A stretch of 64,000 nt of DNA from Varibaculum cambriense. GTDB lineage: Bacteria; Actinomycetota; Actinomycetes; Actinomycetales; Actinomycetaceae. The notes beneath the pieces are model-generated. The model did not search any database and was not told the origin of the DNA. It saw only the letters and a program-made list of their open reading frames with translations. Positions within the stretch are counted from its first letter, which is position 1. Every line of letters begins with the position of its first letter. The DNA lies in assembly GCF_002848005.1 (NCBI RefSeq), contig NZ_PKHX01000003.1, positions 122,317 to 186,316 on the forward strand, read 5' to 3'. The translations under genes were made by a program, and so were the position numbers. This document shows positions 1 to 64,000 of the stretch, in pieces.

Positions 1-1080
1 AGTGATCCGCTCGGCCATATCCCGATGGAATTTCTCAGGATTCGTGGGGGTACCGCTGCCGTCAGTTAACTGTTCGATCGGCACTAGATATCCGGTTTCG
101 CCCTCGGCAATGCAATCGGGAATCCCACCGGTAGCGGTACCCACTACCGGCAGCTCCATCGCGGCGGCCTCGAGGTTCACAATCCCCATCGGTTCATAAA
201 TCGAGGGGGTAACAAAAACATGCGCTGCCGACAAGATGTTTACTAGCTGGTCGTGCGGGAGCATCTCTTCAATCCAGATAATTCCGCTACGCTCTGCCGA
301 TAATTCGTCGACTAACTTGCGAACTTCTTTTTCAATCTCTGGGGTATCCGGTGCCCCCGCACAGAGTACTACCTGAGAATCTGCCGGAATCTGTTTGATT
401 GCCTGCAAGAAGTGCGGCAGTCCTTTTTGCCGGGTTATCCGACCTACGAAAGCCACAGTCGGTATCTCGGGGTTAATCCCGTATTTAGCTAGGGTTTGGG
501 CAACCGCTTCCTGGTCTGTGGGCAGCGCCCAATCGGTTAGATCCAAACCATTATGGATAACGTGGACTTTATCCGGATCTATCTGCGGGTAAGCCCGTAA
601 AATATCTTCCTTCATCCCGTGGGAGACCCCCACCACCGCATCGGCTGCCAAGTAAGCGGTTTTTTCTGCCCAGGATGAGAGGTTATAGCCGCCTCCCAAC
701 TGTTCGCGTTTCCAAGGACGCAGCGGCTCTAGGGAGTGAGCGGTCACCACATGCGGGACTTCGTAGAGTTTCTTCGCCCAGTGACCGGCCATATTCGCAT
801 ACCAAGTGTGAGAATGTACCAGATCAGCCTGGTCACAATGCTGCGCCATCTGTAAGTCGATTCCCAAGGTACGCAGGGCGGCATTATCCCCATCCTGTTT
901 GTGGCAATAGTCGTATCCTTGCACCCGAATTTTTCCGCCGTTATCGGGGCGCGGACCGTCGAAGCAATGCACTCCCACCTCAATTCTTTCCGCTAACACC
1001 TTTGCCAGCTCAGTGACGTGTACGCCAGCTCCGCCATAAACATGGGGTGGGTACTCGCGGCTTAACAAATCGACACGCAT
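1..1080 (-). CDS. glgA: Glycogen synthase, actinobacterial GT4 type (3' end outside window)
   Basis: The first 360 codons are present, read from ATG at 1080 down to the window edge; the C-terminus is missing. The N-terminus reads MRVDLLSREYPPHVYGGAGV, the glycine-rich nucleotide-sugar loop of GT4 glycosyltransferases; VHSHTWYANMAGH and the GRITRQKG stretch follow, and an EPMGIVNLEAAA segment contains the conserved EX7E nucleotide-sugar site. The family transfers glucose from ADP-glucose to alpha-1,4-glucan or to glucose-1-phosphate in cytosolic glycogen (or maltose-1-phosphate) synthesis. It is divergent from glgC, which makes the ADP-glucose; this pairing is typical for Actinobacteria. An upstream GGATCC-rich leader shows only a weak ribosome site. 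Whether the product is glycogen synthase or the GlgM-type maltose-1-phosphate synthase cannot be settled from sequence alone. Confidence 0.9.
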   Translation of the reverse strand, partial: MRVDLLSREYPPHVYGGAGVHVTELAKVLAERIEVGVHCFDGPRPDNGGKIRVQGYDYCHKQDGDNAALRTLGIDLQMAQHCDQADLVHSHTWYANMAGHWAKKLYEVPHVVTAHSLEPLRPWKREQLGGGYNLSSWAEKTAYLAADAVVGVSHGMKEDILRAYPQIDPDKVHVIHNGLDLTDWALPTDQEAVAQTLAKYGINPEIPTVAFVGRITRQKGLPHFLQAIKQIPADSQVVLCAGAPDTPEIEKEVRKLVDELSAERSGIIWIEEMLPHDQLVNILSAAHVFVTPSIYEPMGIVNLEAAAMELPVVGTATGGIPDCIAEGETGYLVPIEQLTDGSGTPTNPEKFHRDMAERIT

Positions 1081-1344
1081 TTTGGGGATCCTTTCCTAGG
1101 TGACCTTTAAATTTGCTGCTATTTACCAGGTTAGTAGAATCGTGAAGGCGCGGGGCAGAAACGGGAAACCTTCGTGCCTCCTTGCAGAAAATTCCCGCCT
1201 AAGGAATACCTCTGCCCTGGACTCAGAGAAAACGGCCAGGGGGAAACTATTATTTTTTAAATTCTTCGTAAGCGGACTATTACCGTTTAATTAATCGAGC
1301 TCAAATCCCCGCGCGAGCACTAGGGGTTGGCATATGCTGACGTC
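1081..1344. promoter_or_regulatory. glgA/glgC divergent intergenic region
   Basis: 264 bp between two divergent starts. No other gene is visible. The glgC side has an AT-rich run near 1250-1295 which is a plausible promoter position, but I cannot identify clear -35/-10 boxes or a regulator site. Confidence 0.4.
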
Positions 1345-2580
1345 ATGGGTAAAAAAAATGTTTTAGCAATGATTCTGGCTGGCGGCGAAGGCAAGCGCCT
1401 GATGCCCCTTACTTTAGATAGAGCGAAACCGGCAGTTCCCTTTGGGGGTACTTATCGTTTGATCGATTTCGCGCTTTCCAACGTGGTGAACTCCGGGTAT
1501 CTGCGTTCGGTAGTCCTCACCCAATATAAATCGCACTCTCTGGACCGTCACTTAGCTACCACCTGGCGGATGTCAGATTTGCTGAGCAACTATGTAGCAC
1601 CAGTGCCTGCCCAGCAGCGGCGCGGAAAGCATTGGTATTTGGGCAGCGCAGATGCGGTCTACCAGTCGCTAAACATTGTGCGCGATGAGAATCCCGACTA
1701 CGTCCTGATTATCGGGGCAGACAATATCTATCGCATGGACTTTTCTCAAATGGTCGACGACCATATTAAGTCCGGCCTGCCCTGTACCGTGGCAGGGATT
1801 CGCCAACCGATTGAGCTTTCCAGTGCTTTTGGGGTCATTGACCAAACCAACGGAACGATCAATCGCTTCATCGAAAAACCCGATACCTGCGAGGGTCTGC
1901 CTGATGATCCCACTAAGTTCTTGGCGTCGATGGGTAACTACGTTTTCACTACTAAAGACTTGGTAGCTGCTTTGGAAGAAGATGCCAAGAACGAAGAGTC
2001 AAAGCACGATATGGGCGGGGATCTGGTGCCCTACTTTGTAGAGCATGGCGGGGTGAACTGCTATGACTTCATTGAAAACGAAGTTCCAGGCGCTACCGAT
2101 CGCGACCGTGACTACTGGCGCGATGTCGGTACTATCGACGCCTTCTACGAGGCTCACCTGGACTTGCTGTCGGTGTCTCCGGTGTTCAACCTCTATAACT
2201 TTGACTGGCCAACCTACACGAAGCTAGACGCTTGGCTACCCCCCGCCAAGAGCACCTTTAACGACGAGACTCGCCGCGGCGCAGCCTTAGATTCAATCGT
2301 CTCGCCGGGAGTCATTATTTCGGGTGCGCATGTGGAGCGTTCTATGCTTTCCCCTATGGTGCATCTGCATTCATTCTCCTCTGTTGACGGCTCGGTATTG
2401 ATGCACGGAGCTGATGTGGAACGCTCTGCAGTCATCCACAACGCGATCTTGGATAAGAATGTACGGGTTGCCGAGGGCGTACAAATCGGTGTTGATCACG
2501 ACAAAGACCGCGAACGCGGATTCACGGTTTCCGAGGGCGGGATTACCGTAGTACCCAAGGGAACCATCGTCGATCATTAA
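1345..2580 (+). CDS. glgC: Glucose-1-phosphate adenylyltransferase
   Basis: Makes ADP-glucose from glucose-1-phosphate and ATP, the committed step of bacterial glycogen synthesis. The N-terminal [12 protein letters not shown] signature (residues 12-23), the [11 protein letters not shown] segment and GSADAVYQ are the nucleotidyltransferase core; the C-terminal third is the left-handed beta-helix. Length 411 aa is normal for the family. A TTG at 1327 would add six residues, but an AGGGG motif lies directly against it, so the ATG at 1345 is preferred because family members begin almost immediately before the VLA-ILAGGEG strand. Neither start has a well-spaced Shine-Dalgarno. Divergent from glgA across about 260 bp and followed by a strong hairpin terminator. 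Confidence 0.95.
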
Positions 2581-2600
2581 GCTATCGCTGGCTAAATTAC

Positions 2601-2630
2601 CGGGGAGCACTTCCTTTGAAGTGCTCCCCG
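2601..2630 (+). terminator. Terminator after glgC
   Basis: Perfect 13-bp inverted repeat CGGGGAGCACTTC / GAAGTGCTCCCCG with a CTTT loop, 20 nt after the glgC stop. There is no long U-tract, which is common for actinobacterial hairpin terminators. Confidence 0.8.
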
Positions 2631-2694
2631 AGCTATATCTAGCAGCGTCTTGAACGGTACCAGCAACACAAAAGCGTCTAAGTGTAGCCCGCGG

Positions 2695-3183
2695 CTATTG
2701 ACGCAGCGGGGCGTGAAAAACTCCAGTCAGTTCCCCGTCACCTGGGACAAGATGAGTAAAATCGGCAACTCTAAAAGCAATAGCGGTAGCGGTGGACACT
2801 CCGTAAGGTACGCCGGCGTTTTCCGGTGCTAAAAGCTGGGCAGTCATGGAAATAATGGGCTCATGCCCTACTACCAAAATGGCTTTACCCCCTGCCGGTG
2901 CATACTCGCTTACTAGCCGCAGCAGCCGCTCCGGAGAGCAATGATAAAGCTCGTCCTCTGCCAGTAGCTGTGCGCTCGGGTAAGCTAGACCGACCTGCTG
3001 GGCAGTTTGGGTGGCGCGAGCCGCCGTAGAATGCAAAATCAGCTCTACCTCGACCCCCTCTTTAACCAGAAGCGCCCCCAATTCCCGCGCCTGCCGCACC
3101 CCCGCCGGGGTCAAAGGGCGGGAGTGGTCACCTCGGCCATAACCAGCCTGAGCATGCCGCACCAGCGTTAATTCGTAGCTCAT
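2695..3183 (-). CDS. SixA-like histidine phosphatase
   Basis: 162 aa of the short histidine-phosphatase (phosphoglycerate-mutase-like) family. The catalytic RHA motif is at residues 9-11, followed by GYGRGDHSRPLTPAG, the DxxRPLxxxG signature of SixA-type enzymes; the second catalytic histidine is in GHEP near residue 107. SixA removes phosphate from phosphohistidine in phosphorelay proteins in E. coli; the substrate here is unknown. ATG start with a GGATAG ribosome site. It reads toward the glgC terminator and stands divergent from the small Cys protein at 3235. Confidence 0.8.
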   Translation of the reverse strand: MSYELTLVRHAQAGYGRGDHSRPLTPAGVRQARELGALLVKEGVEVELILHSTAARATQTAQQVGLAYPSAQLLAEDELYHCSPERLLRLVSEYAPAGGKAILVVGHEPIISMTAQLLAPENAGVPYGVSTATAIAFRVADFTHLVPGDGELTGVFHAPLRQ

Positions 3184-3234
3184 AGCTCTATCCTAGCTAA
3201 GCCTCTAGAATGAAAACTAAGGACAAGGAGAGGT

Positions 3235-3468
3235 ATGGCTTTAGCTAAGGGACCAGAAGACAATATCTGTTCGGCGCGAGGATGTGAAAACCCGGCAACC
3301 AAAGCGGTGCTATGGCGTAATCCCAAGATTCCCCGCCGGGTACATAAAACCTGGCTGACTTGCGATGAACATACCGATTTTTTGCGGCAATATCTGGCAT
3401 ATCGCTCTTTTCCCACTAAAGTGGTTCCTTTTAGCGAGGTCGATACGGCAACTTTGGATGAAACCTGA
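3235..3468 (+). CDS. Small conserved Cys-containing protein
   Basis: 77 aa with a very good ribosome site (AAGGAGAGGT) before the ATG. It contains CSARGC near residues 13-18 and a later CDEH, a spacing that suggests a metal-binding or redox site. Proteins of this kind are widespread in Actinobacteria, often labelled acetone carboxylase without evidence; I do not know the function. It converges on the ABC-F gene with a 36-bp gap. Confidence 0.7.
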   Translation: MALAKGPEDNICSARGCENPATKAVLWRNPKIPRRVHKTWLTCDEHTDFLRQYLAYRSFPTKVVPFSEVDTATLDET

Positions 3469-3504
3469 GTCGTCCGGCAGCCCCTGTTGGCTATTCCTGG
3501 TTTT

Positions 3505-5169
3505 CTAGGTAAGCTCCACCAGATCCAGGTAATCATCACTCCATAAATCTTCATCCCCATCGGGCAGCAGCAACACCCGCTGCGGATTGAGCGCCTCAAC
3601 GGCACCCGGATCGTGGGTCACCAGCACCACTGCCCCCTCGTATTGGTCGAGGGCGTGCAAGATTTCTTCCCGAGACGCCGGATCCAAGTTATTGGTAGGT
3701 TCATCTAGCAGCAGCACATTGGCGCCACTTACTACCAGGGTGGCTAAAGCGAGACGGGTTTTTTCTCCCCCCGACAGCACGATGGCCGGCTTAAAAGCGT
3801 CCTCACCCGAAAATAAGAACTGTCCCAAAATATTACGCACATGGGTTTCATCCAGGTCGGGAGCCGCCGCGGTCATATTTTCGTAAACCGTGCGAGCCGG
3901 ATCCAAGGTTTCGTGTTCTTGGGCGTAATAGCCCAGTTTGAGGCCGTGCCCGGGAACAACTTCCCCCGCGTCTGCCTCCTCGATCCCGTTTAGTAGTCGC
4001 AGCAGCGTGGTTTTACCGGCCCCGTTTTCCCCCAAAACCACTACTTTGCTACCGCGGTCAATTGATAAATCTAGGCCGGAAAATACCTCTAGGCTGCCAT
4101 AAGATTTCGCGAGGCCGCGCGCATTCAGCGGTACTTTGCCGCAAGCTAGCGGAGTAGGAAAACGCAGGCGGGCGACTTTTTCGGCTTTGGTTTCACTTCC
4201 GGCCTCTTTAACCAGTTCCTCGGCTCGACGCAGCATTTGTTGCGCCGCGACTGCCTTAGTGGCTTTGGCTCGCATTTTTTCGCCTTGCTCGCGCAATGCC
4301 TGTGCTTTCGCTAAGGCATTTTGGCGCTCCCGGCGCCGCCGCGCCTCATCTTGGGCACGTTGCTTCAGGTAGGCGTCCCACCCCAGTTTGTATTGATCGA
4401 TCACCGCCCGGGAGGCATCCAAGTACCAAACCTGGTTTACCGTGTCTTTTAGCAGCGCGGTGGAGTGGGTGACCATTACGAAGCCGCCGGCATAGGTGCG
4501 CAGGAAATCGCGAAGCCAAATGATGGAGTCATGGTCTAAGTGGTTGGTGGGTTCGTCTAGAAGCAGTACGTCCGGCTGGGAAAACAGTACCCGCGCCAGT
4601 TCTACCCGGCGGCGCTGCCCTCCCGAAAGGGTCGCCAGTGGTTGCGTGAGCGCGGCTTGGTCAAGCCCCAAGTTATGGGCGATCTGCATAGCTTCCGAGC
4701 GGGCAGCATACCCGCCTAGCCGAGTGAACTCTTCATCTAGGCGGGCGTATCTTTCTATCGCCTTCGCTTGGGTTTCCCCACTGGTAGTGGACATTTTTTC
4801 TTGAGCGTTCTCGATTGCCCACAAAGTGCGATCCAAATCCCGCACCGCCATTATCCGGGAAATCCCGTCTTTTTGTTTCACCCCGACTGCTGGGTCTTGT
4901 GACAGATACCCTACCGACCCCGAGGAAGTAACTTTGCCTTGAAAATCGATATTGTCGATTAAGTCTTGGGCTTCTTCTTCACTGAGGGAGCCGCTGGAGC
5001 GGTGTTTACCTAGCGCCACTAGCGCCGCGATTAAACGCATAGTAGTGGTTTTACCAGCACCATTGCGCCCGACTAGGCCGATGCGCATTCCTTTATCAAT
5101 CCGCAAATTGGTGCGGGAGACCAAGAGCCGCTGCCCGATCCGCACTTCCATATCTTGCGCATTAATCAC
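3505..5169 (-). CDS. ABC-F family ATPase
   Basis: 554 aa soluble protein with two ABC ATPase cassettes and no membrane segment. Walker A of the first cassette is GRNGAGKT (about residue 34-41) and that of the second GENGAGKT (about 375). Each has its signature and Walker B: LSGGQRRR with LLLDEPTNHLD, and LSGGEKTR with LLLDEPTNNLD. The linker between them is a long Arg/Lys/Ala-rich helix (about 260-330), the P-site tRNA interaction motif region of ABC-F proteins. ABC-F proteins act on the ribosome as translation factors or antibiotic-protection proteins; which of these is not decidable here. GTG start (codons MINAQDMEVRIG). The divergent neighbour is 143 bp away. Confidence 0.9.
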   Translation of the reverse strand: MINAQDMEVRIGQRLLVSRTNLRIDKGMRIGLVGRNGAGKTTTMRLIAALVALGKHRSSGSLSEEEAQDLIDNIDFQGKVTSSGSVGYLSQDPAVGVKQKDGISRIMAVRDLDRTLWAIENAQEKMSTTSGETQAKAIERYARLDEEFTRLGGYAARSEAMQIAHNLGLDQAALTQPLATLSGGQRRRVELARVLFSQPDVLLLDEPTNHLDHDSIIWLRDFLRTYAGGFVMVTHSTALLKDTVNQVWYLDASRAVIDQYKLGWDAYLKQRAQDEARRRRERQNALAKAQALREQGEKMRAKATKAVAAQQMLRRAEELVKEAGSETKAEKVARLRFPTPLACGKVPLNARGLAKSYGSLEVFSGLDLSIDRGSKVVVLGENGAGKTTLLRLLNGIEEADAGEVVPGHGLKLGYYAQEHETLDPARTVYENMTAAAPDLDETHVRNILGQFLFSGEDAFKPAIVLSGGEKTRLALATLVVSGANVLLLDEPTNNLDPASREEILHALDQYEGAVVLVTHDPGAVEALNPQRVLLLPDGDEDLWSDDYLDLVELT

Positions 5170-5312
5170 GGTGTGGATTCTACCCAGGTGCTGCCAGTAG
5201 TTAAAACTGATACGACTATTGCTTGCCCCGCTACTTTCCCGTATTTTCGAGGATAGGAGTAGGTCGGAGCGAGCAGCATCCCCGGCAGAGCAGGTGGAGG
5301 TGAAGAATAACT

Positions 5313-6047
5313 ATGTTTTGTGGCTTCTATATTTCCCTACTTGGAAAACCAGGTAGCCCCCTACCGGAAGTAGAAGAGGGCAGCGAACCGCTGGTTAATG
5401 CTATCTTTGCCTGGCAGCACACTTTCATCGCGGACTTTCCCCAGCGATATGACCATGGAGAAATCTGGCACGTTGCAGAAGCTACTGTAAAACCCAGGCA
5501 GCAGCATATTGAAGCGACCGCATATTTTATTGCTCCCAGCTTTACGGATTCACCAGCTGCTATAGCTCAGATGTTTGAGGCATTCTGGAAAGCTACTGAA
5601 AAGCTGTACCAGCTCCAGATTTCAGAAGTTATTTTTCAGTTTGACCCCACTACCAGCGCAGATTTTTCCCAGCTAGCTCCGGACTTTAGTAGCTATCAGG
5701 CAGCTGCTCAATGGATGGATTCCGAATTCATTCCTGCGACCACCACCGCTATTTTGTACGTCACCGCAGATACCCGGTTACCCGAGGAAGTTGCTAGAGA
5801 AACGATAGCTTTCATTAACTCCTGCGGAATTTCCGTAACCGCTGATACCTCGCGCGGTTCCGTCCTCCCTAAAAACAGCAGCGCGAAAATACCTGAGGAC
5901 CGTTACCGGGCACTTATTCCGGGGTGGGATTCCATCAGTGTTTCTTGGTTTTTGGCGGCGCTAGTTGCCAGCTATGCCCCGAAAATCCGGGAAAACCTTA
6001 CTATTTCCATTGGGCTAGCTCCCTTATCCTCCGGTGCTGAATCTTAG
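5313..6047 (+). CDS. Hypothetical protein, 244 aa
   Basis: I do not recognise this protein. It has an ATG start with a GGAGGTG ribosome site about 12 nt upstream, codon use like the neighbours, and no stop or frameshift. It is soluble with no clear signal peptide, rich in Ala, Ser and Thr, and contains several aromatic-rich stretches such as FEAFWKATEKLYQLQ (about residue 92). A short IPGWDSISVSWFLAALVASYAP segment near residue 205 is weakly hydrophobic. It stands alone between the divergent ABC-F gene and the downstream SorC regulator, which has its own 186-bp leader. Confidence 0.7.
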   Translation: MFCGFYISLLGKPGSPLPEVEEGSEPLVNAIFAWQHTFIADFPQRYDHGEIWHVAEATVKPRQQHIEATAYFIAPSFTDSPAAIAQMFEAFWKATEKLYQLQISEVIFQFDPTTSADFSQLAPDFSSYQAAAQWMDSEFIPATTTAILYVTADTRLPEEVARETIAFINSCGISVTADTSRGSVLPKNSSAKIPEDRYRALIPGWDSISVSWFLAALVASYAPKIRENLTISIGLAPLSSGAES

Positions 6048-6233
6048 CTGATTCCTAGTACCCTGCCAGTGCGGAAAGTCCTGCCACTTTACCGGTCTCA
6101 ACAGCGCGTTATTTCCATTGCAATCACTACAATGCAGTAAACATAATGCCATCGCGATGTAGATACTTCCCTAGTCTAACTTGGGGATTTACAATAGTGC
6201 TTTAGCAAAGGTGCCGTAACAAAGGGAAAAGTC

Positions 6234-7187
6234 ATGCCCGTAAATCTGAGCCGCAAAGACATTCAAGCTATTGATGCCGCCAAAGCCTACTATGGGGGTC
6301 TCCCCCAAAATGAAGTGGCGGCACGCCTGGGAATCTCCCGTCCCACGGTTTCTAAACTGCTGCGCTATGCACGCGCCAAAGGATACGTGAAAATCACGGT
6401 TAATGATCCCCGACTAGCAGACTCGTCGACTGCGAAGGCTCTGATTTCACGTTTCGGTTTAGAGGAGGCGGTGGTAGTTTATCCCAGCGCTCCCGCAGAT
6501 ATTGAAGTCCGCAAAGCGCTGGGAGAAGCCGGGGCCCGAATGGTGGAAAAGGTGATTAAAGATGGTGATACCGTGGGGGTTTCCTGGTCGCGCACCGTCG
6601 AAGAAATCTCTAAAAATCTTTCCCCCCAGCAACGCAAGAAGGTAGAGGTCGTGCAGCTGCGCGGAGGGGTAGGCGGGTTTGCGCGCGGACAAAGCGAAAT
6701 CGAGGCGGTCAATCGTTTTGCTGAGGCTTTTAACGCTGAGGCACACCTCTTGGGAGCGCCCACCGTATTTCAAAGCGCGGAAGCTAAACAGGCGATGATG
6801 AAAGAAAAACAGGTGGCGGCAGTCTTGAAACGCGGACGCGACTCGCAGGTAGCCGTTTTTACCGTGGGAGATGCGGCCAAAAGTTCCTATCTTTTGTCCC
6901 TGCCCACCCTCTCACGCGATGTGAAACTGATTTTAGAGAAAAAAGCAGTCGGCGATATTTGTTCCCGCTTCATCGATACCCACGGCAGGGTGTGTTTGCC
7001 GGAACTAAATGACCGCACTATGGCGATATCTTTGGCACAGCTGCGGCGGATTCCCGAAAAAATTATGGTTGCTGGCGGGGGCGCGAAAGTAGCGATTATC
7101 AGGGTCGCCCTGGAACACGGTTACGCTAATCGCCTAGTGATTGACGCGGCTACTGCCGCGCAAGTGTTAGATATGCGCGTGAACTAG
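6234..7187 (+). CDS. SorC-family sugar-binding transcriptional regulator
   Basis: 317 aa. An N-terminal helix-turn-helix (about residues 22-46, LPQNEVAARLGISRPTVSK) is followed by the SorC sugar-phosphate-binding domain, with GVSWSRTVEEIS and the C-terminal VAGGGAKVAI segment that is characteristic of the family. These regulators normally bind a phosphorylated sugar or polyol and control the adjacent operon. A ribosome site AAAGGGAAAAG precedes the ATG. The next gene, 196 bp downstream, is a HAD-IIA phosphatase, but a probable terminator separates them. A second SorC regulator occurs at 32107-33069. Confidence 0.88.
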   Translation: MPVNLSRKDIQAIDAAKAYYGGLPQNEVAARLGISRPTVSKLLRYARAKGYVKITVNDPRLADSSTAKALISRFGLEEAVVVYPSAPADIEVRKALGEAGARMVEKVIKDGDTVGVSWSRTVEEISKNLSPQQRKKVEVVQLRGGVGGFARGQSEIEAVNRFAEAFNAEAHLLGAPTVFQSAEAKQAMMKEKQVAAVLKRGRDSQVAVFTVGDAAKSSYLLSLPTLSRDVKLILEKKAVGDICSRFIDTHGRVCLPELNDRTMAISLAQLRRIPEKIMVAGGGAKVAIIRVALEHGYANRLVIDAATAAQVLDMRVN

Positions 7188-7232
7188 CTAGGCACTCGAA
7201 TAACGATCATCGGGTACCATCAGGCTCTCTCC

Positions 7233-7254
7233 CTTCCCGTACCTAACCGGGAAG
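7233..7254 (+). terminator. Probable terminator after SorC regulator
   Basis: Inverted repeat CTTCCCG / CGGGAAG with an 8-nt loop, followed within about 10 nt by GTTTTT. It lies 46 nt after the regulator stop. Confidence 0.5.
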
Positions 7255-7383
7255 TTACCGAGTTTTTAACGTGTTTCAAACCCTTTATTACGTTTAAGCG
7301 AGGTAGGTCTCTACAGTGTGAAATGCGCGGCTATCAGCGCTTTAAAGCTTAGCAATCGAGGGAAACGCCATTAGGATGAGGGC

Positions 7384-8172
7384 ATGAACGATATTAGTAA
7401 ACTGCGTAAACCCAAAGCTTGGATGAGCGACATGGATGGCGTGCTGGTGCACGAATCGCTGGCTTTGCCGGGCGCAAATGAGTTTATCGAAACTCTAAAA
7501 GAAAAGAATATTCCCTTCTTGGTACTGACCAATAACTCTATCTTTACCAACCGCGACCTCTCGGCACGTTTGGAAGCTTCGGGGCTAGAAGTTCCCGAAG
7601 ACCATATCTGGACCTCTGCGAACGCTACCGCTGAGTTCTTAAACAGTCAGTCCCCTAACTCTCGGGCTTACGTGATTGGAGAGGCGGGACTGACCACCGC
7701 GATCCATGAAGCCGGTTATGTGATGACCGAAAGTAATCCCGAGTTTGTGGTGTTGGGAGAAACCCGCTTCTACGATTTCGTAAGTATCACTAAAGCCATC
7801 CGCCTGATCGAAAAGGGCGCCAAGTTTATTTGCACGAACCCCGACACTACTGGTCCTTCCGAAGACGGAACTTTGCCGGCAGTGGGATCAGTGGCTGCGA
7901 TGATCACCAAGGCTACCGGGCGTAAACCCTATTTCGTGGGTAAACCAAACCCGATAATGTTCCGAGCCGGGCTTAATAAACTAGGAGCCCACTCCGAACA
8001 CGCCGCCATGGTAGGTGACCGTATGGACACCGATATTCATGCCGGGGTAGAAAGCGGAATGGATTCTTATTTGGTGCTTTCAGGTTCGACTGACCGGGAA
8101 GATATCAAGAAGTTCCCATTTAGGCCGAAAGCTGTTTTCGACGGGATCGGGGATTTACTGCCCCTACTCTAA
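7384..8172 (+). CDS. HAD-IIA (NagD-like) sugar-phosphate phosphatase
   Basis: 262 aa HAD-superfamily phosphatase with a C2-type cap. Catalytic DMDGV at residues 16-20, the LTNNS motif near 48-52, the cap region, the VGKP lysine motif near 185 and the acidic GDRMDTD motif at 211-217 are all intact. Family members hydrolyse small phosphates such as ribonucleotide monophosphates, glycerol-3-phosphate or phosphoglycolate. The ATG has a good GGATGAGGG ribosome site. It lies downstream of a SorC regulator that could sense its substrate. It is related to, but separate from, the HAD domain in the fusion protein at 26565-29177. A bidirectional terminator follows. Confidence 0.9.
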   Translation: MNDISKLRKPKAWMSDMDGVLVHESLALPGANEFIETLKEKNIPFLVLTNNSIFTNRDLSARLEASGLEVPEDHIWTSANATAEFLNSQSPNSRAYVIGEAGLTTAIHEAGYVMTESNPEFVVLGETRFYDFVSITKAIRLIEKGAKFICTNPDTTGPSEDGTLPAVGSVAAMITKATGRKPYFVGKPNPIMFRAGLNKLGAHSEHAAMVGDRMDTDIHAGVESGMDSYLVLSGSTDREDIKKFPFRPKAVFDGIGDLLPLL

Positions 8173-8212
8173 TAGCAGGTATCGCACCGAGATTTCGGAC
8201 TATATTTTCTGA

Positions 8213-8241
8213 GAGGCTCCCTGCCAGCGGCAGGGAGCCTC
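8213..8241. terminator. Bidirectional terminator between HAD phosphatase and arcB
   Basis: Perfect 13-bp inverted repeat GAGGCTCCCTGCC / GGCAGGGAGCCTC with a 3-nt loop, positioned between two convergent genes. Confidence 0.85.
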
Positions 8242-8264
8242 CTGCTATTCAGCAGGTTACAGTC

Positions 8265-9269
8265 CTAAGCAGTCAGTGTTCCCAAAGTAGCTACCATCAC
8301 TGCTTTAATGGTGTGCATCCGGTTTTCTGCCTGGTCAAACACTACAGAACGTTCCCCGGAGAAGACTTCGTCGGTTACTTCTAACGCTTCTAGCCCCGTT
8401 TTTTGGTAAATATCCTCCCCCACGGTGGTGGCGCGGTCATGGAAAGCGGGTAGGCAGTGCAAGAATTTTGCCTGTGGCCCCGCCGCCTCCATTAGCTGCG
8501 CATTCACCTGATAGGGCAATAGCAGCTTAATCCGCTCATCCCAGACTTCTTTCGGCTCTCCCATCGAAACCCAAACATCGGTATACAAGAAGTCGGCGTC
8601 TTTAACCCCAGCAGCTGGGTCATCGGTGTGGGTGATTTTCGCGCCGGTCTGAGCCGCAATTTCATGGGCTTTATCTATCCAGCACTGTTCATTCCACAGC
8701 TTCCGCGGCCCAATAATCCGCACATCCATACCCATCATCGCCCCGGAAATCAGTAGCGAATTCGACATATTATTGCGAGCATCCCCCAGGTAGGCAAAAG
8801 AAATATCGCGCAAGTCCCGCCCGGAATGCTCCATCATAGTTAGCTGGTCACAGAGCATTTGAGTAGGATGCCATTCATCGGTCAGTCCATTCCAAACGGG
8901 GACTCCCGACAGGCGCGCCAAAGTCTCTACGTCCTCCTGGCGGCGCCCTCGAAACTCGATCCCGTCATAAAAACGCCCCAGCACTTGCGCGGTGTCCGCC
9001 ATAGATTCCTTATGCCCAATCTGGGAGGCCGCCGGGTCTAGGAAGGTTACGTGCGCTCCCTGATCGTAAGCAGCTACTTCAAAAGAACAACGCGTGCGGG
9101 TAGAAGTTTTTTCAAAAATCAGGGCGATATTTTTCCCTTTTAGATAAGGCTGTTCGGTTCCTGCGCGTTTGGCTGCTTTGAGCTGCGCCGCCAAATCCAG
9201 TAGATACCGCCACTCCTCGGCGGTAAAATCAAGTTCTTTTAGAAAATGGCGACCAGATAGTAATGCCAC
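8265..9269 (-). CDS. arcB: Ornithine carbamoyltransferase, probably catabolic
   Basis: 334 aa. The carbamoyl-phosphate loop STRTR is at residues 56-60, the HPTQ motif near 140, and the ornithine-binding HCLPAF motif near 274. With arginine deiminase immediately upstream it should convert citrulline plus phosphate to ornithine plus carbamoyl phosphate in the arginine deiminase pathway; the same fold also serves biosynthesis (argF), so the direction is inferred from context. GTG start preceded by AAAGG. Carbamate kinase (arcC), which would harvest the ATP, and the antiporter arcD are not in the window. The gene ends at a strong shared terminator. Confidence 0.92.
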
Positions 9270-9321
9270 AGTTTAACCTTTCTGTTTATTTCTTATCCCT
9301 GCCTTGCTGGGAGGGTTAAAG

Positions 9322-10551
9322 CTAATTATCAATGGCTTGACGCTCGAGAGGACAGGTCATACAGCGCGGCCCCCCGCGTCCGCGTCCGAGCTCTGCGCTG
9401 GGAACTTCCAATACTTTTATCCCTTGCGAACGCAAATACTCTATAGTTTGCCAGTTGCGATCATAGGAAGTGACCACATTTTCGCTCAATGCCAGCAAAT
9501 TACAGGCATCGTTCCATTGCCCGCGTTCGGCTCCACTATCAGATTGGGGAGTCTGCAAAATATTTACTGAGGATACTCCACTGGCCTGGGCTAAGACCTG
9601 ATGCATCTCCTCTGCGGGATATTCCCGCCACGAGATTTTCCCGCCCTGTCCGCTCCGAGCAATAATGCTCGGCAGCATCCCCAGTTTCTTGTATTTGTAA
9701 AAAGTATCCCGGTTGATCATAGTTAGCACCGTATCCAGGTGCATTTGCGCGCGTTCCATTGGCATTAGCAGGCCAGTAACCATTTCGATTGATGAGGACG
9801 GATCCAGCAACAGCCGGGAAGCTAAACGCTCGAAGCCCGCGGGACTGGTGCGTTCTGACATTCCGACCAGCACCGAAGTGGGAGACAGGATTTCTACATC
9901 CCCTCCTTCGCTGGAGGCTGGACTATCGGCTACCCCAGCACCATACTGGGTAAGATTGTCGCTAAAATCTGGGTGGAAACGGTAAATGGCCTGTAGGTTT
10001 AGGGTTTCGCGGCGACGGGCAGTCTTTTTCATTGCCGAAAGCATGACTCCCTGGCCAATCCAGGCAGAAGTATCCCGAGTGAACAGGTGATTAGGGAGCG
10101 GTCCCAAAATAAAATCTTCCCTGTCCGCGCGTGCCAAGACAGCGGAGGCTACTGCCCCTAGCTCGGCCTCGATTTCTGCGCGCGTAAGCCCGCTAATCAG
10201 AATCTGAGCAAGCTGCTTGCTTGCTTGCGCCGCCAGGTATTCTCTGAGCGGCTCGCTTAGCGCCACCCCAAAATGCCGATCATCAATAGTCTGTTCCAGC
10301 AGCCATGTTCGGCCCGGCGCTAAATCTAAAGTCTCGGCTAAGAGATCCTGTAAATACACAACTTGTGCACCTTGGGAAGCAAGCGTAGTGCTAAAGGTAT
10401 CGTGATCTTCGTGAGCCTTCTCCAGCCACAAAATATCGTCAAAGAGTAGTTCCTCGCGATTAGAGGGAGTCAGTCGGTCAATTTCGCCCCCGGGGCGGTG
10501 TACCAATACTTTTTCTAGTTTTCCGACCTCAGACCAGACTCCACGCACCAT
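9322..10551 (-). CDS. arcA: Arginine deiminase
   Basis: 409 aa cytosolic enzyme that hydrolyses arginine to citrulline and ammonia. Visible family motifs are FTRD (substrate site), EGGDVEIL, HLDTVLTMI with the catalytic His, and the C-terminal GRGGPRCMTCP stretch with the nucleophilic cysteine at about residue 397. Length is typical. The ATG has an AAGGGGAAA ribosome site. It starts only 43 bp after the sufT stop on the same strand, so it is either read through from the suf operon or has a promoter inside sufT; the spacer contains only a weak 5-bp inverted repeat. arcB follows after 52 bp. Confidence 0.95.
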   Translation of the reverse strand: MVRGVWSEVGKLEKVLVHRPGGEIDRLTPSNREELLFDDILWLEKAHEDHDTFSTTLASQGAQVVYLQDLLAETLDLAPGRTWLLEQTIDDRHFGVALSEPLREYLAAQASKQLAQILISGLTRAEIEAELGAVASAVLARADREDFILGPLPNHLFTRDTSAWIGQGVMLSAMKKTARRRETLNLQAIYRFHPDFSDNLTQYGAGVADSPASSEGGDVEILSPTSVLVGMSERTSPAGFERLASRLLLDPSSSIEMVTGLLMPMERAQMHLDTVLTMINRDTFYKYKKLGMLPSIIARSGQGGKISWREYPAEEMHQVLAQASGVSSVNILQTPQSDSGAERGQWNDACNLLALSENVVTSYDRNWQTIEYLRSQGIKVLEVPSAELGRGRGGPRCMTCPLERQAIDN

Positions 10552-10594
10552 GGATTTCCCCTTGCTAGATTATCTGCAAGCCTATGTTATCCCA

Positions 10595-11149
10595 TTAGAC
10601 GTTAAAGCCGAGAGCGCGCAGCTGCTCGCGTCCTTCCTCGGTAATCCGATCCGGTCCCCACGGGGGCATCCACACCCAGTTAATTTGTACGCGGCTAGCC
10701 ATTGAGCCCAAAACCCATTGAGTTTGTTCTTCCAACATATCGGTAAGCGGGCAAGCCGCGGAAGTGAGCGTCATCTCGACAATTACCGCCCCATCGGCTT
10801 GAATATCTACCCCGTAAATCAATCCCAAATCTACGATATTAATCCCGAGTTCCGGGTCGATTACATCCTTTAGAGCCTCTAGGACGTCCTCTTCAGTGGG
10901 CAGCGCCCCCGCCGGAGGAAGCGCGGTAGGTTCTCCGGCAGACGCCGGATTTTCACCTGGATTAGCAGAAGCGGATTCTGCGGACTGGTCTGCCCGCTTA
11001 GCTGCTGGCAAGTTGTCGGTGCCCTCATTTCCGGCATGTTGGTGTACTTTAGAAGGCTGATAGGGACCGGCATTTTCATTACCGGCTGCCACTTCTTGAA
11101 AGCGCTGCGGCACCTCAGCGGTGTTTTCCCAGGGACGTTCTTCACTCAT
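10595..11149 (-). CDS. sufT: Iron-sulfur assembly factor SufT (DUF59/MIP18 domain)
   Basis: 184 aa. The C-terminal 100 residues are a DUF59 domain with IDPELGINIVDLGLIYGV and the conserved cysteine in TSAACPLTDM. The first 80-85 residues are a low-complexity, probably disordered extension rich in Ala, Glu, Pro and Asn, absent from the short family members. SufT-type proteins help mature Fe-S clusters in target proteins. The ATG overlaps the end of sufU by 8 bp, so translation is probably coupled. It is the last gene of the suf block. Confidence 0.88.
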   Translation of the reverse strand: MSEERPWENTAEVPQRFQEVAAGNENAGPYQPSKVHQHAGNEGTDNLPAAKRADQSAESASANPGENPASAGEPTALPPAGALPTEEDVLEALKDVIDPELGINIVDLGLIYGVDIQADGAVIVEMTLTSAACPLTDMLEEQTQWVLGSMASRVQINWVWMPPWGPDRITEEGREQLRALGFNV

Positions 11150-11603
11150 TTTCTTGCCTCGCTTGCGTTTTTGCGATTGATTCTCTCAGTGCCATCCACC
11201 CTAAGAGGGCGCATTTGACCCGGTTGGGGAATTTTGAAGTTCCCTGCAGGCTGGCCGCATCTTCTAGGGGATCTAGTATTTCGTCAGACACTTCTTGCCC
11301 TCGAGAATGCATCATTTGGTCAAAGTCTTTCCAAAGCTGCTCGATTTCCGCCAGAGATTTCCCTGCCACTAGGTCGTTCATCATTGACAAGGAAGCCTGG
11401 GAAATGGAACAACCCTGCCCCTGCCAGGCCAGACCGGCTAGAGTATCCCCCTCTAAGGCCACCTCTAAAGTTACCTCATCCCCGCAAGTTGGATTAACTT
11501 GATGGGAGGAGGTATCCGAAGGTTCTACCTGAGCGCTGCCGTGTTTTTCGGCGGCGTGATCCATAATCACCTGTTGATAAAGCTGGTCAAGAGCCGAAAC
11601 CAT
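11142..11603 (-). CDS. sufU: SufU, zinc-dependent sulfur acceptor/scaffold
   Basis: 153 aa. The SufU metal-site residues are present: Cys40 and Asp42 (PTCGDEV), Cys65 (GQGCSIS) and Cys131 (RVKCALLG). The 18-20 residue insertion that separates SufU from IscU is occupied by LWKDFDQMMHSRG and nearby residues. SufU takes persulfide sulfur from SufS and passes it to the SufBCD scaffold. The start overlaps the sufS stop (TAATG). Confidence 0.93.
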   Translation of the reverse strand: MVSALDQLYQQVIMDHAAEKHGSAQVEPSDTSSHQVNPTCGDEVTLEVALEGDTLAGLAWQGQGCSISQASLSMMNDLVAGKSLAEIEQLWKDFDQMMHSRGQEVSDEILDPLEDAASLQGTSKFPNRVKCALLGWMALRESIAKTQARQENE

Positions 11604-12871
11604 TACTTCCCCCTTAAAAAGAAACTACGCACTACCTCTAGACCCGCGATTAAGCGGTCAATATCTTCGCGGGAAGAAGTCAGGGATAGCGAGGCTCGGC
11701 AGGAGGCTCGCAAACCATAGTGGGCGTGCAGTGGCAGGGCGCAATGATGACCCACCCGAATTGCTACGTCCTCAGCATCTAGTACTTGACCGACGTCATG
11801 GGGATGAATCCCCGCGAAATCAAAAGCCGCCAGACCGACCCTTTCCCGGTAGTCAGCCGGCCCTAAAAGCCGCAGACCTTTTACAGTCGCCAATCCTTCC
11901 AGCAGGTACTGGGTCAAAGCCAATTCGTGGCTACGAATCCGCTCCATTCCCACTTCCTGTAGGTACTCGAGCGCCACCGCCCAGGCGTGAATCTGGGCTA
12001 CCGGTTGCGAACCAGCCTCAAAACGCTCCGGCACAGGTTGGAAAGTAGCTTTGTCCATAGTGACGTCGGCGATCATGGAACCGCCTGCCAAGAAAGGCGG
12101 CAATTGTTCTAGCAATTCCCGGCGACCATAGAGGGCGCCGATACCGGTAGGCCCCGCCATTTTATGCCCGGAAAAGCAAGCGAAATCCACGTCTAGAGCC
12201 TTAACATCTAGTGACATATGGGCGCTGGACTGACAGGTATCTAAAACCACCCACGCCCCCACCGCGTGAGCCGCCTGGATAATAGGGACAATATCGGTGA
12301 TTGCCCCCGAAACATTAGAGGCGTGAGTTACCGCCACTACCTTGGTATTGGCAGTGATCGCGTCCAGGGTTTTAAGATCAATCCGCCCCTGCGGATCTAA
12401 ATCCAGATAGGCGAACTCACAGCCGGTGCGCTGGCTAAGCAATTGCCAGGGCACCAGGTTGGCGTGATGTTCCGCCCGAGTAGTGACTACCCGATCCTCT
12501 TTACCTACCAGGGGCGCCCCGCCGGTGATCCCGGGATTAGACAGGGCGTAGGCCACCAGATTTAGCGCTTCGGTCGCGTTCTTGGTCCACACGATTTCGT
12601 CCGGGGATGCCCCCACAAAACCAGCCAGTTTTAAGCGCGCGTCCTCGAAATATTGACTGGATTCATCGGCCAGCAGATGGGTGCCGCGATGCACCGCCCC
12701 GTTCGAGTTTTCGTAAAAAGCGTTTTCGGCCTCGATAACGGAACGCGGTTTTTGAGAGGTCGCCGCCGCATCTAAATAGACAATCGGTTTTCCTCCCCGC
12801 CCGATGCGGGAAAGAATCGGAAAATCAGCGCGTAGGCGCGCTAGTTCCGTATCGGAAAATGGAGAATCCAT
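11603..12871 (-). CDS. sufS: Cysteine desulfurase SufS
   Basis: 422 aa PLP enzyme that takes sulfur from cysteine as an enzyme-bound persulfide. VYLDAAATSQKP near the N-terminus, the PLP lysine in SGHKMAGPTGIGALYG and the C-terminal RVGHHCALPL cysteine loop mark class II desulfurases. The frame is open from a TTG at 12898, but the ATG at 12871 has a GAGAGGAC ribosome site 6 nt before it and starts where homologues start (MDSPFSDTELARLRADFP). It lies 51 bp after sufC and overlaps sufU. Confidence 0.95.
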   Translation of the reverse strand: MDSPFSDTELARLRADFPILSRIGRGGKPIVYLDAAATSQKPRSVIEAENAFYENSNGAVHRGTHLLADESSQYFEDARLKLAGFVGASPDEIVWTKNATEALNLVAYALSNPGITGGAPLVGKEDRVVTTRAEHHANLVPWQLLSQRTGCEFAYLDLDPQGRIDLKTLDAITANTKVVAVTHASNVSGAITDIVPIIQAAHAVGAWVVLDTCQSSAHMSLDVKALDVDFACFSGHKMAGPTGIGALYGRRELLEQLPPFLAGGSMIADVTMDKATFQPVPERFEAGSQPVAQIHAWAVALEYLQEVGMERIRSHELALTQYLLEGLATVKGLRLLGPADYRERVGLAAFDFAGIHPHDVGQVLDAEDVAIRVGHHCALPLHAHYGLRASCRASLSLTSSREDIDRLIAGLEVVRSFFLRGK

Positions 12872-12922
12872 TAGTTTTGTCCTCTCAAAAACCAGCAACT
12901 TACCAGGCCACTAAACTGCGGC

Positions 12923-13669
12923 TTACAGGTAGGAGTCGTACCCGCTGGTTTCCAGTTTGTCAGCCAGCTCGCTACCCCCGGAATCCACGATCCGCCCATT
13001 GGCAAATACGTGCACGAAGTCCGGTTTAATGTAGTTCAAGATCCGCGAGTAGTGGGTGATTACCAGCAGGCCACAACCTAGTTTTTCGTGAGCGTGGTTA
13101 ACCCCGGCAGACACGGTGCGCAAAGCATCAATATCCAGTCCAGAGTCAGTTTCATCCAGAATGGCGAACTTGGGGTGCAGAATCTGCATTTGCAGGATTT
13201 CTAACCGTTTCTTTTCCCCACCCGAAAATCCCGCGTTGAGGTCGCGGTTAGCAAACTGGGGGTCTACCCGCAGGTCTTCCATAGCTTCTTTAAGTTCTTT
13301 TACCCAGGTACGCACGGGCGGAGCTTGACCATCAACCGCGGTGCGGGCAGTGCGCAAGAAGTTAGAGACGGTGACTCCGGGAACCTCCACCGGGTACTGC
13401 ATCGCTAGGAACAAGCCGGCACGGGCGCGATCATCCGGGGAAGACTCTAGGATATTTACCCCGTCCAGCAGCACTTCGCCACCCTCGATGTGGTAACCGG
13501 GGTGACCGGCAATCGAATAGGCCAGAGTAGATTTACCCGAACCATTCGGCCCCATAATCGCGTGTTTTTCCCCCGAATTCACCGTTAGGGAGGTGCCCTT
13601 AAGAATATGTTTTATCCCTTCGGGAGTTTCTACCGAAACTTTCAGGTCTTTAACTTCTAGTTTCCCCAT
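12923..13669 (-). CDS. sufC: SufC, Fe-S assembly ATPase
   Basis: 248 aa ABC-type ATPase that powers the SufBCD scaffold. Walker A GPNGSGKST (about residues 40-48), signature FSGGEKKR and Walker B FAILDETDSGLD, all characteristic of SufC. It follows the Rieske gene with no gap: the sufC ATG begins right after the Rieske stop. Confidence 0.96.
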   Translation of the reverse strand: MGKLEVKDLKVSVETPEGIKHILKGTSLTVNSGEKHAIMGPNGSGKSTLAYSIAGHPGYHIEGGEVLLDGVNILESSPDDRARAGLFLAMQYPVEVPGVTVSNFLRTARTAVDGQAPPVRTWVKELKEAMEDLRVDPQFANRDLNAGFSGGEKKRLEILQMQILHPKFAILDETDSGLDIDALRTVSAGVNHAHEKLGCGLLVITHYSRILNYIKPDFVHVFANGRIVDSGGSELADKLETSGYDSYL

Positions 13670-14014
13670 TTATTCTTTTCCTTTACTGCGGCTGCAGGCG
13701 TCAACATAAACCGCCTGTCCTTTAATTTCAAGCTGATAACAGTTAACTGGTTCGGTGGCCGGCATCGTCGGCTGTCCGGTGTTGAGATCGAATTGGGCAC
13801 CGTGACCCCAGCATTCGATCGCGCATCCTTCTACGTCGCCCTCATCTAAAGCTACGTCTCCGTGAGTGCAGAGGGCGTCGATCGCATGCCAACCACCCGC
13901 TTCATCGCGCACCACTGCGATCGGGATCTTGTTTCCCCGCTCGCCGGTTACTTCGGCGCGCAGCGCCTCGGCGGGGCCGAGGGCGCTGAGGTCACAAACT
14001 TTTTCGAGACTCAT
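13670..14014 (-). CDS. Rieske-type [2Fe-2S] ferredoxin in the suf operon
   Basis: 114 aa single Rieske domain related to the ferredoxin subunits of non-heme iron dioxygenases. Ligands are visible as CTH near residue 49 and ECWGHG near residue 67; the second motif is CxxH as required, although the usual Pro-Trp order is changed. It sits between sufD and sufC in a position conserved in many actinobacterial suf operons, which suggests an electron donor for cluster assembly, but its role is not established. The start overlaps the sufD stop (ATGA) and the stop abuts sufC. Confidence 0.88.
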   Translation of the reverse strand: MSLEKVCDLSALGPAEALRAEVTGERGNKIPIAVVRDEAGGWHAIDALCTHGDVALDEGDVEGCAIECWGHGAQFDLNTGQPTMPATEPVNCYQLEIKGQAVYVDACSRSKGKE

Positions 14015-15192
14015 AGCGGATCCGGTCCCTTTTCTAGCCGGGCATCAACGGCGTGGAGCAGACGTTCTTCAATCTCCTCAATCCCGATTTGGCGAATGAC
14101 TTCCGCGAAGAAACCATGCACTACCATTTTGCGGGCAATATCTTCCGGAATCCCCCGAGATAGCAGATAGAACAGTTGTTCTTCGTCGAAACGTCCGGTT
14201 GCCGAAGCATGTCCGGCTCCCGCAATCTCGCCGTTTTCGATTTCTAGGTTAGGTACCGAATCGGCTTTCGCCCCCTGGTTTAACACCAGGTTGCGGTTTT
14301 GTTCATAGGAATCGGTGTTGAAGGCCTTCTTACCAATCAGCACGTCCCCAATCCAGACTGCGTGTGCCTGTTGGCCTTGCAGTGCCCCTTTATAGTGCAC
14401 ATCAGAGCGGCAGTTTTCGGCGCTGTGGTTGACGAACAGACGATGTTCTTGATGCTGATCAGTATCGGTGAAATAGACACCAAATAGTTCAACTTCCCCG
14501 CCCGGCTTATCCAGTTCAATATCAGGACAAATCCGCACTAGGTCGCCGCCTAAAGTAATCGCAATATGCTTTAGCTTGGCATCTTTTTCGACGCTCATCC
14601 GGTGATTACTGGCGTGAACTGCCGCTCTATCCCATTCTTGAATAGAAACGAACTCTAGCTGCGCGCCGGATTCCACATCGATCTCTACCCCCTGGTTCAG
14701 CTGGGCATCACCGGTGTGCTCCAGGATAACCAAGGCTTTCGCATCCGGCTTCACATCGATGCAGATATGCTGAGCTGCCGGTTGGCGGCTTTCCCCGATC
14801 ACCTTAATGCGTACCGGTTCGCGGAGCTGCTCGGCGATTACTACGTTTACCAGGTCGCGGTGATTATTCCATTCGACAACGGCAGCGCGATCTCCCGGCG
14901 CTCCAATTTTCCCGTGAATATCACTGTCAGTAGCGATTTCCACATAGGAGGACGAGCCCAGATTTATCCGGTTATTTTCATTTAAATCCTGCCCGCCAAC
15001 CTCAACTCGAGGAGCCTCCCCCTCTAAAGTGTCCGTGAGCAGCACTTTTATCCGCTCGAGGGGGGTGAATCGCCAATCCTCCTCGCGTCCACCCGGCATC
15101 GGGATATCAGCGAGGTTAAACGAGGTGGGACGATCCGCCCTCGAGGGAGCCGCGACTACTTTATGGCCTGTCTGCTTTACCATTTCGGCCAT
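14011..15192 (-). CDS. sufD: SufD, Fe-S scaffold subunit
   Basis: 393 aa beta-helix protein of the SufBCD complex. The N-terminal FNLADIPMPGGREEDWRFTPL and the C-terminal block with SVPNLEIENGEIAGAGHASATG and LFYLLSRGIPEDIARKMVVH are the SufB/SufD family signatures; the shorter length separates it from SufB. The start overlaps the sufB stop (TAATG). Confidence 0.95.
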   Translation of the reverse strand: MAEMVKQTGHKVVAAPSRADRPTSFNLADIPMPGGREEDWRFTPLERIKVLLTDTLEGEAPRVEVGGQDLNENNRINLGSSSYVEIATDSDIHGKIGAPGDRAAVVEWNNHRDLVNVVIAEQLREPVRIKVIGESRQPAAQHICIDVKPDAKALVILEHTGDAQLNQGVEIDVESGAQLEFVSIQEWDRAAVHASNHRMSVEKDAKLKHIAITLGGDLVRICPDIELDKPGGEVELFGVYFTDTDQHQEHRLFVNHSAENCRSDVHYKGALQGQQAHAVWIGDVLIGKKAFNTDSYEQNRNLVLNQGAKADSVPNLEIENGEIAGAGHASATGRFDEEQLFYLLSRGIPEDIARKMVVHGFFAEVIRQIGIEEIEERLLHAVDARLEKGPDPL

Positions 15193-16646
15193 TACCCCAC
15201 CGATCCTTCCATTTGTAGTTCAATCAGGCGATTAAGCTCCAGAGCGTATTCCATGGGCAGTTCCCGCGCGATCGGCTCGATAAAACCACGCACAATCATC
15301 GCCATCGCTTCCGTTTCGCTAAGCCCCCGACTCATCAAATAAAAGAGCTGGTCGGCACTAACTTTAGAAACCGTAGCCTCGTGCCCCATCTCTACGTCAT
15401 CGGTTTGAATATCCACGTACGGATAGGTATCCGTGCGAGAAATCTGGTCCACCAGCAACGCATCACAAACTACCGAAGCTTTGGAGTGTTTAGCCTCGGG
15501 AGCGATTTGTACCAGACCGCGGTAGGAGGAACGCCCGCCATTACGCGAAATAGACTTAGACACGATCGAGGAGGAGGTATTAGGCGCCAGGTGCAGCATT
15601 TTCGCCCCGGTATCCTGGTTTTGTCCTTCTCCCGAGAAAGCTACGGACAGCGCCTCTCCTCGCGCATTCTTACCGGTCAAATAAACCGAGGGGTACTTCA
15701 TATTAGTTTTCGACCCCATGTTGCCATCTACCCATTCCATAGTGGCGCCCTCTTCACAGATCGCGCGCTGAGTCACCAGGTTATAAACGTTGGTCGACCA
15801 GTTTTGAATGGTGGTGTAACGCACCCGGGCATCTTTGAGACAGAAAATCTCTACAATCGCGGAGTGCAGCGAATCTGATTTATAGATCGGGGCAGTACAA
15901 CCTTCTACGTAGTGAACGTAAGAGCCCTCGTCAGCGATAATTAGGGTGCGTTCGAACTGCCCCATGTTTTCGGTGTTTATCCGGAAATAGGCTTGCAGCG
16001 GGATTTCCACATGTACCCCTTTAGGCACATAGATGAAAGATCCCCCCGACCACACCGCAGTGTTCAGGGCAGCGAACTTGTTGTCGCCAGCAGGCACTGC
16101 TTTACCGAAAAATCGTTTGAAGAGGTCTTCGTGTTCACGCAGGGCCGTGTCGGTATCTAAAAACACTACCCCCTGTTTTTCCAGGTCACCGCGGATCTGG
16201 TTGTAAACCACTTCCGATTCGTACTGGGCGGCGACCCCGGAAACCAGACTTTCCCGTTCGGCCTCAGGAATTCCGAGACGGTCATAGGTTTTCTTAATGT
16301 CCTCGGGCAGGTCTTCCCAGGAATTAGCCACCTTATCGGTAGAACGCACAAAGTATTTGATCTGATCCATATCCAGATCCGAAAGATCCGGCCCCCAGTT
16401 GGGCATGGGTTTGCGTTCAAAGACCTTCAGTGCTTTGAGGCGGCGCTTGAGCATCCATTCGGGCTCATTCTTCTCTGCAGAGATAAACCGCACCACGTCC
16501 TCATCGAGGCCACGGCGAGCACTTTGCCCTGCTACATCCGAGTCGTGCCATCCGTACTCATATTGAGTGCCAATCGAGTCAATAACCTGCTGGTCAGCAG
16601 CCTCTTTTTGCTCTTTTGTGGCAATCACCGGCGGTGATGATGTCAT
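15192..16646 (-). CDS. sufB: SufB, Fe-S scaffold subunit
   Basis: 484 aa. [27 protein letters not shown]-like [21 protein letters not shown] and the conserved VVCDALL cysteine (about residue 398) identify SufB, on which the nascent cluster is built with SufC and SufD. It is the first structural gene of the operon, 37 bp downstream of sufR. Confidence 0.96.
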
Positions 16647-16683
16647 TTGTGTTTTTATTCCTTTTTTGTCGTTTCTTCCTGCC

Positions 16684-17376
16684 CTAGTCTGTCATGTTCA
16701 CCGATTTACGGAGAATTTTGGGGGAAGGTAACACTATCGGCACCGAGGTGGTGCACACATGCTCCCCATCCGCCAAAGTCGCTAATCGTTGCACATGCAC
16801 GTCTAAAAGACGCGAAAAAGCTTGGGTTTCCGCTTCGCATAGTTGCGGGAATTCACCGGCTACTTCCTGTACCGGGCAATTACCTTGACAAAGCTGTACT
16901 GCGAAACCGCCATTACCAACTTCCCGCACAGTAGCGGCATAACCATCGGCAGTTAAAGCGTCGGCGAGGGCGCGCGCCCGCGCCCGCGGATCTGGCCCGG
17001 CCTCTTTAATCAAGGGAGCGTAGCGCCTTTCAATATCGCGAGAATGAGCCGCGGCGAAGGTATCAATCCCATCTGGCCCCGCCAACTGTTCTATGAACCC
17101 TAGGGCGCGACTGGCAAGTTTGGAGTAATCCTCACTGAGTCCTTCGCGTCCTTTGCCGGTCGCCACATAGTGCCGAGCCGGCCTGCCCCGCCCCCGTTTG
17201 GCGTGGCCACAGGTCTCATAGACTGCGATCATCTGCGCGGATTCTAGAGCGGTGATATGACGCCGCACCGCTGCAGTTGTCAGACTTAAAATTTTTGCCA
17301 GATGGGCGGCGGTGACCGGCCCTTTTTCGACAATTAAGTCTAAAACTGTTTGCCGGGTCGGTTCCGTTTCACTCAC
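16684..17376 (-). CDS. sufR: SufR-type iron-sulfur-sensing repressor
   Basis: 230 aa. An N-terminal winged helix ([20 protein letters not shown], residues 21-40) with the basic wing GRGRPARHY is followed by a C-terminal cluster-binding region with Cys163, Cys167 and Cys180 (LCQGNCP, QLCEAE) and a further Cys208. SufR represses suf transcription when it holds a cluster. GTG start with a strong AAGGAGGG ribosome site. It leads the suf operon and probably represses itself through the repeated sites at 17400-17465. Confidence 0.92.
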
Positions 17377-17399
17377 GCTTCCCTCCTTGCCAATAGACT

Positions 17400-17465
17400 T
17401 TAAACAGTCTAACGCATTTTAGAAACACGTGTCTTGCAAAAATAACTCGTGTTAGACAAGTGTGG
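17400..17465. promoter_or_regulatory. Probable SufR operator cluster
   Basis: Three related sites occur 24-90 bp upstream of the sufR GTG: ACAGTCTAACGC at 17404-17415, ACACGTGTCTTGCAA at 17425-17439, and, inverted, TCGTGTTAGACAAGTGT at 17447-17463 (reverse complement ACACTTGTCTAACACGA). They share the pattern ACA-GTCTaaC. Assignment to SufR is inferred from position and from the ACAC/GTGT character of known actinobacterial SufR sites. Confidence 0.6.
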
Positions 17466-17534
17466 TATGGGCAACAAGCCCGCTAGGTGCAAACGCAAGA
17501 ATTAATGCGCCTTCCCCAGGAAGGTTAGCAGTTT

Positions 17535-17557
17535 TCCGCTTGTTCGCGTTTAGCGGA
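17535..17557 (-). terminator. Weak terminator after the Nudix gene
   Basis: Inverted repeat TCCGCT / AGCGGA with an 11-nt loop, 10 nt beyond the stop of the long minus-strand cluster. Short stem and no good U-tract on the minus strand, so tentative. Confidence 0.35.
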
Positions 17558-17566
17558 TTTTTCCGG

Positions 17567-18253
17567 TTAGCCGGGGATATTTAGGGGATCCGGGTTGAAG
17601 GGCGCGTCTGCTTCTCGCAAGCCTGCCCACCCCTGATGTAAAGCAGTGATCGCCGCCAAGATGGAGGCCATCGCAGACGGGTTATGCAAACTGCCGGAAA
17701 ATAGGGCTTCCCGTGCCTGTTCCAAAGAGAACCAGGCAGTTTCCATATCCCGTTCTTCCTCGCAGGCTTCGAAACGCTTACCGGTGGCCTCAGAAATCCC
17801 TCGTGCCAGGAACACCCGCAAATGCTCGCTACTTCCCCCCGGAGAAGTAAAGAAATCTACTAGTACCTGCCAATTTTCTGCCTTAAGATTGGCCTCTTCC
17901 CATAGTTCTCGCTTAGCTGCGCTCACCCGATCTTCCCCGGCATGGTCCAACAGTCCCGCCGGAACTTCCCAGAGGAAAGCGCGCACCGGATGCCGGTATT
18001 GGCGCACCAATAAAATTTCCCAATCTGTGATCTCTCTTGAGGAGGGATCCGCCCCGACTACCGGGCGTACCGCCGCAATCGCCACTGCTCCGGGATGAGC
18101 GAGATAGTCACGCTTGGCAGCGGGCTCATCGGCGTGCAGCTGTACCTTATCGGTTACAAAATCAAACACATTTCCCTGGTAGATCAGTTGATGATCTCCT
18201 ACTGGGTAGTTAAAAGCCTCATCGCGCAATTCTATGCCGTTTCCCTTGCTCAC
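17567..18253 (-). CDS. Nudix hydrolase, ADP-ribose pyrophosphatase type
   Basis: 228 aa. The Nudix helix AAKRELWEEANL (about residue 112-123) preceded by VPAGLLDHAGED matches the ADP-ribose pyrophosphatase subgroup, which splits ADP-ribose to AMP and ribose-5-phosphate. The usual terminal glycine of the Nudix box is Asn here. GTG start with AGGA upstream. It is the last gene of the 11.6-kb cluster and corresponds by position to mycobacterial Rv1700. Confidence 0.88.
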   Translation of the reverse strand: MSKGNGIELRDEAFNYPVGDHQLIYQGNVFDFVTDKVQLHADEPAAKRDYLAHPGAVAIAAVRPVVGADPSSREITDWEILLVRQYRHPVRAFLWEVPAGLLDHAGEDRVSAAKRELWEEANLKAENWQVLVDFFTSPGGSSEHLRVFLARGISEATGKRFEACEEERDMETAWFSLEQAREALFSGSLHNPSAMASILAAITALHQGWAGLREADAPFNPDPLNIPG

Positions 18254-18267
18254 AATCTAGATCCTAA

Positions 18268-19932
18268 CTATTCCTCGCTCTGTTTTTCCGAGTTAGCTCC
18301 GTCCTTAAAATCCACCGATCCCATCCCCGGTGTAGATTCTCGCTTTCGTTTTCGTAGCTGCGGAATTAGCAGCGGGCTCATTATTAGCGCGCTACTCAGC
18401 GCCGCAATCGCGGCAGCCACAAACGTTCCGATTACCCCCGGCCATAGCCCCATTAACCATCCGGACAGCCACCAACCGGCAGCCGCCGCGAGCAGCGCCA
18501 TTAGGAAGGCTTTCAAAGCTGCAGCTCCGACGCCGCTAACTGCTTGCCTGCCTGCTAACTGACGCAAACCGCTTAACAAACCTACAGCACCTACAGTCAT
18601 ACCAACCGATTGAGCCAGCCCCAGAGCTAGCAAGATCCCGTTTGCCCGGTTAGAAATTATTTCGGGGAGGGTGGCTCCCAATCCCCAGGAAAGTATCGCC
18701 ACCGTCAACCAACCGGTAGAGGAGGCCACCACCGCTTGACGCGCTCCTCCCAGGGCATAAAGTACCCGGGAAACGTGATAGACCAGCCCGTATCCCACGA
18801 TTCCCGGCGCCATCGCTACTAGCGCCCATATCATCCCCGGCACCGGATTGATCCGAGTGAAAATGTCGGTCACCGGGCGTGCCAGGGTAACCAGCAACGC
18901 CGATCCGAACAGTCCCACGATGGTTACTAAACGGGTAGACGCAGCACATTCGGGATTGAAAGCCGCTTTCCCGCCCTGGTGCAAAAGTGAAGATAGCCGC
19001 GGGAACATAGCGGTCGCGATCGGTACTGCTAGTACCGCGTAAGGAAGCATATAGACCGATTGTGAATATTGATAGATCGGCAAAGATCCTTCCGCACCAT
19101 AGGTACGAGTCACCAAAATAATCACCAGCACGGAGATCTGTTGGGCGATAAGCGAACCCACTCCCGCGCCCGCTAGTCGCATCGCTTTTCGTCCTCGTCC
19201 CTGCCCTAAATGCAAAGTGGGATGCCAGCGAATCCCCAGACGGTAGATAGGGATGAACAGGGGCAGGCTCATCGCCGCTACCCCGGCAGTAGTTCCCCAC
19301 CCCAGGATCAAGATAGCGTTATGAGCTACTTTCGCGGGATCAGAAACGGAGGGAGTCAGGTAACCAAAAACTGCATAGGTACTGATAACTACCAGAGAGT
19401 TAAGCAGCGGCCCTAAGGCGGGCAGCAAAAACTTTTCGTGCGCCTGCAAAATACCCGTACCCACTACACACAATCCATAAAGCGGGACTTGCAGCGCGAA
19501 CATTTGCAAAAACACGCTGATCAGGTGGGCTTGCAGGTGAGGATCGACCCCTTCAGGAGAAGGCATTACCTGCCCTATCCAAGGTGCCAACAAAAACACC
19601 GCCAGCCCTACCGGAGTAAGCAATAGTAACGCCCAGGTAATCAGGGCAGATGATACTCGCTGTACATCTGCTTGCATCCGGTCTGCGATGGGGCCAGCCA
19701 AGATGGGGATCGTGACTCCCGCGAGCGCTCCCCCGGCAACCACCTCGAACAAAACGGTCGGTAATTGGTTGGCGGTGGAATAGGCGTTCGCGAAGGCTCC
19801 GGTGCCTACCCAAGCTGACTGGGTAAGCCAGCGACCAAAGCCAAAAATTCGCGACAGTAAGGTGAGAACGGAGATCAGCCCCACCGCTGAAGCGAGCGCG
19901 GGCAGCTTCTTCTTTACCCTGGGGTTGTTCAC
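18268..19932 (-). CDS. murJ: MurJ-like lipid II flippase
   Basis: 554 aa polytopic membrane protein of the MOP superfamily, with about 14 hydrophobic segments and the family features LLSRIFGFGRWL near the N-terminus and the conserved QIPVVLFE-like stretch NQLPTVLFEVVAGGALAG. Members flip lipid II across the membrane in peptidoglycan synthesis. A low-complexity C-terminal tail (RKRKRES...) is cytosolic. GTG start overlaps the preceding gene's stop (GTGA). It lies between an MraY-like enzyme and a Nudix hydrolase, an arrangement that differs from mycobacteria, where murJ is elsewhere. Actinobacteria often carry several MOP proteins, so a role with another lipid-linked substrate is possible. Confidence 0.85.
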   Translation of the reverse strand: MNNPRVKKKLPALASAVGLISVLTLLSRIFGFGRWLTQSAWVGTGAFANAYSTANQLPTVLFEVVAGGALAGVTIPILAGPIADRMQADVQRVSSALITWALLLLTPVGLAVFLLAPWIGQVMPSPEGVDPHLQAHLISVFLQMFALQVPLYGLCVVGTGILQAHEKFLLPALGPLLNSLVVISTYAVFGYLTPSVSDPAKVAHNAILILGWGTTAGVAAMSLPLFIPIYRLGIRWHPTLHLGQGRGRKAMRLAGAGVGSLIAQQISVLVIILVTRTYGAEGSLPIYQYSQSVYMLPYAVLAVPIATAMFPRLSSLLHQGGKAAFNPECAASTRLVTIVGLFGSALLVTLARPVTDIFTRINPVPGMIWALVAMAPGIVGYGLVYHVSRVLYALGGARQAVVASSTGWLTVAILSWGLGATLPEIISNRANGILLALGLAQSVGMTVGAVGLLSGLRQLAGRQAVSGVGAAALKAFLMALLAAAAGWWLSGWLMGLWPGVIGTFVAAAIAALSSALIMSPLLIPQLRKRKRESTPGMGSVDFKDGANSEKQSEE

Positions 19933-20843
19933 CGCCGACGTCCTAGTTGGTCAATAGTACGCAATCCCGGAGTTTTCGCAATTACCTGCGAAAATGAAAT
20001 TTTTTCGCTGGCGGCAGTAAGGGCTACTATCCCGAGGACGCCGAGAATCTTCCCGCCGGTGCCAGTCTTTTGTGCCCAAGCTGACCCCAGTAGCGCTCCC
20101 AGGGCATTGGCGCCGGTATCTCCCAGCATTTCTCGCTCTCCTAAGTCGGCAGGTAAAGCTAGCGCGCTGGTGGCTAGGGCTCCGCCCGCTAAAGAAGCAG
20201 CCGTTCCTTTCTCAGGAATCAATGGTAAAGCTGCCAAGGCCCCCACTTTCAAGCAGCGTCCCGGGCGCAGATCGAATAGATTCGCCAAGTTCGCGCTGCC
20301 AGCAATCAGCATAGTGTCCAGCACCCAGGTTCCGAGCCCGGTTCCTCGAGAACGCCCGATTCCCAAAGACCCCAGGGCGGCACCGGTTCCGATCCCCACT
20401 ATTTTCAGGGCTCCGGTAGTAACTTTTCCCTGCGAAAGCGCCTGTAAATGGCCATGGAAACCCTTGGGTACCGCCGGTTTTTCCTTTTTTGCTTCCGTGG
20501 TTTCGGGGGAAGAATCCGAAACGGTTGACTGCGACGCAGCCGGAGTGTCCGTGTCCTGAACGGGCAGTTCAGCGCGAGTATCATCCAAATACCCCAGGGC
20601 AGCTCCGGCAGCCACCGGTAGCATGGTGCCTACCCGCGCGGCGCGATCACCCGTTAGCGAAGCTCCACTTGCCAAGCAGGCAGCCGCAACTTTAATTCCT
20701 CCCGTAAGCGAGACCGTTTGCCCATGAAAATTTTGCCGCTGATAGCGCCGGGAAACCTGGGGAGACAGGTGGTGCAGCAAGTATTTTCTAGCTAAGAAAA
20801 ACCCGGCTCCGGCAGTTAGAGCACCCCCAATTGTGCGTGCCAC
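19929..20843 (-). CDS. MraY/WecA-like membrane phosphoglycosyltransferase homologue
   Basis: 304 aa membrane protein. It keeps three acidic catalytic positions of the MraY/WecA superfamily: DD at residues 87-88 (GYLDDTR), Asp191 in NLFDLRPGR, and GD at 241-242 (MLGDTGANALG); GFHGHLQALSQGKVTTG near 128-144 is also typical. Residues about 95-127 are a polar low-complexity insertion. The superfamily transfers a sugar-phosphate to undecaprenyl phosphate. It is not MraY itself, which sits in the dcw cluster, so the donor is unknown. GTG start overlapping the steB stop; overlaps murJ downstream. The coupling to steA/steB and murJ suggests a wall-precursor or wall-polymer role. Confidence 0.75.
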   Translation of the reverse strand: MARTIGGALTAGAGFFLARKYLLHHLSPQVSRRYQRQNFHGQTVSLTGGIKVAAACLASGASLTGDRAARVGTMLPVAAGAALGYLDDTRAELPVQDTDTPAASQSTVSDSSPETTEAKKEKPAVPKGFHGHLQALSQGKVTTGALKIVGIGTGAALGSLGIGRSRGTGLGTWVLDTMLIAGSANLANLFDLRPGRCLKVGALAALPLIPEKGTAASLAGGALATSALALPADLGEREMLGDTGANALGALLGSAWAQKTGTGGKILGVLGIVALTAASEKISFSQVIAKTPGLRTIDQLGRRR

Positions 20844-21772
20844 TACTTTGCCTCCGCTTCAGCCGGTGAAGGAATCGCGGGAATAAGCTGGGTAGCATAA
20901 TGCTCGGTGCCGTATGCCTGGTTATTCCCGGCTTCATCAGCTAACAAGGCAAAGGGAGTAGAAACATTACTCATCACCGATCCGACGGCATCAACGGTGG
21001 TTACCTCAAGTTTTTCGGTGCGAATCTGCGCTAAATAGTCACCTTCGTTCTTGGCGCTGCCAACCACAACCGTCCCTTTAGGCAGAGCCAGATTGACCCC
21101 TTTTACAAACTCTAAATCCGGTTTGAACGCCGGAGCCTGCCCTTCTTTTTCATTACTGGCCGGAGTAACGACCACTATCAATTGCGCCGGATCAGTAACT
21201 GCAGATGCGGAAATCAACGGGGTATCTCCCGCCGAAAGATTAGTTACCAGCGACTGCATTTCTTTATCAGTACTGGTCAGACCAGTCCCCAAGGCGGTTG
21301 CCAATACTTGTTGGCTAGAAACTTTGGCATCAGCTTTATCTCCCAGCTTGCTGGCTAGAGTTGAGGCTAAAGTATCCCGATAGGATTGAGAATCTTCATT
21401 AAACCAAGAATCCTTCAAGGTAACCGAGTTAGTGATAGCGGCACCCGCGATCTTTAACTGCGCGCTTATCCCGCTTACGGACTCATCAGTTACCCCGGGC
21501 ATTTTCACTATCGCTACCTTCTTGCCAGTCATAGTGCCCGGAGTTACCTTGCGACCTAAAACCCCGATATATTCATTGGAGCTATTTGCCTGCTTCACCA
21601 AATCTTCATTGGCTTCGCGCAGCTCAGCTTGCTGCTTAGATAGTGCCGTGACTTGTCCAGATAGGGTATCGGAGATTTTGCCCTGTAAGGGTCCTGCCCC
21701 CAGCACCACCCCCATAGTGAGCGCGACCAGCACGGCCATCAACGATACTAAGTGATAGCGAAAATCAATCAT
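20843..21772 (-). CDS. steB: SteB (MctB-like) membrane-anchored coiled-coil protein
   Basis: 309 aa. The first residues MIDFRYHLVSLMAVLVALTM and the following glycine-rich stretch are the hallmark of the DUF3186 family, a single N-terminal membrane segment with a periplasmic domain; a coiled coil (about 40-65, QVTALSKQQAELREANEDL) follows. In Corynebacterium SteB works with SteA in daughter-cell separation by regulating cell-wall hydrolysis; the mycobacterial member MctB was linked to copper tolerance. ATG start with GCAGGAGAG. Cotranscribed with steA. Confidence 0.88.
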   Translation of the reverse strand: MIDFRYHLVSLMAVLVALTMGVVLGAGPLQGKISDTLSGQVTALSKQQAELREANEDLVKQANSSNEYIGVLGRKVTPGTMTGKKVAIVKMPGVTDESVSGISAQLKIAGAAITNSVTLKDSWFNEDSQSYRDTLASTLASKLGDKADAKVSSQQVLATALGTGLTSTDKEMQSLVTNLSAGDTPLISASAVTDPAQLIVVVTPASNEKEGQAPAFKPDLEFVKGVNLALPKGTVVVGSAKNEGDYLAQIRTEKLEVTTVDAVGSVMSNVSTPFALLADEAGNNQAYGTEHYATQLIPAIPSPAEAEAK

Positions 21773-21788
21773 TTCTCTCCTGCCTTGG

Positions 21789-22985
21789 TTAGCCCTTTAG
21801 TGAGGGAGCAACCCCGAATAGTTGACGGAAAAAGTCAATCAGATCATTCAAATAAATACCGGCAATCCCGTAGAAAGTCTGCCCCACGGGGGTAACTGCA
21901 AGCGAAATTGCTACTGCCCCCACCCCCACTAGGGCGAGTAGCAGAGTCTGCCAAGTAGATACCCGCGGCTGGTAAAGCTGCGATACTCCTTTTGCATCTA
22001 CCAGCTTTGATCCCACTCGCAGGCGGGTTAGGAAAGTAGAGGCCATTCCGGAGCGTCCTTTATCCAAGAACTCCACCAAAGTTGCGTGGGTTCCCAGCGC
22101 CACGATCATTTCCGCGCCTTTATCGTCGGCCAGCAACATGGCGACATCCTCGGAAGTACCAGTCGCAGGGAATAGCACGTGGGGGATTCCCTCTCGTTTC
22201 AACCGTTCCGTGCCGGGAGCTTTACCATTGCGATAGGCATGCACTACGATTTCCGCTCCACAACGCAGCGCTTGGTCAGAGACAGAATCCATATCTCCAA
22301 TAATCATATCGGGGGTATATCCCTGTTCCAGGATGGCGTCGGCTCCCCCATCGACCCCCACTAGCACCGGTTTATATTCACGAATATAGGGTCGCAAGGA
22401 ACGTAAGTCTTCTTGATAATGGTAGCCACGCACCACGATCAAGGCATGTTTACCTGCGAACTTCGTTTCAACTTTAGGAACCCCTACCCCATCGAGGAGA
22501 AGATCGCGTTCCCGGCGCAAATACTCCATGGTATTAGCGGCGAAGGCTTCTATCTGAGTGGAGACTCCTTTGCGTGCCTCTTCTAGGTCAGTAGCGATAG
22601 TTCCCGGAGTCTGTAACACTCCCTCGGCCAGCAACTCGCCCTTTTGGTAGACCGCGTTGCCTTCTATAGTGACGGTGCTACCTTCTTTCAGGTTCATAAT
22701 CCCGCTACCCAGATCATCGATCAAGGTAATACCAGCATCGACAATGATAGAAGGCCCCATATTGGGGTAGCGTCCGGTAGTTGATTTAGCCGCATTGAGC
22801 ACCGCGCTTGGTGCCGCCGCCACTAAGGTTTCTGCTGCAATCCGGTCAATGTCCGCATGATTGATCACCGCGATTTCACCGGCTTGGAGCCGCTGGGTCA
22901 GATGCTTAGTTTTCTTATCTACCCGCACCCGGCAGCTGGAGGCTGGTTCTGCTGCTTTCGTTTTGCTCCGTCTAAAAAGTCCCAC
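21789..22985 (-). CDS. steA: SteA, cytokinetic-ring protein
   Basis: 398 aa. A thiamine-pyrophosphokinase-like domain (VGVDGGADAILEQGYTPDMI, then IGDMDSVSD, about residues 212-243) is followed by a C-terminal membrane segment near 345-365. SteA localises to the division septum and works with SteB in corynebacterial cell separation. GTG start, 9 bp after recN. Order recN-steA-steB is conserved across Actinobacteria. Confidence 0.9.
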   Translation of the reverse strand: MGLFRRSKTKAAEPASSCRVRVDKKTKHLTQRLQAGEIAVINHADIDRIAAETLVAAAPSAVLNAAKSTTGRYPNMGPSIIVDAGITLIDDLGSGIMNLKEGSTVTIEGNAVYQKGELLAEGVLQTPGTIATDLEEARKGVSTQIEAFAANTMEYLRRERDLLLDGVGVPKVETKFAGKHALIVVRGYHYQEDLRSLRPYIREYKPVLVGVDGGADAILEQGYTPDMIIGDMDSVSDQALRCGAEIVVHAYRNGKAPGTERLKREGIPHVLFPATGTSEDVAMLLADDKGAEMIVALGTHATLVEFLDKGRSGMASTFLTRLRVGSKLVDAKGVSQLYQPRVSTWQTLLLALVGVGAVAISLAVTPVGQTFYGIAGIYLNDLIDFFRQLFGVAPSLKG

Positions 22986-22994
22986 AGGTCAACA

Positions 22995-24680
22995 TTACCC
23001 CACGCTACAAGCGTTAATCAGTTCCCGAGCGTGGTCAAGGGCAGATTTAGAGTCCGCTTTGCCGGCTAGCATCCGCGCAATTTCGCGTTCTCGCTCGCTA
23101 CCTGCGACTTCTCTGACCTGGGCAGTATCGTTGTTTTTCGACACTACCAGTTGTTTATCTGCCCAAGCCGCTACTTGTGGAAGATGCGTTACCACTATCA
23201 CTTGCGCATGTTTTGCCAACCTAGCCAGGCGTTGCCCCACCGCGAGCGCAGTCGCCCCTCCAATCCCGGCGTCAACTTCATCAAAAATAAATGTCGGAGT
23301 CCCTTTAGCTAGAGACTTTGCGGCCAGGGTGACCTCCAAAGCCAGCATGATCCGGGAGAGTTCACCCCCGGAGGCTCCTTGACCCAAGGGGCGAATTTTC
23401 GCTTTACTACCCGTCCGCAAGCCAAAAGTCACCTGGTCGAAGCCATGAGAGTTGGGTTGAGCTAGCGGTGTTAGCTCAATATCGAATCCGGCATCCGGCA
23501 TCTGTAAGCCAGTGAGCTCTCCCGCGACTTCCTTCTGCAAACTTTTTGCGAGGGCGAGGCGCGCCTGGGTTAATTTCTTTCCTAACTTTTCTAGCTGTGA
23601 ACCGGTCTTCGTCAGTTTCTCTTGTATAACGGCACCCTGATTTTGCGGACCAGATAACTGGATAATTTTTTCTCGCGCTATATCTGCCCAGGTTAACCAG
23701 CCATCTAAATCCTTAGCCCAAGGCCGATAGGCATGCCGCAACTCTGCCAGACGAGCCTGGGACTCATCTAACTGCGCGGGATCCGCCTCCAGATTAGAAA
23801 GATAGGCTCCAGCCTCGGCGAAGATATCTAAAATGATTGCGGAGGCATCCCGGAGGCCGCGCGCCAACTCGGAAAGTTCTTCATCGCTTTGGGCGCCCTT
23901 TTCCAGAGCCTGGATAGCCGCACTCACCAGGGAGGCTGCCCCGCCAGTAGCGTCATCGCTCTGCCCACCGAGATAGTTATAGGCAGCCTGAGCCGCTTCC
24001 CGGAGGTCTTCTACATTCCCCAGTCGCTCAATTTTACGGAGCAGCTCGTCTTCTTCTCCCGGCTGCGGTTGCAGTTTTTCCTGCAGTTCCACCCCTTCTT
24101 TTAGGCGAGACACCTCTATTTCTCGTGCTTGTCGCTGGTTTTCCCACTGTTCTAGCTGGGTTTGTAAATCCCGCCAAGCCGCATAGGTGGCGCCAAATTC
24201 GGTGACCAATTCTTGGTGTGCCGCACCCCCATAAGAATCCAGTAAAGCCAGCTGACGCGCCCCGCTACGTAATCTGAGCTGCTCGGACTGTCCATGTACC
24301 GTAACCAGTTCCCTTCCGATCTGGGATAGTACCCCGCTGGGAATAGTGCGTCCGCCACCGTGACAGCGGGAACGCCCCTGGGCGGGAACCGTGCGGGCTA
24401 AAATGATCTCCCCGTCCTCCACTAGCCCGCCGGCCTCGGTAAGTACCAGCGCTGCCGTCGAAGAGCTATCGGAGATAAAAATTCCCTCTACCGCCAGTTC
24501 TTTTTCTCCATAACGCACCAGGGCGGGGTCAGCCTTTTGGCCGAGCAGCAAACCAATAGAAGACAAAACCATAGTCTTACCCGCTCCGGTTTCTCCGGTA
24601 AGCGCCGTAAAACCGGGGGAAAAATTAAGTTCTGCTTGCGGAATTACCCCCAAATTATTGATAGTGAGCTGGTCAATCAT
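22995..24680 (-). CDS. recN: DNA repair ATPase RecN
   Basis: 561 aa SMC-like protein for double-strand break repair. Walker A TGETGAGKT at residues 28-36, a long central coiled-coil region, and the C-terminal GQGASGGELSRIMLALE signature with FIFDEVDAGIGG Walker B. Length is normal. It overlaps nothing; the ATG starts 3 bp after the nadK stop. Confidence 0.95.
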   Translation of the reverse strand: MIDQLTINNLGVIPQAELNFSPGFTALTGETGAGKTMVLSSIGLLLGQKADPALVRYGEKELAVEGIFISDSSSTAALVLTEAGGLVEDGEIILARTVPAQGRSRCHGGGRTIPSGVLSQIGRELVTVHGQSEQLRLRSGARQLALLDSYGGAAHQELVTEFGATYAAWRDLQTQLEQWENQRQAREIEVSRLKEGVELQEKLQPQPGEEDELLRKIERLGNVEDLREAAQAAYNYLGGQSDDATGGAASLVSAAIQALEKGAQSDEELSELARGLRDASAIILDIFAEAGAYLSNLEADPAQLDESQARLAELRHAYRPWAKDLDGWLTWADIAREKIIQLSGPQNQGAVIQEKLTKTGSQLEKLGKKLTQARLALAKSLQKEVAGELTGLQMPDAGFDIELTPLAQPNSHGFDQVTFGLRTGSKAKIRPLGQGASGGELSRIMLALEVTLAAKSLAKGTPTFIFDEVDAGIGGATALAVGQRLARLAKHAQVIVVTHLPQVAAWADKQLVVSKNNDTAQVREVAGSEREREIARMLAGKADSKSALDHARELINACSVG

Positions 24681-24683
24681 TAT

Positions 24684-25517
24684 TTATCCCAGAGAACGCC
24701 AGCCTTTAACCGGCAATTGGAATTTATGAACCAGACGTCCAGAGAAAGGAGTGTCTAGAATCTGGGCTAGCATTACTGGTGCTTTTCCTTTGGTGGCTCG
24801 CATGGAGGATGCTGGCGGTACTTTATGACAACGCAAGCCATCCAGCCACAGTTGCATGGGGGTGCGCTGATCCGGCAATACGGAGATTTCCATAGTAGAT
24901 TCAGGGGATACTACCAGCGGACGGGTAAATAGACCATGCGCCCCTAGGGGAGATACCACCACTGCCTCCACATCTGGCCAAACAATGGGGCCGCCAGCGG
25001 AAAAGTTGTAGGCGGTAGAACCGGAAGGGGTAGCCACTATCAAACCATCGGCACCATAGGTGGTAATGCCTCGTTGATCAATCCCTAATCCCAGGTGAGA
25101 GGGGTGGGCGCGATCAGTAGATAAAATCGCTGCTTCGTTAAGCGCCCAATCGGTTATTTCGCTGCCGTCTGGCAAAGTGACTGTCACATCCACAGTCATC
25201 CGGGACTGCACCGTGTAGGAACCGGCCACGATATGGTCAATAACTTCGGAGATTCGATCGGGTTCTACCTCGGTTAAAAACCCGGTATGACCTAGATTGA
25301 TTCCGATTAGCGGCACTGCTTGCGCACGTGCGTAGCGAGCGGCTCCTAACAAGGTGCCGTCTCCGCCCAGGGCAATTACAATCTCGACTGCGCCGCAATA
25401 GGTTTCATCTACCGGGGTTATCCCGTGGCTGCGCAGCTCTTGGGCAATATTATCAGCGGTTTTTTCCAGATCAGGGCGCGAAAGGTGCCGGATTACCATC
25501 ACGTGCCGCTCGCCCAT
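24684..25517 (-). CDS. nadK: NAD kinase
   Basis: 277 aa. The GGDGTLLGAAR motif is at residues 51-61 and the NE/D-type motif LNEAAI near 125; GLIVATPSGSTAYNFSAGGPI is the second family signature. It phosphorylates NAD to NADP in the cytosol. ATG with AGAGGAG. Between tlyA and recN, as in mycobacteria. Confidence 0.95.
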   Translation of the reverse strand: MGERHVMVIRHLSRPDLEKTADNIAQELRSHGITPVDETYCGAVEIVIALGGDGTLLGAARYARAQAVPLIGINLGHTGFLTEVEPDRISEVIDHIVAGSYTVQSRMTVDVTVTLPDGSEITDWALNEAAILSTDRAHPSHLGLGIDQRGITTYGADGLIVATPSGSTAYNFSAGGPIVWPDVEAVVVSPLGAHGLFTRPLVVSPESTMEISVLPDQRTPMQLWLDGLRCHKVPPASSMRATKGKAPVMLAQILDTPFSGRLVHKFQLPVKGWRSLG

Positions 25518-25538
25518 GTGCTTCTCCTCTTTTTTGGT

Positions 25539-26375
25539 TTAGTTTTCCGTTTTTTCTTGCCCTGCGGGACCATTCGCAATTGCGTAGCGTACCAGCCCCC
25601 GCACTTCTTCGTCGGGAGGCATAGCTGCTCCCCGTCCCAGGTATACAAAGTACTCTACGTTTCCTGCCGGTCCGGGTAACGGCGAAGCCGCCACCTGTTT
25701 TAATCCTAGCCCGTTTTCCTTTGCGGCCGCGATTACTGCGAGGACTGTGTGGAAATGATCCTCGGGGTCACGAACCACTCCCCCGGCTCCCAAATCTTCG
25801 CGACCGATTTCGAATTGGGGTTTGACCATCAACAGATATTCCGCATCTAAACTAGAGGCTCCAACCAGGGCAGGTATCACTAGTTTTAGGGAGATAAAAG
25901 ACAAATCTCCCACTATTAACTGGGCAGGTTCCCCGATTTCTTGCGGATCCAGGTAACGAATATTGGTACGATCATGCACTTCCACCCGCGGGTCTTGCTG
26001 CAGGCTCCAACGCAGCTGCCCATAACCCACATCTACCGCGATTACGCTTTGCGCTCCCCGCCGCAATAACACATCGGTGAACCCGCCGGTAGAAGCCCCG
26101 GCATCCAGACAGCGTTTACCTTTAATAACCGGGGCGTCCTCCCCCAAAATATCGAGGGCGCCGGCCAGCTTGTAGCCACCGCGAGAAGCATATTCCTCAT
26201 CTGGGCTGTCAGTTACTACTACCGCTTGGGCAGGATCAATCTGGGAAGCCGGCTTAGGCATTACCCGCCCATCAACGCTCACGCGGCCAGCGGTGATGAG
26301 CCGCGCTGCGTGCGCACGGGAAGTCGCTAAATTTCGCCGTACCAATTCGCGATCTAGTCGCCGCAGCCTCCCCAC
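25539..26375 (-). CDS. tlyA: TlyA-family rRNA 2'-O-methyltransferase
   Basis: 278 aa. An N-terminal S4 RNA-binding domain (RLDRELVRRNLATSRAHAAR) joins a Rossmann methyltransferase domain with DAGASTGGFTDVLL (about residue 91-104) and VGDLSFISLKLV. The mycobacterial enzyme methylates ribose in 16S and 23S rRNA and is the capreomycin target determinant. GTG start, 2 bp after the small upstream gene. Confidence 0.92.
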   Translation of the reverse strand: MGRLRRLDRELVRRNLATSRAHAARLITAGRVSVDGRVMPKPASQIDPAQAVVVTDSPDEEYASRGGYKLAGALDILGEDAPVIKGKRCLDAGASTGGFTDVLLRRGAQSVIAVDVGYGQLRWSLQQDPRVEVHDRTNIRYLDPQEIGEPAQLIVGDLSFISLKLVIPALVGASSLDAEYLLMVKPQFEIGREDLGAGGVVRDPEDHFHTVLAVIAAAKENGLGLKQVAASPLPGPAGNVEYFVYLGRGAAMPPDEEVRGLVRYAIANGPAGQEKTEN

Positions 26376-26377
26376 GA

Positions 26378-26581
26378 TTATTTTCTTTCTACCTGGGCGT
26401 TTAGAGAATCCAAAGCGGCAGATAACTTATTAGCCACCGTCTCCAGATCACTTAAAGTAACCTGCGGATAGATGCTGGCTCCCTCGGTCGGCCAGCTGTT
26501 TAAAAGTTGGTCGATATCCGATTTGCGAGCTGCCAGCTCCAGATCCTCGGGAGCGTTAGAAATGTTACTGTTCTTGCTCAC
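26378..26581 (-). CDS. Small conserved protein between HAD fusion and tlyA
   Basis: 67 aa from GTG at 26581, which has GGTGAGG 6 nt upstream; an in-frame GTG at 26593 lacks a ribosome site. The sequence is mostly helical and acidic (APEDLELAARKSDIDQLL). It overlaps the end of the upstream fusion gene by 17 bp and corresponds by position to mycobacterial Rv1693. Function unknown. Confidence 0.7.
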   Translation of the reverse strand: MSKNSNISNAPEDLELAARKSDIDQLLNSWPTEGASIYPQVTLSDLETVANKLSAALDSLNAQVERK

Positions 26582-29177
26582 TGTTAACCTCACCAGGCAG
26601 CAGTAGCTCTAGCTGTTGGTCTTCCTCGTCCGCTTCCTCATCACTACTGGCTCCCTCTGCTGCCTCAGCTACTTCCGCGGTTTCCTTCGCTGCCGGTTCT
26701 GGTTCGCTCGCAGCTTTGTCCGCTTCCGTTGCTTGCTCCGCAGATTCTTTTGCTTCCTCTTCCTGCGGATTATCCTCAGCTTCCGCTGAGAAGGAATCCG
26801 AATTTTCGGTGTCCGTTTCGGGGGAAGTTGCTGGTTCTTCCGCTACCGAAGATTCGTCCTCTTCGGGGGAATTAGGCTCTGAGGTTTCGACCTCACGCAC
26901 TACCTCGATATCGGGTAGATGGACGAAAACTCCCCGGTCACGCGCATCCCACACGGCAGCCACTAATGCCCGATAATCCTCCAAGCTGAGGACGGCGCCG
27001 TTATCAACCGGTTCCTCTTCTCGCATTACCCGCCCGTCTTCGGCCACCATAAAACCGGCAGATTCCCCACTAGTCCAAGCTCCGGTGGGCTGATGCACCG
27101 GCCCGGGATGCACTCGGTTTAGGTCAGTAAGATCCAAGCCTAGATAGGAGGGACGCCGATCGGGGTGGGCTAATGCCACGGCTTTGGCATCAGAAACCCC
27201 GGTAAGCACGTGGAAACTGAGCATATCGGCGGCAACTGCTCCCGCAATATCAGTATCGAGACGATCTCCTACCACCAGTGGTTTACTGGCGCCTGCATGA
27301 GATGCCGCTTTCCGATAAATCCCGGCAAAAGGTTTTCCTCCGGCGAACGGTTTTTGTCCCGTGGCATGTTCTACTGCTGCGACTAGAGAACCGTTTCCTA
27401 GCGCGAAACCCTTTTCGGTGGGCAAAGTGGCATCCAGGTTGGTAGCCATAAACAGAGCTCCCGCGTTGATCGCGTAGGCAGCTTCGGAAAGCTCGACCCA
27501 GCCCACCTCAGCTCCATAGCCTTGGATCACCGCTACCGGCTGTTCACTGGCTTCGCTAACTACCTCAAACCCGGCTTCAGCCACGGTATCGCGCAGTGCC
27601 TGCGTGCCAATCACCAACACTTTGGAGGCTGGCTCAATTTTCTGGGTGAGGATCTCTACCGCATCCATCGCCGCCGTCATGATCTCTTCCGGAGCGGCAG
27701 CAATCTGATGCCCCTGAAGCTTTTCAGCCACCTGCTGCGGGGTACGGGAGGCGTTATTGGTTACGAACTGGAACTTTATACCCGCTTCCCGGGCGGCTGC
27801 CAAACCGGCAGCCGCATTGGGAATATCGCGGGTGCCGGCGTAGCAGACCCCATCTAAATCAATGAGGAGTACATCGGCGGTCTCCACTAGAGGTTTACGA
27901 CTTCCGTGCAGGTCAGAGGGCACATAGGGGTTATCGGCTTCGAGAACTTCTTCCAGATCAACAATGGCCACCGTATCGGGAACCTCTGGGGTTTGGTCGG
28001 CAACTTCCTCGGCTTCTCCCTGCCTGCCCAGTTCGCGCAAGAGGTCGGCCTTGTAGGAAAGAATCCGAGCCAGGAGTACTGGTTCTTCTAGTTGTTGTTT
28101 TTCTAAGAACTGGTTTAGCACCAAGAGGGCTGCCTCGGACTCCCCTAGGTCATGGCGCGCTCCCGCCTGCACTATCACTAGTTCTACCAGATCAGAAAGA
28201 CTATAGGCCGAAGTGTCGGTTTCGGAAATAATCTCTAGAGCTTTCTCGGGTTTGCCCAACCCGCGTTCACAATCCGCTTCAATCGCCCGCAAACTGTCAG
28301 TTCCGTCCAAGCGGCGCGCAGCCCGTACTTCCCGTAGCGCTTCACTGTATTTGCCACTGGCATAGGCCGCGAGCGCGCAGGCTTCCCGCACCGTTCCAAT
28401 CCGACCCGCGCGGCTAACTGCCGCTTTGGCATGCAAATAGGCTTCTTCAGCATCGACATCCAGCAGTGACCCTGCCATCACCAGATGACGCGCCACTTTT
28501 TCGGCATTGTCCGGATCTAGCGAAGATAAGGCTGCTCGAGATTCTCTATCAAGGTCAGAAGCTTTTACTGCCGGAGGGATCTGCGGTTCGTTATCATGGC
28601 GCCATTCTTTGGCGCGGTAGCGGGAATCACGCACCCCGAAAGAATGCTTTCCGGAGCGAGGTGCCTGCGCTTCCCGCTCCCGGCGTTCCTCCCACCGATC
28701 ATCTCGGCGATTGTCCCGGCGGTTATCACGATCAAAGCGCTTGCCACCCCGGTTGAAGCCACGGCGGGAACCTGCCTCATTTTTCTCCCCCCGACGATAG
28801 GAGGACCGCCCAGAACGCTCGCCGAACCCGCGAGATTCCCCGCGGTCATCACGATAGTTGCGGCGTTCTCCCCGGTTATCTTCCCGGTCACCCCGGTAGG
28901 AGCCGTCCTCGCCCCGGTAGGAGCCGCGACGATCATTACGATCATTACGGGAATTACCCCCGCGCCGATCCTGCCACTTTCCGCCCCGACGGTTGTCCTT
29001 GCGGTAGCCGCCCGCGGAGTTTGAGCGCCGGCGGTAACCGTCACGATCACCTTGCCGCTCACCTGAAGAATCTGAGTAGTTGCGTTGCTTACCGGATCCT
29101 TGCCCGCCGCCCGCTTGTGAACGCCGCTTCCGCCATTGGGGTTCGCGTCCGCCACTTTGCTGATTAAAATTACTCAA
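26565..29177 (-). CDS. RG-rich / TPR-like / HAD-IIA phosphatase fusion protein
   Basis: 870 aa with four regions. Residues 1-200 are a strongly basic, Arg/Gly/Asp-rich disordered region of RGG/RDR type. Residues about 205-400 are helical repeats resembling the TPR protein Rv1691. Residues about 430-700 form a HAD-IIA phosphatase domain with DLDGV at 440-444, VTNNAS at 472-477 and GDRLDTD at 637-643. Residues about 765-870 are very acidic (Glu/Ser/Ala). The mycobacterial HAD counterpart, Rv1692, is a glycerol-3-phosphate phosphatase; the substrate here is inferred at best. TTG start with AAGGA about 9 nt upstream. First gene of an 11.6-kb minus-strand cluster. The combination of a basic head and acidic tail suggests RNA binding or self-association. 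Confidence 0.85.
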   Translation of the reverse strand: MSNFNQQSGGREPQWRKRRSQAGGGQGSGKQRNYSDSSGERQGDRDGYRRRSNSAGGYRKDNRRGGKWQDRRGGNSRNDRNDRRGSYRGEDGSYRGDREDNRGERRNYRDDRGESRGFGERSGRSSYRRGEKNEAGSRRGFNRGGKRFDRDNRRDNRRDDRWEERREREAQAPRSGKHSFGVRDSRYRAKEWRHDNEPQIPPAVKASDLDRESRAALSSLDPDNAEKVARHLVMAGSLLDVDAEEAYLHAKAAVSRAGRIGTVREACALAAYASGKYSEALREVRAARRLDGTDSLRAIEADCERGLGKPEKALEIISETDTSAYSLSDLVELVIVQAGARHDLGESEAALLVLNQFLEKQQLEEPVLLARILSYKADLLRELGRQGEAEEVADQTPEVPDTVAIVDLEEVLEADNPYVPSDLHGSRKPLVETADVLLIDLDGVCYAGTRDIPNAAAGLAAAREAGIKFQFVTNNASRTPQQVAEKLQGHQIAAAPEEIMTAAMDAVEILTQKIEPASKVLVIGTQALRDTVAEAGFEVVSEASEQPVAVIQGYGAEVGWVELSEAAYAINAGALFMATNLDATLPTEKGFALGNGSLVAAVEHATGQKPFAGGKPFAGIYRKAASHAGASKPLVVGDRLDTDIAGAVAADMLSFHVLTGVSDAKAVALAHPDRRPSYLGLDLTDLNRVHPGPVHQPTGAWTSGESAGFMVAEDGRVMREEEPVDNGAVLSLEDYRALVAAVWDARDRGVFVHLPDIEVVREVETSEPNSPEEDESSVAEEPATSPETDTENSDSFSAEAEDNPQEEEAKESAEQATEADKAASEPEPAAKETAEVAEAAEGASSDEEADEEDQQLELLLPGEVNSEQEQ

Positions 29178-29350
29178 CTCTAGATCCTTATCTTTTACTA
29201 TTTCCTTAGTCGACTTCCTTCTATTCTAAGCGTAAACAGGGTCGCAAAGCTGCATCTAAAAGGTTGTCTATCCTCACTATTTCCTCCGCTCTCGCTAGGG
29301 GCTAAGGGCAGAATTTGTCATTTAACCGGCTAATCTTTACTAAATAGTTT

Positions 29351-29389
29351 TGGCTGGTGAAAACTGCCTAAAGCCGTCTTCACCAGCCA
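29351..29389 (-). terminator. Terminator after the GpsA-like gene
   Basis: Perfect 11-bp inverted repeat TGGCTGGTGAA / TTCACCAGCCA with a 17-nt loop, 23 nt beyond the stop; flanking GTTTT/AAAAC extends the stem with one mismatch. Confidence 0.7.
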
Positions 29390-29411
29390 GAAAACTAGTT
29401 AAGGATTTCCC

Positions 29412-30473
29412 TTAGCGTTCTCCTCCAAAGAAGAGAGACCAGGGCATTTCTAGGGGTGCATCCTCAGCTACTACCGAGTACAGGTAGCGGCACAGAGGGA
29501 AGTCATCTTCCTTGATCACTCCCCGCTCGGTCAACGGTTTTAGGGCTGCCCCGATTACCTGGATCGCGGCCACGCCCTCCAGAGTTACCCCTTTCATTAG
29601 GGAATCGCGTACTTCGGAGAAGGGCACTCCCGAGCCGACGTAGCGGCCGGCTTTTACGTTGCGACCCCCCATAGAGGTTACGAACATATCGCCAACCCCG
29701 CCCAGGCCGTCAGCGGTTACCGCCTCGCCCCCAAGTAGCTGCACAAATTGGCGTAGTTCCTTTTGGCCTTGTGCAAATACGGCAGCTCCATAGTTGTAGC
29801 GCACATATTTGGCATCGGTTTTACCTTCTTTATCCAGCAAGCCGTCACCGAATCCGGCAGCAAACGCATAAATATTCTTGGTTGCCGCTCCAGTTTCATG
29901 CCCGATGAAGTCGGTGGAAGTCCATACATGGTAATAATCAGTGCGGAACATTTCAGCCAGTTTGGTTAATACTTCTTGATCTTCTCCGCAAAAGACCACG
30001 CAGGTGTCGTGATGCACCGCGAGTTCTCCGGCGATAGAAGGCCCAACGATGGCTGACCAGGAAACTTGCGAGGCGAGCTCCGGGCCTACCGCTTTCTTTA
30101 GCACCTCCGGCAATACATGCATGGTGCCATCTTCGTCGGCGCGCATCCCTTTGGTAATACACAGCACGTCTTGCCCCGGTTTCAGCAATCCGGCCAGCTG
30201 CTCACCGGCCCACTCGATCCCAAAGCTGTTAACCCCGCACATAACCACGTCTGCATCTGCGAAGGCTTCTTCTGCATCCTCTAACTGATACGCCTTAACC
30301 CCATCGTTAACCTTTAACCCCAGGTCAGGATGGATACCCTTGCTTTTAATCGAGTCGATAATATCCCGATCCAAATGGGTGCCTACCAGGCGTACCTCAT
30401 GACCGTTTTCGCTGGAGGGAAAGGAAAGAGCGGTTGCCATGATTCCTGATCCCAGCATTACAATTTTTGCCAT
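29412..30473 (-). CDS. GpsA-like NAD(P)-dependent polyol-phosphate dehydrogenase
   Basis: 353 aa. It has the layout of NAD(P)-dependent glycerol-3-phosphate dehydrogenase: dinucleotide loop GSGIMA at residues 8-13, TKGM with Lys108, GPSIAGE at 144-150, catalytic-lysine motif TKNIYAFAAG with Lys199, GLGGVGDM and GGRNVKAGR. Several signature residues differ from housekeeping GpsA, and the gene is in an operon with a SorC regulator and an FGGY kinase, so it probably oxidises or reduces another polyol or ketose phosphate. ATG with GAGGAGAAAA. A terminator follows. Confidence 0.8.
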   Translation of the reverse strand: MAKIVMLGSGIMATALSFPSSENGHEVRLVGTHLDRDIIDSIKSKGIHPDLGLKVNDGVKAYQLEDAEEAFADADVVMCGVNSFGIEWAGEQLAGLLKPGQDVLCITKGMRADEDGTMHVLPEVLKKAVGPELASQVSWSAIVGPSIAGELAVHHDTCVVFCGEDQEVLTKLAEMFRTDYYHVWTSTDFIGHETGAATKNIYAFAAGFGDGLLDKEGKTDAKYVRYNYGAAVFAQGQKELRQFVQLLGGEAVTADGLGGVGDMFVTSMGGRNVKAGRYVGSGVPFSEVRDSLMKGVTLEGVAAIQVIGAALKPLTERGVIKEDDFPLCRYLYSVVAEDAPLEMPWSLFFGGER

Positions 30474-30530
30474 TTTGTTTTCTCCTCAAGGTGTTTTAGC
30501 TAAAAATTTTCTAAAATTCGTGGTAACTGT

Positions 30531-32069
30531 CTACTGTTGCTGATGCTTTCCGATCTTGGCCACAATCGGAGATACTGCCTCATATAGCTCTAAGTAACGC
30601 TCCAGGTAGAAGCGGTATTCCTCATGAGCCGCTTGGTCGGGTTCATAGGTCTTATCCACCCGTACCATCTGCGCAGCCGCCTCCTCAACCGAGGAGAAGA
30701 CCCCGGCTCCACAAGCCGCCAGCATCGCCGACCCAAACAGTGGGCCTTGCACATTTTCGGGAATAATAATCGGCACCCCGGTTACATCCGCGTGCATCTG
30801 CATCCAAAGTTTCGACTTAGTAGGCGCACCGGAGGCCATCACTCGTTTCGGGGCGAAACCTTTTTGCCGGAAAGTATCGAAGATGGCACCGGTTCCGTAG
30901 CAAACGCTTTCTAGTACCGCTCGATACATGTCAGCTTCGGTATGCGATAGGGAGAGCCCCGCGAATAGACCACGCGAACGCGCATCTACGAAGGGGGTAC
31001 GGTTTCCTTGGAAATGGTCGAGGGCGACTATTCCGTTAGCTCCGATCGGCACTTCACTGGCGAGTTTATCCAGGTAAACATAGGGATCTTCCCCGGTTAA
31101 ACGTTCATTTTCCAGCGCTTTCACGCAGTAGTTGCGCACAAACCAGCTGAGCATAGATCCGGTGGAAACCTGTCCCGCTTCCAGAGTGTATTGCCCGGGG
31201 ATAATGGCGTCGTAATAGGCACCCCAGATTCCCATGGAGTAAACCGCTTTATCGGTTTGCCCCAACATTACGTGCGAAGATCCGGTGATCAGCGCCAGAG
31301 AACCGGGCTCGACTACCCCTAATCCGATAGCTCCCACATGGGCATCGATACCGCCCTCGATAACCGGGATTCCCGCTTTGAGCCCCAAAAGTGCAGCCGC
31401 TTCCGCAGTCAAAGATCCGGCAACTTCTCCCATTTTGAGGATGCGCTCGGGGAATTTATCTAAGGCTTCGGGGATGCCTGCCGCTTCGTACAGGGTGGTT
31501 GGCCAGCCTCCCCAGTTGGAGTCATAGAAGAATTTACAAGAACAGTTACATACCGATGCGGTCCACTGTCCGCTCATCTGGAAAATCAAGTAGTCCAGAC
31601 AATCGGCAATGACCTCGGTTTTCTCCCAGATTTCCGGCTCATTGCGCTTGAGCCACATTAGTTTGGGGGTTCCCCACTCGGCGCTAACGATATCGTGTCC
31701 GGCATATTTCAGGGCGGGATCACCGGTATTGGATAAGTCCTGTGCCTCTTTAATAGCCCGCACATCCATCCACATAATTGCCGGGCGCAGAGCTTTACCA
31801 TCTTTGGTACAAGGCACTACCGTTGCCGAGGTGGTATCGATACTCACCCCGCAGATAGCGTCGGGATCAAAGTCTGACATGACTGCGCTGGTTACTTCGC
31901 AAACCCCCTTCCACCAGTCCTGGGGGTCTTGCTGGGCACGCCCGGGAGCAGGATAGTCAGTTCCCCACTCGGTGGCTACGGTTTTTAGTATTTTCCCTTG
32001 GGTGTCAACTACCCCGGCGCGTACCCCCGAGGTTCCGACATCAATCCCAATCATTAGTTCGCCGCTCAT
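30531..32069 (-). CDS. FGGY-family carbohydrate kinase
   Basis: 512 aa. N-terminal IGIDVGTSGVRAGV (ATP phosphate loop), SIDTTSATVVP, ITGSSHVMLG, and GNRTPFVDARSRG, the last being typical of the ribulokinase/erythritol-kinase side of the FGGY family; the C-terminal domain has MASGAPTKSKLW. It phosphorylates a sugar or polyol with ATP; the exact substrate cannot be read from sequence. It lies 37 bp after the SorC regulator and 57 bp before the dehydrogenase. Confidence 0.88.
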   Translation of the reverse strand: MSGELMIGIDVGTSGVRAGVVDTQGKILKTVATEWGTDYPAPGRAQQDPQDWWKGVCEVTSAVMSDFDPDAICGVSIDTTSATVVPCTKDGKALRPAIMWMDVRAIKEAQDLSNTGDPALKYAGHDIVSAEWGTPKLMWLKRNEPEIWEKTEVIADCLDYLIFQMSGQWTASVCNCSCKFFYDSNWGGWPTTLYEAAGIPEALDKFPERILKMGEVAGSLTAEAAALLGLKAGIPVIEGGIDAHVGAIGLGVVEPGSLALITGSSHVMLGQTDKAVYSMGIWGAYYDAIIPGQYTLEAGQVSTGSMLSWFVRNYCVKALENERLTGEDPYVYLDKLASEVPIGANGIVALDHFQGNRTPFVDARSRGLFAGLSLSHTEADMYRAVLESVCYGTGAIFDTFRQKGFAPKRVMASGAPTKSKLWMQMHADVTGVPIIIPENVQGPLFGSAMLAACGAGVFSSVEEAAAQMVRVDKTYEPDQAAHEEYRFYLERYLELYEAVSPIVAKIGKHQQQ

Positions 32070-32106
32070 TGTTTCCTCTGCTTTCTTCTTTGAATGCGTT
32101 ACTGTG

Positions 32107-33069
32107 TTATTTTTCGGTTAATATTTCAGCTGGTTTCAATAGTGACTGTGCCAGGCCAGAATCCACTATTAGGGTGTCTACATATCCGCCTCTAAGAGCC
32201 GCCATCGTGGTAGCAGTTTTCCCACTGCCGGAGGAAACTGCCACTTTCATTCGCGCCTCCCGCAGGGATTTTAGGCTAATACCAATAGTGCACTTATCTA
32301 GTTCGGTATCTGCCGGCTGACCTTCCTCGTTTACAAATCGGCATAGCAAATCCCCGACCACTCCCCGGGCAAAAAGTTTTTGTAGGCCGGCCTCAGAAAC
32401 ATAGCCGGAGCGCACCAAAACTGAATCTGCTTCTAATTTTCCCGGTGAAAAACAGATCACATCCGCGTTTGCGGCAGCTTCCAAAGTGGCCTTGATAGAA
32501 AAATCCCGTCGCAACGCGGCGGCAATGCGGCTGTCTCCTACCAGAGCTGGCGCTGGTAGTACCCGCCCAAAACCTCCGGCTTTTTCTGCGATAGTGCGTA
32601 TAGATTCGGCAACAAAGTTGTCCTGGGTGTAACTAGGTCCGCCGTTGGTTTGAATCACGGTAGTACCACTGGACCACTGGTCAGGAAGTTCCCGTGCTAC
32701 CCGCGCAATCGTCTTTCCCCAGGAAACCCCTAGGGTACGCGGCTGAGGACGCAGGGACTGCAAATGCCGAGCTGCAGCTCTCGCCACTGCGCGAAAGGTA
32801 GCGTTTTCCCCGGTTTCTTGCGGAACCACTATCACTTTGTCGATATCAAAATATTCTTTTAGTGCCTGCTCTAGCTGGTAGTGTTCGGCTCGGGGAGCTT
32901 CGATAGTTATCCGCACTATTCCCCGATCCCGTGCTTCTTGAATCAAGCGCGAGGCTGTCCAGCGGCTAAAGCCAAGCTTTTTACCAATCTGGGAATGAGT
33001 CAGGGAATTTTCGTAATACATGCGCGCTGCTTCCGCCAGCAAATCTACTCGGTAATCTTCGCCGCTCAT
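32107..33069 (-). CDS. SorC-family regulator of the kinase/dehydrogenase operon
   Basis: 320 aa. N-terminal HTH (LTHSQIGKKLGFSRWTASRL, about residues 19-38) and a SorC effector domain with LGVSWGKTIARVAREL and the C-terminal VAVSSGSGKTATTMAAL. First gene of a three-gene operon with an FGGY kinase and a GpsA-like dehydrogenase; the likely effector is their phosphorylated intermediate. ATG start. Confidence 0.88.
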   Translation of the reverse strand: MSGEDYRVDLLAEAARMYYENSLTHSQIGKKLGFSRWTASRLIQEARDRGIVRITIEAPRAEHYQLEQALKEYFDIDKVIVVPQETGENATFRAVARAAARHLQSLRPQPRTLGVSWGKTIARVARELPDQWSSGTTVIQTNGGPSYTQDNFVAESIRTIAEKAGGFGRVLPAPALVGDSRIAAALRRDFSIKATLEAAANADVICFSPGKLEADSVLVRSGYVSEAGLQKLFARGVVGDLLCRFVNEEGQPADTELDKCTIGISLKSLREARMKVAVSSGSGKTATTMAALRGGYVDTLIVDSGLAQSLLKPAEILTEK

Positions 33070-33140
33070 GTTCCCCCTTTTCTATTCCTCGCTATTTTCA
33101 GCCTAAGCTGTTCTCCTGCGAAGATTTAGAAAAAGAATAT

Positions 33141-33153
33141 TTTTGCCACAAAA
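33141..33153. promoter_or_regulatory. Candidate operator upstream of SorC operon
   Basis: TTTTGCCACAAAA is an inverted repeat of 5 bp arms with a 3-bp centre, 72 bp before the regulator start. Short and AT-rich, so tentative. Confidence 0.3.
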
Positions 33154-33195
33154 GTGCACGCCGGATGGAGCCTCGAGTTGTATGGGCGAAAAACC

Positions 33196-33215
33196 GTGCT
33201 CAAAAGTGCGAGCAC
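33196..33215 (-). terminator. Terminator at the dxs stop
   Basis: On the minus strand, GTGCTC / GAGCAC with an 8-nt loop begins immediately after the dxs stop codon and is followed by GG and five T residues. Confidence 0.65.
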
Positions 33216-35087
33216 TTAGTCTAGCAGCTCCGCTAGTTCCTTTAACATCTCCGAGGGCGTCATCTGCGAGCTTTCCAGCAAGTTATCGCGCGAATCTGTA
33301 GGTAAGAACATCTGGGGAATTCCAAAAGACTTAATCGGGGTGAAACAATTTTTAGCCGCACAAGTGGTACGCAGCAAAGCTCCTACCCCATTGGTTACTT
33401 CCCCGTCCTCGATAGTGACCACTAAATCGGCGGCAGCCACCTGCTTTAAAAGCGCGGGAGGAATGGGTATTACCCACCCGGGATCTACACACTTGACCGC
33501 CTGCCCGCGCGCGGCAAGTTCTTTAGAAAGGGCGATCGCCTGCCCGGCCATAGCGCCCACCGCCACCACCAGAATATTTTTCCCCTTCCCGGAACTGTGG
33601 AATAAAACCTCGAGGCCGTCTGCGGTTTCTTCTGCTCTAATATCGGGGGGCACGCTGCCTTTGGGATAGCGCACAATAGTGGGACCATCTTCGATCGAAA
33701 CTGCCTGCCCTAATAGCTTGCGCAAGGTGCTGGCGTCCCGCGGCGCGGCCACTCTAATTCCGGGGATCATAGCCGCGATCGCCAGATCCCACATCCCGTT
33801 ATGACTGGCTCCATCAGCTCCGGTGATACCGGCGCGATCAAGAACCACGGTTATCCCCTGTTTATGTAGGGCAGCATCCATTAACAGCTGGTCAAAAGCG
33901 CGGTTTAAAAAGGTAGCGTAAAGAGCAATGACTGGGTGGCACCCGGCATAGGAAAGACCGGCAGCCATAGTCATCGCGTGTTGTTCCGCGATTCCCACAT
34001 CAAATACTCGCTGCGGGAACTGAGCTCGCAGCGGTTTTAGCCCTACCGGCTCCATCATTGCCGCCGATATCCCCACAATCTTGGGGTTGCGCTTTGCCAG
34101 TTGCACAATTTCTTCCGCAAATACGGATGTCCACCCGAAGCGTTCCTTTTTTACCGGCAAACCAGTTTCGGGATGAATCGGACCTACGGTATGGAAATGA
34201 TCCGCATCATTTTCTTCCGCAGGCGTATATCCGCGTCCCTTCTCCGTAATGACATGCACAATGATGGGACCGGTAAATTCTTTCGCCCGGGCAAGCTGAA
34301 ACTCGGTGGCTACAATGTCATGCCCGTCGACTGGGCCGGTATATTTAATCCCGAGGTCGGAAAACATCACTTGTTCAGGAGAAACTATGTCGGCCATCCC
34401 CCGTTTGATTCCGTGCAGCGCATCATAGGTGAGTTCACCGGGCTTGCCGCGAGACTTCAGATGCTGTTTTCCCCAACGTAATGCCCGTTCATAGGTGGGA
34501 GAAGTACGTAGTGCATCCAGGTGATGAGCTAATCCCCCGATTGTGGGTTCATAGGAACGCCCGTTGTCGTTAACCACAATAATCAGGCGGAGATCGGGAC
34601 GTTCAGAAATGTTATTCAAAGCTTCCCAAGTCATTCCCCCGGTCATGGCGCCATCTCCGATGACTGCTACCGTATAGGAACGATCTCCTCTTAAAGCCTT
34701 TGCTTCCGCTACTCCCTGCGCCCAAGATAATGCGGTCGAAGCATGGGAGTTTTCTACCACGTCGTGTACTGATTCCGCCCGCGAAGGATAACCAGAGAGC
34801 CCCTGCGCCGTGCGAAGATTCGCAAAATTTTTACGTCCCGTCAGGATCTTATGAACATAGGCCTGATGCCCAGTATCAAAAATAATGGTGTCAGTAGGGG
34901 AAGAAAACATGCGGTGGACGGCGATAGTAAGTTCCACTACCCCCAGGTTGGGCCCCATATGCCCCCCGGTTTTCGCCACGTTCTCGACCAGGAATGACCG
35001 GATCTCACCGGCCAGATCCGCCAGCTCCAGACTAGAGAGCTTCTGCAAATCTGCCGGGTTATTTATCCGATCGAGTATTTTTGCCAC
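33216..35087 (-). CDS. dxs: 1-deoxy-D-xylulose-5-phosphate synthase
   Basis: 623 aa thiamine-diphosphate enzyme that condenses pyruvate and glyceraldehyde-3-phosphate in the first step of the MEP isoprenoid pathway. GHMGPNLGVVELT, FDTGHQAYVHK, the TPP motif GDGAMTGGMTWEALNN and the transketolase pyrimidine domain GIAEQHAMTMAAG are all present. GTG start (MAKILDRINNPADL), placed as in homologues. Its start is only 40 bp from the divergent clc start. Confidence 0.96.
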   Translation of the reverse strand: MAKILDRINNPADLQKLSSLELADLAGEIRSFLVENVAKTGGHMGPNLGVVELTIAVHRMFSSPTDTIIFDTGHQAYVHKILTGRKNFANLRTAQGLSGYPSRAESVHDVVENSHASTALSWAQGVAEAKALRGDRSYTVAVIGDGAMTGGMTWEALNNISERPDLRLIIVVNDNGRSYEPTIGGLAHHLDALRTSPTYERALRWGKQHLKSRGKPGELTYDALHGIKRGMADIVSPEQVMFSDLGIKYTGPVDGHDIVATEFQLARAKEFTGPIIVHVITEKGRGYTPAEENDADHFHTVGPIHPETGLPVKKERFGWTSVFAEEIVQLAKRNPKIVGISAAMMEPVGLKPLRAQFPQRVFDVGIAEQHAMTMAAGLSYAGCHPVIALYATFLNRAFDQLLMDAALHKQGITVVLDRAGITGADGASHNGMWDLAIAAMIPGIRVAAPRDASTLRKLLGQAVSIEDGPTIVRYPKGSVPPDIRAEETADGLEVLFHSSGKGKNILVVAVGAMAGQAIALSKELAARGQAVKCVDPGWVIPIPPALLKQVAAADLVVTIEDGEVTNGVGALLRTTCAAKNCFTPIKSFGIPQMFLPTDSRDNLLESSQMTPSEMLKELAELLD

Positions 35088-35127
35088 CCAGCCAGTTTAG
35101 CCGCATTTCAGATCTATAAGGGCGAAG

Positions 35128-36984
35128 ATGGATTTATCGGCTAGTTACTTGCGCCAACCCCGCTCGGCGCGCCAAACTGAAACCATGGGTAAAAAGCCTT
35201 TCGGACATGCTAATTCTTTTGCGACCTCTCGCGCGGGATTAACTGCCCTGGCAATCATCATCGGAGCGATAGTAGGGCTGGTGGCAGTAGGTTTTTATTA
35301 CCTAATAGCAGGTTGGAGTTACCTGGTCACCGGTTATACCGATTACCCTGTCCACGCAGGCGCCCCCCACGGATTCCTCGGGTTAGCACCGGCGTTTATC
35401 ATTGCGGTTCCCGTGCTTTCTGCCCTGCTATATGGGCCGGTAGTGGAATATTTCACCCCCGGCAGCCGCGGACATGCTGTCCCGGAAGTAATGTTCGCCG
35501 TGCGCCGCAAAGGCGGGAGGATTCCTGGGCGCAACGCCCTGGTGAAACTTTTTGCCGCTTCTCTGACCTTGGGAGGAGGGGGAAATGCGGGCAGAGAAGG
35601 CCCGATTGTGATGATTGGTGCCGCGATTTCTTCTTGGGTAGGAACCCGCCTGGGATTAAGTAAACAACGGCTGATGTTCCTGTGTGCTTGCGGAGCTGCT
35701 GCCGGGATTGCCGCTACCTTTAATGCTCCCCTGGCTGGGGCTTGTTTCGCGCTCGAAGTAATACTCGGCACCCTCAGCGCCGAGGACTTTGTCTTCATCG
35801 TGTTTGCCTCGGTATCTGCCTCCCTGGTTTCCCAACAGTTTCTTCCTGACCGTGCCAGCGTGCCCCTCAGCCAATCTTTAGATCTGTTTTCTCAGAGCGA
35901 TTACCTGCTAGTGGCAGTGGCGGCTTTGGTAGCGACCCTGGTGGGAATCGGGTTTTCTAAACTTATCTACCTGGTTTGGGATGGAATCGACCTGGTTTAT
36001 CACTGGAATGCTTGGTTTCGCCCGGTTGCTGGTTCCCTGCTGCTGGGAGTATTTCTCTACTTTTTTCCTCTTCTGTATGGCACCGGGGAAAGCGTACAGT
36101 TGCGGGTACTCTCCGGCGATTTTCCAGTCTGGATGATTCTAGCGTTACTTTTAGGACGCGCTGTGAGTGCCGCTTTCACTATTTCTATGGGGGGAGCCGG
36201 CGGAGTCTTCGGTCCCACCTTATTTGTAGGCGCTTGTGCGGGGATGGCGGTGGGGCAGCTAATTCAGCCTTGGTCGGCCTCTTCGACCGCGATTTATGGA
36301 GTAATCGGGATGGGGGCGGCTTTCGCGGCGGCCTCTCGTGCGCCCCTAACCGCGGTTTTCATCATTATCGAGATGACCAGGCAGTATTCTCTGATTCTCC
36401 CGATGATGCTGGCGGTAGCGATTGCCACCGGGATTTCCCTATTTATGACCCGGTCGACTATTTATACCCAAAAACTACACCGGCGCGGTGATCGACTGTC
36501 AGACCCGGTCTCGGCTACTCTATTGGGAACCAGCACGGCAGCAGATTTAATGCATCAGCCCCCGCAAGTTTTAAGTCAAGATATCACCCTCGCTCAGGCC
36601 GAAAATGCCCTGGAAACTTGCGGTGAGAACTCTTTGGCGGTAGTCGATTCTCAGGGAGAATTCCAAGGCTCCGTGAGCGCCCTGCTGCTCGGCCAAGAAA
36701 TCGACAAACGCGGCGCAGATACGCCCTTGACGAAGATCCCTTTGTCCGCAGCATTCTGCACCCCCAAAGAGCTCCCTAGTCAGATTCTCAAGGAGCTGGC
36801 AGAGTCCTCACTTTCAAACCTGCCGGTGATAGGTCGCTCCCAAGAAGTCTTGGGTTATGTGCGAGGACGCGACCTGATTGTCAAACTGTATCGTCAGCAA
36901 ACCCGCGCGCTTAACCAGCGCGATCTAGGCGATTCTCTGGGTAAACGCATTCGCAAACGCTGGAAACAGCACCGCCACCGCTAA
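35128..36984 (+). CDS. ClC-family chloride channel/antiporter with CBS domains
   Basis: 618 aa. About ten membrane helices carry the ClC selectivity-filter motifs: GREGP at residues 155-159 with the gating glutamate, and GGVFGPTLFVGA near 370. The usual first motif GSGIP is replaced by GSRGHAVPE (about 112-120). The last 140 residues are a pair of CBS domains, which normally bind adenine nucleotides. No proton glutamate assignment was attempted, so channel versus antiporter is open. The ATG at 35128 gives a short overlap-free 40-bp gap to dxs; an ATG at 35185 (MGKKPFGHANS) is a credible alternative. Followed by the paired hairpins. Confidence 0.88.
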   Translation: MDLSASYLRQPRSARQTETMGKKPFGHANSFATSRAGLTALAIIIGAIVGLVAVGFYYLIAGWSYLVTGYTDYPVHAGAPHGFLGLAPAFIIAVPVLSALLYGPVVEYFTPGSRGHAVPEVMFAVRRKGGRIPGRNALVKLFAASLTLGGGGNAGREGPIVMIGAAISSWVGTRLGLSKQRLMFLCACGAAAGIAATFNAPLAGACFALEVILGTLSAEDFVFIVFASVSASLVSQQFLPDRASVPLSQSLDLFSQSDYLLVAVAALVATLVGIGFSKLIYLVWDGIDLVYHWNAWFRPVAGSLLLGVFLYFFPLLYGTGESVQLRVLSGDFPVWMILALLLGRAVSAAFTISMGGAGGVFGPTLFVGACAGMAVGQLIQPWSASSTAIYGVIGMGAAFAAASRAPLTAVFIIIEMTRQYSLILPMMLAVAIATGISLFMTRSTIYTQKLHRRGDRLSDPVSATLLGTSTAADLMHQPPQVLSQDITLAQAENALETCGENSLAVVDSQGEFQGSVSALLLGQEIDKRGADTPLTKIPLSAAFCTPKELPSQILKELAESSLSNLPVIGRSQEVLGYVRGRDLIVKLYRQQTRALNQRDLGDSLGKRIRKRWKQHRHR

Positions 36985-37022
36985 CGAAGTAACTCTCAGA
37001 AATACGGCGTCAAACGAAAATC

Positions 37023-37105
37023 CGGGGCAGCAAAAGATGCGAGAGGGGGCTTGAGCCGAGCGAAGCAAGGCTCACCGGGGTCCCCCGAGCGCTTTTGCTG
37101 CCCCG
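37023..37105. repeat. Structured element copy 1 (long nested hairpin)
   Basis: The outer 14-bp perfect stem is CGGGGCAGCAAAAG / CTTTTGCTGCCCCG. Inside are a conserved asymmetric internal loop (ATGCGAGA / GAGCG), a GGGGG/CCCCC stem, a TGAGCC/GGCTCA stem and an 11-nt loop GAGCGAAGCAA. The 65-nt core is repeated in copy 2. It lies between the convergent clc and acnA genes. Confidence 0.8.
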
Positions 37106-37183
37106 AATACTATGCGAGCAACCTGGATTTTCTAGCGATTTGCATATTATTCGTTTTGATGAAATCCGCTATAGCAGCAAAAT

Positions 37184-37272
37184 TCTGGGCACGGTAAAAG
37201 ATGCGAGAGGGGGCTTGATTCGAGCGAAGCAAGAATCACCGGGGTCCCCCGAGCGCTTTTACCGTGCCCAGA
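37184..37272. repeat. Structured element copy 2 (long nested hairpin)
   Basis: The outer 17-bp perfect stem is TCTGGGCACGGTAAAAG / CTTTTACCGTGCCCAGA. The 65-nt core (37196-37260) differs from copy 1 at four positions, which form two compensatory base-pair changes: TGAGCC/GGCTCA becomes TGATTC/GAATCA. All internal loops are identical to copy 1. Same orientation, 164 nt from copy 1. Confidence 0.8.
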
Positions 37273-37293
37273 GCATTAAACTCGTGCGATTAA

Positions 37294-39996
37294 CTAGGCA
37301 ACTAGGTTGCGCAGTACGTACTGCAGGATGCCACCGTGGCGGTAGTACTGAGCTTCACCGGGGGTGTCGATCCGCACGTCAGCGTCGAACTCTACGGTGG
37401 AGCCATCCGTCTTGGTCGCGGTCACCTTCATAACCTGCGGAGTTATCCCCTCATTAAGCTGGGTAATCCCGTTAATATCGAAGGTTTCAGTCCCGTCCAG
37501 ACCGAGAGAATCGGCGCTTTCGCCCTCGGGGAACTGCAGCGGGAGAATCCCCATCCCGATCAGGTTGGAGCGGTGAATACGTTCGAAAGACCGAGCGATA
37601 ACCGCTTTCACCCCCAGCAGCAAAGTTCCTTTAGCGGCCCAGTCACGCGAGGATCCGGTTCCGTATTCTTTACCACCAAGCACCACCAGGGGTACGCCGG
37701 CCTGGGCGTAGGAAACCGAAGCATCGTAAACCGGCACTACCGGAGCATCCGCTTTGGTGAAGTCCTTGGTGAAACCGCCCTCAACGTTGTCAAGTAGCTG
37801 GTTACGGATGCGGATGTTAGCGAAGGTGCCGCGCATCATCACTTCGTGGTTACCGCGCCGCGAACCGTAGGAGTTGAAGTTGCGCCGTTCCACTCCGTGG
37901 GAGCTTAGGTATTGACCTGCCGGGGTCTTGGCGGCAAACGCACCTGCGGGCGAAATATGGTCGGTAGTTACCGAATCGCCCAGTTTCAGCAGCACCCGGG
38001 CACCGGAAATATCTTTCACCGGGTTCGGGGTTTCCGGCATTCCTTCAAAGAAGGGTGCCCGGCGCACATAGGTGGATCCGTCGTCCCACGCGAAAGTGGA
38101 CGAATCGGGAACTTGCAAAGACTGCCAGCGGTGATCGCCTTCGAATACGCTCTGGTAATCCTGCAGATACATATCGCGGTCAATAGCTTTTCCGATTACT
38201 TTTTCTACTTCTTCGGCAGCTGGCCAAATATCGCGCAGATAGACGGGATTCCCGCGGTTATCTGTACCCAGCGCCTCGGTTTCAAAATCAAAATCCATCG
38301 TCCCAGCTAGTGCGTAGGAAATTACCAGCGGCGGGGATGCTAGATAGTTCATTTTTACATCCGGGTTAATCCGCCCCTCAAAGTTGCGGTTACCAGACAG
38401 CACCGACACCACGGTCAGATCTGCGTCCTCTACCGTATTGTGTACTTCCTCGGGCAGCGGGCCGGAGTTACCGATACAGGTGGTGCAGCCATAACCGACA
38501 ATATCGAAGCCCAGCTGTGACAGATAGGGCATCAGACCAGCTTTTTCGTAGTAGTCTCGCACCACTTGGGAGCCAGGCGCCAGTGAGGTTTTCACCCAGG
38601 GCTTGGGCTTTAGTCCCTTTTCAGTGGCATTCTTGGCCAGCAAACCAGCCGCCATCATCACCGAGGGGTTAGAAGTGTTAGTGCAAGAAGTAATGGAGGC
38701 GATCACCACGTCGCCATGATCCATTAATACTTCTTCCCCACCAGATAGTTTCACCTGGGTGGGGCGGGTAGGACGCATCAGTTTCGGATCGATGGTCTTA
38801 TCGCCGGCAACATAGTCAGGCAGGATCTTCTTGAAGGAATCTTTGGCCATTGCCAGCTCGATGCGGTCTTGCGGACGCTTCGGTCCGGCAATCGAAGGCA
38901 CTACGGTGGACAGATCCAGTTCCAAATATTCGCTGTAACGTGCCTCGTGAGCGGGGTCATGCCACAGTCCTTGCCGCTTGGCGTATTCCCGCACGAGGGC
39001 GCAGGCGTCTTCGCTGCGTCCGGTCAGGTGCAGGTAGTCAATGGTGACGTCATCGATCGGGAAGATGGCGGCGGTCGAGCCAAACTCGGGCGACATATTG
39101 CCGATAGTGGCGCGGTTGGCCAGAGGTACTGCTCCCACGCCCTCGCCATAGAATTCTACAAATTTGCCGACTACTCCGTGGTCACGCAGCATTTGGGTGA
39201 TGGTGAGTACCACATCGGTGGCGGTAGCTCCGGGAGCGATTTCGCCGGTCAGCTTGAAGCCCACTACCCGCGGAATCAGCATCGATACCGGCTGACCGAG
39301 CATAGCCGCTTCGGCCTCGATTCCGCCGACACCCCAGCCGAGGACGCCTAGGCCGTTAACCATGGTGGTGTGGGAGTCGGTTCCTACCAAAGTGTCGGGG
39401 TAAGCCAGCGCGCCGTCCTCGTCCTTATCGGCGAAAACTACCCGCGCCAGGTATTCGATATTTACCTGGTGGACAATGCCGGTCCCCGGGGGTACTACCC
39501 GGAAGTTTTCGAAGGCGCCCTGTCCCCAGCGTAGGAACTGGTAGCGTTCCTGGTTGCGCTGGTACTCGATATCCATATTCTTTTCCACGGCATCTTTAGA
39601 GCCAAACACATCGATTTGCACCGAGTGATCAATGACCATTTCCGCTGGTACCTGCGGGTTAATCAGGTCCGGGTTTTTGCCCAGGTTCACCACCGCGTCG
39701 CGCATAGTCGCCAGGTCAACGATGCAGGGAACGCCGGTGAAATCTTGCATCAAGACCCGCGCCGGGCTGTACTGGATTTCCTGGCTGGGTGCCGCTTCGG
39801 GATCCCAGTTGGCAATCTGGGTGATCTGCTCCTTGGTGATATTTTCCCCGTCCTCGTTACGCAGCAGGTTTTCTGCCAGGATTTTCAAGGAATAGGGTAA
39901 TTTTTCGGTGCCGGGCACCGCTTTTAGATCATAGATTTTATAGCTCTTATCACCGACACTTAGCTGGGTCGCGGCGCCAAAGCTGTTCAAACTCAT
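37294..39996 (-). CDS. acnA: Aconitate hydratase
   Basis: 900 aa TCA-cycle enzyme interconverting citrate and isocitrate through a [4Fe-4S] cluster. The cluster ligands are in [10 protein letters not shown] and [34 protein letters not shown] and the C-terminal [17 protein letters not shown] swivel-domain signature are also present. Full length for AcnA. ATG with a GGGAGG ribosome site. It ends next to the paired hairpins. A 14-bp palindrome lies 33 bp upstream of the start. Confidence 0.97.
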
Positions 39997-40028
39997 TGCA
40001 ACCTCCCGCAGGGAATCAAAATATTTTC

Positions 40029-40042
40029 TCTTGATATCAAGA
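40029..40042. promoter_or_regulatory. Perfect 14-bp palindrome upstream of acnA
   Basis: TCTTGATATCAAGA, a perfect inverted repeat 33-46 bp before the acnA ATG, in the expected promoter region. I cannot assign it to a known regulator. Confidence 0.45.
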
Positions 40043-40152
40043 TACTTTGCGAAGCGAGCGAATGCCAGTGCTGCGAACTTTTAGCCACCTACGGCAGACA
40101 GAAAGTGGCATACCGGAGACTTAAAAACCCTTTTCACTTGCACGGATGATTA

Positions 40153-40192
40153 CGCGGGCTGAAGGAAGAGCAGCACTCTTCCTCAGCCCGCG
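40153..40192 (-). terminator. Terminator of the zinc operon
   Basis: Inverted repeat of 17 paired bases with one bulged A (CGCGGGCTGAAGGAAGAG / CTCTTCCTCAGCCCGCG) and a 5-nt loop, about 100 bp after the stop of the histidine-triad gene. Confidence 0.75.
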
Positions 40193-40288
40193 GATAAGAT
40201 ACCTTCTCTAAAATCCAGGGATTTTTAAAAGAATTTCCTTACCTAATTTTCTTTTACCTTACTTTCCGCCAAGCATTCCTAGAACTTT

Positions 40289-41731
40289 CTAGGGAGTGAC
40301 CTCCGCGGCGCTTCCCCAACCGTTTTCTCCTTTAGGTCGCGCTTCGGGGTGCAAAACCAGATACTTCAAAGTGGCTACCACCTGCCGCGCGCTGTAACCG
40401 TGGAACATATTATCTTTTCCCCCGCGGGCGAACTGGATAATCGTATCCAAGGTCATGTAGTGGTAATGATCGTAATGCGGAATCACAAAACGCTGATTTT
40501 CCTGGTCAAAGCGGGTGGCATGGGTGACATTGCCGTAAGTGATGTACTCCAAGGGGACTATCAATTTCGCTTCTACCTGGTCATAGGTAAACTTTTCGTC
40601 TTCGTTAACTTCGGTAGTATCCTGTGGTTTTTCTTCCTCATATTCGGTGATTTCAATATCGGGATACAGTCCCGAAGGATCGGTATAGCTGATTCCTTCA
40701 TGCCCATCAGCGAAATGCAGATGCCAATGGTCTCCGTGGCGTTGAATTTTTATGACCCGTTCAGAATCACCAATTTGATTTTGACCAGAGTGGTCACCGG
40801 GTTTCGGTCGCTGCTCAGTTGGTGGTTGTGCTTGACCAGGCTGGTTAGGCTTATCGCCTCCATTCGGCTTCGGCGCTTCCCCATTCCCACCATGCGAGCC
40901 GGAATACTGCCCTATCTGTATTTGCGGAAAGACTTTCGCGGGATTTTCATAGGTTATGTACTCTTCCCCCGCCTTGGTATAGGCGTGATAGTGATCTGCA
41001 TGCTGCAAAATTTTCACAATCGGCAACTTTGCCAGTTGTTGCAGAGAAACTACCCGCACCAGCGGCAACCCTCCTCCGGGAAATGGTTTCCCACTCGGAT
41101 GGGGTTTAACTGTTCTACCCGGCACTCCGGAAGGATTAGTTTTACCACCCGCCGGAACTACCTGTGGCCGCCACGGATGATAGCTGGGATTTACCGCCTT
41201 TGCGCCCCCATGGCTGCCAGTATAAGTTCCGATAGCAATCCCGGGATATAGGCCGCTGGGATTAGTGTAGGTGACAAACTCTTGGCCATCCGCGGTGTAA
41301 ATATGGTAGTGGTCGCCATGTTTTAGGATTTTTACTACTCCCTGCGACGCCACCTGCCCCAATTGTCCCGCAGATAGTACTTTCGCGGTGCTATGTAGCT
41401 GCCCCGCACTCTTAGCTTTGGCCGGATCGGTGTAGGTAATGATTTCACGTCCATCTTTGGTAAACACATGCCAGTGGTCACCGTGTTTTATTACTTTGAC
41501 GATTTCATCGCTAGCTACTTCCCCATCCACTAACACTTGGGTGGTTTCATCTAGTTTGAACTTGGGATCTTGAGGACGAGGGGCTATTTTCCCGGCAGCG
41601 GAGGGAGTTTTCCCGGAGACACCGAGGCCGCCCTCACCATTATTGAAAGCGCCCCCAAATGCCAGCGCACTGGAAGTCACCAGCAGAGCAGCGGCTACCC
41701 CCGCCCCTACTATTAGTTTAGTTTTAGCCAT
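40289..41731 (-). CDS. Secreted histidine-triad (Pht-like) zinc-binding protein
   Basis: 480 aa. An N-terminal signal peptide (MAKTKLIVGAGVAAALLVTS, cleavage probably after ALA) has no lipobox cysteine, and no C-terminal LPXTG anchor is visible. Five HxxHxH triads are spaced along the protein at about residues 83, 138, 244, 332 and 419. The first four precede a repeated module with a D/A-G-x-E, TYTNP or TYENP and LYPxIxIGxYTGSHGG pattern; the stretches between are Pro/Gly/Lys-rich. HxxHxH triads bind zinc in the streptococcal Pht proteins, which feed zinc to AdcA-type binding proteins. It starts 9 bp after znuB in the zinc operon. Zinc capture for ZnuA is inferred. Confidence 0.85.
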   Translation of the reverse strand: MAKTKLIVGAGVAAALLVTSSALAFGGAFNNGEGGLGVSGKTPSAAGKIAPRPQDPKFKLDETTQVLVDGEVASDEIVKVIKHGDHWHVFTKDGREIITYTDPAKAKSAGQLHSTAKVLSAGQLGQVASQGVVKILKHGDHYHIYTADGQEFVTYTNPSGLYPGIAIGTYTGSHGGAKAVNPSYHPWRPQVVPAGGKTNPSGVPGRTVKPHPSGKPFPGGGLPLVRVVSLQQLAKLPIVKILQHADHYHAYTKAGEEYITYENPAKVFPQIQIGQYSGSHGGNGEAPKPNGGDKPNQPGQAQPPTEQRPKPGDHSGQNQIGDSERVIKIQRHGDHWHLHFADGHEGISYTDPSGLYPDIEITEYEEEKPQDTTEVNEDEKFTYDQVEAKLIVPLEYITYGNVTHATRFDQENQRFVIPHYDHYHYMTLDTIIQFARGGKDNMFHGYSARQVVATLKYLVLHPEARPKGENGWGSAAEVTP

Positions 41732-41740
41732 GTTTTCTCC

Positions 41741-42532
41741 TTACTTTTTTCTAAAGACTAAGGCCGTAAGCAGCCCAAATACCGATATGAGGACGATTAC
41801 CGCGCCGGGGCGCAGGTTTTGATAAAACGAAAGCACTAGCCCCGCATACACACAGAACAAAGAGATGATCACTGACAGCAGCAAGGTGCCGCGATAGGTA
41901 CGCGCGAACTGCATCGCCCCGATCGCGGGGATTACCAGAATCGAGGAGACTATCAGAGATCCGATAGTTTTTGCCGCTACCGACACTGCCAATGCCACCA
42001 ACAGCGCGAACACAAAATTGAGGATGCGAATATTTATCCCTAATAGCCGAGCGGCCGGAGGATCGAATATTGTCAAAAATAGGCGGCGATACAGGGCGCT
42101 ATAGACCACTGCCACAGCTACCCCCACCCCGAGTACCAGATATAACTCCAGGTCACTTAGGGTAACGATAGAACCAAATAGATAGGTGGTGATGGCGCTA
42201 GATCCACCGGAAAAACTGGTAAAAATCCCGGCGAGGCCAATCGAAGCCGCCAGCACCATAACCGTAGAAATTTCTTGGTAGGCGCGCAAACGTACTCGCA
42301 CTGCCTCTACACACAGGGCAGCGATTACGCAGGCGATAACCGATCCCACTAGGGGGTTAAAACCGAAAGCTAGTCCCGCGGCCACTCCCGTCAGCGAAGA
42401 ATGTGAGAGGGTATCCCCCATCATCGATAGGCGTTTGAGTACAATCGGCAAGCCGATTAGCGGCAAGATTACCGCCAGTACCGTTCCTACCAGGAAGGCG
42501 CGTTGCATGAAGTCATAAGCAAACAGGCTCAT
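41741..42532 (-). CDS. znuB: Zinc/manganese ABC transporter permease
   Basis: 263 aa ABC-3 family membrane protein with about eight helices; GDTLSHSSLTGVAAG near residue 35 is the cytoplasmic coupling motif of the family. An upstream in-frame ATG at 42664 would overlap znuC almost fully, so the ATG at 42532, which overlaps the znuC stop as ATGA, is taken (MSLFAYDFMQRAFL). Partner of the ATPase and binding protein upstream. Confidence 0.9.
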   Translation of the reverse strand: MSLFAYDFMQRAFLVGTVLAVILPLIGLPIVLKRLSMMGDTLSHSSLTGVAAGLAFGFNPLVGSVIACVIAALCVEAVRVRLRAYQEISTVMVLAASIGLAGIFTSFSGGSSAITTYLFGSIVTLSDLELYLVLGVGVAVAVVYSALYRRLFLTIFDPPAARLLGINIRILNFVFALLVALAVSVAAKTIGSLIVSSILVIPAIGAMQFARTYRGTLLLSVIISLFCVYAGLVLSFYQNLRPGAVIVLISVFGLLTALVFRKK

Positions 42533-43194
42533 CTGCTGACCCCGATTGCTTCCAGTTCGACAGGAGTGAACCTTCCTGCCGACAAGCGATAGGCAGCATC
42601 TAAGAAAGGAGCAACTTCTGCCAAATGATGGGTAACCATCAAAACTGTTTTTCCCTGGTCGCATTGCTCCCGCAGCAGGCGGTAGAGATCAAGCGAAAAC
42701 TTTTGATCAATACCGCCGGTAGGTTCATCCAAGAGAATCAGACGCGCCTGTTTTAGGAGCGCCAGTAAGACTCCTACTCGCTGCAGTTGCCCCCCAGATA
42801 GCTCGCGCAGACGATGGGTGCGCATCCCGCCTAACCCCACGGTATCTAGCAGGGCGGTAGGCTCACTTTTCCTTTTCAGTTGCGTTAGATAGACCCGCAC
42901 TAACTCCGCCACGGTGGTCGGAAAATTGCGGTAGCCGCTCACCGCGTTTTGGGAAAGATAGGCGAGGTCGCGATAGTGGTTGTCTTCGCTACTCAGGTCT
43001 CCAAAAAGTCGGATTTGCCCTTGCGAGGGACGTAAATCTCCCAGAAGTAGTTTCATTAAGGTGGATTTTCCTGCCCCATTATCGCCACTTACCGCCACAA
43101 ATTGTCCGGCGGTGAGGGATAAATCCACTGACTGCAGCACCGGAATATCCCCGTAAGCAAAAGCGACTTTATTTATTTCCAGGATCTTATTCAC
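42529..43194 (-). CDS. znuC: Zinc/manganese ABC transporter ATPase
   Basis: 221 aa ABC ATPase: Walker A GDNGAGKST (about residues 37-45), signature LSGGQLQR and Walker B LILLDEPTGGID. It energises the ABC-3 permease encoded next. GTG start overlapping the end of the binding-protein gene by 8 bp. Confidence 0.92.
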   Translation of the reverse strand: MNKILEINKVAFAYGDIPVLQSVDLSLTAGQFVAVSGDNGAGKSTLMKLLLGDLRPSQGQIRLFGDLSSEDNHYRDLAYLSQNAVSGYRNFPTTVAELVRVYLTQLKRKSEPTALLDTVGLGGMRTHRLRELSGGQLQRVGVLLALLKQARLILLDEPTGGIDQKFSLDLYRLLREQCDQGKTVLMVTHHLAEVAPFLDAAYRLSAGRFTPVELEAIGVSR

Positions 43195-44137
43195 CGAAGG
43201 ATTCCCTCAAGTTGGCTAGGTTTTTCTCCATTAGCCCCAGGTATCCGAGTGCCTCTTCCTCCCTAGTTAGGTGCTCCATGGTGTAGAGAGTGCCGGTTTT
43301 AGCTCCGGTAGTGCGTGCTAGAGTTTCTGCGACTTTCGGAGTGGCTTTCCCTTCGAAAAAAATGGTGCTGATCTGATGCTTTTTCACGAAATCAGCAATG
43401 GTAGCCAATTGGTTAGCCGAGGGCTCGTCCTCGGGTGAAATCCCGGTGACTGCTACCTGTTTGAGCCCGTAGTCGTCTGCCAGATAGTTAAAAGCCGCAT
43501 GGGAGGCAACAAAGTAGCGTTTCTCAGCGGGAACTTTAGCGATTTCTCGAGCAAATTTTTTATCTAGCTCCTGGAATTCTTGCTGGGCTTTTTCCAGATT
43601 TTCGCGGTAGTAGCTAGCGTTATCAGGATCTATAGCACTTACTTTTTCGCAAATGGTTTTTAGCTCTGCCTGCGCGTTTTTAACGCTGAGCCAAGTGTGG
43701 GGGTTAACCGCAGTGGTATCGGTGCGGGCCGCATCTTTATTTCTTAGTAGGGTTAGCCCTTGCGATAGATCGAGGAATTTTTCTTCACTCCCCAGGCTCT
43801 CGCGGAGATCTCCAATAAAGCCTTCCATTCCGGCACCGTTGTAAACAATCAGATCGGCTTTTGAGAGTTCAGCACGATCGCTGGTTTGCAGTTCAAAGTC
43901 GTGAGGTTCTTGACTGCCTTTAATAACCGTTTTGACTTCCATCTTGTCGCCGACGATCCGGCTGGTCAGATCGGCTACCGGGAAGAAAGTGGCATAGACC
44001 AGGGGTTTATCTTTTTCTCCAGTGTTTTCCGCGCCTGCTTCCCCTTGTGCGCGAGTACTGCAGCCTGCTGCAGAAAACACCAAGAGGGCGGCAATCAGCA
44101 AGGCCAGAAGAGTTTTGAAGCTATTTTTGGGCACCAT
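43187..44137 (-). CDS. znuA: Zinc ABC transporter substrate-binding lipoprotein
   Basis: 316 aa cluster-A-I metal-binding protein. A lipoprotein signal ends in FSAAGC with the lipidated cysteine at 26. Metal-ligand regions are visible as EPHDFEL, NPHTWLS, ASHAAFNYL and the C-terminal FFEGKATPK segment. The His-rich acidic loop common in ZnuA is missing; the histidine-triad protein in the same operon might replace it. Zinc rather than manganese is inferred from the Zur-type operator upstream. ATG start. Confidence 0.88.
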   Translation of the reverse strand: MVPKNSFKTLLALLIAALLVFSAAGCSTRAQGEAGAENTGEKDKPLVYATFFPVADLTSRIVGDKMEVKTVIKGSQEPHDFELQTSDRAELSKADLIVYNGAGMEGFIGDLRESLGSEEKFLDLSQGLTLLRNKDAARTDTTAVNPHTWLSVKNAQAELKTICEKVSAIDPDNASYYRENLEKAQQEFQELDKKFAREIAKVPAEKRYFVASHAAFNYLADDYGLKQVAVTGISPEDEPSANQLATIADFVKKHQISTIFFEGKATPKVAETLARTTGAKTGTLYTMEHLTREEEALGYLGLMEKNLANLRESFGE

Positions 44138-44201
44138 TTTCCTAACCGTTTTGAGTTCTTCTCAGCAAAATATTTATTTCGCTCAGAAAACTTAACAGTA
44201 A

Positions 44202-44216
44202 TGAGAACGGTTATCA
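44202..44216. promoter_or_regulatory. Zur-type operator upstream of znuA
   Basis: TGAGAACGGTTATCA; its reverse complement TGATAACCGTTCTCA fits the 15-bp actinobacterial Zur pattern TGA-n-AA-nnn-TT-n-TCA with every fixed position matched. It is 65 bp before the znuA ATG, suitable for zinc-dependent repression of the operon. Confidence 0.7.
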
Positions 44217-44259
44217 AATTGAGTTAAATTACTTCCCCTTTTGGCTTTGGGTATAGGAA

Positions 44260-44293
44260 AGCGGACCGACGCTCCTTAAAGCGCCAGTCCGCT
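44260..44293 (-). terminator. Terminator after the DUF2871 gene
   Basis: Two 14-nt arms (AGCGGACCGACGCT / AGCGCCAGTCCGCT) around a 6-nt loop. The two positions that mismatch in plus-strand RNA become G-U wobble pairs in minus-strand RNA, so the hairpin is built for minus-strand transcripts, matching the gene that ends 26 nt before it. It also insulates znuA. Confidence 0.7.
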
Positions 44294-44318
44294 ATTAACG
44301 ACTAGATTCTGGCCTGAA

Positions 44319-44735
44319 CTACCGCTTTTCAGCTTTCCGAAAGGCTAGCAATAAGAGCACCAGACCGGTGGCTACTAAGAAGTGAGTGATTCCGGCAACC
44401 CCCGAAAGCGCGGCGTCCGCTCCCGTTGAAACCTCCGCTCCAGATACTTGTAGGATTCCTCGCAGCAGCAGGGTGACAATAAAGAGCGGTAAACCTACGT
44501 TGTAGAGCTTCATAAAGACCCGGAATGTTTTCTGTTTTTCAAGCTGCAGGGTCTGGGAAAACAAGAAAACTAGTAGGAATACAAACATCCCTAAGACAAA
44601 AAGATGGGTATGGACTTTGCCTAGAGCGGTAGCGCCCGTAAAGTCGTTGATTTTCGTAAACTCGCGGAAGAAAATTCCCCCTACCATCGCGACTAGCGCG
44701 TAGATCAACGCCAGATTTAGATATTTCTTCTTCAT
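44319..44735 (-). CDS. DUF2871 family membrane protein
   Basis: 138 aa with four hydrophobic segments, starting MKKKYLNLALIYALVAMVGG and containing GKVHTHLFVLGMFVFL, the conserved histidine helix of DUF2871. Function unknown. The frame is open from 44765, but the ATG at 44735 has an AGAGG ribosome site and the upstream ATG lies inside the palindromic operator. Probably repressed by the adjacent TetR regulator. Confidence 0.82.
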   Translation of the reverse strand: MKKKYLNLALIYALVAMVGGIFFREFTKINDFTGATALGKVHTHLFVLGMFVFLLVFLFSQTLQLEKQKTFRVFMKLYNVGLPLFIVTLLLRGILQVSGAEVSTGADAALSGVAGITHFLVATGLVLLLLAFRKAEKR

Positions 44736-44757
44736 TTTAAAACCTCTTGTAGTTGTT

Positions 44758-44772
44758 TTGAACATTGTTCAA
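44758..44772. promoter_or_regulatory. TetR operator copy 1 (DUF2871 promoter)
   Basis: Perfect 15-bp palindrome TTGAACATTGTTCAA between the DUF2871 gene and the tetR gene. The same core GAACATTGTTCA recurs upstream of tetR. Confidence 0.72.
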
Positions 44773-44817
44773 GATGGTGAAAATAAAAATCTTCCGCTTT
44801 ACCGGAAGATCCACCCC

Positions 44818-45363
44818 CTAGTAAAGGGTTCTTCTGATTAGTTCTAGTAATACTGCGCAATCATCCTTTCTTTGCACTAGGAGGGCGACTAGGCTCATCA
44901 AAATAAATTCACAAAACGCTTCCGGGGTGAAGCTGCCAGTGAAGACCTCCGCCTTTACATTCGGGTCTCTACTTAGGACAGACAACATCCTTTCCCTAAC
45001 TGAAGAGAGATGGCGCTGCATAGCGTTGCTTGCTTTCTGCTGACCTTGGGCGGAAACAGCTAAGGAATGGATGCTGAAAAAGTTAGGGTAGCAGCGGATT
45101 CCTTGCTTAATATCTTGGAAGAAGTTTTCGATGAAGACCAGGAAATCAGTCTCCTTGCCCTCACCTTTCCCTAAGCTGAAGATATCTTCCCAAACGCTCT
45201 CGATGATGGCGATCAGTAGATCATCCTTGGAAGAGAAATAGTAATATACCGACCCCAACGCCAGGTCACACTCCTTGGCAACCGTACGCATATTTACCGC
45301 CGCTAGGCCCTGCTCAGATACCAGCTTTCTACATTTTGTCAGAATGTTTTCTCTGGTAGCCAC
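44818..45363 (-). CDS. TetR-family transcriptional regulator
   Basis: 181 aa. N-terminal TetR HTH with AAVNMRTVAKECDLALGSVY and the following YYFSSKDDLL helix. The ligand domain is not recognised. GTG start with GGGGAGGGG ribosome site. Operator copies before this gene and before DUF2871 suggest it represses both. Confidence 0.88.
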   Translation of the reverse strand: MATRENILTKCRKLVSEQGLAAVNMRTVAKECDLALGSVYYYFSSKDDLLIAIIESVWEDIFSLGKGEGKETDFLVFIENFFQDIKQGIRCYPNFFSIHSLAVSAQGQQKASNAMQRHLSSVRERMLSVLSRDPNVKAEVFTGSFTPEAFCEFILMSLVALLVQRKDDCAVLLELIRRTLY

Positions 45364-45391
45364 GCTTATTCCCCTCCCCTGGCGGCACTTT

Positions 45392-45405
45392 CGAACATTG
45401 TTCAG
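45392..45405. promoter_or_regulatory. TetR operator copy 2 (autoregulatory)
   Basis: CGAACATTGTTCAG, sharing the 12-nt core GAACATTGTTCA with copy 1, about 30 bp upstream of the tetR start. Confidence 0.7.
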
Positions 45406-45625
45406 TATCTAGCATACTCTAAAGAGCTCCGGTAGAAACCGCTAATGAAATTCTCTTTGGCACAAACACCCCGCCCGCTCCCGCGTCCTTTAAAATTTTT
45501 TGGCTTATTCCTGCACCACTAAAGTTGTTACCTTTCCTTTTTGAGGGGAACGAGATCGGCGTGATTGCGAGTGCGCGAGCAACTTTCACCCCGCATCCAG
45601 AGAAAGCACCTCTGGCAGTTATTCG

Positions 45626-46105
45626 TCAAACTAAAGTTAGTAGATATCCGTCAACTAGCGCCACGAAAAAGTAGAGAACCAGTGCTCCTAAAAATGCTTC
45701 TACATGCTTTTTCGGATCTTGATAAAGCTCTTTTTGTGGTATTTTCGATAATCTTATCCGCTTAGTATTTCGCCACCACAGCAGATCAACGATGAACAGG
45801 TCGAAAACATTTAAAGTCTGCCCCAGAATCAGCAAACATCTAAAGTTATGAGAGAAGTTTTCCTGGCGAATAGGGATTCCCATAAGCAAAAACAGGACAG
45901 TAAATACGAGAAAATTTGCTACCCAGATACCGGCTTTCCCCGTTTCCTTAAACTTTCCGCGGTACTCGGCAATCTCTTGGATGCGGTTTTGAACTTTGAC
46001 AGGATAGGAACTGTAGTTTTTTAAATTTCTCTGATCTGTGCCAGTCCCTAAGTAGCAGACCCCAAAAAATGCCGCACACAAAATGACTATTTCGATTAAA
46101 AGCAC
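45626..46105 (-). CDS. Hypothetical membrane protein, 159 aa
   Basis: Four predicted membrane segments, near residues 2-20, 60-80, 88-108 and 137-157; a basic loop RNTKRIRLSK follows the third. I do not recognise the family. GTG start with AGGGGATACAT upstream. Low-GC codon use compared with the core genome. Stands alone between the TetR region and the XRE gene. Confidence 0.7.
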   Translation of the reverse strand: MLLIEIVILCAAFFGVCYLGTGTDQRNLKNYSSYPVKVQNRIQEIAEYRGKFKETGKAGIWVANFLVFTVLFLLMGIPIRQENFSHNFRCLLILGQTLNVFDLFIVDLLWWRNTKRIRLSKIPQKELYQDPKKHVEAFLGALVLYFFVALVDGYLLTLV

Positions 46106-46191
46106 ATGTATCCCCTAACCTCTGAAGCGTACTGGGTCACTAAAGTTGCATGACTCAGGTAAAAGCATGTACAAAACGCGGAAAATAAAAA

Positions 46192-46235
46192 TCAGGAGAA
46201 TGTGGAAATCAAAACTGAAAACCACATTCTTCTGA
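46192..46235 (-). terminator. Intrinsic terminator of the XRE gene
   Basis: 14-nt arms TCAGGAGAATGTGG / CCACATTCTTCTGA around a 16-nt loop, 26 nt beyond the stop; on the minus strand the hairpin is followed by TTTTTATTTT, a classic U-tract unlike the other terminators in the window. Confidence 0.82.
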
Positions 46236-46260
46236 CCAATTCCCAACCAACTACCGGTTC

Positions 46261-46893
46261 CTACTTATCACGCAACTTACCAACTTGCGTAAATTCCTTA
46301 TCCCCAACACGCATCTTCTTATCAGTGAACTTTACTCGCATCATTCTGCTAATAATATGCTCATCCGTTATCAGCACAAAAAATTGCTTTTCTTTTTTAT
46401 TCACCAAGTAATACTGTTCACTGCCAATACTCTCTACCGCTTTACCGAATGCAAACGTATCAAAGAAAGGAATACCACCAAACAAAGTAGTAATCCACCC
46501 GATAAAATTATCCATAAACTTTTCAGACGAATTTGGAATAAACTTCGTCACCGTGAGCATAATAATTTCAGCGTCTGCATATTCATCGCGAATAATTCGT
46601 TCCTTAATCTTGATTTTCTTACGGACACCCAATTTTGCATTAAGACCATACTTCGCTAAATCAATAGGCTTCTTAATGATTGACAAATCAATAGCATTGT
46701 CTTTATCCAACAAATAGTCGACAGTAACACCCAGCGCATCCGCAATCACCTTCAAATTTGCAACATCTGGCAGACCGCGACCACCTTCCCACTTCGCTAC
46801 CGCAGAACGAGAAACCATAATCATTTCAGCAAGTTCTTCCTGAGTTAAACCCGCTTCCATGCGCGCATTTCTGATTTTTTCTCCTAACAACAT
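46261..46893 (-). CDS. XRE-family regulator with C-terminal extension
   Basis: 210 aa. N-terminal Cro/CI HTH (GLTQEELAEMIMVSRSAVAKW, about residues 15-35; then GVTVDYLL). The C-terminal 140 residues contain an aromatic, basic domain (YYLVNKKEKQFFVLITDE) of unknown fold. Start taken at the ATG preceded by AAAGGAG, 8 residues inside the longest frame. AT-rich, with Firmicutes-like codon use and terminator, so probably acquired by transfer. Confidence 0.82.
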   Translation of the reverse strand: MLLGEKIRNARMEAGLTQEELAEMIMVSRSAVAKWEGGRGLPDVANLKVIADALGVTVDYLLDKDNAIDLSIIKKPIDLAKYGLNAKLGVRKKIKIKERIIRDEYADAEIIMLTVTKFIPNSSEKFMDNFIGWITTLFGGIPFFDTFAFGKAVESIGSEQYYLVNKKEKQFFVLITDEHIISRMMRVKFTDKKMRVGDKEFTQVGKLRDK

Positions 46894-47334
46894 CGTATAA
46901 CTCCTTTCATTGGCCATGAGTTTTCGTTCTTAACGATTATTTGTTTTGCTCGTAATGCAATTAATAATCGCACTGCGTAATTACAGGCTAACGAGCAACA
47001 TATGAATAGAAAAGGAACGAACGAGAACACAAGCGTTACGAATCGTAACATGGCGTTTTCTTAGCACACGCGCACATAATTATGTGAAAATAGCTATTTC
47101 AAAAGAATTTTATATAAAACTAACAGACAACGTACAAAATCCAAGGTGCACGAGCCATACAACACAACGCACCGAAGACCGATATCCACCTCATTGCTCT
47201 GCTCTCATTCATCCCAATCCCCAACAACGAACGTACGGGATAAGGCAACAGAAACATACGTTTGTTGCCAAGCGCATATCAGAATCGACAAGCGCAAGGA
47301 TCCAAGCGCGCAACAACAGCTGCTAATCCAGCTT
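46894..47334. other. AT-rich intergenic region with no clear gene
   Basis: About 440 bp upstream of the XRE gene. It holds a 15-bp perfect palindrome GTTACGAATCGTAAC at 47035-47049. Reading frames here are short and lack ribosome sites. Ends at the att-like repeat copy at 47335. Confidence 0.5.
47035..47049. promoter_or_regulatory. 15-bp palindrome upstream of XRE gene
   Basis: GTTACGAATCGTAAC, perfect around a central A, 142 bp before the XRE start. Could be an XRE operator or an element end. Confidence 0.35.
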
Positions 47335-47362
47335 TGACATCAATACTATAGGCTCGACGTGG
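47335..47362. repeat. att-like direct repeat, distal copy
   Basis: 25 of 28 bases match the copy at 48859-48886 in the same orientation. On the minus strand it encodes THVEPIVLMSKLD followed by a stop, a gene tail resembling the end of the adjacent RNA methyltransferase (HVETVVLMSRA). Similarity stops abruptly beyond both ends. Confidence 0.65.
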
Positions 47363-48214
47363 GTGGTGTTTATTAACCGCTGTAAGCAAGGGTAAAGTTA
47401 TTGCTTTGCAATGGTGCAATAGAGAAAATACTGAAGCATATAAGAGTTTACTTAATAATTTATTACCTCCTACTGTTGTTATTACTTACGGGAACGCTGG
47501 CGCGTTGAGCGCTATTAAACAAGTTTGGCCAGAGACTCGAGTACAACGCTGTTTAGTACATATTAAACGTAATATACGCGTATTAACTACAAGCAAACCT
47601 AGGCTGCAATCACATAAGGCTTTGTGGGGTTTAGCTAAAAAGTTAGTCAAAATCAGAACGTTGAAAGAATCTGATTTATGGGTTAATTTACTACAGAAAT
47701 CTTACAACCAGTGGAAAGATTGGCTTAACCAAAAAACGTTCCGTAGGAATGTTTCTGAAGAAAATATTCCTTCTTGGGTAAGAAGTAATCAACAATGGTG
47801 GTATACGCATCAGACTGCAAGAAAAGCTTATAATCTGCTTGCTAGACAAGTTAAAAATGGTACTCTGTTTACTTTTCTTGATCCTTTACTATTAGAGAAA
47901 ACGAGTGTTCCTATTCCTAGTACTACGAATGTTTTAGAAGGTTGCATAAATTCACAGATAAAGAAATTGGTAAGTGTTCATAAAGGATTATCTGAAGATC
48001 ACATGCGTAGAGCTATAGAATGATGGTGTTACTTCAATAGTGAAAATCCTTCAAATCCTAAACAATTTATAACATTCTGAATGTTTTAAACCAAAAACTA
48101 AAAAATTATTATTGATCATAATCCAATTGAACCAGCACATTTAGACACTGAATTTGACTTATATAAAGCTGACTATCATCCAGATATTTCAATCAGAAAA
48201 GGGACTATGCGTTA
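47352..48214 (+). pseudogene. IS1249-type transposase remnant
   Basis: A degenerate transposase of the IS256-clade IS1249 type. The clear open part is 47406-48020 (QWCNRENTEAY, ETRVQRCLVHIKRNIR, TNVLEGCINSQIKKL). The N-terminal part including the DNA-binding domain is absent. An in-frame TGA at 48021-48023 replaces the Trp expected in RAIEWWCY; recognisable residues continue after it, more stops follow between 48078 and 48101, and the usual C-terminal tail (SIRKGTMR) ends at 48212. The catalytic Asp expected in a TDG motif reads TYG. GC is far below the core genome. Not functional. Confidence 0.8.
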
Positions 48215-48317
48215 ACGACACGCCGACCAATAGACACACTTTTTGGCCGATTACCCTAACTAATCACCGGCTAAACAGGACGGACATTGAGCCTGACTTT
48301 AAGATTCATAAAAAGAA

Positions 48318-48351
48318 GTGACTATTACTGACAGAGATCAGTAATAGTCAC
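48318..48351 (-). terminator. Intrinsic terminator of the 51-aa peptide gene
   Basis: Perfect 13-bp inverted repeat GTGACTATTACTG / CAGTAATAGTCAC with an 8-nt loop; on the minus strand it is followed by TTCTTTTT. It is about 67 nt beyond the peptide stop. Confidence 0.8.
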
Positions 48352-48418
48352 CCAACGTGAGATATTCAACTATTGACTTGAACCAAACAAAATTCAATCA
48401 GTCTTTCGAAGGACAGTC

Positions 48419-48574
48419 TTAAGCGAGATCACTGTGACACCAATAACAAAAAGAGGTAAAACCAATTCTAATAGCAAGTGTGCCATCCCATATTAAGGCA
48501 ATCAGCATCGCGATTAAGGCAACCGTCAAGCTGAATATCGCTACTTCACGGCAAAAACGAACGAGCTTGTCCAT
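48419..48574 (-). CDS. Single-pass membrane peptide, 51 aa
   Basis: Starts at ATG 48574 with GAGGAGG about 12 nt upstream and AAGGA nearer; an in-frame ATG at 48601 precedes these sites and is less likely. The peptide is MDKLVRFCREVAIF, then a hydrophobic stretch of about 18 residues (SLTVALIAMLIALIW), and a C-terminal part with three cysteines in all. A basic N-terminus and one membrane helix. Its own strong terminator follows, indicating a real transcription unit. Family unknown; a toxin-like or regulatory membrane peptide is possible but unproven. Confidence 0.55.
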   Translation of the reverse strand: MDKLVRFCREVAIFSLTVALIAMLIALIWDGTLAIRIGFTSFCYWCHSDLA

Positions 48575-48657
48575 TATCCTTAAACACCTCCTCGTACACA
48601 TACTAATAATCAGGTTTCATTTTACCTTTTGAGCTATATTTTCCCACTTCACCAGCT

Positions 48658-48846
48658 GGGTGCAAAGTGGGTGCACCTTTTAACGTTAACATCCTGTGCA
48701 CTCAACCCTAGAGCGTTGATATCTTCCCTCATACAGCCAAACTGCGCTCAAAAACCACGCCAAGCCAGCCTAAAACCGCCACGCATTAAACCTTTTAACG
48801 ATAGCCCTCGCTAAACACTGCTACACAAGGGCAAAAATGCACCCAC
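48658..48846. repeat. Cluster of short repeated motifs next to att-like core
   Basis: GGGTGCA at 48658-48664, GTGGGTGCA at 48667-48675 and its exact inverse TGCACCCAC at 48838-48846; ACCTTTTAACG occurs at 48675-48685 and again at 48790-48800. The 275-bp stretch 48575-48849 has no gene. The pattern resembles the arm-type sites of phage and ICE integrases. Confidence 0.45.
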
Positions 48847-48849
48847 CTA

Positions 48850-50250
48850 TTAAGCCCGTGACATCAATACGACAGTCTCGACGTGGTGCGTGTGGGGGAA
48901 GAGGTCGAAGGTTTGTAAAGACGCTATCTGGTAGCCGCGGGATACGGCGACTTTCAGGTCGCGGGCAAGCGCAGCCGGGTCACAGGCCACGTAAATAATC
49001 CGCTCCGGCTCTAGGCTTGCCAGCGCAGCCATTACCTGCCTTCCGGCACCGCTACGCGGGGGATCCATTACCACCAGGGGCGGCGCCTTTATCTTGTCGG
49101 CATAGTCCGCGAGCGCCCGGGCATCTACTCGTCCGGCACGAATCTGCAAGCTTCCAGGCACTCCAGAAAGATTCTTGCGCGCCATTTTCACCGCCGGCTT
49201 TGATCCCTCCAAAGTATTCAGGTGGCCTCCCCTGCTCAGAATGCTAGCCAGGGGACGCGAAAACAGACCCGCACCCGAGTAGAGTTCCAGGATTGCTTCC
49301 CATTTTCTATTCCCAAAAGCAGGCGGGCGGTCGCTAGTCGCGTCTGCCTCGCCACGCTCGCGCGCCTCAGCGCTCCCGCCTTCCGCGCCAGTGACTGGGT
49401 CTCCTAGTCCCTCACCCTGAGCAGTAGATACTCCGCTACCTAGCCCAAAATCGCTAGTACAAGCCTCCATTACCTGCTCGCATAGAATCCGTGCCGCCTG
49501 GCGGTGCGCCTGCCAGAAACCGCTCGGCGCCACCAGGTAGTCCCCGAAGCCGGGAACCGTTAAACGCACATTCTTTTCTGTAACCGGATGAGCCGATTCA
49601 TCAAACAGGGAGCGTCCGTTCCACACTCGCAGCCCGTTCGCGCTCGCCCATGCCCGGACGCGCCCTCCCGGCTTTAAAACCTCGCTCCAGCTGTCGGGAT
49701 CGCTAAATAAAGACGAGCCACTGATCAGCGGATCTGCCAGGGGGAAACTATCAATCTCTACCAGTTCTTCTCCGCGGAATTTAGTCATCGCCAATCGCCC
49801 AGCAGGACTGACCTCAAAATCAGCGCGCAGACGATACCCTAAACCGTCCTCGCCGCCAGCGTGTCCGCTACTTACGCCCTGGCAGCTTAGCTCTCCCCCA
49901 CTGGCAGCCAACGCTTGCGCGAATACTTCCTCTCCCCCCAGGCGTCGCAGGCAATCCGCCAGCACCTGCGCTTTCCAGATGCGCTGGAACGGCAGTTTTA
50001 CGTGGCAAAGATCGGCCCCGCCGGTTCCTTCCGAGCCGCCTAACTCCCACACCGGCACTTGCCGTTGCTCCGACGCCTCCAACACTTCGCTCACCTCGGC
50101 AAAAATAACTTTGCCTTTTTTAGCGACCGGGACCGCTTTTACCTGCTCCCCCGGCAACCCGAAACGCACCATATAGGTTTGACCGTCCCTGTGCGCCAGG
50201 CAGTAACCGCCGTGGACGGGACGCAGCAGCTGCAAGAAAACTTCGTTCAT
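48850..50250 (-). CDS. TrmA/RumA-family RNA (uracil-5) methyltransferase
   Basis: 466 aa. N-terminal TRAM-like region, a methyltransferase domain with LYSGAGLFSRPLA, DPPRSGAG and YVACDPAALARDL, whose cysteine is the catalytic nucleophile position of the family, ending in HTHHVETVVLMS. Members make 5-methyluridine in tRNA or 23S rRNA with S-adenosylmethionine. A low-complexity insertion of about 55 residues (Gly/Glu/Ala-rich, about 275-330) separates the halves. The N-terminal cluster cysteines of RumA are not evident. Its last codons form one copy of an att-like repeat. 17 bp after the permease gene; order as in mycobacteria (Rv2689c/Rv2690c). Confidence 0.87.
   Translation of the reverse strand: MNEVFLQLLRPVHGGYCLAHRDGQTYMVRFGLPGEQVKAVPVAKKGKVIFAEVSEVLEASEQRQVPVWELGGSEGTGGADLCHVKLPFQRIWKAQVLADCLRRLGGEEVFAQALAASGGELSCQGVSSGHAGGEDGLGYRLRADFEVSPAGRLAMTKFRGEELVEIDSFPLADPLISGSSLFSDPDSWSEVLKPGGRVRAWASANGLRVWNGRSLFDESAHPVTEKNVRLTVPGFGDYLVAPSGFWQAHRQAARILCEQVMEACTSDFGLGSGVSTAQGEGLGDPVTGAEGGSAEARERGEADATSDRPPAFGNRKWEAILELYSGAGLFSRPLASILSRGGHLNTLEGSKPAVKMARKNLSGVPGSLQIRAGRVDARALADYADKIKAPPLVVMDPPRSGAGRQVMAALASLEPERIIYVACDPAALARDLKVAVSRGYQIASLQTFDLFPHTHHVETVVLMSRA
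48859..48886. repeat. att-like direct repeat, copy within methyltransferase 3' end
   Basis: Covers codons for HVETVVLMS of the RNA methyltransferase; 25 of 28 bases match 47335-47362. Insertion of elements at the 3' end of a gene with restoration of the end is a common integrase strategy. Confidence 0.65.
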
Positions 50251-50267
50251 AAGTTAATGCTCAATAC

Positions 50268-52436
50268 CTAAAAATCGGCGGAAAAGTCGGGCTGGACATC
50301 CTCAGGGGCAGAAGATTTACGACCCGAGGATGACTGTTCTATCCCCCAGCCGCCGTGGACACCGTTGATCCAGGGAAGATGATCATTCTCGCCCACAAAT
50401 GCTCCCCGGGTAATATCTTGGGCTCTCCTTCCAAAGACCGGGGAAGACTGGCGGTACTCTTCCGGAGGAAGCAACGCGGATGCCCCATCTTGCTGATCAG
50501 CTTGCTTGCGGGTTCGGGAGAAGCTCCACGGCACCATCACCACTAATACCCCTGGCAAATCCCGCAGCTGCTGACGGATGCGATCCACAGAACGGTTATG
50601 TAAAAACTTTTGCCAGGGATATTTCACCTGGTAGCAGGGAATATAGATAACCACCAAATCGCGAGGAGAGCGGTTGCGCAAGGAGCGCACGTGTTGCAGC
50701 AGCGGACCGGTAATATCGCGGAAAGGTGAAGCCAGTACCGTCAGCGGCACTTCTACCCCGCTTTGCATCCAACTTTCTTTAAGGCGAGCAAAATCATCGG
50801 GTTCAATCTCGACGTGAACTAAAGACAGTGAGGACGGGTGACAGGCGCGAGCATAAGAGATGGCTCGCATAGTGGGTTTGTCTAGGTTAGAAACCAGCAC
50901 CAGGCTTTGTACCCGAGAAGGCAAGGAACGAGCAGTAGCGAAATCAGCCACTTCAGTTTCCCGGCTAGTGCGCTGATAGTAGTTCCCAATCCTCCACAAG
51001 AGTACAAACACGATTGCCATCATGGCTAGAGCCACCCAGGCACCGCGAGTAATCCGAGAAGCAGTTACTAACACCAACACCGTGGCGGTACATATAAAAC
51101 CGAACGCGTTTACCATCCAACGGCGCCGCAATATTTTCCGGTTCTTTTGAAAAGTCCGCAAACGCAGTTTGGAGTTCCAGTGTCTGAGCATCCCCAGTTG
51201 TGAAAGGGTGAAAGAAATAAAAACCCCGATAATGTACATCTGGATTAACTTGGGGGATTGCCCTCCGGTGACCACAATCAGAATTGCGGCTATCAAACCC
51301 GGAACGCAAATAACTGGGGAGAGAGAACTTCGATCTGCTCGCCGAAAAATCTGGGGCGGCAAATACCCATCGCGGGAGAGCACTTGGGTAAGTTGCGAAA
51401 ACCAGTTAAAGGCACTGTGAGCTGCAAAGATCAAGATCACCGCGGTAATCACAATGACCAGGGAAGCCATTAGGGGATAGCCGGAAAAGATAGTAGCCGC
51501 CAGTTGCGCTATCACCGGAGGTACTTCTCTAGCATTCAGCGGGCCATTCGCGCTGAGCAGTTGGGAGTCAAACGCAGGAACTTTCACTCCCGTCACTTTC
51601 GCCAGGTGCAGCACGGAGAACATCATTGCCGCGCTGATCAGCGCAAAAATCGCCAGGGTGATCCGCGCGTTTTTAGGACGCGGCTTTTTAAAAGCAGGCA
51701 CCCCATTGCTGATTCCCTCAACCCCGGTCAAGGCTACACAGCCGCCCGAAAATGCCCTTAAAAACAGTAACAATCCTCCCATGCCGGTAAGCCCTGCTTG
51801 GTAGGGGTTAGCCGGTGAGATCTCCATCTGCGCTGTCTCTGCGAGCCCTAACGACCCCAAGGCTTCTTGTAAAAGCCCAAAGATAGCTAACAGCGCAATG
51901 GCGGCCATAAATAGATAGGCGGGGACGGCAAAGAGCTTTCCGGACTCGCGCATCCCCGAAAGATTCAGTCCCGTCAAGGTCACTATTATTCCCAGTGCCA
52001 ACCAAATAGGGTGCACGCTAAGAGAAGGGAATAAAGATGATAGGTAACGTCCAGCCACCGTGGTAGAAACCGCGATCGTCAAAGAATAATCAACTAACAG
52101 TGCACTGACCGTGACCAGAGCGGCAGATTTCCCCAGGTTTTGCCGCGTCACCTCGTAGTCTCCGCCTCCGCGCGGGTAAGCCAATACTACTTGGCGGTAG
52201 GAAATAATCACCACCGCCATGACCGCGAAAACCGCCACCCCTACCCAGAGGGAAATACCAGAGGCTACGATTCCTCCTACCCCTAGGGTCAAGAGGATTT
52301 GATCCGGAGCATAGGAAACTGAAGACAGCGCATTAGAAGCAAAAACTGGGAGGGCATAGCGTTTTGATAGCCCTTCCCGCATCAGCTGCGGTTTACGCAG
52401 GGCTGGGGTTTCCCAGCGTTCTTTGTCGTCTTTCAC
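50268..52436 (-). CDS. KimA-like APC-family permease (probable potassium importer)
   Basis: 722 aa. About 12 membrane helices followed by a soluble C-terminal domain of about 250 residues. The N-terminal SSVSYAPDQILLTLG, SYRQVVLAYPRGGGDYEV, RAFSGGCVALTGVEGISN and VFISFTLSQLGM match, from memory, the layout of Bacillus KimA, a c-di-AMP-controlled K+/H+ symporter. The C-terminal USP-like domain is where KimA binds the nucleotide. GTG start. It is divergent, by 89 bp, from the ceoB/ceoC potassium-regulator pair, which supports a K+ role. Other APC transporters cannot be excluded. Confidence 0.82.
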   Translation of the reverse strand: MKDDKERWETPALRKPQLMREGLSKRYALPVFASNALSSVSYAPDQILLTLGVGGIVASGISLWVGVAVFAVMAVVIISYRQVVLAYPRGGGDYEVTRQNLGKSAALVTVSALLVDYSLTIAVSTTVAGRYLSSLFPSLSVHPIWLALGIIVTLTGLNLSGMRESGKLFAVPAYLFMAAIALLAIFGLLQEALGSLGLAETAQMEISPANPYQAGLTGMGGLLLFLRAFSGGCVALTGVEGISNGVPAFKKPRPKNARITLAIFALISAAMMFSVLHLAKVTGVKVPAFDSQLLSANGPLNAREVPPVIAQLAATIFSGYPLMASLVIVITAVILIFAAHSAFNWFSQLTQVLSRDGYLPPQIFRRADRSSLSPVICVPGLIAAILIVVTGGQSPKLIQMYIIGVFISFTLSQLGMLRHWNSKLRLRTFQKNRKILRRRWMVNAFGFICTATVLVLVTASRITRGAWVALAMMAIVFVLLWRIGNYYQRTSRETEVADFATARSLPSRVQSLVLVSNLDKPTMRAISYARACHPSSLSLVHVEIEPDDFARLKESWMQSGVEVPLTVLASPFRDITGPLLQHVRSLRNRSPRDLVVIYIPCYQVKYPWQKFLHNRSVDRIRQQLRDLPGVLVVMVPWSFSRTRKQADQQDGASALLPPEEYRQSSPVFGRRAQDITRGAFVGENDHLPWINGVHGGWGIEQSSSGRKSSAPEDVQPDFSADF

Positions 52437-52525
52437 AACCCGATCATCCCACTATCTAGCCAAAACTAACAGTTTCTGCTGGTTTGAAAGCTGAAAATAG
52501 CCCAGAAAAGGTTTACGCTACTTGC

Positions 52526-53191
52526 ATGCACTTCGTAGTTTTAGGCTCGGGACGAGTAGGAGCCAGAGTCGCACAGACCTTGGACGAACAGGGGCATTCG
52601 GTTGCTATCATCGATTCCAACCCCGATGCTTTCCGTAAACTTCCCACTGATTTTTCGGGGCAAAAAGTATCCGGGATTGGGTTCGACCGAGAAGTGCTAG
52701 AGCGAGCCAATATCGAGGAAGCTTATGCTTTCGCCGCCATCTCTAACGGGGACAACACCAATATTTTGGCGGCTCGGATTGCGCGAGAAACCTTCGGGAT
52801 TGACCGGGTAGTAGCCCGGATTTACGATATTCGTCGCGCGGAAATCTATCGCAAGCTGGGGATAAACACCACTTCTCCCGTATCGTGGACCGCTTCGGAA
52901 ATGCTGCGCCTAATGCTGCCGGACGATACCCAGCTGGCGTATTCGGACTCGGTCTATCAGGTGAAAATGCTGCGCATTTTCCCCTGTGAAGACTGGGTGG
53001 GGGTTTCTTTACAGCAAACCCAAAAACTTCTGGATATCAAAGTTGCCTATATTGGGCGCGATGGGGAACCCTATTTCAACCTGTCTACCCTGGTAATCCA
53101 AGAAGGTGACGAACTGATTTGTACAGTGCCATCGGGGCGAGCAGAGCAGATAGAGCGGGCTTTCAAACGGCCCCCAGCGCAGGAGGAATAA
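52526..53191 (+). CDS. ceoB: TrkA-type RCK regulatory subunit CeoB
   Basis: 222 aa. RCK_N Rossmann domain starting MHFVVLGSGRVGARVAQ with the GxGxxG loop, then a C-terminal RCK_C domain. A TTG start at 52484 is possible, but the ATG at 52526 matches homologues. Such subunits bind NAD(H) or ATP and gate potassium uptake. One base separates it from ceoC. Confidence 0.9.
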   Translation: MHFVVLGSGRVGARVAQTLDEQGHSVAIIDSNPDAFRKLPTDFSGQKVSGIGFDREVLERANIEEAYAFAAISNGDNTNILAARIARETFGIDRVVARIYDIRRAEIYRKLGINTTSPVSWTASEMLRLMLPDDTQLAYSDSVYQVKMLRIFPCEDWVGVSLQQTQKLLDIKVAYIGRDGEPYFNLSTLVIQEGDELICTVPSGRAEQIERAFKRPPAQEE

Positions 53192-53192
53192 T

Positions 53193-53894
53193 ATGCGGAT
53201 TGTGATTGCTGGAGCCGGCTCGGTAGGACGCTCGATTGCCCGCGAGCTGGTCGCTAATGGTTATGAAGTTACCTTGATTGATAATAATCCTTCCCGCATG
53301 GAAATAGCCTCAATTCCCCAGGCAGACTGGGTGTTAGGGGACGCCTGCTCCCTTGATACACTTTCTAAAGCCGAGATTGGCGAGGCCGACGTAGTAGTTT
53401 GCGCTACCGGGAACGACAAAGTGAATCTGGTGGTGTGCCTATTGGCAAGAACCGAGTTCGGGGTGCCTAAGACAGTGGCGCGGGTAAATAATCCCAAGAA
53501 CGAGTGGCTTTTCGATGATGCTTGGGGAGTAGATGTGGCGGTCTCTACCCCGCGAGTGATGACTGCTCTAGTGGAAGAAGTAGTGTCTGTGGGAATTCCG
53601 GTGCATCTGTTCCGCTTCCACACTTCTGACACCAATATGTATTCCCTAACCGTACCCGAAGATTCTGATTTAACCGGGCAGCCCCTCTCCGCCCTCGACC
53701 TGCCCCCTTCGGTAGTATTGGCAGCAGTTTTACGCGATTCGCGCCCCCTCGCTCCCCGCCCGGATACTTTGCTGCAGGGCCTGGACGAACTGTTGATGCT
53801 ATTTAGTTCCACAGCCGAAGACGATTTAGAGCAAATAGCTGCTCTGTTTGCGCCTCCGCCTGAAGAAGTAGCTGATCCGGCGCAAGAAGATTAG
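53193..53894 (+). CDS. ceoC: TrkA-type RCK regulatory subunit CeoC
   Basis: 233 aa, a paralogue of ceoB: MRIVIAGAGSVGRSIAREL with the nucleotide loop, VARVNNPKNEWLF, and a C-terminal RCK_C part. AGGAGGAAT ribosome site. Its stop overlaps that of the convergent DUF3159 gene within a TTAG sequence. No TrkH/KtrB channel gene is in the window. Confidence 0.9.
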   Translation: MRIVIAGAGSVGRSIARELVANGYEVTLIDNNPSRMEIASIPQADWVLGDACSLDTLSKAEIGEADVVVCATGNDKVNLVVCLLARTEFGVPKTVARVNNPKNEWLFDDAWGVDVAVSTPRVMTALVEEVVSVGIPVHLFRFHTSDTNMYSLTVPEDSDLTGQPLSALDLPPSVVLAAVLRDSRPLAPRPDTLLQGLDELLMLFSSTAEDDLEQIAALFAPPPEEVADPAQED

Positions 53895-54637
53895 TGGTCA
53901 TTGCCGCGCAACCTCGAGGTTTCGCGGCGCAGTAACGCCCAGTTGAAATAACCTACCAGGGCGAATGCGGGCAACCCTAAGATCAGCCGCGCCGCTCCCA
54001 GGGGTACCAAGAGGTTCGCGTAATACAGGGGTAGCTCCACCGCTAGTCGCAAAGTGAAAAGCCCTATCCACAGCCAGGTGCAGAGCCGGGAAAGTTCATA
54101 AAATTTGCGGGCATCGCCCTGGCGCCAACTGTCTAGTTTGCCGATTGCCCCGGCTACCAGCCAGCCGATAGCCGGTCGACGAGCCAGGATAGTTAGCAGT
54201 AATACCGCTGCGTAAACCCCGTTTATCCAAAAACCGAAGGCAAAAAAGTTTTCCACCTGACCGCTGCGCCAGGCCCAAAATACGCTGATTAGGGTGCCGG
54301 CAAGTCCGGCTACCACCTGGCGCAAACTTTGATGGCGTAGGATCCGAATCGCCCCGAAAATAACGGTCACTGTCAGCGCCAAAATAACCGGCAGTCGCAG
54401 AGAATGGGTAAAAGGATAGATCGCCACTACCAAAATGGTGGGCAAAGTAGCCTCTAGGGCTCCTAAAGGCCCGCCGATGGCTTCCCGCATAGAAAACTGC
54501 TGCGATCCTAATTGAGAACCCAGGCCGCCAAACTGTCCCGTCAACTGGGGTTCTCGTCGCCTTTCAGCGTCCGTAGAAAAGTGCGGGGATTCCGGCTTTT
54601 CACCGCGGCTATCACTTGATTCTAAGCTACTGTTCAT
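53891..54637 (-). CDS. DUF3159 family membrane protein
   Basis: 248 aa with about six hydrophobic segments after a polar N-terminus of about 50 residues; contains GALEATLPTILVVAIYPFT, the family's first helix. Function unknown, but conserved next to ceoB/ceoC in Actinobacteria (mycobacterial Rv2693c position). Start set at the ATG overlapping the OB-fold gene stop by 11 bp; the longer frame to 54700 would run into that gene. Confidence 0.82.
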   Translation of the reverse strand: MNSSLESSDSRGEKPESPHFSTDAERRREPQLTGQFGGLGSQLGSQQFSMREAIGGPLGALEATLPTILVVAIYPFTHSLRLPVILALTVTVIFGAIRILRHQSLRQVVAGLAGTLISVFWAWRSGQVENFFAFGFWINGVYAAVLLLTILARRPAIGWLVAGAIGKLDSWRQGDARKFYELSRLCTWLWIGLFTLRLAVELPLYYANLLVPLGAARLILGLPAFALVGYFNWALLRRETSRLRGNDH

Positions 54638-54962
54638 TACCGCGAACCGGCTCAATCTGAAAAGTAGGGTTGATAACACAAAGCCCATTGGAGCGAGCAA
54701 TAACCATTCCTTGCACCGCTAGACGAATTCCGGCTTTAATCCCGGGAACGCTTTTCCGCCCTAACCACACCACATCGATGGAGCCAGTACCATCAAAAAG
54801 GGTGGCGGTAAAGGAACCGGCACCAGTGGGAGCCGGAAAAGTAACCGAACGTAAAACCCCAAATAGAGAGGCTTTTTGTCGCTCAGCTACCTCACATACC
54901 TGGGAGACAATACGCGATTGTGGATCTTCCTCAGCAGTGGGAGCGTTTTCGGGGGTATCCAC
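54627..54962 (-). CDS. OB-fold nucleic-acid-binding protein
   Basis: 111 aa. GSFTATLFDGTGSIDVVWLGR and IRLAVQGMVIARSNGLCVINPTF are the OB-fold strands; mycobacterial Rv2694c is the counterpart. Binds single-stranded nucleic acid by family, exact role unknown. GTG start overlapping the DUF3710 stop (TAGTG). Confidence 0.85.
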   Translation of the reverse strand: MDTPENAPTAEEDPQSRIVSQVCEVAERQKASLFGVLRSVTFPAPTGAGSFTATLFDGTGSIDVVWLGRKSVPGIKAGIRLAVQGMVIARSNGLCVINPTFQIEPVRGNEQ

Positions 54963-55693
54963 TACTGACCCATCCCTAACTGCTCAATTAGATCTGCAGC
55001 TAACTCGATTGGTAATGCTTCTCCCGGTACGTAGGCTTCATTCCCGCGCACTACCTCCATACCGTGTAAGACGGCTAGCAGGCCTTCACGGGCGCTTTCT
55101 TCCTCGGCCGCCTGTCCCCTGACGATTACTCGCAGCAGCCAACGATCGCCCTCAATCCCCCACAACAGAAGGGGCATTGCCCCTTCACCCGCAGATTTAC
55201 CTTCCGGGATAGGACGTGCCAGCACTGCTTCTCCGAAAGGACCGGGAAGCGGGAAAATCTGGTATTCCTCAGCTTTAAGCTGGTCAGCGAGCTCTTGGAG
55301 AATTTCATCCCACAGTCCCCCGGAACGTTGCATCGCGAAAGCAGCTAGCTGCATCTGCGCAGCTCCCGACACGACCTCTAGTGCCAAGATATTGCCATTG
55401 CCGTCTTGAACTGGAAGGATTTGTAATCCCGCGATCATGGGGATCCGCAAAACTCCCAGATCCAAAAATTCGCTGCCCTCCGGAGACTCGCCCTCGTTGT
55501 ACGGGCCTTGCGGCTTAGGGAGTTGCGCGTTACTGGCAGCCTCGTCCTCACCGGGAGCTGGGGCAAGCTCCCCCGCGGCGGGCTCTGCAGCATTAGCGAC
55601 TTCCCCCGACTGGCCGGGGGTAACAATATCTGCAGCTCTCGGCGAAGATTCGTCTGGAGCTGTGCGTTTACGTCGAGAAGGAAATAATCTCAT
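54962..55693 (-). CDS. DUF3710 family protein
   Basis: 243 aa. A polar, Ala/Glu/Pro-rich N-terminal half is followed by the conserved GVLRIPMIAGLQILPVQD... and GEAVLARPIPEGKS segments of DUF3710. Function unknown; in mycobacteria it neighbours dut, which is absent at this point. ATG start. Confidence 0.83.
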   Translation of the reverse strand: MRLFPSRRKRTAPDESSPRAADIVTPGQSGEVANAAEPAAGELAPAPGEDEAASNAQLPKPQGPYNEGESPEGSEFLDLGVLRIPMIAGLQILPVQDGNGNILALEVVSGAAQMQLAAFAMQRSGGLWDEILQELADQLKAEEYQIFPLPGPFGEAVLARPIPEGKSAGEGAMPLLLWGIEGDRWLLRVIVRGQAAEEESAREGLLAVLHGMEVVRGNEAYVPGEALPIELAADLIEQLGMGQ

Positions 55694-55702
55694 AAAGCCA
55701 GT

Positions 55703-56005
55703 TTATTCAGCGCAGTCGAGGCAAACCGGTTTGCCGTCTACCGCTCCCGCCAGGCGGGAACGGTGCTGTACTAAGAAGCAAACCGAGCAGGTAAACTCGT
55801 CATCTTGCGCCGGAATGACCTGCACGGAGAGTTCTTCGCCAGATAGATCAGCGCCAGGCAGTTCAAAATCTTCTGCAGCTGCGTTTTCGTCTTCATCGAC
55901 TTCGGAAGAACCGCTGGCCTCCGCGCGGCGAGCCTTCAGTTCTTCTAGGGAGTCCTGCTCGACTTCCTCTTCATTTTTGCGGGGGGCGTCATAATCTGTT
56001 GCCAC
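55703..56005 (-). CDS. DUF4193 zinc-ribbon protein
   Basis: 100 aa. Acidic N-terminus and a C-terminal zinc ribbon with CSVC and CLDC (about residues 78-97). The family is actinobacterial and of unknown function. GTG start with AGAAGGGA. Divergent from sepH across 168 bp. Confidence 0.85.
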   Translation of the reverse strand: MATDYDAPRKNEEEVEQDSLEELKARRAEASGSSEVDEDENAAAEDFELPGADLSGEELSVQVIPAQDDEFTCSVCFLVQHRSRLAGAVDGKPVCLDCAE

Positions 56006-56173
56006 GGTTCGTCCCTTCTTAAAGTGGTGCTTGGGTCTACAGTTAAATAAACAATAGACGCGGGGATATTAACACTTCAAGCCCTAAAATGCTAGATACG
56101 ACAGACACACCGCGCCTAATAGGCAAAAAACGCCCCTGAACGTGGCAATCTCTAAGCAAGGGAACGGAGGAAT

Positions 56174-57475
56174 ATGAAAGACCTAGAGCTGTTGGGATTG
56201 CACCCAGATGGTAATCAGCTGATTCTCAATGACGAGGACGGAACCCGCTATGCTTTGGCCATCACCCAGGAGCTACGCGACAAGCTCCGTCCGGAGCGCC
56301 CCAATCTGGAGGCAGTGCCGCAAAACCCGAAGAAAACGGTGCCCCCGCGTAAAATCCAATCCCTGATTCGCGCCGGCAGTACCACCAATGAAATCGCAGA
56401 TAAATTTGAGCTTCCGTTGGCAAAAGTGCAACGTTACGCTACCCCGATTTTGGCGGAGCGTCGCCACATTGCGAATCTGGCGCAATCTTGTCAGATAGGA
56501 GGGGAATCAGATTCTCCTCGTCTGGGAGAGCTAGTCGTAGATCGTCTCGCGGCACGGGGGGTTTCTGCAGCTTCCCTGCGTTGGGATGCAGTTCGCGGCG
56601 GTAAAGGACCGTGGGAAATCATTTTGACTTTCACCCAAGATGCCCGCGATTTAACTGCCCGTTGGCATATGGAGCCCGGCTCTTCCACCGTTAGCGCTCT
56701 TGACCAGGAAGCTACCTGGTTAACCGAGGCCTCGCAGCCGGCTTCGAAAGTATCGAGTTTCGAAGAATTTTTCCCCATGTCTTCCCCGGAGGCTACCGCC
56801 CCTCAAAAACCTGATACCGGCACGGAGGCACTCTTAGAAGCACTAGCGGCAGCGCGCGGAAAACGTGATACCTCCCCGCAGCTGGATCTGCCCGAAGAAG
56901 CTGACGTAGAGGCGTCCTCCGGTTTAGAGGAAGAACCGACCGATACGGAGCACAGCACCCCGGCAGAAATAGTTTCCCTTTCCGGTAAGCGCCAAGAATC
57001 GCCAGCCGCGAACGACAACCCGGCTACGACCTCCTCCGCGCAGCCGCAAAGCGATTTCAGTCCCGCCGGGAAGTCTACACTGGGAGAAAAATCGACGATC
57101 CCGCAGGCGGAGTCAGACGCGCAGCTACCACCAGATAAACGCCGCTCCGACGAAGTATGGGATAGCAGCGAACCTACTTTTGTAGGGAATCTTTCCGAAG
57201 CCGAGGCTCTTAATCTGGATTTGACGAGACGCGCCCCCGCAGATTTAGGAAAAAACGAAGCTGAGGTACCTTCTCGCCCGGCGCCTCCTCCCCCCAGCGC
57301 TGATCCCGGACAGGAAGCTCTCGTCCTTCCGGGGATGGAAAATGTAGAGGAAAACGATAAAACTATCCTTGCCTCCGGGGAAAACACCGCTAAAAGCAAA
57401 GGTAAACATCGTCGTTCTCACCGTAAATCCATTCCCAGCTGGGACGATATTGTCTTTGGCACCAAGCCACGGTAA
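56174..57475 (+). CDS. sepH: Septation protein SepH
   Basis: 433 aa. N-terminal DUF3071 domain, MKDLELLGLHPDGNQLILND and an HTH-like GSTTNEIADKFELPLAKVQRYA region, with a long disordered, Pro/Glu/Ser-rich C-terminal half ending in a basic RRSHRKSIPSWDDI segment. SepH binds FtsZ and supports ring assembly in Actinobacteria. GGAGGAAT ribosome site. Confidence 0.88.
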   Translation: MKDLELLGLHPDGNQLILNDEDGTRYALAITQELRDKLRPERPNLEAVPQNPKKTVPPRKIQSLIRAGSTTNEIADKFELPLAKVQRYATPILAERRHIANLAQSCQIGGESDSPRLGELVVDRLAARGVSAASLRWDAVRGGKGPWEIILTFTQDARDLTARWHMEPGSSTVSALDQEATWLTEASQPASKVSSFEEFFPMSSPEATAPQKPDTGTEALLEALAAARGKRDTSPQLDLPEEADVEASSGLEEEPTDTEHSTPAEIVSLSGKRQESPAANDNPATTSSAQPQSDFSPAGKSTLGEKSTIPQAESDAQLPPDKRRSDEVWDSSEPTFVGNLSEAEALNLDLTRRAPADLGKNEAEVPSRPAPPPPSADPGQEALVLPGMENVEENDKTILASGENTAKSKGKHRRSHRKSIPSWDDIVFGTKPR

Positions 57476-57513
57476 AAGCGAGTAAAGCCGGTATCTAGAT
57501 AGCGTACTGCTGG

Positions 57514-58683
57514 TTATACCAGGATAAGGGGGATCTCCATCTCTGCCGGGGTTAATGACCCATGTACTCCCACCATTTGTAGAACTCCCCGGCTATGGAA
57601 ACGGGAATCTACGAATTGATAGTTTTCCTTCGCAAAAATGGTGAAGTCCCCGATGCGATCTGGTTCGCTAATATCACCGTATGCCTGGCGGTAATCAGCT
57701 ATTATCTGACCACGCCCAGCAACTAATTTTTGCCACTGCACCAGCACCAGTGCGTTCGGAGCCTTCCGGGTGCGATTACCGGCGGGATCCTCACCTAAAT
57801 ATTTTTCCTTAAGGTGAATATGGAGGGCGCGCGGCTCCCCAGAGATCGCTGCCACCTGGGAGGCAAGCTCTGAATCTGCTATATCAACCGTGGAAGCGTC
57901 ATTAACATTTACCATGCCATGATCTGCGGTTATCGCCATGAGTACGTCATCGGGTAACTGCGCACGCAATTCGGAAAGAGTCCGGTCAATCGCCTCCAGC
58001 TCTTGCAACCAACGGGGATGAGACCATCCCAGATTATGCCCCCAATGATCAAGATGCGACCAGTAAAGATATACGTAGTCAGCCCCCTGTTTAAAGGCGG
58101 TCGCCGCCTGGGCGCAACGCTCGGAAAGCTTCGTAGAAACTTTTAAGTTCGCGTCACGCAAAGTGATTTCACTAAGCTTAGATCCCACAAAGTCGGGCGG
58201 AACTAATGCTACCGATTCCAGAGCGGCATTACGGGCATAGGTAAAATGGGTCGGCTGGTCGCACCAGGATTGAGCCGAGCGCCCATAGCCTTCAAAAGTT
58301 ATTAGGTTGAGGACGCGTCTAGCAACCGGATCCCAACACTGATACCCCAGCATCCCGGTTTGGGCAGGCGAAAGACCGGTATGGAGGCTGGTGAGAGCAG
58401 CTACCGTAGTGGACGGGACGCAGGTTCGCAACGCTTGCCCCAGGGTGTCTGAGGCCTGCGTGAGATACGGGCGCATAAAGGGTAGATGTCCGCGCCGCGA
58501 CAAGAGCAGCTGCTGTCCCATGCCATCAATGACTACGAGGCATAACCGGCGTTTATTTTCCCCGATTAGTGGCCGCAACTCCGCCGAAAACTTGGTTTCT
58601 TCCCGCCAGTTAAGCGCCCCGAACAGCGTGGGTAAAATATCCCATATTCGCATTCCAGTAGTGGTTTTCTCACGGTGACCCAT
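57514..58683 (-). CDS. Alkaline-phosphatase-superfamily nucleotide phosphodiesterase
   Basis: 389 aa. VVIDGMGQQLL, VPSTTVAALTSLHTGL with the nucleophilic Thr, and ADHGMVNV metal motif identify the type I phosphodiesterase/pyrophosphatase family. No signal peptide is apparent. Located between sepH and parC, an arrangement known in other Actinobacteria. Convergent with sepH and divergent from parC. ATG start. Confidence 0.85.
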   Translation of the reverse strand: MGHREKTTTGMRIWDILPTLFGALNWREETKFSAELRPLIGENKRRLCLVVIDGMGQQLLLSRRGHLPFMRPYLTQASDTLGQALRTCVPSTTVAALTSLHTGLSPAQTGMLGYQCWDPVARRVLNLITFEGYGRSAQSWCDQPTHFTYARNAALESVALVPPDFVGSKLSEITLRDANLKVSTKLSERCAQAATAFKQGADYVYLYWSHLDHWGHNLGWSHPRWLQELEAIDRTLSELRAQLPDDVLMAITADHGMVNVNDASTVDIADSELASQVAAISGEPRALHIHLKEKYLGEDPAGNRTRKAPNALVLVQWQKLVAGRGQIIADYRQAYGDISEPDRIGDFTIFAKENYQFVDSRFHSRGVLQMVGVHGSLTPAEMEIPLILV

Positions 58684-58750
58684 ACCTCTTATCTTCTCAT
58701 ATCCGCGAGCCGAATCTGACTAGTGCCCCGTTTTTTGTTTTGATATTAGG

Positions 58751-61330
58751 GTGAGCGAAAAGTCGAATGAACCCCGTCAGCCTGATCTGTTTTCTGCAGC
58801 CATGCCTGCAGCGGATGCCCTCGACCAGCCAGACCTAAAAGAAAAACGGGCAAGCTCGCCCTCGAAAACTGTGACTGCCCGTCCGCCACGGAAAAAAGCC
58901 GCGCCCTCCTCCCCCGAACCGGTAGCGGAAAAAATTACTCATATTGATGTTTCCGAGGAGATGCGCACTTCCTTCCTGGAGTACGCCTATTCGGTGATTT
59001 ATGCGCGTGCCCTGCCAGATGCCCGGGATGGTTTAAAGCCGGTGCAGCGACGCATCGTTTATATGATGAGCGAAATGGGGCTCTGGCCTAATAAAGGGCA
59101 CGTGAAAAGCTCCCGCGTGGTGGGGGAAGTTATGGGTAAGCTCCACCCTCACGGGGACAGCGCCATCTATGACGCGATTGTGCGCCTGGCACAAGACTTT
59201 AACCTGCGGATGCCGCTGGTAGATGGGCATGGGAACTTCGGTTCTCTAGATGACGGTCCGGCCGCGGCGCGCTACACGGAAGTGCGGATGGCTCCGACCG
59301 CCCAAGATATGGTGGCCAATCTGGATGAGGACGTCGTAGATTTTGTGCCCAACTACGATAATCAGTTCCTGCAGCCAGCAGTGCTGCCCGCGGCGTTTCC
59401 GAATCTATTGGTTAACGGCGCCAACGGAATTGCCGTGGGAATGGCCACCTATATAGCTCCCCACAACCTGGGAGAAACCGTGGCCGGCGCGATTCATCTG
59501 CTAGAAAATCCGGAGGCCACTACCGAAGATTTGATGCGTTTTATCCCCGGCCCGGATCTGCCAGGCGGAGGCATTATCGTGGGGCTGGACGGTATCCGCC
59601 AAGCCTATGAGACCGGGAGGGGAATCTTCCGCACCCGCGCTAAGACCTCGATTGAGCGAGTTAGCGCCCGGAAGATGGGGATTGTGGTCACCGAACTGCC
59701 CTATATGGTGGGCTCGGAAAAAGTGATTGAAAAAATCAAGGACGGGGTACAAAAAGGCCGGTTAAAGGGAATTTCCGCAGTCACTAACTTAACTGACCGC
59801 GAACATGATCTACGCCTAGTTATCGAAGTAAAATCCGGGTTTAACCCGGAGGCAGTGCGCGCTTCCCTGTTCAAACACACTCCCATGGAAGATTCTTTCG
59901 GGATTAACGCGGTAGCGCTGGTCGATGGGCAGCCGCGCACCTTGGGTCTAAAAGAAATGCTGCAGGTGTTCTTAGATCACCGGATGGAGATCGTGATGCG
60001 CCGCAGCCAGTATCGCCTGCGTAAACGGCAAGAACGGCTGCATTTGGTACGCGGCCTGCTAATCGCAGTCCTCGATATCGATGATGTTATTCAGATTATT
60101 CGCGCCTCCGAGGACTCCGCCCAGGCAAAATCCCGCTTAATGGAGGCTTTTGACTTAGATGAGGTACAAGCTGAACATATCCTGTCCCTGCAACTGCGCA
60201 GGTTAACAAAGTTTTCTCGTCTAGAGTTAGAGGCAGAGCGTGATCGCTTAACCGCAGAAATTGCGGAGCTGGAAGCTCTGATTGCCTCGCGAGAAAAACG
60301 CCAAGAGCTGGTGGCCAGCGAGCTGCGGGAAGTAGCCCAAAAGCGCTCTGATCCTCGGCGGACAGTGCTGCTGGAAGAAGAGGGCGCGGCGGAGTTAACA
60401 GCCGACCAAGATACTCCCTTGGAGATCCCGGATGAGCCGGCAACCGTGGTCTTAGGGGCAGGCGGCCTAGTGGCGCGCTTCCCCGGGCATGAAGCTTTAT
60501 CTACTGACCAGGGGCGCGAACCTTGGGATACCATTATTTCCACTGCCCTGACCACTGCCCGCGGCCAGGTGGGAGCGGTGACTTCTCATGGCACTTTGTA
60601 TAAGCTGACTGCCCTGGAAGTGCCCGCTTTGGTACGTTCGGCAGCGGCGCCTTCCCTGCGCGGTACGCCTCCGATTTCGCGGCTGCTGAATTTAGAGGAC
60701 GGCGAGGAAGTAGTGGGGCTGGTGCCTCTGGATGAAGACGGACCGACTTGGTGGGCCGCCACGGCTGGCGGGGTGATTAAACGGATCCGTCCCCAGGTGT
60801 TGGCTACCCAGGATTCTTATTCCATAATCACGCTGGACTCCGGCGATCAGGTAGTGGCCGCGGGCAGTGGCAGCGATGATGGCGCCTTTGTACTGATTTC
60901 TTCGGCAGCGCAACTGCTGCGTACCCCGGCAGATAAAGTACGTCCTCAAGGACGCACCGGCCAAGGTATTTCCGGGATGAAACTTTCCGAGGGCGACCAA
61001 GTAATCGCCGCCGCTTTGACCAGTACCGATGCCTTAGAGTCTTCCCTGGTGGTAACAGTCGCGGGGATTGCTACTTCCGAGGCAGGCAGCGGACAAACCA
61101 GCGCCAAAGTCACCCCCCTGCTGCAGTATCCCCAGAAGGGACGCGCCGGACAGGGGGTGCGGTGTCAACGTTTCCTAAAGGGTGAAAGCCGCTTGGCATT
61201 GGCGGCGATTACTGCCACTCCCCCGCGCGCCCTCAGCAAAGATGGCTCCCCTCTTTCTTTACCGGCGCAAACTGATAAGCGAGATGCTTCCGGGAGCGGA
61301 TTAAAGCGGCAAATCTACTTCTTGGGGTAA
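58751..61330 (+). CDS. parC: DNA topoisomerase IV subunit A (GyrA/ParC family)
   Basis: 859 aa. A disordered N-terminal 60 residues, then the breakage-reunion domain with catalytic Tyr175 in [10 protein letters not shown], and a C-terminal beta-propeller domain. The gyrA-type GyrA-box is not seen, in favour of ParC, and the subunit B gene follows across two GNAT genes. GTG start without a clear Shine-Dalgarno; a leaderless transcript is possible. Confidence 0.88.
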
Positions 61331-61371
61331 GGCTGGGGCATCTCTCTCGAGCGCCGGGTGATCCTTAAAAG

Positions 61372-62376
61372 CTAGCTACTGGAGTTAGCATCCTCTTTCG
61401 AGGCCGGAGTCTCGATCGCGTATTGGGTGGAGGTGCCGATAACTTTAAACCCTGCCTCTAAAAATAGGTGCCGGGTGGCGGGGTCGGCAGTCTCGGGCAG
61501 TAACGCTCCCACGGTGGCGAATCCTTGTTTTTTAAAAGCCGTCAGCACCGCCGCGATTAGCGATTTTAGAATCGCTTCGTTTTCCCACCCCGGAAGGAGT
61601 CCCAATAAATCGATATAGCCTTGTCGATTCCCTACCGCGGTCCAATCTTGCCGATAGATAGAAGACAACACAAAGCCAGCAATCTCGGAGCGATCCGTGG
61701 TTTTATCTAGCGCCACGAAAGAACAATCCGGGGTGAATGCTCCGCGGCGGGTAGTCCAATCCTCGGAAGTGTACCCCGCCCCGGCTTTCCGCTTTTCCAA
61801 GATCCGGTTGACAGCTTGCCGTAACAGGTCATCGAGTTCTTTGTCCCAGGTAACGATCTGGAACGGATAGGAAAGGGCGGGCACTTCGATTGAGCGGGAC
61901 AGATCCCGAGAGACATCCACGAAGGAATCGGTTTGCGTATAACCGGCATCTACCAGTAATTGTGACAGTTCCGGGGCAATATCTTCCACATAAAATAGGG
62001 CGCGTCCGGGACGGGAATGGTCTAACAAGGCTCGTGCCTGATCTCGTTGCCAGGATATGGAGGCACGTCCAAGTCCTTGACCGCGGTAGCGCGGATCTAC
62101 CCCGCCCTCACAAACCACTTCGTTTAACAGTAACCGCGGACGCACCTGCGCATAGGCAACCAGGTTGTTTTCTGAGCCGAAGGCACCGATGGTGCGCCAG
62201 CTAGAGGGCGCAGCAAAAAACTCTTCTACTTCAGAAATCGCGGTTCTAAAGGGAGGATTGTCGAACTCTTCGATCCGGTGGATCAGGCTACCCATTTCCG
62301 CCACGTTATCGGGACCGAGCTTGCGCCAGGAAAAGTTTCCGCTGCCTGCCGGCAATGACCATGCGGGTACTTCCAT
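61372..62376 (-). CDS. Tandem-GNAT acetyltransferase 1
   Basis: 334 aa with two GNAT-like halves. The first half has the acetyl-CoA loop RGQGLGRA (about residue 95-102); the second half is degenerate (LLPGWENEAILKSLIAAVLTAF). Mycothiol synthase-like architecture, substrate unknown. ATG overlaps the stop of the upstream GNAT gene (TAATG). Confidence 0.78.
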   Translation of the reverse strand: MEVPAWSLPAGSGNFSWRKLGPDNVAEMGSLIHRIEEFDNPPFRTAISEVEEFFAAPSSWRTIGAFGSENNLVAYAQVRPRLLLNEVVCEGGVDPRYRGQGLGRASISWQRDQARALLDHSRPGRALFYVEDIAPELSQLLVDAGYTQTDSFVDVSRDLSRSIEVPALSYPFQIVTWDKELDDLLRQAVNRILEKRKAGAGYTSEDWTTRRGAFTPDCSFVALDKTTDRSEIAGFVLSSIYRQDWTAVGNRQGYIDLLGLLPGWENEAILKSLIAAVLTAFKKQGFATVGALLPETADPATRHLFLEAGFKVIGTSTQYAIETPASKEDANSSS

Positions 62377-63464
62377 TACAGCTCCACCGTATAGATCATG
62401 CGTGCCCCGGCCAGCTGAAAATCACAAGCGGTACATACCCGGGATAGATCACCTAGTTTTGGATAGTTATCCTCGGCGAAGACTTGTTTATAGCCGGAAT
62501 CCGCGCACGCTATAAGTACTTGGGAAAGCACTTGTTTCAGCACTGCATATTCGGCGCCGTGACTATCGGCATTTCGCCGGTCATCGCCAAAAATATCGAC
62601 GGCTACTGCCGGAATTATTTGGTTCGATGCCCCCTCGGATTCTCGGCAGCTGCTTTGGCACAGATTCCGGTAAACTACCAGGCAATAGGCCAGCACCCGC
62701 CCGGAGCTCATAGAGATAGCTACAAAAGAAAGATCGGGAGCCAGGTTCGCTACTACCCGTCCCCACCAGCGGGAAGCATCTCCTTTGGCAGCATATAGCC
62801 GGGCAGAATTTGCTACATGTAGAGCTTTTATTTCTTCCCATTGATCGGGCGAGAGGCGCCGGGCAGAAATTATCCGCACGTCTTTAATAGGGAACTTACC
62901 GGGCAGCTCCGTGAGAGTGAGTCGATCTAAACGATGAGAAAAAACTTTAATCGTACGCTGCGCCGAGAAGCCGGCGGCTGCATAGAGCATGCGGCGATCT
63001 CCGGCGCGCTCATCGACCACGTTTCGGATTTGGGCGGGGCGTTCATAGTCTTCGCCATAGTAACCCAGCATCAGTTCCCGAGCCCGCACATCTTGCCAGG
63101 CCAATAGGGCTCTGCCGATTCCGCGTCCTCGCCAATGCTCAGCAGTGACCGCGAACAGGTCGGCACGGGCATAGGTTTTTTCATCTGGCTGCAGGGTGAC
63201 TGACCCAAAAGCCGCCAGGTTGCCGCGGGAATCTAGGCCGATCAGACAGTCTTGCAGTTCCGGGTGGCTAAGCGCCTGAGTTAAGCGGGTAATCTCGCCT
63301 TCGGAAGTAGGACGCGCGGGATGGGAATGCTGTTCGGTTAGGTGGATCAGTTCCCGGATCTTCCAAGAGTCAGTTTCGCGCGAGGGTCGCCAATATAATC
63401 CCAGGTGTGCCGGGGGTACCGGGGCAGCTGGCAGGCTCCCTAGCCTTTCGCGCAAAGTTGACAT
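62376..63464 (-). CDS. Tandem-GNAT acetyltransferase 2
   Basis: 362 aa, the same two-domain design as its neighbour. The first domain has RGRGIGRALLAWQD; the second is weaker. Probably an ancient duplicate of the 61372 gene. It follows parE by 40 bp and is translationally coupled to the next gene. Confidence 0.78.
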   Translation of the reverse strand: MSTLRERLGSLPAAPVPPAHLGLYWRPSRETDSWKIRELIHLTEQHSHPARPTSEGEITRLTQALSHPELQDCLIGLDSRGNLAAFGSVTLQPDEKTYARADLFAVTAEHWRGRGIGRALLAWQDVRARELMLGYYGEDYERPAQIRNVVDERAGDRRMLYAAAGFSAQRTIKVFSHRLDRLTLTELPGKFPIKDVRIISARRLSPDQWEEIKALHVANSARLYAAKGDASRWWGRVVANLAPDLSFVAISMSSGRVLAYCLVVYRNLCQSSCRESEGASNQIIPAVAVDIFGDDRRNADSHGAEYAVLKQVLSQVLIACADSGYKQVFAEDNYPKLGDLSRVCTACDFQLAGARMIYTVEL

Positions 63465-63504
63465 GTTTTTATCTTAACGGGGGGCCAGCGGCAAACCGAA
63501 ACTT

Positions 63505-64000
63505 TTACGCATCAATCTGTTCTGCCGCTAGCTCATCGGCGCCGGCCACGATAAACTCCCGCCGCGGCGCTACTGTCGATCCCATGAGTAACTCGAAAAT
63601 ATTTTCGGCTTGTTGCAGCGCGGCTTCATCGGCAAAAGTTATTTGCCGCAGCATGCGTTTGCCGCGTTGCATCGTAGTTTCCGCGAGCTGCGAAGCATCC
63701 ATTTCGCCCAGACCTTTATAGCGCTGGATAGGTTCCTTATATTTGCGTCCGCTCTTGGCGAGGGAGCGAAGCCGCTGGTGTAGCTCGTCCTCGGAATAGG
63801 TATAAATAATTTCTTTTTTCTTCCGGCCCTGAGCTGGAATTTCAATCCGATGCAAGGGGGGTACTGCCGCATAGACCCTCCCGGCAGCAATCAGAGGGCG
63901 CATATAGCGGAAGAAGAGGGTGAGCAGCAGCGTGCGAATATGAGCACCGTCCACATCGGCGTCGGTCATCATAATGACTTTGCCGTACCTGGCCGAGTCC
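63505..64000 (-). CDS. parE: DNA topoisomerase IV subunit B, C-terminal part (5' end outside window)
   Basis: 165 codons remain to the window edge. The TOPRIM motif TDADVDGAHIRTLLL is at about residues 12-26 of the fragment, followed by GYVAVPP-like AAVPPLHRI, YKGLGEMDASQLAETTM and a short C-terminal end, as in ParE/GyrB. The subunit A gene is nearby on the other strand, separated by two GNAT genes. Confidence 0.88.
   Translation of the reverse strand, partial: DSARYGKVIMMTDADVDGAHIRTLLLTLFFRYMRPLIAAGRVYAAVPPLHRIEIPAQGRKKKEIIYTYSEDELHQRLRSLAKSGRKYKEPIQRYKGLGEMDASQLAETTMQRGKRMLRQITFADEAALQQAENIFELLMGSTVAPRREFIVAGADELAAEQIDA

Follow-up and report, generated by a model that had tools for sequence, protein, structure and literature searches.

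What are the two nested hairpins that lie between a ClC-type channel gene and acnA in Varibaculum cambriense, and what keeps their unpaired bases alike while their stems change? We examined these hairpins within a 64,000-nt stretch of the genome (the window) and compared them with related sequences elsewhere. A first-pass annotation had proposed three options: a regulatory or processed RNA, a pair of bidirectional terminators, or a REP-like mobile repeat.

Results

Twin hairpins in the clc-acnA gap

The two copies lie on the same strand, 164 nt apart (Table 1). Their 65-nt cores (37032-37096 and 37196-37260) are identical at 61 of 65 positions (94%). Read from the sequence, the four differences form two exchanged pairs, TGAGCC/GGCTCA in one copy and TGATTC/GAATCA in the other. 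The description of two same-orientation nested hairpins with two compensatory pairs was thus confirmed. The first-pass annotation had also described the outer arms as fully different yet perfectly paired, and a scan for perfect stems agreed: the arms of the two copies are mutually unrelated in sequence, and they form 14 and 17 perfect pairs. In the whole window, perfect stems that reach 14 pairs and enclose a spacer of at most 180 nt number only three, and two of them are these outer arms. The third, a 14-pair stem at 48318-48351, has a short spacer and is probably an ordinary terminator.

Both copies are predicted to fold stably on either strand. Folding z-scores were -6.3 (copy 1) and -8.5 (copy 2) on the plus strand and -5.0 and -6.4 on the minus strand, and none of 200 shuffles was equally stable in any case. 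The channel gene stop codon ends 38 nt before copy 1, and the acnA stop codon lies 21 nt past copy 2. Scanning the window with a covariance model built from 51 copies returned both hairpins and a weak opposite-strand match on copy 1 (24.7 bits).

Table 1. Positions of the twin hairpins, their parts and the neighbouring genes within the window
Feature	Position	Strand	Basis
Copy 1 of repeat, apical form A, arm to arm	37023..37105	+	Model R1 match 37017-37111, 108.8 bits; perfect arms
Copy 1 5' outer arm, AAAAG at end	37023..37036	+	14 perfect pairs with 37092-37105
Copy 1 3' outer arm, CTTTT at start	37092..37105	+	Perfect-stem scan
Copy 1 conserved core including internal loop	37037..37091	+	Sequence, fold, pair counts on 51 copies
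Copy 1 core stem GGGGG/CCCCC	37045-37049 with 37082-37086	+	Sequence, fold, pair counts
Copy 1 apical stem TGAGCC/GGCTCA	37052-37057 with 37069-37074	+	Sequence, fold, pair counts
Copy 1 apical loop	37058-37068	+	Sequence, fold, pair counts
Copy 1 bulge CCGGGGT	37075-37081	+	Sequence, fold, pair counts
Copy 2 of repeat, apical form A	37184..37272	+	Model R1 match 37181-37275, 109 bits; perfect arms
Copy 2 5' outer arm	37184..37200	+	17 perfect pairs with 37256-37272
Copy 2 3' outer arm	37256..37272	+	17 perfect pairs with 37184-37200
Copy 2 conserved core	37201..37255	+	Sequence, fold
Copy 2 apical stem TGATTC/GAATCA	37216-37221 with 37233-37238	+	Sequence, fold
Upstream gene, ClC-type chloride channel-like protein	35128..36984	+	ORF; best NCBIfam match NF002505, 3.4e-68, below the model's curated cut-off
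Convergent gene acnA (aconitate hydratase)	37294..39996	-	ORF; TIGR01341 above cut-off

A dispersed repeat family in Varibaculum

The twin hairpins are members of a dispersed, non-coding repeat family, here found in Varibaculum only. A gapped core pattern run over a collection of 84,980 genomes matched 14 stretches, which came from Varibaculum vaginae, two V. cambriense genomes and one record labelled Tissierella. By DNA comparison (E up to 10), each of those four genomes had 23-33 matches when fragments were counted. The 51-copy covariance model matched all six Varibaculum genomes, with 18-25 matches each (E up to 1), and a search across the taxonomic family (E up to 0.01) matched seven of 213 genomes: the six Varibaculum genomes and one weak case. 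We rejected that seventh match (G121, E = 1.8e-4) as a copy because it is a simple terminator-like hairpin. A model of the type C variant described below, searched against 396 genomes sampled from the order, matched a single genome, G002 itself. The family is genus-wide, which excludes a purely local duplication. The genome labelled Tissierella sp. Marseille-P2918 (L003, L006, L013; FQLW01000005, FQLW01000006) carries the family; the genome set groups it with Varibaculum, and its label looks wrong.

The model search in the genus gave 130 matches. We left out four, namely the reverse-strand match at one location (G006 1843142), two weak matches beside other copies (G003 1179079, E 0.71; G005 613828, 29 bits) and a copy resembling a second hairpin family, F2 (G004:C23:118370). 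Adding the two window copies gave 128 instances. Ten of these could not be placed on the G006 chromosome, eight were excluded from the count of G-U and A-C mismatches, and five had no parsed core in the comparison of orthologs and paralogs.

Searches of known families did not name the element. Rfam 15 gave no match at gathering score in the window, and only one tRNA at that score in seven loci with whole or partial type C copies. Sub-threshold matches to eukaryotic snoRNA models, miRNA models and RtT RNA were rejected as identities, none being at gathering score. Plasmid or phage cargo was also rejected: the best matches (E 0.2 and 0.9) were judged to be chance, and a short-form pattern matched none of the viral contigs. 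We found no description of the family in Rfam or in the titles and abstract openings of the Varibaculum papers listed.

A common base with exchangeable arms and apical forms

The first-pass annotation had called for a covariance model and a search of related genomes, and this yielded many copies with covarying stems, mostly at gene ends. Across the 51 copies, 31 pairs are paired in 90.4% of cells. Twenty pairs changed on both sides, in 188 cells, compared with a mean of 52.7 for shuffled versions (0 of 500 as high), which do not preserve relatedness, and at most 45 for slid versions, which do. The outer arms differ widely across the family and are complementary in most copies. The base of the core also covaries, with AUGC or AUAC opposite GAGCGC or GAGUGC. 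AAAAG and CTTTT tracts symmetrically flank the inner GC-rich hairpin.

Matches to the model span 87-154 nt and carry one of three apical forms on one common base: A (with a GAGCGAAGCAA loop), B (a short hairpin) or C (about 110 nt between half-motifs). The predicted fold of form C is a three-way junction in which a CCC/CCU strand pairs with the GGGG left bulged in A and B. Pair 97-130 of this form is kept in 22 of 22 copies and is invariant; hence there is no covariation there. Form C appears to be the fuller form, with A and B reduced from it. The loops and stem reported as invariant are so in the two window copies, but in the wider family the GAGCGAAGCAA loop is replaced and the internal loop is altered in some copies.

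Type B copies have outer arms in common, whereas the arms of type A differ from site to site. We considered inverted target duplication as the source of the arms and dropped it, because the type B copies share theirs and orthologs keep related arms. Arm mismatches gave no sign of a favoured RNA strand (45 G-U versus 31 A-C, p = 0.14). Within the core, one pair is G-U in ten copies and A-C in two, and another is T-G in 109 of 120.

Conservation of loops

The unpaired bases of the core appear to be more conserved than the flanks, and the arms less. Identity over 42 ortholog pairs from 12 sites was 95.3% in loops, 91.8% in core pairs, 77.2% in arms and 81.6% in flanks, counting aligned columns only and restricted to 55-nt cores in equal orientation with a flank identity of at least 0.55. 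These values carry a bias towards loop conservation, as copies found by the model favour conserved ones and pairs with poorly matching flanks were dropped; the pairs are also non-independent, some at the twin locus compare different slots, and at site 829-831 kb the apical hairpins of one pair differ but are equally long. In 65 of 75 comparisons a core lay closer on average to its orthologs than to the paralogs (mean distance 4.7 versus 9.6), a contrast inflated by the mixture of forms A and B among the paralogs. By the nearest single core, the ortholog was closer in 30, the paralog in 25 and neither in 20 of the 75. Loops drifting freely beside persistent stems, the outcome that had been named as fatal to a structured element, were not seen among these copies, a sample in which the model search favours well-kept ones.

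Form exchange and turning in place

Placing 118 of the 128 instances on G006 defined 45 sites, 25 of them shared by at least two genomes. Long and short apical forms both occur at 13 of these 25 shared sites, and at site 1500383 form A (G005) and form C (G004) sit within the same arm. Both orientations are likewise present at 13 of the 25. We sorted the two-orientation sites by a flank test, in which the scores of unrelated 90-nt flanks stay within 22 for 95% of draws and within 39 for 99%. The element had turned between unmoved flanks at four sites, the flank had turned too at two, and the flanks at the remaining seven fit either turning or separate insertion.

At site 143158, both flanks of the turned element keep their own sides (left 85-102, right 75-99), the type C domain is nearly identical in both orientations, and the asymmetric arms turned along with the element. 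The same holds for the flanks at site 443987, between G005 and both G004 and G006 (left 78-86, right 127-143), where the core variant GATACTCGAGG/CCGAGTGC is common to both orientations, and at clc-acnA, between G004 and G005 (130 and 114). At site 439425 the left flank kept its side (99-159) and the right flank is too diverged (14-30); here the variant GATGTGAG/GAACAC is common to both orientations. Because the arms are palindromic at clc-acnA, 439425 and 443987, turning of the core only and of the whole element look the same there. At sites 1721434 and 616539 the adjoining flank turned with the element, indicating that a longer stretch moved. Site 1721434 was accordingly rejected as a clear case of turning in place, its upstream flank having turned too.

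In the six genomes and the window, the clc-acnA gap holds one or two copies, of forms A and C, one of them inverted. A lone left-arm relic is retained in the gap of G002. The slot that holds the TGATTC core variant differs between species, which suggests exchange between the twins.

Position at gene ends

With gene context taken from a simple home-made gene caller, the 128 instances comprised 78 in convergent gaps, 30 in co-directional gaps, 8 in divergent gaps and 12 too close to a locus edge; none lay inside a called gene. Convergent gaps thus account for 78, and divergent gaps for 8, of the 116 copies with readable context. On the near-complete G006 chromosome, 15 of 24 copies are convergent, as against 102 of the 690 gaps that measure 120 nt or more (p = 1e-7, or 4e-6 when gap length is taken into account). 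The bias persisted with one vote per site (25 of 45, p = 6e-8), and an earlier count from regex-found copies with a looser gene threshold gave 13 of 22. As in intrinsic terminators, the copies lie mostly at gene 3' ends: the nearest is a median of 33 nt away and within 60 nt in 69 of 108 instances. There was no strand preference, either between convergent genes (42 versus 36) or elsewhere (14 sense versus 16 antisense).

Varibaculum is generally rich in long gene-end hairpins. In G006, 942 gaps hold 148 perfect stems of at least 14 pairs, 68 of them convergent; there were two such stems in 1.85 Mb of coding sequence and none in shuffled gaps.

Other hairpin families in the same genomes

F2 is a second nested-hairpin family, with 30 copies in G006, 17 of them convergent (an example is L126 8213-8340). 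Its outer arms are perfect and variable, its asymmetric loops (TTTTATCCGAG..GGTGGGC and GGGC.GGAGGAAAAA) are conserved, and its inner stem is often AAGAATTCGGAAAACG; its G-rich strand has several GGG runs. Broken halves of the repeat directly abut F2 copies in G006 (about 1810938, 1923462, 83071, 1812810 and 650351), as if F2 had inserted at the core or recombined with it. A third family, F3, is a nested hairpin with TAAATCCGTGAAAATGCCAGAGCATTTTCCGGATTTC and has three copies by exact motif (G006 about 1864995, 2030821 and 1810728). F3 occurs where other genomes carry the repeat described here.

Discussion

Relation to known repeats

The family falls among structured interspersed repeats such as ERIC, bcr1 and BOX and is not a GTAG-type REP. 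Its many intergenic copies with a common fold (18-25 per genome) are of the ERIC, bcr1 and BOX kind. As far as the available text of PMC2267715 describes them, ERIC and bcr1 likewise have tens of non-coding intergenic copies of about 100-170 nt that form one long stem-loop. The Varibaculum repeats, from another genus, differ in that their arms vary by site while the loops stay, their apical module is exchanged, and elements are turned at shared sites. The BOX, RUP and SPRITE repeats of Streptococcus pneumoniae share a modular build with a variable inner module in a constant frame, a hairpin and a bias to convergent gaps, and SPRITE is described as terminator-like (available portion of PMC3049150). 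BOX places tandem boxB units between boxA and boxC (PMC3049150), whereas the Varibaculum base carries one of three apical forms and its arms are not constant. GTAG-type REPs and REPINs are also palindromic, intergenic and mostly in convergent or co-directional gaps, but their features as given in the accessible part of PMC3733652 (20-40 bp, a GTAG end, RAYT transposases) do not hold for our family: the GTAG end is absent, by eye, from the 51-copy consensus, and the model matches far exceed 20-40 bp. With respect to the constant terminal inverted repeats of MITEs, the arms are inverted repeats common to type B and site-specific in type A. The family stands apart in that, on a base that stays fixed, the arms, the apical module and the orientation can each be exchanged.

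A probable two-way element at gene ends

Among the options of the first-pass annotation, the best fit appears to be a palindromic repeat that is dispersed and probably serves as a terminator in both directions. The regulatory RNA option fits poorly in its strand-specific form, because orientation is random and differs between species. Our preferred reading, on which we are evenly poised, is that the repeat ends transcription or caps transcript ends between convergent genes, whichever way round it lies, with arms and orientation rewritten by template switching. We favour a two-way terminator or cap because the role seems indifferent to strand and is sited at gene ends. The hairpin would stop read-through or protect 3' ends on both strands; either strand would yield a hairpin and a short U-tract, sealed by the outer stem. 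Bidirectional intrinsic terminators similarly sit at gene 3' ends with an A-tract, a GC hairpin and a T-tract on both strands. The Varibaculum tract, in contrast, is only four bases long and sealed in a longer stem, and a plain terminator does not need the conserved asymmetric loops. A simple terminator scan of 36900-37400 (a GC hairpin with 5 or more T among the next 8 bases) found one weak minus-strand match, at 37252-37239, which is no excess over shuffles, whose average is 0.6. Broken halves of the element occur in the genome, so single copies are dispensable.

Template switching by the polymerase between the two arms during replication would produce both the matched arm changes and the turning of elements, and it explains them without a recombinase tolerant of any arm sequence. 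In the available text of PMC8604942 and PMC8794818, switching between inverted repeats is described as homogenising the arms and inverting the spacer, and such products resemble ours in their multi-base paired arm changes and spacer inversions. The reported inversions are 2-5 bp in yeast genes (PMC8604942), compared with about 55-150 nt in the Varibaculum repeats. Inversion of the spacer between unmoved flanks is what we observe at the four sites; the mechanism behind it would be template switching. The argument that conserved unpaired bases beside changing paired bases indicate selection on structure stands for the loops, which exceed flanks and arms in conservation, and weakens for the arms: paired arm changes need not show RNA selection, given the arm homogenisation reported (PMC8604942). 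Template switching leaves the kept asymmetric loops unexplained, and selection is the simplest cause. The core may be kept because something needs its internal loops.

Alternative explanations

A non-autonomous mobile element of MITE or REPIN kind, moved by some transposase, would account for the dispersed copies and for sites that differ between species; gene-end siting would then be harmless insertion and core likeness recent copying. The shared arms of type B are as expected of recent spread, and pneumococcal interspersed repeats are likewise over-represented between convergent genes (available portion of PMC3049150). We nevertheless consider this explanation unlikely. Type A copies are old, with orthologous sites recurring across the genus, and the 15 listed comparisons with G006 gave no clean empty site with a target duplication, most gaps differing by several elements. 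Among the two enzyme families searched, a Y1 (RAYT-type) transposase (PF01797) was found in none of the six genomes, compared with 5 of 14 controls, and a reverse transcriptase in only three of the six; mobilisation by either is unsupported.

The strand-neutral, convergent position and the symmetry of G-U and A-C mismatches in the arms would also suit a DNA site that acts on supercoiling between convergent genes, or a site for another structure-binding protein, with no role as RNA. A gyrase or supercoiling role has been proposed for the BIMEs of E. coli. Such a site is improbable here, the G-U excess at one core pair and the prevalent T-G at another being better suited to pairing in a one-strand RNA. 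We rate as very improbable that the repeats are a neutral by-product, in which template switching keeps inverted repeats perfect, nothing is gained, and core likeness reflects young age or conversion. Arm homogenisation and spacer inversion do follow from switching (PMC8604942; PMC8794818, as far as available), the broken halves are consistent with neutrality, and three copies at 443987 have a 5' internal loop that now complements the 3' side (GATACTCGAGG with CCGAGTGC), as switching would yield. The same process would, however, also convert the asymmetric loops to perfectly paired stem; most copies retain them. Loop conservation above that of the flanks, with its finding bias, also speaks against neutrality, and the average closeness of cores to their orthologs, though inflated by the mixed forms, argues against frequent conversion.

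Implications

A broader proposal, which we advance tentatively, is that the repeats belong to a class of elements, present throughout the genus, that are recognised by their loops and agnostic to stem sequence: the signal would lie in the internal loops, any pairing arms would serve, and routine template switching would repair the arms and flip the element. If this is true, turning over in place is how a device that works both ways at gene ends evolves. F2 follows the same design, and the arrangement may then reflect how gene boundaries are more generally built in some bacteria. Paired stem changes are usually taken as proof of RNA selection. This family offers many natural sites at which paired arm changes and turned elements can be followed across species, and with it the shares of mutation, through template switching, and of selection, on the loops, could be told apart. 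For Varibaculum, a human-associated genus, it would also supply described gene-end structures that are missing from Rfam-based annotation.
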